Below are positions 1-37,552 of a stretch of 37,552 nt of DNA, piece after piece. Position 1 is the first letter of the stretch. Each line of letters opens with the position of its first letter. Both the position numbers and the translations under genes were made by a program. This DNA comes from Candidatus Nanohalarchaeota archaeon (GTDB taxonomy: Archaea; Nanohalarchaeota; Nanosalinia; Nanosalinales; Nanosalinaceae): assembly GCA_022729355.1 (NCBI GenBank), contig JALDAN010000004.1, positions 1 to 37,552 of the forward strand, given 5' to 3'. The notes beneath the pieces are model-generated. The model had not been told where the DNA came from and ran no database searches. It saw only the letters and a program-made list of their open reading frames with translations.

Positions 1-1
1 A

Positions 2-757
2 GCACCTCCAGGAAATACAATCAGACTGATAGATATTGAAGACGTAGACATAGAGGCCTGTGGAGGAACACACCTGACAGAGACAAATCATACAGAAGAA
101 TTCGTGATCACAGGATGCAAGAGAATACAGGACGGCGTAGTGAGACTAGAATACAAAGCTGGAAAAGCAGCAAGAGATTATATACGGAGTATAGAAAATC
201 GTATTGAAGTTCTAGAGGAGACTCTTAATATTGAGTATAGCGGAGATGTGAGAGAAGTACATAAGGAGCTCTGTAATATATTCAGTGTTGAACCAAAACA
301 TCTTGAAGATACTATCGACAGATTCAGCGATGAAATAGAGGCCTATAACAAAGATATTGAAAAACTGGGCGAATTCCTGAATGCAGAGACGGAGCCAGTG
401 ACACTTAAGGGCAGTGATTTAGTCGAAAAAAGTCGTTCAATGTTTGAAGCTCGTAAAGATGGAGAAAAGAAAGTTGAGAAACTTGAATCGCGTATAGAGG
501 CCTCTGTTGAGGATGAGTTGGAGGGCAGTGATTCTGTTGAGTTGGCGGTGCCTACTGATAATGTTGGGCTTCTTATCCAGGTAGCTCAGAAGCTTTCAAG
601 GAAGCATGAGGCCTCAGTTACACTGATAGGTGAAAAAGGTGCCGTATCTGCATCTCAGACAGGATTGAGTGCTTTTGAGAATCTTGAGTCTCTTGGATCT
701 GAGAATGTTCAGGGGGATGAAGAGTTTGCCAAGGCCTTCGATATCTCTATAGAATAA
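2..757 (+). CDS. alaS: Alanyl-tRNA synthetase, C-terminal part (5' truncated by window edge)
   Basis: Frame 2 reads APPGNTIRLIDIEDVDIEACGGTHLTETNHTEEFVITGCKRIQDGVVRLEYKAG; the CGGTHL..T motif is diagnostic. The ORF-track start at 104 is internal. Confidence 0.95.
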   Translation, partial: APPGNTIRLIDIEDVDIEACGGTHLTETNHTEEFVITGCKRIQDGVVRLEYKAGKAARDYIRSIENRIEVLEETLNIEYSGDVREVHKELCNIFSVEPKHLEDTIDRFSDEIEAYNKDIEKLGEFLNAETEPVTLKGSDLVEKSRSMFEARKDGEKKVEKLESRIEASVEDELEGSDSVELAVPTDNVGLLIQVAQKLSRKHEASVTLIGEKGAVSASQTGLSAFENLESLGSENVQGDEEFAKAFDISIE

Positions 758-787
758 AGAAATAGAGGGGGTGGTCAGGGCTTTTTT

Positions 788-1342
788 TTAGAAGGCTCCT
801 ATTGCTTGGCATTTTGCTGAGATGCCTTGCAGGTCGTCTAGTACGTTGCAGATGTCTCTTTCCACTTGATCGCGTGTTACTTCATTTTGTTGCATTTCCA
901 TTCTTGGTATTACTCCCTGTTCGGAAATGGTTCCACTGACTGTTACAGCTGCAGGATAGTCTTCTATATCTGCCTGTGTTGGAAGGTCTTCAGCGTTTTC
1001 GAAAGGTACTATCTGGACGTATGCTCTATCATTGAATTCTTGCGGTACTCCTTCCAAGTCTTCAATGTTTTCACGCTCCGATTCATTATTGTAAATTACA
1101 GTTGTAATAGCGATGTTGTGTTGGGCTGCTGTGACTATAAGTTCCTGAAAGTTCTTATTGAAGCCTTCTTCAGTGTATACCTGATCCGGAATCTCAAAGT
1201 TGAGTTCCTGTTCCTCTCCTTGATCCGGTGCCTGTGGTGCTCCGCTTGCATAAAGCATGAATACACCACTGAATCCTATCGCTGTCATGATAGCAACTGC
1301 GAGTCCACTGTACTGTTTAATCTTGTCAACTACTTCTCCCAT
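788..1342 (-). CDS. Hypothetical protein with one N-terminal transmembrane segment
   Basis: 184-aa ORF; hydrophobic YSGLAVAIMTAIGFSGVFMLYASG, then an acidic domain. Confidence 0.75.
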   Translation of the reverse strand: MGEVVDKIKQYSGLAVAIMTAIGFSGVFMLYASGAPQAPDQGEEQELNFEIPDQVYTEEGFNKNFQELIVTAAQHNIAITTVIYNNESERENIEDLEGVPQEFNDRAYVQIVPFENAEDLPTQADIEDYPAAVTVSGTISEQGVIPRMEMQQNEVTRDQVERDICNVLDDLQGISAKCQAIGAF

Positions 1343-1377
1343 AATCCATTGTTGTAGACTAAAATAATAAAGGTTTA

Positions 1378-1794
1378 ATGACCGAAACCTGTGATATGAT
1401 AGTAGGATTTAATGTTGACAGTATTGAAGCAAGTAAGGATAAAAACGCATCAGGCAACCTGCAAATCAATTACGTACCTGAGATAACAAACGTAGAGGCC
1501 GCCTCTGTAAGCGCATTCGACGAAGAAATCGCAAAGATAGAGTTCAGCTTCGGAGTCAACTACATGTCAGGCGACGAAGTAAGAGCAGAAATTAATATCG
1601 ACGGCAACGTACTGTGGAACGGAGATACAGAAAAAATCGTCTCCACATGGGAGGAAGAAGAACAGCTAGACGAAAGCATCCGAGCACCACTCATGAACGA
1701 CATGTACAGAAAACTGCTTTCAGAAGCCGTCGGAATAGCAGATACACTGGGCATGATCCCGCCGTTCCCAACCCCACAGGTCGACAAGAACTAG
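1378..1794 (+). CDS. Hypothetical protein, possibly SecB-like fold
   Basis: 138-aa acidic ORF divergent from the upstream gene; C-terminal MIPPFPTPQV. The SecB-like suggestion is tentative. Confidence 0.7.
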   Translation: MTETCDMIVGFNVDSIEASKDKNASGNLQINYVPEITNVEAASVSAFDEEIAKIEFSFGVNYMSGDEVRAEINIDGNVLWNGDTEKIVSTWEEEEQLDESIRAPLMNDMYRKLLSEAVGIADTLGMIPPFPTPQVDKN

Positions 1795-2000
1795 CGGAGA
1801 ACACCCACCATCCTTATTTTTCTTCCAGCAAACTCTTTAGTAGAACTCTTAACAAGGCCCTCTTTCTCCAACGCATTCAAGCACCTGTGTATATCCTGTT
1901 CAGGCCAGTCCAAATGATTCGCCAGCTGAGATGCAGAGACTTTTTGTCCTTCTTCAATCATTTTCTTGGAGGCCTCAAGTACTTTCTGTTTTCGACTCAC
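1791..2000 (-). CDS. Small winged-helix/HTH protein
   Basis: 69 aa; KVSASQLANHLDWPEQDIHRCLNALEKEGLVKSS resembles a helix-turn-helix plus wing. Confidence 0.7.
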   Translation of the reverse strand: MSRKQKVLEASKKMIEEGQKVSASQLANHLDWPEQDIHRCLNALEKEGLVKSSTKEFAGRKIRMVGVLR

Positions 2001-2040
2001 TGGACAAAACTATAAACACGGAAAGTGATAAAACAAGTTC

Positions 2041-2283
2041 ATGAGCTTGGACGATGCCGAGAAAGATATAGAGGACGGAGAATACAAGGATGCCGTCAAG
2101 GATCTTGAAAACGAGATCGAGTCAGTGGAGAGAGATTTTGAATCTGTGAAAGATGAAGAGGCCTCAGGCGAGTTACGGAAGAAGCAGGCGCAGGCGGAGA
2201 AGATATTGAATGATATCCATGATCAGTTGCATGTTCTTCAGAAGCATATAGAGAACGCCAGCGAAACAAATAAAAATTTTTAA
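2041..2283 (+). CDS. Small acidic coiled-coil hypothetical protein
   Basis: 80-aa ORF with E/K-rich heptad-like sequence. Confidence 0.6.
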   Translation: MSLDDAEKDIEDGEYKDAVKDLENEIESVERDFESVKDEEASGELRKKQAQAEKILNDIHDQLHVLQKHIENASETNKNF

Positions 2284-2313
2284 AGACCTGAATAAAACTG
2301 TGGTGAGTAAATT

Positions 2314-2739
2314 ATGAGAAGACTAAGGCGCGCCGACAACGTAGATGACCTGTTCAACCAGATGGAAAAAGTATTCGATCAGTTCCAGGAGAAAAGCCGT
2401 AACTTCGCACACGACTTTACAACCGGATTCCCTGTGGACATCGCAGAGGAAGACGGAGAATTCGTACTGACAGCAGACATGCCAGGCGTTGAAAAAGAGG
2501 AGATCAACGTCAAGGCTGACGCCGAAGGAGTGGAGATCTCCGCAGAAGCCAGTCACGAAATAGAGGAAGAGAATGAAAAATACTACAGGAAGGAAAGATC
2601 ACGGAAGTCATTCAACCGTAGAGTGAACTTCCCACAGCCTGTAGATCCGGAGACAGTAGAGGCCTCCTACGAGGACGGAGTACTGGAAGTAAGAGCAGAG
2701 AAAGACAGAGATGAAGGAAAGTCAATCGACATCAAATAA
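2314..2739 (+). CDS. Hsp20/alpha-crystallin small heat-shock protein
   Basis: PVDIAEEDGEFVLTADMPGVEKEEINVKADAEGVEISAEA...SFNRRVNFPQPVDPETVEASYEDGVLEVRAEK. Confidence 0.92.
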   Translation: MRRLRRADNVDDLFNQMEKVFDQFQEKSRNFAHDFTTGFPVDIAEEDGEFVLTADMPGVEKEEINVKADAEGVEISAEASHEIEEENEKYYRKERSRKSFNRRVNFPQPVDPETVEASYEDGVLEVRAEKDRDEGKSIDIK

Positions 2740-2840
2740 GAAAAGAATCATAGGCCTCCTTTAGAGGTCATTCATATCTTTATTTTTTTTCTTTTCTAAA
2801 TCTCCAAAGGAAAAGGAATTTATCCTTTACTTTCTACTCT

Positions 2841-3785
2841 GTGTCTGTGGAGATTAGAGACGATTCCGTGATACCTCTGGATGAAGTCCCTGATACATTC
2901 TACGAGGAGGGGCGTGAAAACGTTGTTATCGTTGGCGATCTCCATGCAATGGATGAAAAGCCTGCTGAAAGACTACATTACGTACGTGAAGTTGTTGAAG
3001 ATCTGAACGAAGCTCTTGAAAGATACAATGCCGACACAGTAGTTTTCAACGGCGATACCGGGAGCGCAGATCACATTGGGACAGCACTTGAGCATCTTGA
3101 AGCCGACAGAGCAATACTGACTACAGGAGATGAAGATAGAAAAGTAGATGCGCAACGCAATTACAACGGATGGGCCAACATTCTTGACAGAGAGGCCTCC
3201 GATCATTTCGACACAGATATCGATTATAGACTTAGAGGAGAACATATACGACTTGATGAAGAAATTGAACTACCAGGATACTATCCGGTACATATACAGC
3301 ATTTTCCCAAAGACTGCAGCGAATCACATGAAGAACTGGGATTTGAGGCAGACTGGTTTTCAGGCCCAGAAATATCCGATATATATGGATACGCAATATC
3401 TCCGACACTACAAAATGTCTCTATGGTGGCTATTCACGGCCATACCCACGGATATAATGCACGTAATGTCGGACTTGCGAGTTTAATTTCCCTTGATGGT
3501 CTAAGAGATAGTTATGTCACAGATAACGAGTTGTCCAAAAATGGCATACAGGCCTTCTCATTTGGAGAAAACGATTTTGAAGTAGTTCATCAGGAACGGG
3601 ATTCAGGCGAACTTCAAGAAACACAGAGATTTAAAGAAACTAGAAACGGATTCAAACTAGTCGAGTCTCGTGGCAAAGACTTCCTAACTCCTATTGAGCG
3701 CTTCAAGAAAAATGAATTACCTCCTAAATATTTGAACGCACTTCAAGAATCTTATAACCCGGGCAAGAAAATCCTAACCCAGTAA
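2841..3785 (+). CDS. Calcineurin-like metallophosphoesterase, divergent
   Basis: VVIVGDLHAMDEK, VVFNGDTGSADH, HGHTHGY motifs; GTG start. Confidence 0.75.
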   Translation: MSVEIRDDSVIPLDEVPDTFYEEGRENVVIVGDLHAMDEKPAERLHYVREVVEDLNEALERYNADTVVFNGDTGSADHIGTALEHLEADRAILTTGDEDRKVDAQRNYNGWANILDREASDHFDTDIDYRLRGEHIRLDEEIELPGYYPVHIQHFPKDCSESHEELGFEADWFSGPEISDIYGYAISPTLQNVSMVAIHGHTHGYNARNVGLASLISLDGLRDSYVTDNELSKNGIQAFSFGENDFEVVHQERDSGELQETQRFKETRNGFKLVESRGKDFLTPIERFKKNELPPKYLNALQESYNPGKKILTQ

Positions 3786-4562
3786 TTCTTCTTGAAGAAA
3801 GATTTCTTCAATCTCTCCTTCTTCATTCATATCCTTGCCGAGAAAATGCTCTTCAAAACTCTGAACTTTTTCTGCATCTAGAATATCTTCAGAACCAGAG
3901 CTTAGAGCCACCGAACCATCGTACTTTCTTGGAATTCCGTATTCGTCTCCTGAGGCCTTTACCTTATCCTTTACTCCTTCAGGCGTTAATCCTCGGCATC
4001 TGGTGCGTACCTCAAGACCTGTCTCATCTTCAAAGTAATTCAAGGCCTCTACGTGATCCTGCAGTTGATTAGAGCTTTGAAGTGCTTCTTCTGAGGCCTT
4101 TACTTCCCAGAGCTCTATCATTAAATGATCTTCACGGAAGCTCAGTCTTGCAAAGTCGATGTCGCTCTTTGGAACCGATATATTGTCGTTCTCTATCATT
4201 GAACGTTGAATATCTTCCTCTTCATCGTAGTCAGTGTTTGCCAGAGTGAAATCGTATTCCTGTTCAGCCAGCAAGATATCGAATTCTGAATCATCGAATG
4301 TCGGCCAGTGGAACTGGATAAGAGCATCAACACATCTATCATGCCATGTCCTGCCATCAACTTCTCTCAATGCATGTCTGTACGTGCCCTGCTCTACTTC
4401 AGGGCCCTCATACATCTCCGAAGGCAGGTTACGAAACGTTCTGTCCATTTCAACGAGATTGACGCCGCCGTAATTATTCTGTAGTTGTCTCAGAACGGCT
4501 TCATGCGTTTCATCAGAAAGACCCCATATATCCTGATACTGAGGAAGAGGCCTAGAAGTCAT
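3774..4562 (-). CDS. Hypothetical protein, candidate PD-(D/E)XK nuclease
   Basis: 262 aa; DFARLSFREDHLMIELWEVKASEEALQSSNQLQDHVEALNYF has D...E-x-K in a beta strand followed by an amphipathic helix. Confidence 0.6.
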   Translation of the reverse strand: MTSRPLPQYQDIWGLSDETHEAVLRQLQNNYGGVNLVEMDRTFRNLPSEMYEGPEVEQGTYRHALREVDGRTWHDRCVDALIQFHWPTFDDSEFDILLAEQEYDFTLANTDYDEEEDIQRSMIENDNISVPKSDIDFARLSFREDHLMIELWEVKASEEALQSSNQLQDHVEALNYFEDETGLEVRTRCRGLTPEGVKDKVKASGDEYGIPRKYDGSVALSSGSEDILDAEKVQSFEEHFLGKDMNEEGEIEEIFLQEELLG

Positions 4563-4593
4563 ACGGCAGGTACCTTGGATAAATATATTACAA

Positions 4594-4630
4594 AGTTTTG
4601 AAATCCTCCTGCCTCCATAATTTCAAAACT
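4594..4630. promoter_or_regulatory. 11-bp perfect inverted repeat (AGTTTTGAAAT-15 nt-ATTTCAAAACT)
   Basis: Arms 4594-4604 and 4620-4630, upstream of the minus-strand gene starting at 4562. A TATA-like TTATAAATA (plus strand) lies about 4642-4650. Confidence 0.75.
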
Positions 4631-4656
4631 ACTCTGACAGATTATAAATATCTTTT

Positions 4657-5133
4657 TCAGATGAAATCCTGATCTATCCTATCGTAACGTCCACATGGAT
4701 TGTAGCCGAAAAGTTTGTCTGTCACTTCCTGAAACTCACTTGTTTCCAGCATCCAGGCCTCTTCATCAATCCAGAAAGTTCTTCCATCTACAGGCTTAGG
4801 AGGAAAATCATCTCCTCTTCTCACACGTCCAGAAATATTCGGTGCTATATATCCATACTCATTATCAAGCTCGTTCACAGTTCTCTGAAGTATCTCCTTG
4901 ACATCCGCATCGTAACCTATTATATCTGCCTGTATCCTCCTGTTCTCAAGATCAACTGTTACAACATCATATGAGGCCTCCGGAAAATCTTCAAGCTCTA
5001 CAGGGACGTCTTTCGCCAGGAAATTCCACTCTCCCCAGCTCTGAATCCTGTCGAGAGTGATCTCATCCTGCATCATCTCGACTATTGTACGCTGCTCCTT
5101 CCCTCCCATACCTACTAACCCAAGGAAAACCAA
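4657..5133 (-). CDS. Hypothetical protein
   Basis: 158-aa acidic ORF; no family recognised. Confidence 0.7.
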   Translation of the reverse strand: MVFLGLVGMGGKEQRTIVEMMQDEITLDRIQSWGEWNFLAKDVPVELEDFPEASYDVVTVDLENRRIQADIIGYDADVKEILQRTVNELDNEYGYIAPNISGRVRRGDDFPPKPVDGRTFWIDEEAWMLETSEFQEVTDKLFGYNPCGRYDRIDQDFI

Positions 5134-5160
5134 ATAATAAGTGAATAACTGCTCCCGAAA

Positions 5161-6168
5161 TCAGAAAGAGATAACTACCTTTGAATCCTTCTTCCGGAAT
5201 TCAGCCTCATAGCCAAACTTCTCCAGTACATATGCATTGGATTCAACGTGATCTGTCTTCTCCATAATCGAGTAACTGCCACTAGTGATAGCTGCGAACA
5301 TCATCAACTGATCAGCCATATAACTATCCACAGCAGCAGTAGAGGCCTGGAAACTTTTGAAATCCTCCACTGCTTCACATGCTACGTCCTCAGCTCTCTT
5401 ACCTTTCTCACCGACAGCATCAAAACCAGCAACAGAATCTTCATACACTGCCTTAACCAGAACAGCCGATCCAGGAGAATCAGACTCAACAGTCTTTACC
5501 TCACTGCGAATCTGTACTGAGGCCTCTTCCTGTAGAAGCTCGACAGCAGTAGAGGCCTGACGCTCTGCTACTTCTCTGCTGGCAAGACTCTCCGACCGGA
5601 TAGAGCATACGACTATTTCCTCCAGATCTCCTCTGTCAACAAGTTCTAATCTTTTCTGCTGCCACTCCTTAAACGTCAGCTTTATCTTTCCTCCGCCTTT
5701 CGGATAGAAGCCTCTTCTTTCAACACTGAAATCAGCTTCAAGACCTGTCTTCTCCAGTAAAGGCATCTTTACGTGCCTGTAGTGGAGGCCTGTCGGCGAC
5801 CACTTTACCTCAGTGCCGCCAGATACCTCAAAAACCGCTTTATTCTCAAAGCATTTAGTGACAGGCAGTAAAGTATCAAGCACCAGACATGTGCTGCCTG
5901 CAGTCCCTACATCAACTTCCAGGCCTCTGAAATCGTTTCCCTGAGGCCTGAATACCAGTTCAGTCGAACTTTTTGATAGACCTTCTGTTTCTGCGTTACA
6001 GAGCTTCTTTGCTGCCTTCACAGCCGTAAGGTGCTGATTTTTCAGGCCAGGATTACTTCTGTCACCTCTGATATCTTTGATGTGGAAGCCTTTGCCTGTA
6101 AGTATTGATGCTGTGAGTGCGGTTCTGAGCATCTGTCCTCCTCCGAGGCCTCCATCGATTTCTATCAT
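5161..6168 (-). CDS. rtcA: RNA 3'-terminal phosphate cyclase
   Basis: MIEIDGGLGGGQMLRTALTASILTGKGFHIKDIRGDRSNPGLKNQHLTAVKA...; start reassigned from 6354 to 6168. Confidence 0.93.
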   Translation of the reverse strand: MIEIDGGLGGGQMLRTALTASILTGKGFHIKDIRGDRSNPGLKNQHLTAVKAAKKLCNAETEGLSKSSTELVFRPQGNDFRGLEVDVGTAGSTCLVLDTLLPVTKCFENKAVFEVSGGTEVKWSPTGLHYRHVKMPLLEKTGLEADFSVERRGFYPKGGGKIKLTFKEWQQKRLELVDRGDLEEIVVCSIRSESLASREVAERQASTAVELLQEEASVQIRSEVKTVESDSPGSAVLVKAVYEDSVAGFDAVGEKGKRAEDVACEAVEDFKSFQASTAAVDSYMADQLMMFAAITSGSYSIMEKTDHVESNAYVLEKFGYEAEFRKKDSKVVISF

Positions 6169-6229
6169 TGTAACAGTTGACTGTTGACGTTGCTGATTTA
6201 TTTGAATGCCTCCCCATATAAGGACTTGT

Positions 6230-6745
6230 ATGAAAGCTTTCAGGCAGAGCCCGGTGGAACTTGAGGAGTTCATTGACTTTATGGAGGAAGATATCGGAAA
6301 CGTTGAACGAGTAATCGGCGAACTTATGCTTGAAGATGTTGATGTCGAATTCATCGTTCACGCGAAAGCTGAGACCGTAGCTGAATCAGCTGAAAACACA
6401 GAAGTAGAGGAAAGCCATATAATCAAAACACTAATCTTCATGAGCGAAGAGCCTGTAGCTGTGCTCTGTCCAGGAGATACCTCTGTATCAGAAGACAAGC
6501 TGGAAGAAATAATAGGAGAGGAAGTAAGGATGGCGAATCCTGATGAAGTAGAGGAGGCCACAGGCTACACTATTGGAGGCGTATCCCCTTTCGATCTTGA
6601 TATCAAAGTGTTGATGGAGGAGTCTATACTGGATGAGAATGAAGTGAAGCCGGCAGCCGGATCACGTGTAGTAGGTGTATCCATTGATTCTGAGGCCTTG
6701 AAGGAAATTTCTGGTGCGGAGCCTGTGGATGTTTCCAGAAAGTAA
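6230..6745 (+). CDS. YbaK/ProX-like aminoacyl-tRNA deacylase family protein
   Basis: KTLIFMSEEPVAVLCPGDTSVSEDKLEE...EVEEATGYTIGGVSPF matches the YbaK-domain signature. Start at MKAFRQSPVELEEF. Confidence 0.85.
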   Translation: MKAFRQSPVELEEFIDFMEEDIGNVERVIGELMLEDVDVEFIVHAKAETVAESAENTEVEESHIIKTLIFMSEEPVAVLCPGDTSVSEDKLEEIIGEEVRMANPDEVEEATGYTIGGVSPFDLDIKVLMEESILDENEVKPAAGSRVVGVSIDSEALKEISGAEPVDVSRK

Positions 6746-6772
6746 TTTAACACTTGGAAGGAATTATGATTT

Positions 6773-7798
6773 ATGGGATTAGAGGAGAGAAAACAGCTTG
6801 TACTGAGGAACACGGATGAAATCGTTACAGAGGAAGAGCTTGAAGAGATACTTGAAGAGAAGGATGAGCCAAACACTTACGTCGGATACGAGACTTCAGG
6901 GCCTGTACATCTTGGTCACTGGGCTTCTATAAGGAAGTTAAGTGATTTGCAGAAGGCCGGATTCAACTTGAAAGTGCTCTTTGCGGATCTTCATACATAC
7001 CTGAATAAGAAGGGAGAAGAGGAATGGATTCAGTCCATGACAGAGTACTGGGAGGCAACTTTCGAGGCCTGTGGGCTTGATGCAGAGTTCCATAGAGGCA
7101 GAGATTTTCAGGAGAAAACAGAGTACTTCCACGACGCCCTCGATTTATCGCTGAATACTACAATCAACAGAGGCCAGCGCTCAATGAGTGAGGTAGCATC
7201 TGGAGAAGATGACTCAAGGGCAGTAAGCCAGGTCATCTATCCATTGATGCAGGCACTTGATATCGAATACCTGAATGTAGATGTTGCAATGGGAGCAACA
7301 GATCAGAGAAAGATCCACATGCTGGCACGGGAAGCACTTCCGAAGATAGGATACAGAAAGCCTACATGCCTTCATCATCCCCTGGTTGTCTCACTTCAGG
7401 GAACAGACAAGATGAGCTCCTCGAAACCGAAGACGATGTTCCCACTTCACGCATCCAGAGAAACAGTAGTGGAAAGAATCGAAGACGCATACTGTCCACA
7501 GGGAGAAATAGAGGAGAACCCTGTAATCCAGATCTGCCAGTTCCACATCTTCGGAGACGACGAAGAACTGCATATCGAGAGGCCTGAAGAATACGGCGGA
7601 GACATCCACTACTCCAGCCAGGAAGAACTGGAGGAAGACTTCGGATCCGGAGAACTGCACCCACAGGACCTGAAAAACAGTGTCGCACAGCACATCGCAG
7701 ATAAACTGGAGCCTGTAAGAGAGAAATTCAAGCAGAATCCTGAACTACTGAACTGCCTTGAAGAAATCGGGCATGAAAAACCAGATTATATCGAGTAG
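6773..7798 (+). CDS. tyrS: Tyrosyl-tRNA synthetase
   Basis: TYVGYETSGPVHLGHWASIRKL, LFADLHTYLN, DKMSSSKPKTMF. Confidence 0.9.
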   Translation: MGLEERKQLVLRNTDEIVTEEELEEILEEKDEPNTYVGYETSGPVHLGHWASIRKLSDLQKAGFNLKVLFADLHTYLNKKGEEEWIQSMTEYWEATFEACGLDAEFHRGRDFQEKTEYFHDALDLSLNTTINRGQRSMSEVASGEDDSRAVSQVIYPLMQALDIEYLNVDVAMGATDQRKIHMLAREALPKIGYRKPTCLHHPLVVSLQGTDKMSSSKPKTMFPLHASRETVVERIEDAYCPQGEIEENPVIQICQFHIFGDDEELHIERPEEYGGDIHYSSQEELEEDFGSGELHPQDLKNSVAQHIADKLEPVREKFKQNPELLNCLEEIGHEKPDYIE

Positions 7799-7825
7799 AG
7801 GCCTAAAACCCAGGCCTCTCTTTTT
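7797..7825. terminator. Bidirectional terminator hairpin built from two AGGCCT copies
   Basis: AGAGGCCT(7797-7804)-AAAACCC-AGGCCTCT(7812-7819), then C and T-run, between convergent tyrS and the DUF62 gene. Confidence 0.8.
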
Positions 7826-8601
7826 TATTGTATCTTTATTTTCTGGCCTGTATCCGGTTTGCCGAATTTTTCTGCTGCACTGCCTCCTCTGTAGAATATT
7901 TCCATGAAAGGATCGCTTCCTCCTGAGGAGCCTGGTGCGAAAGATATCTCTCCTTCAGGAACGGAGAAGGTGCCGCTTTCGTAAAAAATCTTCTTGGAGA
8001 CGCCGTCTATCTCGACATGTACCGGGCTCCCCTCTCTCATATCTACTTCAGAGTGCCTTATACTTGTCTTAATGTTTCCGTAGCCGTCTATGAAGGCCAC
8101 TCTGTTTTTAGGCCTCTCAGGGATATTCTCCAAAGAAATCTTCTCCCCTACAGAGTCTTTTTCATCATTAAGGATGTCTGCTACGGCTTCCGGGAAGTAG
8201 TCTCTTGATCTGAACTGTGATCCTTCAGATGGTACATCGACTTTTCTAAGTTCCTTAACGTTTTTCTTGATGAATGAGAGGCTGTATCCCGAGTTGACAG
8301 CTATCACCGGGAGGCCTCCTTCTATATCTGCATAGACGAGTTCCTCTCCAGAATTTTGTTTCTGTGCTTCTTCATCGTGTTTTCTGGGGGCTGTGTTCGC
8401 GTATACTGCGGCATCGCTGATTTCCGGGTTATTTACTGCTAACTGGTTGATCCAGAATCCTGTTGCTATAGTTGAGAACCGTGGCATTGAGGTTTTCTGC
8501 ACCTGTATACTTCTGTCTCTGCTTTTCAGTCTGTGGACTACTTCTGAGAACGCTGGATCATCCTCTCCGTAGTCAGCTACAAGGTGCACAAGCTTTGCCA
8601 T
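7825..8601 (-). CDS. SAM hydroxide adenosyltransferase (DUF62 family)
   Basis: MAKLVHLVADYGEDDPAFSEVVHRLK... RVAFIDGYGNIKTSI ... EGEISFAPGSSGGSDPFMEIFYRGGSAAEKFGKPDTGQKI. Confidence 0.82.
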   Translation of the reverse strand: MAKLVHLVADYGEDDPAFSEVVHRLKSRDRSIQVQKTSMPRFSTIATGFWINQLAVNNPEISDAAVYANTAPRKHDEEAQKQNSGEELVYADIEGGLPVIAVNSGYSLSFIKKNVKELRKVDVPSEGSQFRSRDYFPEAVADILNDEKDSVGEKISLENIPERPKNRVAFIDGYGNIKTSIRHSEVDMREGSPVHVEIDGVSKKIFYESGTFSVPEGEISFAPGSSGGSDPFMEIFYRGGSAAEKFGKPDTGQKIKIQ

Positions 8602-8773
8602 AAACAAACGAAAGTAAAAACACCGGTTTATTTAATTATCCCTCCACAAATCAGGATTTACAATGAAAGGTGGACATGTTTCTAGGAGATGCCTTTGCAA
8701 CCCGATGGCTTGAACAGAGCTGTCGCTACTCGAAACCTGTTCTAGATAAAAATTTCTGCACAAGTGAGTATTT

Positions 8774-10042
8774 ATGCTAGATATTGAACTGTTCCGCGAG
8801 AACCCGGAAAAGATCAAGGCCTCTGAGGAGAGAAGAGGAAAAGATCCAGAGAAAGTGGAGAAAGTAGTTGAACTTGATGAGGCCTGGCGTGAATCACTTC
8901 AGCGACTGCAGGAGTTACAGGAGAAACGAAACAGCGTAGGCGATAGAATCGCAGAGCTGAAGCAGGAAGGAAAAGACGCCGAGGAATACATTGAACAGAT
9001 GCAGGAAGTTAAGGAAACAATCTCTGAATTGGAAAAAGATGTTGAGGCTCTGAAAGAGGAGAGAGATGAACTGAGATACCAAATTGGGAATATCCTCCAT
9101 GAATCAGTTCCTGAAGGCGAGGATGAAGATGACAACGTCGAGATAAAGACATGGGAGCCAGAAAACGGCCGCAGCGATGAAGGCGAACTTGCTGCAGATA
9201 TAATCCAAGAAAATGACCTTGTGGAGACAGAGAAAGCTGCGGAGCTGGCAGGAGAAAGAGCTTACTACCTGAAGAACGATCTCTTCAGATTGAATCAGGC
9301 CTTGATACAGTTCTCGATGGATCTTCTTGAGGAGAAAGGGTTCACACCGATGCAGACTCCTTACTATCTGAAATACGAGCCTATGGCTGCAGCCGCAGAG
9401 CTTGAAGACTTCGAGGAACAGCTATACAAGATAGAGGATGAAGACAAGTACCTGATCGCTACTTCAGAGCAGACACTGGCGACTTTCCACATGGATGAGA
9501 TCCTGCAGCCGCAGAGCCTTCCACGAAAATATGGAGGATTCTCAACAAACTTCAGACAGGAAGCTGGAAAGCACGGACAGGAAACACGGGGAATCTGGAG
9601 AGTACACCAGTTCGAGAAAGTGGAGCAGTACATATTCTGCGAGCCAGAAAACTCATGGGACTTCCACGAGGAACTGCTTCAGAACTCTGAAGAACTCATG
9701 CAGAAACTAGGCCTCCCCTACAGAGTTGTCAACGTCTGCACAGGCGATATGAACGACAACGCTGCGAAAAAATACGATATAGAAGTCTGGAGGCCTCCAC
9801 TGCAGGATTACGGAGAAGTGGTATCCTGCTCGAACTGTACAGACTTCCAGGCCCGCAAAGTCGATGTAAGAATCCGCAGGGATGGAGATAACGAGACAGC
9901 TCACACATTGAACGCGACGGAGTGCGCTACTTCGAGAGTGATGACAGCCATCATTGAGAACAATCAGACTGAGAAAGGAATCAAGATCCCTGAGCCGCTT
10001 CAGAAGTACATGGGCGGCAAAGAGTACATAGAAGTAGAATAA
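8774..10042 (+). CDS. serS: Seryl-tRNA synthetase
   Basis: MLDIELFRENPEKIKASEERRGKDPEKVEKVVELDEAWRE coiled-coil arm; FRQEAGKHGQETRGIWRVHQFEKVEQ class II motif. Confidence 0.96.
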   Translation: MLDIELFRENPEKIKASEERRGKDPEKVEKVVELDEAWRESLQRLQELQEKRNSVGDRIAELKQEGKDAEEYIEQMQEVKETISELEKDVEALKEERDELRYQIGNILHESVPEGEDEDDNVEIKTWEPENGRSDEGELAADIIQENDLVETEKAAELAGERAYYLKNDLFRLNQALIQFSMDLLEEKGFTPMQTPYYLKYEPMAAAAELEDFEEQLYKIEDEDKYLIATSEQTLATFHMDEILQPQSLPRKYGGFSTNFRQEAGKHGQETRGIWRVHQFEKVEQYIFCEPENSWDFHEELLQNSEELMQKLGLPYRVVNVCTGDMNDNAAKKYDIEVWRPPLQDYGEVVSCSNCTDFQARKVDVRIRRDGDNETAHTLNATECATSRVMTAIIENNQTEKGIKIPEPLQKYMGGKEYIEVE

Positions 10043-10060
10043 AGAAGGGAAAGAAAAGTA

Positions 10061-10098
10061 GAGAGGCCTTAAATACAGGCCTCTCACTATTTTTTTAT
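10061..10098. terminator. Bidirectional terminator hairpin built from two AGGCCT copies
   Basis: GAGAGGCCT(10061-10069)-TAAATAC-AGGCCTCTC(10077-10085) followed by T-rich DNA, between convergent genes. Confidence 0.8.
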
Positions 10099-10490
10099 TT
10101 TTGGAAAAGTCCGGAGAATACTTTCAGTGCTTCTTCATCTTCGAATCCGTTTGCCCATTCTCCATAGTTAGGGCCTTCGTCATGTGGCTCAAAGCCTCTT
10201 TCCTCTGGATCATAGTCCTCTAGAGAGTTTCCAGGCCTGTTCATTGTTACTCCGGCTCTTGATTCCGGATCCTGATTGTATCCTCCATCAGTAACTATTG
10301 GATACGTGCCGAAATGTTCGAAAGCTTCTGCAGCTTCACCCATCATATCTTCATCGTATTCAAATGTCTCATCAGTTATATTGGCCGGATCTGATGAATG
10401 AGCAGCGTTAATGGCTTCCTGAGATGTTGTAACCTTATCTGCATCGCCTTCTCCTCTGTAGGCCTTTGCACTGCTTGGATTATCGACCAT
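10095..10490 (-). CDS. Acidic hypothetical protein
   Basis: 131-aa ORF preceded by a strong Shine-Dalgarno (GAGGTGAA on minus strand) and A/C-rich leader. Confidence 0.75.
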   Translation of the reverse strand: MVDNPSSAKAYRGEGDADKVTTSQEAINAAHSSDPANITDETFEYDEDMMGEAAEAFEHFGTYPIVTDGGYNQDPESRAGVTMNRPGNSLEDYDPEERGFEPHDEGPNYGEWANGFEDEEALKVFSGLFQK

Positions 10491-10713
10491 TGTTATTCTT
10501 CACCTCGTGGAATGTTTTTTCTGGTTTTTGAGTTGTGTTGCGTGGTGTTGTGTTGATTTGTTTGCATTTTTGAAATCACCTTTAGAATTGTAGCAAGCTG
10601 CAAACCCGGAGTCGGTTTTTTATCCAGATTTACAGCAATAGCACTGTCAAAAGTAGCACTGACAGTAGCACGTTCACAGAAATGTTAGAAGAATCAATAG
10701 AATTAACTTTGTA

Positions 10714-10766
10714 GAACGCATCCACCCTTCGACACAAAACATCCACCCGAAGTTGATAATGCGTTC
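10714..10766. repeat. Nested inverted repeats in a large intergenic region
   Basis: Outer arms GAACGCAT(10714-10721)/ATGCGTTC(10759-10766); inner CTTCG(10727-10731)/CGAAG(10748-10752); direct repeat CATCCACCC at 10719 and 10740. Confidence 0.7.
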
Positions 10767-10813
10767 ATACACTTAATCAGTAGGCCTCAGATTTAAATAA
10801 TATCCTCCTGGAT

Positions 10814-11149
10814 CTATAGATTCTTTCTTCTCTCATCAAGATCATAGTGTCTGTCAGTGCCTGTGGCCGGGAAGCTATCTGTCTCCTCCTCCAGAGTCTG
10901 CTGAATCTTTGTTAGTGTATACGCATCTGAAGAATCAAGATCTGTCTCAGACCTTATATTTTCAAGGGCGATGTAGGCCTGTCTGTAAGTCATTGTAGCG
11001 GACTGTTCAGGCTCTTCACTGAGAACATCTTCCAGCAGATTTAGAGGCTCAGAAAAATCTGCATCATATTTTTCATCAAGTTCTTCTAGTTGATCATAGG
11101 CCTCTTCAACTGCCTCTACTTCCTGAAACCTGTCCTCTCTATTTACCAT
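10814..11149 (-). CDS. Acidic hypothetical protein
   Basis: 111-aa ORF, helical, no family recognised. Confidence 0.65.
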   Translation of the reverse strand: MVNREDRFQEVEAVEEAYDQLEELDEKYDADFSEPLNLLEDVLSEEPEQSATMTYRQAYIALENIRSETDLDSSDAYTLTKIQQTLEEETDSFPATGTDRHYDLDERRKNL

Positions 11150-11236
11150 ACTGCTTCTTTATGCTTCAATTTATTTGAATACGTGGTGTATCAGAGTGCG
11201 GCAGTTTAAATCTTTGCGGCTGAAACATATTGTGTT

Positions 11237-13297
11237 ATGGAGACGACAGTGATGGTCGGTGAGAAGCCGAACGTCGCCAGTAAGCTGGCGCAGGCCCTCG
11301 GAAACTACAGTACGAAGGAGAACCGGGGAGTGAAGAACTACATAATAGAGACAGATGATCGCCGAATTATCATTTCACCGGCCGTAGGCCATATTTTCAA
11401 CCTTGATTCTGTAGAGGATGGATGGGACTACCCTGTATTCGACGTTGAGTGGAGGCCTACATTTGAAACGGATGATTCAGCTGACTACATGAAAAAATAC
11501 TATCACAACTTATGCGATCAACTTGAGAAAGCCGATACGTATATTAACGCATGCGACTTCGATCTTGAAGGATCTGTGATCGGTGCAAACGTCATAAAAC
11601 ACATTACTGGAGCTTCTGACGAGAAAATTGAGCGTATGAAGTTCTCTACTCTTACTAAAAGTGATTTACAGGAGGCCTTTGATGACTTGGAGAGCTTTGA
11701 TAGAGGTATGACTGATGCAGGTATCACAAGACACATACTGGATTACTATTACGGTGTGAACGTTTCCAGAGCTTTGATGCAGGCTGTACGAGAAAATGAT
11801 CGCTTCAAAACTCTTTCAACAGGGCGTGTGCAGGGCCCGGCATTGAAGGTGCTTGCGGATCGTGAAAGGGAGATCATGGAGTTCGATCCAGATCCTTACT
11901 GGGAGATCTTTCTCCATCACAGCGAATTCGACGCCAAGTTCCAGGAAACAGGAGCAGACAGAGACAAGCTAGACAGGATATGGGAGGAAGAGAAAGCCGA
12001 CCAGATATTTGCTACAGTGAAAGGAGAGAAGAAGGCACGTGTCTCAGACGTGAAAATCAATAATTACACACATAACCCTCCTGTACCTTTCAATCTGACA
12101 GGCCTTCAGAAGGAGGCCTCCAGCCAGTTCAACCTTTCTCCAAAGAAGACTCAGTCTATAGCGCAGTCGCTTTACGAGGATTCACTGATTTCCTATCCTC
12201 GTACCGAGAGCCAGAAGCTTCCTGCGAAACTTGGATACAAGAATCTTTTGAAGAAGCTGAAAGGACAGGACAAGTACGAAGGCCTGGCTCAGAAAGTCTT
12301 GAAGAAGGACAAAGATGACGAAATGTATCCACGTCAGGGTAAGAAGGAGGATGATGCGCATCCTGCCATCTATCCGACAGGTGAAAGGCCTTCCAATCTT
12401 TCGAAGATGGAGCGTAAAGTGTACGATCTTATTGTTAAGCGTTTCTTCGCTGTATTCGGGGATGCTGCAAAGCGTCAGTCACTGACTTTGACTCTTGATG
12501 TTCTTGGATACGACTTTACAGCCAAGTCAAAGGTTACTAAGGAGCGGAACTGGTTCGAGCTTTACGATCCTTACGTCAAGGTGGAAGAGGCAGAGCTTCC
12601 GGGCGTTGAAAAAGGTGAAGTGCTTGATGTGGAAGGCTTTGATCTTGAGGAGAAGGAGACTCAGCCTCCAAGAAGATACAGTCAGTCAGGAATTGTCTCG
12701 GAGCTTGAAAAGAAGAATCTTGGGACGAAAGCTACAAGAGCTGCTACTATCGACAGGCTTTACAGCAGGAACTATATCGATAACTCTCCGATCGAGGTGA
12801 CGGAGTTAGGCCTCACGATCGTTGAGACTCTTGAGAAGCATGCACCCGATCTGATGAGTGAAGAACTGACTCGCAAGTTCGAGGAGAAAATGGAGTCCAT
12901 CAGAGAAAACAAGGAGACAAGTGATGAGGTTGTTGATGAGGCCCGTGAAGAGCTTGAAGAGACTTTGAAGAAGTTCAAAGATCAGGAGAAAGAGATAGGA
13001 GCTGAACTGGTTGAGACTATTGATTCCGAAAGGAAGAGACGCCGCAAGCTCGGCGACTGCCTGGAATGTGATGACGGCACTTTAAGGATCATCAAGAGTA
13101 GTGGAAGTCGTTTCGTCGGATGCTCTAATTACCCGGACTGTGAAAACACATTCCCTCTGCCGAACAACGGCGATATCAACAGCATGGATGAAGTATGTGA
13201 CGAATGCGGCAATCCAAAGATCTACGTCAGCAGAGACAGCGGAAAAGACTACAGCATGTGTATCTGGCCAGATTGTCCGACAAAAGACGACTGGTAA
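11237..13297 (+). CDS. topA: DNA topoisomerase I, type IA, with C-terminal zinc fingers
   Basis: VMVGEKPNVASKLAQALG, NACDFDLEGSVIG, SYPRTESQKLP, and C4-type fingers CLECDDG...CSNYPDC and CDECGNP...CIWPDC. Confidence 0.95.
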   Translation: METTVMVGEKPNVASKLAQALGNYSTKENRGVKNYIIETDDRRIIISPAVGHIFNLDSVEDGWDYPVFDVEWRPTFETDDSADYMKKYYHNLCDQLEKADTYINACDFDLEGSVIGANVIKHITGASDEKIERMKFSTLTKSDLQEAFDDLESFDRGMTDAGITRHILDYYYGVNVSRALMQAVRENDRFKTLSTGRVQGPALKVLADREREIMEFDPDPYWEIFLHHSEFDAKFQETGADRDKLDRIWEEEKADQIFATVKGEKKARVSDVKINNYTHNPPVPFNLTGLQKEASSQFNLSPKKTQSIAQSLYEDSLISYPRTESQKLPAKLGYKNLLKKLKGQDKYEGLAQKVLKKDKDDEMYPRQGKKEDDAHPAIYPTGERPSNLSKMERKVYDLIVKRFFAVFGDAAKRQSLTLTLDVLGYDFTAKSKVTKERNWFELYDPYVKVEEAELPGVEKGEVLDVEGFDLEEKETQPPRRYSQSGIVSELEKKNLGTKATRAATIDRLYSRNYIDNSPIEVTELGLTIVETLEKHAPDLMSEELTRKFEEKMESIRENKETSDEVVDEAREELEETLKKFKDQEKEIGAELVETIDSERKRRRKLGDCLECDDGTLRIIKSSGSRFVGCSNYPDCENTFPLPNNGDINSMDEVCDECGNPKIYVSRDSGKDYSMCIWPDCPTKDDW

Positions 13298-13330
13298 AAA
13301 GCTTTATTTATCATTTAAACGAATTAGATC

Positions 13331-13693
13331 ATGGTAGACGATTTACCTGACAGTGTGACGAATCTCGTATTCGCCGTTCTCGGCGGTGCACTGATCTACG
13401 GAGTACACGAAGCCTATCACATGGTAGCAGATGGACTAGCTACCGCAGTAGTAATAGACAATGTAGGTTCTGTAGCTCTAGGACTTCTAGCTGTAGGAGG
13501 CTACTACGCAATCACAGAGGCTAACGAAGTAGAATTCGAAAAAGTTCTAGCCGGAGCAGCCTTCGTAGTCACAGCAGGAACCCACACAGCACATCACTTC
13601 CTCCAGCCTGAATTCATCGGGATGGGAGAGCTGATGGCAGTAGTAGGCTTCGGCGGCGCACTGATCCTGGCATACGCGCCAGAACTCGAGTAG
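13331..13693 (+). CDS. Small multi-pass membrane protein, unknown function
   Basis: 120 aa with several hydrophobic segments (LVFAVLGGALIYGVH, VALGLLAVGGYYAI, LMAVVGFGGALILAYA). Confidence 0.75.
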   Translation: MVDDLPDSVTNLVFAVLGGALIYGVHEAYHMVADGLATAVVIDNVGSVALGLLAVGGYYAITEANEVEFEKVLAGAAFVVTAGTHTAHHFLQPEFIGMGELMAVVGFGGALILAYAPELE

Positions 13694-13726
13694 AATAATT
13701 ACTCAATCAATTTTCTCCTTCTTTTT

Positions 13727-14578
13727 TTATTCTCTATCAGACATGAATTCGATCACTTTATCAGTCCTCCTCTGAGCACCATCCATATCAAACTGCTCTC
13801 CTAACTCTTCAAAACGCTCGGCAAAGGCCTCTTCATCCGTCACTACCTCACTCAAGTCTTCAGCTGACTCCTTGAAGGCTTCACGTATATCATCGTTCTG
13901 TGGATTCTCACTCTGTATGCTTCCGTAAAGGCCTGGCTTCTGATTCAGCATTCTGGCGGTAAGATCAGTGATCAACCTGTAAACGGGAGATGAGAACTCC
14001 TGCATATCTTCTCCCTTGAAATCCGATTTACGGATGACGTCAGCCACAACCAGTTCCGAGAAATGCATAAGGCCCTGTACAAAGCTCATCGCCTTATCGT
14101 GTTCCTCCGGATCTGTGAAGTGTAGATCAGCTCCATTCTGCTTCCAGAACTCCTCCATGACCGTCCATTTCTTGCCTTTTATAGGACACATAACTACTTT
14201 CTGGCCGTTGATACTGTTGCTGGGTGCGTACATTGGATGCATGCCGAGCACTTCGTCCGAGTACTTCTTCATGGCCTCCACAGGCCTCTGCTTCACACTT
14301 GTCACATCACAGAAAAGTGTATCTTCCGGAATGTGTGGGCCTATACTTTCTATCACGTCTACAGTTACTGAGATCGGGACAGATACTATCACGATGTCAG
14401 CATCTTGAACTATCTCCTCAGAGTCACCGTAATCCCATTCATAGTTTTCGGCTACTTCTTTTGCTTTCTCTAAGCTGCTTCCTGATATCACTATCTCGTT
14501 GTTTTCCTCCATGTGTTCTCCAAGGTGCTGTCCGAATTTTCCTGTGCCTCCGATTATAGCGATTCTCTGATCAATCAT
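13727..14578 (-). CDS. tyrA: Prephenate dehydrogenase
   Basis: RIAIIGGTGKFGQHLGEHMEE Rossmann; FCDVTSVKQRPVEAMKKY...VLGMHPMYAPS. Confidence 0.9.
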   Translation of the reverse strand: MIDQRIAIIGGTGKFGQHLGEHMEENNEIVISGSSLEKAKEVAENYEWDYGDSEEIVQDADIVIVSVPISVTVDVIESIGPHIPEDTLFCDVTSVKQRPVEAMKKYSDEVLGMHPMYAPSNSINGQKVVMCPIKGKKWTVMEEFWKQNGADLHFTDPEEHDKAMSFVQGLMHFSELVVADVIRKSDFKGEDMQEFSSPVYRLITDLTARMLNQKPGLYGSIQSENPQNDDIREAFKESAEDLSEVVTDEEAFAERFEELGEQFDMDGAQRRTDKVIEFMSDRE

Positions 14579-14643
14579 TACAGTAAAGACGTGTGGAGGA
14601 GAGGCCTAAATAATTTTTTACGTGAAGAGGAAAGATCTTAGTT

Positions 14644-14928
14644 ATGGATGATGAACTAGAATCGAGGATAGATGAGCTCCAGATATGGAGTGTGCGAAAT
14701 GAAAAACTTGTGACAAGAGTGGAGTTCGATGGATACCGGGATGCTGCCTTCTTCGCCAACACAGTTTTTTCACTGGCAGAGGCTGAATTCCATCACCCTG
14801 AAGTAAAAGTCGAGTACGGAGCTGTAGAGATCGATCTCTGGAGCCACGACACTGAAAGCATAACTGAAAGAGACATCGAGCTGGCAGAAAAGATAGAGGA
14901 GAAAGTGGGAGAGATAAACTGGGATTAG
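14644..14928 (+). CDS. Pterin-4a-carbinolamine dehydratase-like protein
   Basis: VTRVEFDGYRDAAFFANTVFSLAEAEFHHPEVKVEYGAVEIDLWSHDTESITERDIELAEKIE matches the PCD signature. Confidence 0.85.
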   Translation: MDDELESRIDELQIWSVRNEKLVTRVEFDGYRDAAFFANTVFSLAEAEFHHPEVKVEYGAVEIDLWSHDTESITERDIELAEKIEEKVGEINWD

Positions 14929-16019
14929 GCCTTATCCAGCAAATCAAAGGCCTTTTCAATCTCTTCTTTCGTTGTGGAGCCGAAGCATATTCTAACGCTG
15001 GTGTCGCTTTCAGGCCCCATGGGCTCTCCCGGCACCATTGCAACTCCTTCATCAATCATATTCATGCAGAAATCCCATGAATCTTTCCCGACATCCGGGA
15101 ATGCGTATATTGCTCCTTCAGGAGCCACAAAATCCCATCCAATATCCTCCATTCTTTCGACAAGAAGGTCCCTCCTCTCATGATAGGCCTCTCTCATCTC
15201 CTCTACATGACTGTCATCTTGCAGGGCCTCTATCGCTGCGTACTGTGAGATACGTGGAGGACAGGCAGTTGATGCTCTTGACACTTTGGCGTACTCCTCG
15301 ATATTTTCAGGCCTATCGACTATCCAGCCTACTCTCCAGCCAGTCATCGCATGATTCTTGGATACCGAGCCGATAATAGCAGCATCCTCCACAAAAGAGG
15401 CAGGAGAGTAATGTTCCTTTCCATATACCAGTCTGTGATATACTTCATCTGATATCAGGAAAGTTTCGTTATCTTCCGCCACTTCAGCTATTTCACGGGC
15501 CTGATCCTCCGTCAGTACATAGCCTGTCGGATTGCCTGGCGTATTAACCACTACAAGATTGGCTTCAGCGATCTCCTGGCGGGCCTCACTTCTTAATTCT
15601 CTGTCGCTGTTCCAGTAATTTACCTGGCTCCATTCGTTACCGTTGACTTCTGAGATCATCTTGTAAGGACCCCAGCAGGGATCATTGAATACTGCTTTAT
15701 CTTCTTCTCCGAGTCTTGCTGCAAATACTGCGAAAAGTGCACCCATTCCACCTGTAGTAATCATAACTTCTTCGCTGGAGACCGAGAGGCCTTTTTTCTC
15801 TGATTCTTCGGCTGCAACTTCTTCTCTGAGACCTTCAAGGCCTAACATTGGACTGTATCCCTGCTTGTTTTCTAGGCCTTTTCTCGCTGCTTCTTTGACG
15901 TGTTTCGGTGTATCGAATGATGGCTGTCCGATATCGAATCTTACTACATCCTCTTTCTGTGAGGCTTTTTCCGATATTTTTCTGATAGATAGATCGATGT
16001 CCTCAATTCGTTTTCTCAT
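14925..16019 (-). CDS. PLP-dependent aminotransferase class I/II (aspartate/aromatic type)
   Basis: NTPGNPTGYVLTEDQAREIAEVAED...LISDEVYHRLVYG...GSVSKNHAMTGWRVGWIV. Confidence 0.92.
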   Translation of the reverse strand: MRKRIEDIDLSIRKISEKASQKEDVVRFDIGQPSFDTPKHVKEAARKGLENKQGYSPMLGLEGLREEVAAEESEKKGLSVSSEEVMITTGGMGALFAVFAARLGEEDKAVFNDPCWGPYKMISEVNGNEWSQVNYWNSDRELRSEARQEIAEANLVVVNTPGNPTGYVLTEDQAREIAEVAEDNETFLISDEVYHRLVYGKEHYSPASFVEDAAIIGSVSKNHAMTGWRVGWIVDRPENIEEYAKVSRASTACPPRISQYAAIEALQDDSHVEEMREAYHERRDLLVERMEDIGWDFVAPEGAIYAFPDVGKDSWDFCMNMIDEGVAMVPGEPMGPESDTSVRICFGSTTKEEIEKAFDLLDKA

Positions 16020-16028
16020 CTGTACTTT

Positions 16029-16805
16029 TCACTCCGGTCTCTCAGCTTTTCTGTATTCTCCAAGCTGCTGTACTCCTCCATAGGTTTCCAGTGCTGTAAT
16101 AGCTTTCTGAAGTTTTTCTCCTGAGGCCTCTGCCTCAACAAAGAAGTAGTACTCCCCCAGCTTTTCCTTGGTAGGCCTCGACTGGATATGAGTAAGGTTT
16201 ATCTCATGGCCGGCAAAGCATGAGAGCATCGCGTGGAGGAGTCCAGGCCTATCTTCTCCCGGTTCCAGTATCAGCGAGGATTTCTCTCGTGCCTCTGGCT
16301 CTCCATTCAGGATGAGGAATCTTGTGACGTTCACGTTTCTGTCCTGAACAGATTTCTCCAGTATATTTTTCTCGTTGATTTCAGCTGCTATTTCGGATGC
16401 GAGTGCGGCTTCTCCTTGTTCAAGTTGTTCTACTGCGGCTGCTGTAGATCCTGTTTCCTCAGTCTCCCAGCCGTGCTCTTCTATTATGTTCTGGCACTGT
16501 GCAAGGGCCTGTGGATGCGATCTGACTTTTTCTACGTCTTCGATTGTTTCTTCTTTTGATATGAGTGCGTGCTGGATAGGAAGGACTACTTCTCCTGTTA
16601 CAGTTACATCTTTCTCTCTGAGAAGATCTATTGTATCTGTTACTCCGCCTCCAAGAGAGTTCTCGATCGGTACAAGCTTTGCATCTACTTCTGATTCAAA
16701 TACTTCTCTGATAGTTGAGCAGAACACCGGTTCCAGATCTTCAAAGTATTTTTCTGCCGCCTGATGAGTATAGGTACCTGAAGGGCCGAGAAGTGCTACT
16801 TTCAC
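16029..16805 (-). CDS. pheA: Prephenate dehydratase with ACT domain
   Basis: VALLGPSGTYTHQAAEKYF...LVPIENSLGGGVTDTIDLL...; ACT: LILEPGEDRPGLLHAMLSCFAGHEINLTHIQSRPTKEKLGEYYFFVE. Confidence 0.95.
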   Translation of the reverse strand: MKVALLGPSGTYTHQAAEKYFEDLEPVFCSTIREVFESEVDAKLVPIENSLGGGVTDTIDLLREKDVTVTGEVVLPIQHALISKEETIEDVEKVRSHPQALAQCQNIIEEHGWETEETGSTAAAVEQLEQGEAALASEIAAEINEKNILEKSVQDRNVNVTRFLILNGEPEAREKSSLILEPGEDRPGLLHAMLSCFAGHEINLTHIQSRPTKEKLGEYYFFVEAEASGEKLQKAITALETYGGVQQLGEYRKAERPE

Positions 16806-17083
16806 TTTTCATCGTCCTCCAGGAACTCTTTCTGTACGTCAACCGCTGTTTCTATCAGCACATCTGCAAGTTCACGTCCTCTTTCAGGAGGCATCTTCTT
16901 GTCTTCAAAAAGTTGCTCGAACTGCTGGCGGACTTTCTCCTCACGCTCCTCATCCCGGATATCCATGTCCTCTCTGTCTTTGAAATCCATTATCTTCAGG
17001 ACTTCATCCATCCTGTCCCTGACGTTCCCGGCAATCCTCTTATTCACTCTGTCAATCTCTCTACGCGATTCCTCGATAGTCAT
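16802..17083 (-). CDS. aroQ: Chorismate mutase, AroQ class
   Basis: SRREIDRVNKRIAGNVRDRMDEVLKIMDFK...IRDEEREEKV; overlaps pheA by 4 bp. Confidence 0.8.
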   Translation of the reverse strand: MTIEESRREIDRVNKRIAGNVRDRMDEVLKIMDFKDREDMDIRDEEREEKVRQQFEQLFEDKKMPPERGRELADVLIETAVDVQKEFLEDDEK

Positions 17084-17128
17084 AACAATAAAGATAGAGT
17101 AAGAAGTCTTTAGAAATTTTGCGGAGTA

Positions 17129-17818
17129 TTAGAAAAGGCCTCCTGCAGAATCTTTCACAAGACCTTCATCAGTGATCTTGAAACGGACTTCCTTTCCTTC
17201 TGGAAGTGATCGATGCTTCGCTATACGGGCCTTTCTCACATCCTTGTCTGTCTGTGAAAGCTTCACAAGACATTTGCTCCAGTATTTCGGCACATCTCTC
17301 CCGACAAGCTCGATATCATCCTCATCGAAACTGGTGTACACCTGATTAGTTATCATTACAGGCAAGTTGTAGTTTCGTGCAAGGCCTGAAAGCGTTGATA
17401 GCTGCTGTGAGAGCTCCTGATTGACTTCCTGTGCGTTATCGCCGTTCACCTTTAATCTGTAAAGTGAAACAAGAGAGTCAACTACTACAAGATCTATTCC
17501 TTTATCTTCAACAAGGTTTTCGAGGCCTTCAATTGTCTCGTCCTGTTGATCGAAGTCAGTTACGTCTTTCAGGAAGATATTGTCCAGTGCGTCTTCGGAT
17601 GCGATCTGTATGAATCTTTCTGGCGAGAAAGAGGCCTCTGAGTCGATGTAGGCTACTTTTCCGCCGTTTTCTGCTACTTCTGCTGCTACCTGTATGCATA
17701 CGTTGGTTTTTCCGGAGCCTGATTCCCCGTAGAAGTTGGAGATTACTCCTTTCTCTACTCCTCCGTTAAGCAAGGTGTCAAGAGGTTCGCAGCCTGTAGA
17801 TACTCTTTCTACTTCCAC
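17129..17818 (-). CDS. radB: RadB recombinase paralog
   Basis: VSTGCEPLDTLLNGGVEKGVISNFYGESGSGKTNVCIQVA; no N-terminal HhH domain, which favours RadB over RadA. Confidence 0.88.
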   Translation of the reverse strand: MEVERVSTGCEPLDTLLNGGVEKGVISNFYGESGSGKTNVCIQVAAEVAENGGKVAYIDSEASFSPERFIQIASEDALDNIFLKDVTDFDQQDETIEGLENLVEDKGIDLVVVDSLVSLYRLKVNGDNAQEVNQELSQQLSTLSGLARNYNLPVMITNQVYTSFDEDDIELVGRDVPKYWSKCLVKLSQTDKDVRKARIAKHRSLPEGKEVRFKITDEGLVKDSAGGLF

Positions 17819-17902
17819 AGTTCATTGAGGCGTTACAACTCTTTTATCAATAAGCAAAAAAGTCACGAAGTTATTTAGACGGCCGGTTCCAAAGAATTGT
17901 GT

Positions 17903-18367
17903 ATGCGGAGAAGAGATGTTTTCTACGTGGCATTTTTCACGGCCATCGCGGCTGTAGGATTCATTAATGTAGCCACCGGAGGCCTTATGAATCATCTTGC
18001 AGTTGAATACTCTCCATACCATTCTCATGGTGAAGCTGAGATAGATAGTAATGAGATAATTATTTCGGGAGACGGCTCAGCGGATTTCACAGTTGAGAAC
18101 ATGGAAAGATTCACTTACTCTATGGGCCTGGATTCCGAGAACATTAGCGAGATGTCTCCTGTCCCGAACTTTGACTTCGATCCTTCTCCGAGAACCGGAT
18201 ACGATAGTCTTCCTCCCACGTATAGGTGGAACTTTCAAACTCCTGCAGTAGAGGCCTCTGTATCCTTCGATACCAGTGATGTGGAGCCAGGAACTTACAA
18301 TTATACTTTGAAGGCCTCAGGCGGAAGTCATACAGCTGAAGAAGATCTGACTCTTGTAGTGGAGTAA
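17903..18367 (+). CDS. Secreted/membrane-anchored hypothetical protein
   Basis: N-terminal hydrophobic segment DVFYVAFFTAIAAVGFINVATGG, then a beta-rich extracellular-type domain. Confidence 0.7.
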   Translation: MRRRDVFYVAFFTAIAAVGFINVATGGLMNHLAVEYSPYHSHGEAEIDSNEIIISGDGSADFTVENMERFTYSMGLDSENISEMSPVPNFDFDPSPRTGYDSLPPTYRWNFQTPAVEASVSFDTSDVEPGTYNYTLKASGGSHTAEEDLTLVVE

Positions 18368-18451
18368 TAAGTTTCTGATGATCTCCAGACAGTTTTTTGT
18401 TTACGTGAATAAAAAAGGATTTAAGTCTTAGTTCTCTATTTGAAATATATT

Positions 18452-18784
18452 ATGTCGGAAAAAGAAGCAGCTCTCATAACGTACAATACGGAGAGGAAGA
18501 ACTTTGATTCCGTGTACGAGCGGAACAAGTTTTATAGAGGGCTTTTTGGATACAAGCAAACTGTGAGGAAAAACGGTAAAGAGTACCGTTACGAGAAAGA
18601 TGGATTGATGGATGAGATTCCTCACATGAGGATTGATGACAGTGTTTTCATAACCTCTCCCGAGTACGTTGAGAAAGTTGAGAGCTACTTCGATGAATGG
18701 GGAGAAAAAGTCTCCAAGCACGTCTTCACAGTCCTACTTGAGGACTCAAGCATAATAGACAAGATCAAAGGTGATGAACAATGA
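18452..18784 (+). CDS. Hypothetical protein translationally coupled to cdc48
   Basis: Stop overlaps the next gene's ATG (ATGA, 18781-18784). Confidence 0.75.
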
Positions 18785-21060
18785 CAGATGACAACACAGT
18801 CAAGCTGCGAGTAGGAGAAGTACCTCCGAACGCACAGCAGGACATCGGAAAAGGAATAGTAAGAATCGACAGCAAAATCATGGAGGAAATAAACGTCAGA
18901 GAAGGAGAGGCCGTCGTAATAGAAGGCGAAAGAGAAACAGCAGGAAGAGTAGCACGAAGCTACCCCGCCGACAAAGGCCTCGGAATCGCAAGAATGGACG
19001 GCTACATGCGTAAAAACGCAGGCACCAGCTTGGGAGAAAACGTATCAGTCCGTAAAGCAGACCTGAAAGAAGCAGAGGAAATCACACTTGCACCAGCAGA
19101 AAAAGGCGTAATGATGCAGGTCTCCAACCCCAACATCTTCAAGAAAGGCCTCGCCAACAGAGCAGTGATGCAGGGAGACATCGTCGTACCAGGAAACGAC
19201 AGAGACAGGCCTCAGGGAATGTTCGACGACATGCCTTTCGACTTCGATATGGACAAGTTCGCATTCAGCTTCGGCGGCGACACAAAATTGATGATTGTAA
19301 AGACAAAGCCGAAAGGAGCCGTACAGATTACAAGAGACACAGAGATCAAGGTCAAGAAACAGGCAGTCGAGGAACCAGAACAGAAACGCGTCAAAGTACC
19401 TGACGTGACATACGAAGACATCGGAGGCCTCGATGAGGAAGTACAGAAAGTAAGAGAGATGATCGAGCTTCCACTGAAGCATCCTGAAGTTTTCCAGCAA
19501 CTGGGAATCGATGCGCCATCAGGAGTACTACTTCAAGGCCCACCGGGAACAGGAAAGACACTGCTCGCCAAAGCAGTAGCCAACGAATCCAACGCCACAT
19601 TCCTATCGATCGACGGCCCAGAAATCATGTCCAAGTACTACGGAGAATCCGAGAAACAGTTGAGGGAGAAGTTCGAGGAGGCCCGTGATGGTGCACCAGC
19701 CATCATTTTCATCGACGAAATAGATGCGATCGCTCCAAAAAGAGACGATACAGGAGGAGAAGTCGAGAGAAGGGTTGTAGCACAGCTCCTCAGCGAAATG
19801 GATGGGCTTGAGGCACGTGAAAACGTGATTGTTATTGCAGCAACTAACCGGGCTAACTCCATAGATCCTGCCCTGAGAAGAGGAGGAAGATTCGACAGAG
19901 AAATAGAGATCGGAGTACCAAACAGAGATGGCAGAAAAGAAGTATTACAGATCCACACGAGAAATATGCCTCTGGCAGATGACGTAGATCTAGACGAGCT
20001 GGCAGACAAGACCCACGGATACGTCGGTGCAGATCTGGAGACACTGTGTAAAGAAGCCGCAATGTACGTGTTGAGAGAAGTACTGCCAGAGATTGATCTG
20101 GATGAAGAGATACCGAGCGACGTGCTTGAAGATCTTGTAATAGATAGACACGCCATGATAGAAGGCATGCGGACAGTAGAGCCTTCGCAGATGAGAGAAG
20201 TCATGGTGGAAGTACCGAAAACCACCTGGGATCAGATAGGAGGCCTTAACGACACCAAAGATAGATTGAAGGAGATGGTGGAGTGGCCTAAAGAACATCC
20301 GGAAAGATTCGAGAGAATGGGAATCGAAGTACCGAAAGGAATCCTTCTCTACGGATTACCAGGAACAGGAAAGACACTGCTCGCCAAAGCAGTAGCCAAC
20401 GAATCCAATTCCAACTTTATCTCAGTAAAAGGTCCTGAACTACTATCCAAGTACGTGGGAGAATCAGAAGAAGCCGTAAGAGAGGTCTTCAAAAAAGCAA
20501 GGCAGGTAGCACCGTGCGTACTGTTCATAGACGAAATAGACTCAATAGCACCGCGCCGAGGATCAAGAAGCAGCGATTCAGGTGTAGGAGACAGAGTAGT
20601 CAACCAGCTACTGACAGAACTCGATGGAATCGAAAGCTTGGAAGGCGTAACAGTCATCGCAGCCACAAACAGGCCCGACATGATTGATCCAGCTATCATG
20701 AGGCCTGGAAGGATTGACAGAAACGTGGAAGTTAAAGTACCTGACCTAGAGGCCCGTAGAAAGATCTTCGAGGTGCATACACACGATATGCCTCTGGCAG
20801 ATGACGTTGATCTTGATGTGCTTGCTGATAAGACAGATGGATACGTCGGAAGCGATATTGAATCAGTCTGCAGAGAGGCAGGAATGGATGCACTCAGGAA
20901 CGATATAGACACTGAGGAAGTCACTATGAAGGACTTTGATACGGCGATTGATGACGTGAAGCCTACAGCGACAGAGGAAAACCTGAAGCGTTACAGATCC
21001 ATGATGAAACGCATGGACGACATTGAGAAGACTGAAGACACTCCCGACTACTTCGGATAG
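18781..21060 (+). CDS. cdc48: Cdc48/VCP-type AAA+ ATPase
   Basis: N-domain plus two AAA modules: [18 protein letters not shown] / [14 protein letters not shown] and [18 protein letters not shown] / [14 protein letters not shown]. Confidence 0.97.
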
Positions 21061-21122
21061 AGGCCTCCACACCTCTCTATCCCTTTATTTTATTAACATT
21101 TCAGCACTAGTCTTACTGTATA

Positions 21123-22106
21123 ATGGCTGACTCTGAAAAGCATATTTGTGATGAATGTGGAGAAGAATTTGACTCAGAGAGAGGCCTCAATATTCACAAA
21201 GGCCACAAGCACAAAGGAGAATCAGATGAAGACGAAAAGGCCTCCAAAGAAGTAGAAGAAAAGCCAGATTCAGGAACTGAGGAAGCCTTGGAGGATACAG
21301 AGGAAGACATAGATGATTCTGAAAGTGTCACTGAGGCCTCTGAGCCAAATAACGTATCTTTCTCTCTTAGAACAGTCGCTATAATTGTATTCATAATGGC
21401 GCTTTCAGCCGGATTCGTTGTTGGTTTTGCAGGCTTAGCGTTCGCAGATTTCGAGTTAGGTGGAGAAGAAAGCGAAGAAACTGAAGGCGAGTTTACTTCA
21501 GTAGAGTTAGGCGATATTCAAGTTGAAGGCCCAAGTCTAGGTAATTCAGACGCAGACATGAAGGTTATGAAGTACACCGATTTTAGCTGTCCTTTCTGTG
21601 CTGAATGGGATGGTGTAGACGCCTCTCCACAGCTACAAATACATGAAGAAGATATTTTCGAAAGCATGCAGGAAGAATACATTGATACAGGCGAAGTTGA
21701 GTTCATAATGAAAGATCATCCTGTCCTAGACAGACATCCTAACTCCGTACGCGCCCATGCGGCTGCAAACTGCGTTTATGATCAAGATGAATCCGGTTAC
21801 TGGGATTTCGTTGAGTCTCTCTACAGCACTCAAGACACTTGGACAGCTGATGGAGATAATAGAACCGCACCTCATTTCGAACAACTAGCTGAAGATCAAG
21901 GCGTAGATACAGACTCATTCATAAAATGCTATCTTTCAACAGAAGGCACTGAACTCGCAGAAACACGTACCAACGTGTTGAATAGTATCGGAGAAATCGG
22001 GACTCCATCATTCATTGTAGGAAATGAAGACGATGGATTCGTGCTGATTACAGGAGCTCAGCCGCTCGAAGAATTCGAAAAAGCCTTTGAACAGGTAAGA
22101 AGCTGA
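21123..22106 (+). CDS. C2H2 zinc finger - TM helix - DsbA-like thioredoxin fusion
   Basis: N-term CDECGEEFDSERGLNIHKGHKH; TM TVAIIVFIMALSAGFVVGFAGLAFA; C-term DFSCPFCAEWD, GTPSFIVGN. Confidence 0.85.
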   Translation: MADSEKHICDECGEEFDSERGLNIHKGHKHKGESDEDEKASKEVEEKPDSGTEEALEDTEEDIDDSESVTEASEPNNVSFSLRTVAIIVFIMALSAGFVVGFAGLAFADFELGGEESEETEGEFTSVELGDIQVEGPSLGNSDADMKVMKYTDFSCPFCAEWDGVDASPQLQIHEEDIFESMQEEYIDTGEVEFIMKDHPVLDRHPNSVRAHAAANCVYDQDESGYWDFVESLYSTQDTWTADGDNRTAPHFEQLAEDQGVDTDSFIKCYLSTEGTELAETRTNVLNSIGEIGTPSFIVGNEDDGFVLITGAQPLEEFEKAFEQVRS

Positions 22107-22108
22107 AC

Positions 22109-22993
22109 TCAAGGCCTTGTAGTAACTTTCTTCCCATCCTCAGTTAGTATAACTGTATGCTCTGCCTGTACAACAGTGCCTGAGTTTACTTCATTCAGAA
22201 CTGGATATGAGTGAACTATATCAGCCTGAACAAGTTTTTTCATAGCCATTCTTTCTCTGGCGCCGTAGTCATCCAGCCATCGAGTAGTGAACGGGAGGCC
22301 ATTGAATTCCTTTATCTGTTTCAATAGTTTTCGCTCTGTTCTCCCTCTAACGTTTCTATCGTTCTCCATCTTGTAGATATTGCCGTCAGCACCGTTCTTT
22401 ATTTTGCCAGAACCATCTGTAAGGAAAGGCTCGATAGCAAAAGCATCACCCTCCTCCAGAACGTGATCCGAATTATTCGGAATATTAGGGATTGAAACTC
22501 CTGCGTGCTGCTCGTACTTGCCAAGATAATGACCTGTAAGATTCCTTACAACCTGATACTCATCGGAGACCTGCCTGTTAATGAAACTCCCTACCTCTCC
22601 TACAGTCTTACCTGGTTCTATGAATTCAAGCGCTGCTTCAAGCACCGATTCAACTTCATCTACCATTTCCTGCTTCCTCCCTGAGGGATTGATAGTCAAG
22701 GCAGTATCAGCGATATAACCTTCGGAGTGAGCACCTATATCGATCTTGACAACGTTATCTTCCTTTAAAACCTGCTTTTCCTTGACACCTGGCGTATAAT
22801 GTGCCGCAGCATCATTGATTGATATATTCACAGGGAAAGCTGGCTCAAGGCCTTCACTTCTTATCAGGGCTTCAATTTCTTCTGCTATTACTTTTAGATT
22901 GGTGTCTGGCTCGGATACTTCGCGGGCCTTTTTCCGGGCTTTCTGGATTACTTCTCCTGCCCTGATATAGTGTTCCTTGACTTCTTGATCCAT
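22109..22993 (-). CDS. map: Methionine aminopeptidase, type II
   Basis: EPAFPVNISINDAAAHYTPG, VKIDIGAHSEGYIADTALT, GHYLGKYEQHAGVSIPN. Confidence 0.94.
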   Translation of the reverse strand: MDQEVKEHYIRAGEVIQKARKKAREVSEPDTNLKVIAEEIEALIRSEGLEPAFPVNISINDAAAHYTPGVKEKQVLKEDNVVKIDIGAHSEGYIADTALTINPSGRKQEMVDEVESVLEAALEFIEPGKTVGEVGSFINRQVSDEYQVVRNLTGHYLGKYEQHAGVSIPNIPNNSDHVLEEGDAFAIEPFLTDGSGKIKNGADGNIYKMENDRNVRGRTERKLLKQIKEFNGLPFTTRWLDDYGARERMAMKKLVQADIVHSYPVLNEVNSGTVVQAEHTVILTEDGKKVTTRP

Positions 22994-23025
22994 AGAGATA
23001 ATAAGAGGAAGAAAAAGTGAAAAAG

Positions 23026-24183
23026 CTATTTCCTGTTGACTCCTGTCTCCTCTGCGGCCTCTCTAACTCTATCAGCAATCTCCCTCGCAAGCTCTCTATC
23101 CAGAGTACCCGGAACAATCTGATCTTTCTCCGGCTCTATGAAGTCTCTGATCGCTTCTGAAGCAGCTATCTTCATCTCTTCATTGATTTCAGAGGCCTTA
23201 ACATCCAGTGCTCCACGGAATATTCCTGGGAACGCAAGAGAATTGTTCACCTGATTATCGAAGTCGCTTCTGCCTGTGGCAGTGATGAATGCTCCTGCTT
23301 CCTTTGCTTCATCAGGAAGGATTTCCGGCTCCGGATTCGCCAGCGCAAAAACAATAGAGTCTTCCGCCATCAACTCAACCATATCACCAGAAACAATACC
23401 TGGCGCTGAAAGGCCTATGAAAACGTCTGCGTCTTGCATAGCATCCTCAAGGCCTCCTGACTCCTGAGCAGCTGCTGTACGTTTCGCGAGATCGGCCTTG
23501 TATTCGTTGCTGTCATCTGTTCTCAAGACGCCAGATGAATCCAGAGGCACGATTTCCTCTGCTCCCATGTCAAGCAGGAAGTTGGCTACTGCCATCCCGG
23601 AAGCTCCTGCGCCAGATATTACAATCCTTGCATCTTCAAGATCTTTTTCTGCCAGCTCCAGTGCGTTCTGGAGAGCAGCGCCTACAACAATCGCTGTCCC
23701 GTGTTGATCATCATGGAAAACAGGGATATCTAGAGACTTCTTCAAAGTCTCCTCTACTCTGAAGCATCTCGGGGCCTTGATATCCTCAAGATTGACTGCT
23801 CCGAAGGTCGGCGCCAGTGCCTCCACTTGTTCAACTATATCTCCTGCTGTCTGGGAGTCAAGGCATACGGGGAAGCCGTCAACTCCTCCGAACTTCTTCA
23901 TCAGATTTGCTTTCCCTTCCATGACAGGCATCGAGGCCTCTGCCCCAATATCTCCGAGTCCAAGTACTGCACTGCCGTCACTGACAACTGCAACAAGATT
24001 TCCTCTGGAAGTATAATCATACGATTTATCTTTATCTTCCGCTATTTCTTTACATGGCTCAGCTACTCCAGGCGTATACACAAGACCCAGATCTTCTGCA
24101 TCCTCTATCTTTACGGAGGCCTCTACACTGATTTTGCCAGGGTTCCTGCTATGAAGTTCAAGTGCGTCATCTTCTCTAGTCAT
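23026..24183 (-). CDS. NAD(P)-dependent malic enzyme
   Basis: LGLVYTPGVAEPCKEIAED, VVSDGSAVLGLGDIG, VFHDDQHGTAIVVGAAL. Confidence 0.95.
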   Translation of the reverse strand: MTREDDALELHSRNPGKISVEASVKIEDAEDLGLVYTPGVAEPCKEIAEDKDKSYDYTSRGNLVAVVSDGSAVLGLGDIGAEASMPVMEGKANLMKKFGGVDGFPVCLDSQTAGDIVEQVEALAPTFGAVNLEDIKAPRCFRVEETLKKSLDIPVFHDDQHGTAIVVGAALQNALELAEKDLEDARIVISGAGASGMAVANFLLDMGAEEIVPLDSSGVLRTDDSNEYKADLAKRTAAAQESGGLEDAMQDADVFIGLSAPGIVSGDMVELMAEDSIVFALANPEPEILPDEAKEAGAFITATGRSDFDNQVNNSLAFPGIFRGALDVKASEINEEMKIAASEAIRDFIEPEKDQIVPGTLDRELAREIADRVREAAEETGVNRK

Positions 24184-24232
24184 ATAAATAGAAATTGTCA
24201 GGAACTAATCTAAAACTAACTCAAGAACTTGA

Positions 24233-24685
24233 TTATAGGTCTGACTGATCTTCCAGCAGATTCTCCCAGTCTACGTTTTCTACGTCTATTCCGCGTCCTT
24301 TTCCGTGTTCCAGTGCGTACTCTGCGAAAGCTGTCAATTTTTGATTGCTTTTATCTCGATCTTCATATGTGCTTGGAAGTCTTGGAGTACCTGTAGCCTG
24401 ATAGAGAGTTGATTCTAGGCCTCTTTTCCGGAAACCGATATCTTCGTCAACCTCTGCAGCAACTTTCCTGTTCTCGGAGCTGAGCCTGATATGCACTCCC
24501 TCCCTGTAGTTCACGAATAGTTCTACAAGATAGGCCTCGTCATTCTCTATCATACTGGAGAAACCGTCATCAGGATCAGGCCTCCCATCTCCATCAACAT
24601 AATATCCAAAATCAGTCCATCCCTGATTCGGCCTTATACTGCTGCTTACAAACAATCCCTTCACAAAACAAATAATCGAAGACAA
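24233..24685 (-). CDS. Hypothetical protein
   Basis: 150-aa ORF; start uncertain. Confidence 0.6.
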   Translation of the reverse strand: MSSIICFVKGLFVSSSIRPNQGWTDFGYYVDGDGRPDPDDGFSSMIENDEAYLVELFVNYREGVHIRLSSENRKVAAEVDEDIGFRKRGLESTLYQATGTPRLPSTYEDRDKSNQKLTAFAEYALEHGKGRGIDVENVDWENLLEDQSDL

Positions 24686-24726
24686 GAAACTAAATAATTT
24701 ACCTGAAAGAACGTATAGAAAATCAG

Positions 24727-26763
24727 TTACGAATCCTCTAATTCAATATCTACATCTACTACATAGGCATTCTCTTCTTTGAGTATAAGCGGATTCATGT
24801 CTACTGCCTTTATCTCCGGATTATCAAGTGCGAGTTGTCCGAGTGCAGTCAAGGCCTCTTTAACAGGTTCAAGCGAGTGTCTCTCTCCTCTTACTCCTTT
24901 GAAAAGCTCTGTCGACTGGAGTTCATCTATCATTTGCTCGGCCTCCTGTTCGCTGAGCGGTGCGATGCCGAAGCTGATATCATGAAGTGCTTCAACGTAT
25001 ATACCTCCGAGGCCTACCATGATTACAGGGCCGAACTGCGGATCCCTTTTTATCCCTACTGCGACTTCAAGTCCATCGATCTGTTCCTGTACCTGGACGG
25101 CCTCCAGTTCCTCAATCTCTGTATAGGCCTTCTGCATCAGTTCAGTAAATCCATTCTGAACGCCTTTGCGACTGCTGATATCTGTGATTACTCCTCCTTC
25201 ATCAGTTTTATGCTTTATCTGCCGGGAATCCGCCTTCAAAGTAACAGGATATCCTATACGTGACGCTGCATCCACCGCCTCCTGAGGCGACTCTACTGTC
25301 TCTGTCATCGCCAGATCAAAGCCGTAAAGCTCCAGCAGATCATCTGAACTACCTGAAGCCTCCTGTTCCTTGAAAGCCTCCTTTCTCTCCCCTTCATCCA
25401 CTTCATGATCTCTGAAGCTTCTCTCCCGCTCCAGGTGCTGTCTGTAATAATTCATCTCTTTGATGCTTTTGGCAGCCTGCCTTGGATCCTCATAAACCGG
25501 GACATGCGCCCTTTCAAGTATTTCTCTCCCCTCAGAGACCCTTTCCTCACCCATAAAGCATGCAAAAACAGGTTTCTCTGCAGATGACTCGAAAGACTTG
25601 ATCGCTCGAGCCGTCTTCTCCACACCCGTATTCGCCTGAGGCGTCAGCAACACAACAATACAATCAACTTCATTGTCCTGATGAACAGCCTCTAAAGCAC
25701 TTTTGTATCTTTGATGGCCTGCATCACCCACTATATCTACAGGATTACCTTTAGAGGCCTCCTCAGGAAGCCTCTCGTCAAGCTTTTTTATTGTAGATCC
25801 CTCTAGTTCAGCAAGTTCAAGGCCTTTCTCGTTTATCTCATCTGCTGCTATCACTCCCGGGCCTCCAGCGTTCGTTACGACAGCTACTTTCCCTCCACCC
25901 GGAAGATTTTGATAGGAAAACGCTTTCGCCAAGTCAAGCAATTCTCTGTTGGATTCGGCTTCTATTATACCTGATTTTCTGAACGCTGCTCTGTATGCGT
26001 CTATACTTCCGGCTATGCTTCCTGTATGGCTGGAAGCAGCTTCTCCTCCTTCCTCTGTACGACCCGATTTTACTGTGATTATCGGTTTCTCCTGTGAAGT
26101 CTTCGAGGCCTGTTTGATGAATTCTCTGCCGTCCCTGAGGCCTTCGATATACGAAAGTATCAGCTCTGTATCATCGTTTCGCCATGTCTGAAGCATATCT
26201 GTCTCGTCTATCATCATTTCATTGCCTAGGGAGACGAAGTGATGGAAGCCGAGGTGCTCTGGTGCGGAGTAGTCCAGCATCGCTGTGCAGAAGGCCCCTG
26301 ACTGACTCATGAAAGAGATCTTTCCTTTTTCAGGAGTTGTTGCTGCAAAGCTTGCGTTCAAACCGTTCTCTGTATTTATCAATCCCAGAGCGTTTGGCCC
26401 AAGTATCTTTACGTCGTTTTCTTCTGCTACATACTCTAGTTCAGATGCGAGAGCCTTGTTACCTGTCTCCGAGAACCCGGCCGAAATCACAACAGCCGTA
26501 TCAACCCCTTTCTCCCCACAGTCACGTATAATCTCTGGTACTGTTCTCGCAGGGACTGTGATGACTGCCAGATCTGTTCCTTCCTGTAACTCGCTGTAGG
26601 CCTCTACGCCTTCAACTTCTTCTGCTTCAGGATTAACAGGATATACTTCTCCCTCAAAGCTATGGAGTATGTTGTCGAATACTTCATGGCCTGTCTTCCC
26701 TTCATAGCGTGAAGCCCCTACAACAGCCACTTTTTCAGGATAAAACAGATTCTGAAGACTCAT
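24727..26763 (-). CDS. Acetate-CoA ligase (ADP-forming), fused alpha-beta subunits
   Basis: LFYPEKVAVVGASRYEGKTGHEVFDNIL ... ILGPNALGLIN ... SSHTGSIAG ... ATP-grasp half YPVTLKADSRQIKHKTDEGGV. Confidence 0.94.
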   Translation of the reverse strand: MSLQNLFYPEKVAVVGASRYEGKTGHEVFDNILHSFEGEVYPVNPEAEEVEGVEAYSELQEGTDLAVITVPARTVPEIIRDCGEKGVDTAVVISAGFSETGNKALASELEYVAEENDVKILGPNALGLINTENGLNASFAATTPEKGKISFMSQSGAFCTAMLDYSAPEHLGFHHFVSLGNEMMIDETDMLQTWRNDDTELILSYIEGLRDGREFIKQASKTSQEKPIITVKSGRTEEGGEAASSHTGSIAGSIDAYRAAFRKSGIIEAESNRELLDLAKAFSYQNLPGGGKVAVVTNAGGPGVIAADEINEKGLELAELEGSTIKKLDERLPEEASKGNPVDIVGDAGHQRYKSALEAVHQDNEVDCIVVLLTPQANTGVEKTARAIKSFESSAEKPVFACFMGEERVSEGREILERAHVPVYEDPRQAAKSIKEMNYYRQHLERERSFRDHEVDEGERKEAFKEQEASGSSDDLLELYGFDLAMTETVESPQEAVDAASRIGYPVTLKADSRQIKHKTDEGGVITDISSRKGVQNGFTELMQKAYTEIEELEAVQVQEQIDGLEVAVGIKRDPQFGPVIMVGLGGIYVEALHDISFGIAPLSEQEAEQMIDELQSTELFKGVRGERHSLEPVKEALTALGQLALDNPEIKAVDMNPLILKEENAYVVDVDIELEDS

Positions 26764-26825
26764 AACCAAGATTTATTCAGGCCTGTTATTTAGATTGATG
26801 GATTTACCGAGTGGTCGCAAACGAT

Positions 26826-26835
26826 TTTTTATATA
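26826..26835 (+). promoter_or_regulatory. TATA box (TTTTTATATA) for the pdh operon
   Basis: About 25-34 bp upstream of the E1-alpha start at 26860; near-identical to the histone TATA. Confidence 0.65.
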
Positions 26836-26859
26836 CAGGCAAAGGCCTTTTCTCAAATA

Positions 26860-27915
26860 ATGGCGCGCAAAAAAGTTTATTCTGGCTCGATTGAGAGAAT
26901 AGAGGTAATGGGGACAGATGATGATGAAGACTTTCCCTGGATTGAGGAAGATGAGTACAGAGAGCTTTACAGGAAAATGATGATTGCAAGAAAATTCGAT
27001 GAGAAGGCCTTCAAGCTTCAGAGACGTGGAGAGATATCTACTTACGCGCCGCATAAAGGACAGGAGGCCTGTCAGATTGGATCAGTATTCGCTTTAGAGG
27101 AGGATGACTGGATGGTGCCGAGCTTCAGGGAGACAGCGGCCTTCATCCAGAGAGGCGCACCGTTGGAGAAGATTTTCCAGAGATGGATGGGAGATGCCAA
27201 TGGACAGAAAGGCCTTGCAGAATTGAATACTCTGCCTGTAGCTATTCCTGTAGGAACTCAGAATCTGCATACTTCCGGTATCGGCATGGCGATGAGCTTT
27301 GAACAGGATGAGAATGCTGTACTGGGATTTACGGGAGATGGCTCAACCAGTGAAGGGGATTTCCATGAGGCCTTGAACTTTGCAGGAGTATATGATTCGC
27401 ACTCCGTTTTCTTCGTGCAGAACAACAAGTTTGCGATTTCGATGCCTGTGGATCGACAGACTAATTCGCAGACTCTTGCACAGAAAGCACTGGCGTACGG
27501 AATCGAAGGAATACAGGTTGACGGAAACGATATACTGGCAGTTATCAAGGCCACGAGAGAGGCACTGGAGAAAGCAAGAAACGGCGAACCGGTGCTGATA
27601 GAGGCCCTGACTTACCGGCTTGAAGATCACACCACTTCAGACGATTCAACGCGTTACAGAGATGAAGAGGAAGTTGAGGAATGGAAAGAGCATGATCCTC
27701 TGAAACGTTTCAGAGAATACCTGAAAGAACACGGGATGTGGGATGAAGAACTGGAGGCCTTTGAATCAAAGGCTGAAGATAAGATAGATGAGGCAGCAGA
27801 TAAGGCCTTGGAAATGGATGATCCAAGTTTCGATGAATTATTCGACTACGTTTACGGGGAGATGCCTGAAATGATGGAGAGGGAAAAGAAACAGCTCAGA
27901 GGTGAACTGGAATGA
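26860..27915 (+). CDS. pdhA: Pyruvate dehydrogenase E1 alpha
   Basis: TPP-binding GFTGDGSTSEGDFHEALNFAGVYDSHSVFFVQNNKFAIS. Confidence 0.95.
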   Translation: MARKKVYSGSIERIEVMGTDDDEDFPWIEEDEYRELYRKMMIARKFDEKAFKLQRRGEISTYAPHKGQEACQIGSVFALEEDDWMVPSFRETAAFIQRGAPLEKIFQRWMGDANGQKGLAELNTLPVAIPVGTQNLHTSGIGMAMSFEQDENAVLGFTGDGSTSEGDFHEALNFAGVYDSHSVFFVQNNKFAISMPVDRQTNSQTLAQKALAYGIEGIQVDGNDILAVIKATREALEKARNGEPVLIEALTYRLEDHTTSDDSTRYRDEEEVEEWKEHDPLKRFREYLKEHGMWDEELEAFESKAEDKIDEAADKALEMDDPSFDELFDYVYGEMPEMMEREKKQLRGELE

Positions 27916-28883
27916 CAGATGACGAAATGAATATTGTGGAAGCTGTGAATGAGGCCTTGCGAGATGAAATGAAGAGTGATGAAAAAGTGATTACTTATGG
28001 TGAAGACGTTGGAGAGGACGGCGGTGTCTTCAGAGCCACGAAAGGCCTTCAAGAAGAGTTCGGAGATAAAAGATGTTTTTCAAGTCCTCTTGCCGAGTCA
28101 GGTATCGCAGGGACGGCTATAGGCATGAGTCTGTATGGTTTCAGGCCTGTAGTGGAGATGCAGTTCTCAGGTTTCTCGTATCTAGCATTCCATCAGATCA
28201 AGGAGCATGCTTCACGTATGCGGATTAGAAGTCGCGGAGACTACAACGTCCCGTTAACTGTTAGAGCACCTTATGGCGGAGGCATCTCGGCGCTGGAACA
28301 TCATCAGGAGTCGCCGGAGACTCTTTTCTCTCACGCACAGGGACTTCACGTGGTAATCCCAAGCACACCACAGGACGCCTACTCCCTGCTGAGAAAATCC
28401 ATACAGCTGGACGACCCTGTAGTATTCCTCGAGCCGAAAAAGACGTACAGGGCGTTCAGAGAAGAAGTGGATAGAGATAGAGAAGTTGAACTGCGGGAGG
28501 CTAGAACCGTGAGAGATGGAGAAGACGTAACATTGATCGCCTGGGGAGCTATGATCCCTGTAGCAGAGGAAGCAGCAGATGAAGTAAATGCAGATGTGGA
28601 GATTATTGATCCAAGAACAATTCATCCAATGGACTACGATGCAATTATAGAGTCTGTCAAGAAGACCGGTAGAGCTATGATACTTCATGAAGCACCGAAA
28701 TCAGGTGGCTGGGGGGCAGAAATAGCCTCAAGAATACAGGAAGAAACAATACTTCACATGGAGGCCTCCGTGGAAAGAGTAGCAGCTCCTGACGTACCTT
28801 ACCCGCTTTACACACTTGAAGACTTCTACATGCCGAACAAAAAAAGAGCTGTAAAAGGCCTCAAAAGAGTTCTGGAGTTTTAA
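27912..28883 (+). CDS. pdhB: Pyruvate dehydrogenase E1 beta
   Basis: NIVEAVNEALRDEMKSDEKVITYGEDVGEDGGVFRATKGLQEEFG; 4-bp overlap with E1 alpha. Confidence 0.95.
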   Translation: MTDDEMNIVEAVNEALRDEMKSDEKVITYGEDVGEDGGVFRATKGLQEEFGDKRCFSSPLAESGIAGTAIGMSLYGFRPVVEMQFSGFSYLAFHQIKEHASRMRIRSRGDYNVPLTVRAPYGGGISALEHHQESPETLFSHAQGLHVVIPSTPQDAYSLLRKSIQLDDPVVFLEPKKTYRAFREEVDRDREVELREARTVRDGEDVTLIAWGAMIPVAEEAADEVNADVEIIDPRTIHPMDYDAIIESVKKTGRAMILHEAPKSGGWGAEIASRIQEETILHMEASVERVAAPDVPYPLYTLEDFYMPNKKRAVKGLKRVLEF

Positions 28884-28894
28884 GGTGAATCAAT

Positions 28895-30235
28895 TTGGAG
28901 TTCGAATTCCCTGACACCGGTGAAGGAGTAACAGAAGGCAAGTTCCTGGAATGGGAAGTCAGTGAAGGCGAAAAAGTAGAAGAAGATCAGATAGTCGGGG
29001 AAGCAGAAACAGACAAAGCAGTAGTGGAGATACCGGCACCAAGTGATGGATCAGTAAAAGAACTCAAGGCCTCACCCGGAGACAAAGTCTCCGTAGGCGA
29101 CGTAATAATGATACTGGACACCGAAAAGACAGATACAAGCGAAGAACAGGATGAGGCCTCAACGGACGAAGAAGAAAGAACTGAGGACATTGTGGAAAAA
29201 TCTGATTACAGCCGCAGTTCTTCTGAAAATGTGCTTGCATTGCCGAAGGTACGTAAACTGGCCGAGGAGAAAGGAGTAAGCCTGGAGGAAATCAAGACCG
29301 GGGAAAGAATAACAGAAGAAGACGTGCTAGAGGCTTATGGAGAATCCCACGAAGACCAGAAAGGAACTGACAGAAGTTCCGGTAACGTTGATAATGTTCA
29401 GGCCTCTCCTTCAGTAAGGAGGCTAGCCAGAGAGAAAGGAGTCGATCTAAGCAGAGTAGAGGGAAGCGGTAGAGGAGGCAGAATCACTCGTGCAGACTTA
29501 GAAGATGTAGATGAAGGAGAAGATTCCTCTCGGGAAGTCAGCGGCGATACAATTCGTAGGCCTCTTTCAGGTCTGGAGAAGCAGGTTGCTGAGAGGATGG
29601 AAGAGTCAAAGTTTACTGCTCCTCACGTCACTCATGTAGAGAAAATCGATGTCACGCAGATAGATGAAATACGTGATTCTCAGAAAGATGATGTAGATGC
29701 ACATCTGACTTATCTGCCTTTCATAATGAAAGCAGCTGTAGAAGGCTTGAAGGAGTATCCGGAGCTGAACGCAGAGCTTGACAGTGAAAATGATGAAGTA
29801 GTTCTGAAGGATTACTACTGCTTTAACATAGCAGTAGATACTGATAGAGGCCTGCTAGTGCCTAAGATAAAGAACGTGGACAGTAAAAGTATCTCGGATC
29901 TGGCAGGAGAGATAGAGGAAGTCGCGGAGAAGGCTCGAGAAGATGAACTTGGTCCGGATGAAATGAGTACTGGAAGCTTTACAGTTACTAATATCGGGGC
30001 GATCGGTGGAGAGTCCTTCACACCTATAATTAATTATCCTCAAACCGCTATACTGGGGATAGGACGTATATCTGAGACTGCTGAAGTAGTTGAAGACGAA
30101 GTAGTGCCTCGGATGACTGTAAAGCTTTCATTGAGTTATGATCACCGTGTAATCGACGGGGCTACTGCTGCAAAGTTCATAAACATTGTTAAGGAAAATC
30201 TTGAGGAACCTGGAAAGATGCTTGTAAACCTGTAG
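28895..30235 (+). CDS. pdhC: Dihydrolipoamide acyltransferase E2 with one lipoyl and two peripheral-subunit-binding domains
   Basis: Lipoyl GEAETDKAVVEIPAPSDG; PSBD-like ALPKVRKLAEEKGVSLEEIKTGERITEEDVLEA and ASPSVRRLAREKGVDLSRVEGSGRGGRITRADLED; catalytic SLSYDHRVIDGA. TTG start. Confidence 0.93.
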   Translation: MEFEFPDTGEGVTEGKFLEWEVSEGEKVEEDQIVGEAETDKAVVEIPAPSDGSVKELKASPGDKVSVGDVIMILDTEKTDTSEEQDEASTDEEERTEDIVEKSDYSRSSSENVLALPKVRKLAEEKGVSLEEIKTGERITEEDVLEAYGESHEDQKGTDRSSGNVDNVQASPSVRRLAREKGVDLSRVEGSGRGGRITRADLEDVDEGEDSSREVSGDTIRRPLSGLEKQVAERMEESKFTAPHVTHVEKIDVTQIDEIRDSQKDDVDAHLTYLPFIMKAAVEGLKEYPELNAELDSENDEVVLKDYYCFNIAVDTDRGLLVPKIKNVDSKSISDLAGEIEEVAEKAREDELGPDEMSTGSFTVTNIGAIGGESFTPIINYPQTAILGIGRISETAEVVEDEVVPRMTVKLSLSYDHRVIDGATAAKFINIVKENLEEPGKMLVNL

Positions 30236-30246
30236 AGGAGAAAATC

Positions 30247-31656
30247 ATGGTGGTTGGCGATATTGAGAGATCTACAGATCTTGTAGTGATCGGGGCAGGA
30301 CCCGGAGGATACACAGCCGCTATAAGAGCCGCACAGAAAGGTCTCGAAGTAATACTTGTAGATAAAGAAGAATTAGGAGGAACATGCCTGAACAGGGGAT
30401 GTATCCCTGCCAAGGCCTTGATTCATGCCTCGAAGTTCCATCGCGATATACATGACTGGAACAGCATCGGAATCAAGGCAGAGTGCGAGGAGATTGATTT
30501 CCAGGAGATCATGGAGTGGAAGAAAGATGTAATACAGGAACTTAATAGAGGCCTCACACATAAACTGGGACGAGAAGGCGTCGAGGTAATGAAGGGAGAG
30601 GCCCGTTTCATCGATGAAGATACTGTGAGAGTTAGCGAGGAACATAATGCAGAAAACGTGAAATTCGATAAAGCCGTGATAGCTACAGGAAGCAGGCCTG
30701 TAGAGATCCCAGGACTTGAATTCGAAATTGAAGGTGTGATCACGTCCAGAGAGCTTCTAAAACTTGATGAAGTGCCGGAGGAACTTGTTGTGGTTGGTGG
30801 AGGATATATAGGGATGGAGGCCGCCACAAAGTTCGCCAAGTTCGGCTCCACAGTCAAGATAGTAGAAGCAGAAGACAATATACTCCCCTACTTCGACGAG
30901 GAGATAGTAAGTGAACTACGGGAGACTAATGACGACTATGGCGATGAAATTTATACTTCTACAGAGGCCTCAGGAGTAGAGAAACGTGGAGATAAGATAG
31001 TGCTTGAGGCAGAGAAAGATGGAGAAAGACTGGAACTTGAAGGAGATCATGTTCTGGTGGCTGCAGGACGTACGGCGAGGCCTGCACTGGAGAGCCTTAG
31101 CTTGGAAAATATCGGAGTTGAGATAAATACTGAAGGATGTCTTGACGTTGATGAAAAGATGCAGACTTCGAATAAAGATGTTTTCGCGATCGGTGACTGT
31201 GTTGGGCAGCCAATGCTAGCGCACAAGGCCTACAGAGAGGGACGTGTGGCGGCAGAAGTTGCTGCTGGAGAGCCTGCTGCATTTGATAACCAGTATATTC
31301 CAAAAGCTATGTATACTGATCCTGAAGTGGCTGTTGTAGGCCTGAAGCCGGATGAGGCCCGTGAAAAGTTCGATGAAGTTTTGGTAGGAGAGTTTCCATT
31401 CCGCGCTTCCGGTCGCTCACTGACAACAAATCAGGAAGCTGGTTTTGTACGTGTAGTTGCTTCAGGAGATGAAAAACTGCAGGGCGTACAGATAGTAGGC
31501 TCAAGAGCCTCTGATATGATAGCTGAGGCAACACTGGCTCTGGAGATGCAGGCCTATCTTGATGATATAATCAATACTATTCATGCGCATCCTACTTTCC
31601 CGGAGGCCTTTGCAGAGGCCTGTGAAGATGCCCGAGATGAGTCAATTCATATCTAG
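30247..31656 (+). CDS. lpdA: Dihydrolipoamide dehydrogenase E3
   Basis: DLVVIGAGPGGYTAAIRAAQKG ... GGTCLNRGCIPAKALIH ... HAHPTFPEAFAEA. Confidence 0.97.
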   Translation: MVVGDIERSTDLVVIGAGPGGYTAAIRAAQKGLEVILVDKEELGGTCLNRGCIPAKALIHASKFHRDIHDWNSIGIKAECEEIDFQEIMEWKKDVIQELNRGLTHKLGREGVEVMKGEARFIDEDTVRVSEEHNAENVKFDKAVIATGSRPVEIPGLEFEIEGVITSRELLKLDEVPEELVVVGGGYIGMEAATKFAKFGSTVKIVEAEDNILPYFDEEIVSELRETNDDYGDEIYTSTEASGVEKRGDKIVLEAEKDGERLELEGDHVLVAAGRTARPALESLSLENIGVEINTEGCLDVDEKMQTSNKDVFAIGDCVGQPMLAHKAYREGRVAAEVAAGEPAAFDNQYIPKAMYTDPEVAVVGLKPDEAREKFDEVLVGEFPFRASGRSLTTNQEAGFVRVVASGDEKLQGVQIVGSRASDMIAEATLALEMQAYLDDIINTIHAHPTFPEAFAEACEDARDESIHI

Positions 31657-31701
31657 TAGACAGTAGAGTTTTTAATGCTCAGTTCTCATTAAGTGATTAT
31701 T

Positions 31702-32520
31702 ATGGTCAAGGACGATAAGTACAGCGAAAAAGAGTTCGATTCCGAGGAAGAAATGCATCTTTACTGGGCAGAGAATCTTATGGATGACTTGAACTCTCAC
31801 GATAAAGATAAGGCCAAAAAAGCATTGAAGAAGAAAGAAGAGGAAGAAGAATCTGAAAGAGAGAGGAAGAAGAATCTTGCCTTCAAAGGCCTCGTAGGAG
31901 GTATAGCTATCGTTCTTGGTGCAATACTAATACCGCAAATGCTTGATGCAGCAGATATCGGCGTAGATACGGCCACGAATCAGAGTTTCACTCTGGAGAA
32001 TCAGCCGTATCTTGGAGATGCCGATGCTGACGTCGATGTTGTATACTTTGTAGATTTTTACTGCCCTGCATGTAAGAGCTTCAATGATGGGGTGAAGCCT
32101 CAATTGGAGCAGGAGTACATTGATACAGGCGATATTACCTTTTACATGATGGACTTCCCTCTAAGCTTCCATGATCCACAGGCGACTTCAGCAGCAGTAA
32201 CAGCACAATGTACATACCTGCAGGATGAAGACCAGTTCTGGGATGTACAAGATGAACTGTTCGAAGTACAGAGAGAAATTGATTACAGTCCTGACAGACT
32301 TACACAACTAGTTGAAGACAGCACAGAAGGCCTTGACTACGATGAGATAAGATCCTGCATCGAAGATCAGGATACTAATGATGCAGTGCAGGCAGATCTG
32401 CAGGAAGGCCTTGACGCAGGAGTTGAGGGAACACCTACACTGTTCATCAACGGAGAAGAAGCACCTGACTTTGGCTTCGACACCCTTTCAAGCATGATTG
32501 ACAGCGAGCTTGAAGGCTAA
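31702..32520 (+). CDS. Membrane-anchored DsbA-like thioredoxin-fold protein
   Basis: TM LAFKGLVGGIAIVLGAILIPQML; FVDFYCPACKSFND; GTPTLFINGEE. Confidence 0.88.
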   Translation: MVKDDKYSEKEFDSEEEMHLYWAENLMDDLNSHDKDKAKKALKKKEEEEESERERKKNLAFKGLVGGIAIVLGAILIPQMLDAADIGVDTATNQSFTLENQPYLGDADADVDVVYFVDFYCPACKSFNDGVKPQLEQEYIDTGDITFYMMDFPLSFHDPQATSAAVTAQCTYLQDEDQFWDVQDELFEVQREIDYSPDRLTQLVEDSTEGLDYDEIRSCIEDQDTNDAVQADLQEGLDAGVEGTPTLFINGEEAPDFGFDTLSSMIDSELEG

Positions 32521-32545
32521 AAAAATTATAGGCCTCTTGGAGGAT

Positions 32546-34924
32546 TTATCCGAATCTTCCGAGGCCGCTCTGTTTTCCTTTTCCTTTTAATTGGCCTTCT
32601 GTATATCCGAATACTTTGAGAACTCTTGTAGCGGCAGGCACCACCTGATTATCGATATAGTAATCCGGATCATAGTCTTCAGCGAAACGAACCAGCTCTG
32701 CTCTCTCAGAGATGCTTCCTCCACCTCTAGTTATCACGTAGTTGACAGTTGTCTCTGGCTCTATACTTACACCTCTTTTAGAGGCCTTCTTCACGGCTTC
32801 CACGTGTGGAGCTGTTGAACCGTACTCTTCAGGTGGCTTAGTCAAAGTAGTATGGATAGTGAGATCTTCTACAGGGACTTCCTGATCTTTCAGGCCTTGA
32901 ATAGTATCTTTTACTGCTTCAGCTGCCTCTGAAATCCTGTCTTGAAGCACCAGTCTCAGTACTTCTTTCTGTGTGTCTTTTGCTACCTGGCTCCAGTCTC
33001 TTCTGACCTGCTCGAAACCTGTGATCTTTAGGCCTCCTTCTCTATCCATTAAAGCGTATTTCTTTTTTGCGCCTTCTCCTGAGGCCTTGGATGTGAAGAA
33101 TCCTGTTTCGAAGTATCCCTCGAACTCCAGCTCCATGAACTCCGGCAAAAGTTTATTTACTCTGTCAAGGAAATCTTCTTTTCTGTCTTCTACGTCTTCT
33201 CCTCTTATGAATACGGAGTCTGTGTCGCCGTATACTACTTCAAATCCCATTTCTTCCGCTACTTCGATGGTGTCTTCGATGTATTTTCTGCCAAGGGCTG
33301 TTGTGGCCTGTGCTGATTCCTTCGAGTACCAGCGGGCACCGTCGTATCCCAGATATCCGTAGAAAGAATTAGCAAGGATTTTCTGCGCCTGCTGGCGGCT
33401 GTAGATCTGTTCGTACTTCATGGAGTCTTCATCAAGCTCCTTCATCTTGCTCTTTAATTCGTAACGGCTTTCGACAAGCCCTTCTATCAACTCCGGGAAG
33501 AATCCCTGTTCATCCTGGCAGAAGTAGAAGTCGAACTCCTCCATCACGAACCTGTCCTCACAGCCATCTAGATCAAGCACCTCGGGAGAAATGTTGTGCG
33601 CGACCATCACTGTCGGATACAGGGAACGGAAATCGAAGACCGATACATCTGTGTAGAGGCCTGAATCAGGAGTATACACGAATCCGCCTTCATAAGCACC
33701 CTGATTCGATCTTCTTCTCCTCTGATTTCTTGTAGGCCTGTTAGGAGCCATCATTTCTCTGTTGAACGCTTCTCTTAATAGGAAGTTTTCCGTTAGCTGT
33801 CCGTAAGTCAGTCGGCAGGCATCGAAAGGTATCAGGCCTGTAATACGTGAAAGCTCCATTATCTGAGGCACGAGTTCTTTAGCAAGACGGAAAGCCAGTT
33901 CAGAATCCTTCAAGTTATATTCTGCAAACTCTTCAAGGTTCTCCTGATCCTCCCACCACTGCTGCATCATCTCGAACGATACATCGTTCTTGTTCTCTCC
34001 AAGCATTTCCTCAGCTACAGAATCAAGATCCAATGTCTCTGAATCAAGGCCTGGAGCCAATACATGCGTTATAAACGGATACAAATCCAAATGCATCCTG
34101 CCTTTGAGGCGTGCGGATGAGAAACGGCCTCTCCTATCAAACTTTACTCTGTCACCGTTTCTCCCCAGTGAAAGAGTCATTCCATGGGCCTGGAAACGTT
34201 CCCGGAGCTTCTTGAAATCGAACTCGTCTGTATTATATCCAGTAACTATATCGGTATCTCTATCCTCTATAATCTCTTGGAAGCGTTTCAGTAATTCTTT
34301 CTCTCCTTCAAAGGCCTCTACGTAATCTTTATCGACTTCAGCTGTTGAAAGGACTTTTTCAAGGCCTTCTCCATACATTGAAGCCATTACTATCTCTCCG
34401 TCTATGACTTCTAAGTCGAAGGCGAGCATGGAGAACTCCGGTTTCTCTTTTTCTGATTCTTTTACTTCTTCAAGTATTATCGTTCTGTCAAGTTCGCCGT
34501 CTATCTGTTCTCCTTTTACTTTGACTGTTTCTCCCGGTCTTATGCCTCTGTCTATGAGAAATCGTTTGTAGAAAGGTATGTCGAATTCTCTGCATTCATC
34601 AGTATGTTCAAGTTTGCTTACTGCGTATCTCAGCTTGGGAACATTCGCTGGTATCTCTGTCTCTATTTTCAGTACTTCTTTTTCCTCCAGCCCATCTTTT
34701 CTAATTTTCTTTTCTATATTTCTTACTTCGAGTTCTTCCCCGTCGTCATCCGTTAACTCTTCTTCCTTTATCTGTTCTCTCAGTGTTCCAGTTTCTTCAC
34801 GTGGAACTGCATAGAAGTACGGCTGTAAGCTTCTATCCTCAACGATGACGTTTTCTCCTTCTACAGTCTTGGAGAATGCACGTATCTTCACTTCTCCGTC
34901 TTCTATGACGTAGTCGGCGTCCAT
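32546..34924 (-). CDS. polB: DNA polymerase, B family
   Basis: FDLEVIDGEI exo motif, VFDFRSLYPTVM, NSFYGYLGYDGARWYSKESAQ, VYGDTDSVF. Start reassigned to MDADYVIEDGEVKIRAFSKT. Confidence 0.95.
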   Translation of the reverse strand: MDADYVIEDGEVKIRAFSKTVEGENVIVEDRSLQPYFYAVPREETGTLREQIKEEELTDDDGEELEVRNIEKKIRKDGLEEKEVLKIETEIPANVPKLRYAVSKLEHTDECREFDIPFYKRFLIDRGIRPGETVKVKGEQIDGELDRTIILEEVKESEKEKPEFSMLAFDLEVIDGEIVMASMYGEGLEKVLSTAEVDKDYVEAFEGEKELLKRFQEIIEDRDTDIVTGYNTDEFDFKKLRERFQAHGMTLSLGRNGDRVKFDRRGRFSSARLKGRMHLDLYPFITHVLAPGLDSETLDLDSVAEEMLGENKNDVSFEMMQQWWEDQENLEEFAEYNLKDSELAFRLAKELVPQIMELSRITGLIPFDACRLTYGQLTENFLLREAFNREMMAPNRPTRNQRRRRSNQGAYEGGFVYTPDSGLYTDVSVFDFRSLYPTVMVAHNISPEVLDLDGCEDRFVMEEFDFYFCQDEQGFFPELIEGLVESRYELKSKMKELDEDSMKYEQIYSRQQAQKILANSFYGYLGYDGARWYSKESAQATTALGRKYIEDTIEVAEEMGFEVVYGDTDSVFIRGEDVEDRKEDFLDRVNKLLPEFMELEFEGYFETGFFTSKASGEGAKKKYALMDREGGLKITGFEQVRRDWSQVAKDTQKEVLRLVLQDRISEAAEAVKDTIQGLKDQEVPVEDLTIHTTLTKPPEEYGSTAPHVEAVKKASKRGVSIEPETTVNYVITRGGGSISERAELVRFAEDYDPDYYIDNQVVPAATRVLKVFGYTEGQLKGKGKQSGLGRFG

Positions 34925-35033
34925 GATAGTTAGATCAAGTTCCACATAGAAATTTTCGGCTGGGAAAGTTAAGTAAATTGAAGACACTGTTTCTGGTCAA
35001 AGCTTAAGTTGAATAGATGACAAAGAATACGTT

Positions 35034-35690
35034 ATGAGAACGCTTCTACTAACTGATATACACGGAGATACCGACAAACTTGAACAGATAATCAACCGTG
35101 AAGAATTTGATGCAATCCTCTGCGCCGGAGATCTCAGTGATGCAAGAGAATACGATGACTACGAGGGACGACTGGAGGAGGTACTTGATCTCTTCGATAA
35201 AAAAGATAAACTTGTCAAAGCTATACCAGGAAACATGGATCCTGAGGAGGCCTGTGTAAAGGCCTTGAGGGAGAGAAGATTCAATCTTCACCGCAAGATA
35301 GCTTCTTTTGACGGCTTTGAGGCCGTTGGATACGGAGGAGGCATTACACCCTTTGGAACGCCTTTCGAGCCATCCGGCGAGGAAATAAAGACTGCTGTAG
35401 AGACCTTGAGTGAGAGGATGACCTCTGATACCCGTATCGGTGTAATCCATCAGCCTCCTGCGGATTCTGAGCTTGACATAGCTGATGGAGATCACGTTGG
35501 AAGTCCGGAAGTCAGAGAGCTTCTGGAGGATTCCGACTTTGACCTGGTTCTGACAGGTCATATACATGAGTCAAGAGGACGGGACGAGTTCAACGGCACT
35601 GTTGCTGTAAATCCTGGACCTGTATTAGAGGGTTTTTATGCTGTAGCAGATATTGATGAAGGGATTGCAGTTGAGATGAAAGAACTTTAG
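35034..35690 (+). CDS. Metallophosphoesterase (calcineurin-like)
   Basis: LLLTDIHGDTDKLEQI, CAGDLSD, IPGNMDPEEA, VLTGHIHESRG. Confidence 0.88.
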   Translation: MRTLLLTDIHGDTDKLEQIINREEFDAILCAGDLSDAREYDDYEGRLEEVLDLFDKKDKLVKAIPGNMDPEEACVKALRERRFNLHRKIASFDGFEAVGYGGGITPFGTPFEPSGEEIKTAVETLSERMTSDTRIGVIHQPPADSELDIADGDHVGSPEVRELLEDSDFDLVLTGHIHESRGRDEFNGTVAVNPGPVLEGFYAVADIDEGIAVEMKEL

Positions 35691-35825
35691 CGAACCAGGA
35701 TTATATCTGGTGCAAGGCCTGAATTACTGCATATATGTAGGAGGCCTTTCACCTCTTTATTCTTTTTGATTTAGAGCCTTACTTTATGACTTGAAGTAAT
35801 TTTAACGTGTGCTGAACGCCACATA

Positions 35826-35878
35826 TTTTTATATAGGTGTTAAACGTAATTAATAGTTACAAGCCTTTAAGGAGGTGA
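35826..35878 (+). promoter_or_regulatory. Histone promoter and ribosome-binding site
   Basis: TTTTTATATAG at 35826-35836 and GGAGGTGA at 35871-35878. Confidence 0.65.
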
Positions 35879-35887
35879 CACTATACA

Positions 35888-36085
35888 ATGGCAGAACTAC
35901 CACTAGCACCTGTAAAGAGGATTATCAAACAGGCCGGCGCTTCAAGAGTTTCTGAAGACGCAGTTGAAGAGCTTAGAGATGAGCTGGAATCACATGCAGA
36001 AGACCGTGCAAGAGAAGCAAAGCAGTACGCAGAGCACGCCGGCAGAAAGACAGTACAGGCAGCTGACGTAAAGACTTCAAGATAA
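35888..36085 (+). CDS. Archaeal histone (HMf family)
   Basis: MAELPLAPVKRIIKQAGASRVSEDAVEELRDELESHAEDRAREAKQYAEHAGRKTVQAADVKTSR. Confidence 0.95.
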   Translation: MAELPLAPVKRIIKQAGASRVSEDAVEELRDELESHAEDRAREAKQYAEHAGRKTVQAADVKTSR

Positions 36086-36154
36086 ATTCTTGAAGAGGCC
36101 TGTACTTTTTCATACTTCCTTTTTTTATTTCTCACCCGCAATCTTTGTTCTACA

Positions 36155-36907
36155 GTGAGACTCGAGAACAGCTTCATACTTTTCCCCGGTATCGGCCAGA
36201 AGACAGAGAAGAAGCTCTGGAAAGACGGCGTGAAACACTGGGATCATCTAGAAGATTCTTCCCGTTACGACAGCATAAAGCAGGATATGGAGAAGGCCCG
36301 TAAAAATCTTGAAGTAGGTAACTCCATGTATTTCGGAGAAAGACTGCCGAATAAAAGCCTCTGGAGAGCATACAGCAACTTCAAGGAAGATGTCACGTTC
36401 TTCGACATCGAGACAACAGGCCTCTCCCCTGAAAGAAACAAGACTACGACAGTATCCTTCTACAGAAACGGCGAGTCAAAGACTTTGATCCGTGGACAGA
36501 ATCTGACACGTGAAAGACTTCAGGAAGAAATCTTCGAGTCTTCAATGCTTGTATCATTCAACGGAAAGCGTTTCGACGCTCCTTTCCTTGAGAAAAACTA
36601 TAATCTTGATATTGAGAAGCCTCATATTGACCTGATGTACCCATGTAAAAGACTTGGCTATACTGGAGGCCTCAAGAAGATAGAGAAGCAGCTTTCGATT
36701 CAAAGAGAGCTTGAAGATCTGGACGGTAGGGAAGCGATAAGACTGTGGAAGAAGTACGAGAACAAAGGTGACGAGGAGGCCTTGAGGAAGCTTGTGCGTT
36801 ACAATCAGTACGATGCCGAGAATCTTCAGGATCTTCTTGAGATAGTTCGTGAGAAGTTGGTGAGCCAGGTGGCTGACAGGCCTGAAGAGTTTCTTCCGAA
36901 GACTTAA
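36155..36907 (+). CDS. RNase H-like 3'-5' exonuclease (YprB/RNase_H_2 type)
   Basis: VTFFDIETTGLSPERNKTTTVSFY...MLVSFNGKRFDAPFLEKNYN...YNQYDAENLQDLLEI. GTG start. Confidence 0.85.
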   Translation: MRLENSFILFPGIGQKTEKKLWKDGVKHWDHLEDSSRYDSIKQDMEKARKNLEVGNSMYFGERLPNKSLWRAYSNFKEDVTFFDIETTGLSPERNKTTTVSFYRNGESKTLIRGQNLTRERLQEEIFESSMLVSFNGKRFDAPFLEKNYNLDIEKPHIDLMYPCKRLGYTGGLKKIEKQLSIQRELEDLDGREAIRLWKKYENKGDEEALRKLVRYNQYDAENLQDLLEIVREKLVSQVADRPEEFLPKT

Positions 36908-36940
36908 AAGGGTGGAAAGATAATTAGTGGTTGAAGAAAA

Positions 36941-37260
36941 ATGGCCTTGGTTAATACTACTTCACCCGCTGGAAACATGTGGATGGATCTGGTGAGGTGC
37001 ACCCATACCGAAAACAAGGCCAAGGCTTTCTCCATTATTAATTATCTGCGCGAGTAAAGTGGGATGAAGTCTTGGCCAAATTTGAAGTGGCCAATGACCG
37101 ACCGCAATTACTCCAAAACAATTCTGTGATAGTCTTTCGTTCTACCTCTATGAAACACTGGGGCGAAGGGCTTGGGCGGTGTACTGCTTTGCAAGGTAGT
37201 GCGTCGCCCTCGACACGTTTTCAAAATATTTGATTGGACGGAAAAGTAACGGAACAAGAC
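36941..37260 (+). ncRNA. Candidate structured non-coding RNA, family unassigned; boundaries and strand approximate
   Basis: No ORF of 60 aa or more. Helices: GCCTTGG(36944-36950)/CCAAGGC(37020-37026); ACTTCACC(36959-36966)/GGTGAGGT(36991-36998); GAGTAA(37052-37057)/TTACTC(37108-37113) enclosing TTGGCCA(37072-37078)/TGGCCAA(37088-37094); 14-bp G.U-containing hairpin 37174-37209. Confidence 0.45.
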
Positions 37261-37286
37261 TAAACATGAGGTGCTAAACACAACCA

Positions 37287-37403
37287 ATGGATGCGAACAC
37301 CCGAAACTTCGAGGCAGAGCTTCAGGCTCAGCACGAGGACGTCACGCAGGCAACAGCAGAAGTCCACCCTGAAGCAAGCGTCGTAACAGCTACAGCACTC
37401 TAA
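37287..37403 (+). CDS. Possible 38-aa small protein
   Basis: MDANTRNFEAELQAQHEDVTQATAEVHPEASVVTATAL with upstream GAGGTG. Confidence 0.35.
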   Translation: MDANTRNFEAELQAQHEDVTQATAEVHPEASVVTATAL

Positions 37404-37465
37404 AAATGAATGAATACTCAGAAGAAAAAAGATAATGCCGGATGATTAAGAGGCCTCTATCTCCT

Positions 37466-37552
37466 TTACTCCTGACTCTGGTATGCTGCAGATTCAAAAG
37501 CAGCCCAGCCGTTAGCCATGGAATCCAGCATGGATGTGAAGGACTTGGCCGG
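37466..37552 (-). CDS. C-terminus of an unidentified protein (cut by window edge)
   Basis: Minus frame reads PAKSFTSMLDSMANGWAAFESAAYQSQE-stop. Confidence 0.5.
   Translation of the reverse strand, partial: PAKSFTSMLDSMANGWAAFESAAYQSQE

Follow-up and report, generated by a model that had tools for sequence, protein, structure and literature searches.

Leader-peptide attenuators are a textbook mechanism of bacteria. We know of no established archaeal counterpart and our literature search found none. In archaea, the leader of the l7ae mRNA has been argued to be a switch on the following rules: a G:C pair next to the bulge blocks kink-turn folding by metal ions alone, and every kink-turn analysed folds with L7Ae (PMC6298567). 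Furthermore, a conserved intergenic RNA of 266 nt from a nanohaloarchaeon was found in halite metatranscriptomes (PMC7002113). Here, we analysed a stretch of 37,552 nucleotides from a Candidatus Nanohalarchaeota archaeon (hereafter, the window), in which positions 36941-37260 had been proposed, from the sequence alone, to encode a structured RNA.

Comparison with related genomes indicates that this locus is a previously undescribed, highly conserved folded RNA linking two very small genes; no published description of it was found in the literature search. Heavily covarying homologs support the original prediction that a new structured RNA, assigned to no family, lies downstream of the exonuclease gene. 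On the + strand, the folding energy of the 320-nt region is -103.5 kcal/mol (z -2.58), a value equalled by 1 of 100 shuffles, while the - strand folds no better than shuffles (z -0.17). The proposed 14-bp hairpin with G.U pairs was found at exactly 37174-37209 and further helices are present besides it. Conversely, the stretch is not gene-free as had been thought, since it contains a conserved 38-codon ORF (ORF1, 36941-37057) and is followed by a second one starting at 37287 (ORF2). With two conserved small ORFs in the unit, a purely non-coding RNA is unsupported as stated. Protein-like substitution in homologs, which had been named as evidence against an RNA, is found in ORF2 and partly in ORF1; the RNA between them still covaries, which indicates that the locus is both protein-coding and a structured RNA. 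The 568-bp gap without AGGCCT sites, formerly taken as a signal, is uninformative, 12 of the 150 gaps in the window being at least that long. AGGCCT itself has 151 copies in the whole window for about 7.5 predicted from base composition, i.e. a 20-fold excess.

The element is present once per genome in 17 of the 19 genomes of the nanohaloarchaeal family, the named relatives being Nanohaloarchaea (SG9, M3_22, NHA25 and others), and in 10 out of 10 family genomes that combine at least 90% completeness with low contamination. At the DNA level, a search across the family clearly matched 12 further genomes. The ORF2 profile matched 17 of the 19 genomes and the ORF1 profile 16 of them by score; in G014 and G015, ORF1 can also be recognised by eye. 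A covariance model trained on 17 sequences retrieved one copy in each of the corresponding genomes (E 3e-16 to 4e-24); these being its training sequences, what it adds is that there are no second copies and none elsewhere. The same model showed that the element is absent from 9 genomes belonging to four other families of the class, and no viral contigs carrying ORF2 were found. Alignment of the relatives brings out both ORFs, the promoter box, the kink-turn, the hairpins P4 and P5 and a set of alternative helices, and the order of the parts is always TATA, ORF1, kink-turn, P4, P5, Shine-Dalgarno (SD) and ORF2. In G005, the element is cut by a contig end. G013, which belongs to the same genus as the window, has about 730 nt after its intact exonuclease gene with neither the RNA nor either small ORF (G013:C7:10124-11595, L112), an absence that could be a loss, a relocation or an assembly gap. 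The exonuclease gene of G014 is split over two frames (G014:C1:122328-123037), owing to a frameshift or a sequencing error.

An AT box precedes the ORF1 ATG by 30-41 nt in all 17 full-length relatives and in G005. In the window, it is the TATA box CTTAAAAG (36903-36910, + strand; conserved box 36904-36909), which overlaps the exonuclease stop codon; the TATA-like AAGATAATTA noted previously is not the conserved box. Given the usual spacing of archaeal TATA boxes, transcription is expected to begin a few nt ahead of ORF1. G003 and G004 have a divergent NUDIX-like gene (by eye) as their upstream neighbour, which indicates that the unit is independent of the exonuclease gene. No terminator was found by a scan of the + strand. 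Downstream of ORF2, the - strand of the window (37450-37552) carries a convergent gene ending in AAFESAAYQSQE, and a similar sequence is also seen by eye 3' of ORF2 in G003, G004 and G012. The last 141 bases of the window (37412-37552) are identical to G000:C29:1-141, so the two contigs probably join.

ORF1 (36941-37057, + strand, 38 codons) is open in all 18 readable genomes, with a length of 35-43 codons. Its stop codon (TAA, TAG or TGA) is found at the same place in all genomes except G014, in which the frame is a few codons longer and reaches the kink-turn UGA. ORF1 has a pN/pS of 0.72, compared with 1.12 and 0.88 for the shifted frames, which contain stops in all sequences, and differences at the three codon positions are 0.32/0.39/0.41, indicating that conservation is stronger for the frame than for the peptide. 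ORF1 is therefore likely to encode a leader peptide close to the transcript's 5' end, with a weakly constrained sequence and a conserved frame and stop. It has no match in Pfam or NCBIfam and its sequence matches in the PDB are at chance level. The mean folding z of the ORF1 region over 17 species is -1.4.

One base after the ORF1 stop begins a kink-turn hairpin (37059-37105, + strand; columns 2-14 and 42-51 of alignment A3). All the standard parts of such a motif are present: a short C-stem (GUGG/CCGC), a 3-nt bulge (GAU), tandem G.A/A.G pairs (GA/GA) and a second stem, whose strands are segments 3 and 4 (see below). Pairing of the C-stem is complete (100%) in the 17 sequences, one of its pairs showing double changes, and GA is found on both kink-turn strands in 17/17 sequences. 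The base pair adjoining the bulge is G:C in 17/17 sequences. According to the rules cited above (PMC6298567), folding of this kink-turn should hence depend on L7Ae, as in the l7ae leader switch. An L7Ae gene is found in 18 of the 19 family genomes. A reading frame starting from an AUG within the kink-turn (MKSW...) was rejected as a gene, since it has 21 codons in the window and stops after 6 in G007.

The kink-turn is followed by two hairpins on the + strand. P4 (37131-37172) exposes an anti-SD-like loop, CCUCUAUGAAACAC, at 37145-37158; its arms pair better within species (-16.4) than across species (-10.8), a difference reached in 0/5000 permutations. P5 (37174-37209) is the 14-bp hairpin and carries a terminal GCU-loop-GGU motif; over 12 pairs, 97.5% of its cells are paired and 9 pairs show double changes. 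Covariation was assessed in a plain MAFFT alignment (A3) on 19 pairs, namely the kink-turn C-stem, the first pairs of the second stem and P5. Of these cells, 95.7% are paired and 12 of the 19 pairs changed on both sides, with 61 double-change cells compared with 15.6 after shuffling and at most 21 in slid controls. Averaged over 17 species, the folding z is -3.8 for the region from the kink-turn to P5.

Four segments of the + strand appear able to form alternative helices: segment 1 (GGCCUUGGU, 36943-36951) and segment 2 (CAAGGCCAAGGC, 37015-37026) lie inside ORF1, whereas segment 3 (GUCUUGGCC, 37069-37077) and segment 4 (GGCCAAUGAC, 37089-37098) belong to the kink-turn hairpin. Segment 2 can pair with segment 1 or 3 and segment 3 with segment 2 or 4, so that the neighbouring helices 1:2, 2:3 and 3:4 are mutually exclusive. 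For all three, pairing within species exceeds pairing across species (0/5000 permutations each); when one species per genus was kept, the counts were 8/5000 for 1:2, 6/5000 for 2:3 and 0/5000 for 3:4. In the negative controls, 1:3 and 2:4, same-species pairing was not significant in the permutation test, and 1:4 was intermediate (106/5000). For instance, segment 2 reads GGUCAAGGC in G001 and G002 and is matched by GCCUUGACC in segment 3, while most other genomes combine GGCCAAGGC with GCCUUGGC. As these permutations ignore the phylogenetic tree, they provide support rather than proof for the alternative helices. The locus therefore has the conserved, mutually exclusive helices overlapping a leader ORF that typify attenuators, with helix 2:3 lost in two species, G008 and G014, in which it is broken.

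ORF2 (37287-37403, + strand, 38 codons) is clearly protein-coding by its codon pattern, with a pN/pS of 0.47 and codon-position differences of 0.37/0.26/0.55, which rules out a noncoding-only reading; its length is 37-39. It encodes a conserved small protein (xNANTRxFEAELQAQ...TATAL), in which A3, N4, F8, E11, L12, A14 and L38 are invariant among the 12 sequences of alignment A2. No match was found in Pfam or NCBIfam, nor any convincing relative in the PDB, where sequence matches are at chance level; AlphaFold gives two helices with a pLDDT of 66, too weak for a fold search. An SD, GAGGTG in the window (37268-37273, + strand), precedes ORF2 in all relatives. Of the start codons, 10 are ATG, 5 ATT and 2 ATC. 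In G001, the stretch from the last in-frame stop to the conserved ATT contains no in-frame ATG, GTG or TTG, and none occurs in the 20 nt before the ORF2 start of G002. Non-AUG initiation is therefore hard to avoid in these two genomes. In G006 and G015-G018, an in-frame GTG inside the SD is an alternative start, which has no SD of its own. Counted by eye, 6-8 nt separate the SD from ATT/ATC starts, and its distance to ATG starts is mostly 8-13 nt.

Our preferred reading, which we hold tentatively and at somewhat less than even confidence, is that the locus is a translation-responsive leader whose L7Ae-dependent kink-turn controls a new small protein, so that the switch would sense both translation and a ribosomal protein, L7Ae. 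The steps predicted by this reading are a single transcript for the whole unit, binding of L7Ae, switching and regulation of ORF2. The short, independently transcribed unit would comprise the ORF1 leader peptide and a conserved RNA fold of about 230 nt, which would jointly set the translation of the 38-residue ORF2 protein. With a ribosome at the ORF1 start, segment 2 would be free to join segment 3, at the expense of the kink-turn; without it, helix 1:2 would form and the kink-turn would be able to fold upon L7Ae binding. Segments 1 and 2 would be covered by translating ribosomes, and a terminating ribosome should open the kink-turn that starts one base past the stop codon. It is this layout that favours a translation-sensing leader for ORF2. 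The state of the kink-turn domain would then be relayed via P4 and P5 to the ORF2 SD. This output step is the weakest part of the model: the CCUCU of the P4 loop complements the SD, but this pairing exceeds that of cross-species pairs at a borderline level (245/5000, about 5%) and gives the step no direct support. Points against the model are that 2:3 is not kept in G008 and G014 and that the element is missing in G013.

The kink-turn and the strong conservation of P4 and P5 would also fit a stable RNP acting in trans, in which the folded part would be an L7Ae-bound small RNA and ORF1 and ORF2 extra coding of a dual-function transcript. We consider this explanation possible, if on the unlikely side. 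The fold between the ORFs is indeed the most conserved feature of the locus and covaries strongly, many non-coding RNAs are bound by L7Ae (PMC5539422) and the 266-nt intergenic RNA from halite (PMC7002113) may be the element described here. However, ORF2 and its SD are always downstream, at 188-250 nt, and the location of two segments within ORF1 and of the kink-turn against its stop is the layout expected for translation coupling. A two-gene small-protein operon, in which the intercistronic hairpins would merely protect or process the mRNA without any switching, appears quite unlikely. Both ORFs are conserved, and hairpins between cistrons are common mRNA stability elements; nevertheless, the precise conservation of the kink-turn, the conserved loops and the alternative pairings exceed what stability would need.

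A diverged RNase P, SRP, H/ACA or C/D guide RNA, a diverged housekeeping RNA having been one suggestion of the original prediction, is highly improbable. No Rfam family reached its gathering score anywhere in the window, and relaxing E up to 10 gave chance matches only, the best being a CRISPR repeat model at E 0.31. In agreement with the original prediction, neither RNase P nor SRP RNA is at the locus, and both RNAs were located elsewhere in the genome, so that these two candidates were rejected. Archaeal RNase P RNA (RF00373) has no match in the window and its copy is on contig C27, where GAGGAAAGTCC and ACAGAATCAGGCTTACG are readable by eye although the Rfam model gives only 20.7 bits; archaeal SRP RNA (RF01857), absent at the locus, has a copy on C43 (132 bits). 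This RNase P RNA of the lineage (L003, about 656-1110; 20.7 bits) is hence missed by the Rfam archaeal model at its cut-off despite its readable motifs. Downstream of it (L003, about 1410-1500), a tRNA-like sequence with an apparent intron is seen by eye. Concerning guide RNAs, the two strands of the kink-turn (AUGA / C(C or U)GA) are similar to boxes C and D, but this resemblance stops at the kink-turn, whose C-stem is located at the ORF1 stop codon, and no pseudouridylation pocket with an ACA tail was seen by eye; both guide types were therefore rejected.

The element adds two small proteins without family assignment to the conserved gene set of the lineage and is a ready candidate for a new Rfam family. 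Moreover, its AUG/AUU/AUC series at one gene offers a direct handle on start-codon selection in archaea. Like tmRNA, it is a compact single RNA with a short ORF whose first codon is not necessarily AUG, but it has an SD and no tRNA-like domain. ARAGORN found no tmRNA and SmpB is absent from all 28 genomes of the class; a tmRNA-like reading is thus ruled out by the lack of both the tRNA-like domain and SmpB. With the l7ae mRNA leader (PMC5539422, PMC6298567), the element shares a kink-turn bearing the signature of protein-dependent folding (G:C at the bulge) before a translated gene with an SD. However, its kink-turn follows a leader ORF, the gene that would be controlled differs from l7ae, and the element has two additional hairpins as well as alternative helices. 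In addition, the SD of ORF2, about 160 nt from the kink-turn, is not occluded by the kink-turn stem as would be expected in an L7Ae-regulated leader. With bacterial ribosome-sensing attenuators of the trp/erm type, it shares a leader ORF and the mutually exclusive helices 1:2, 2:3 and 3:4; unlike them, it is archaeal, has no terminator hairpin and U run after segment 4, carries segment 2 inside the leader ORF and uses a kink-turn as its 3:4 helix. It could even represent a new class, i.e. an archaeal translation-sensing switch based on competition between a leader ORF and an L7Ae-dependent kink-turn for one RNA segment, which would set how a new small protein is translated, its start drifting between AUG and AUU/AUC, initiation fidelity maybe being part of the control; this broader proposal is doubtful. 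The element joins an attenuator-like layout to the archaeal kink-turn/L7Ae system, in a DPANN lineage with reduced genomes.
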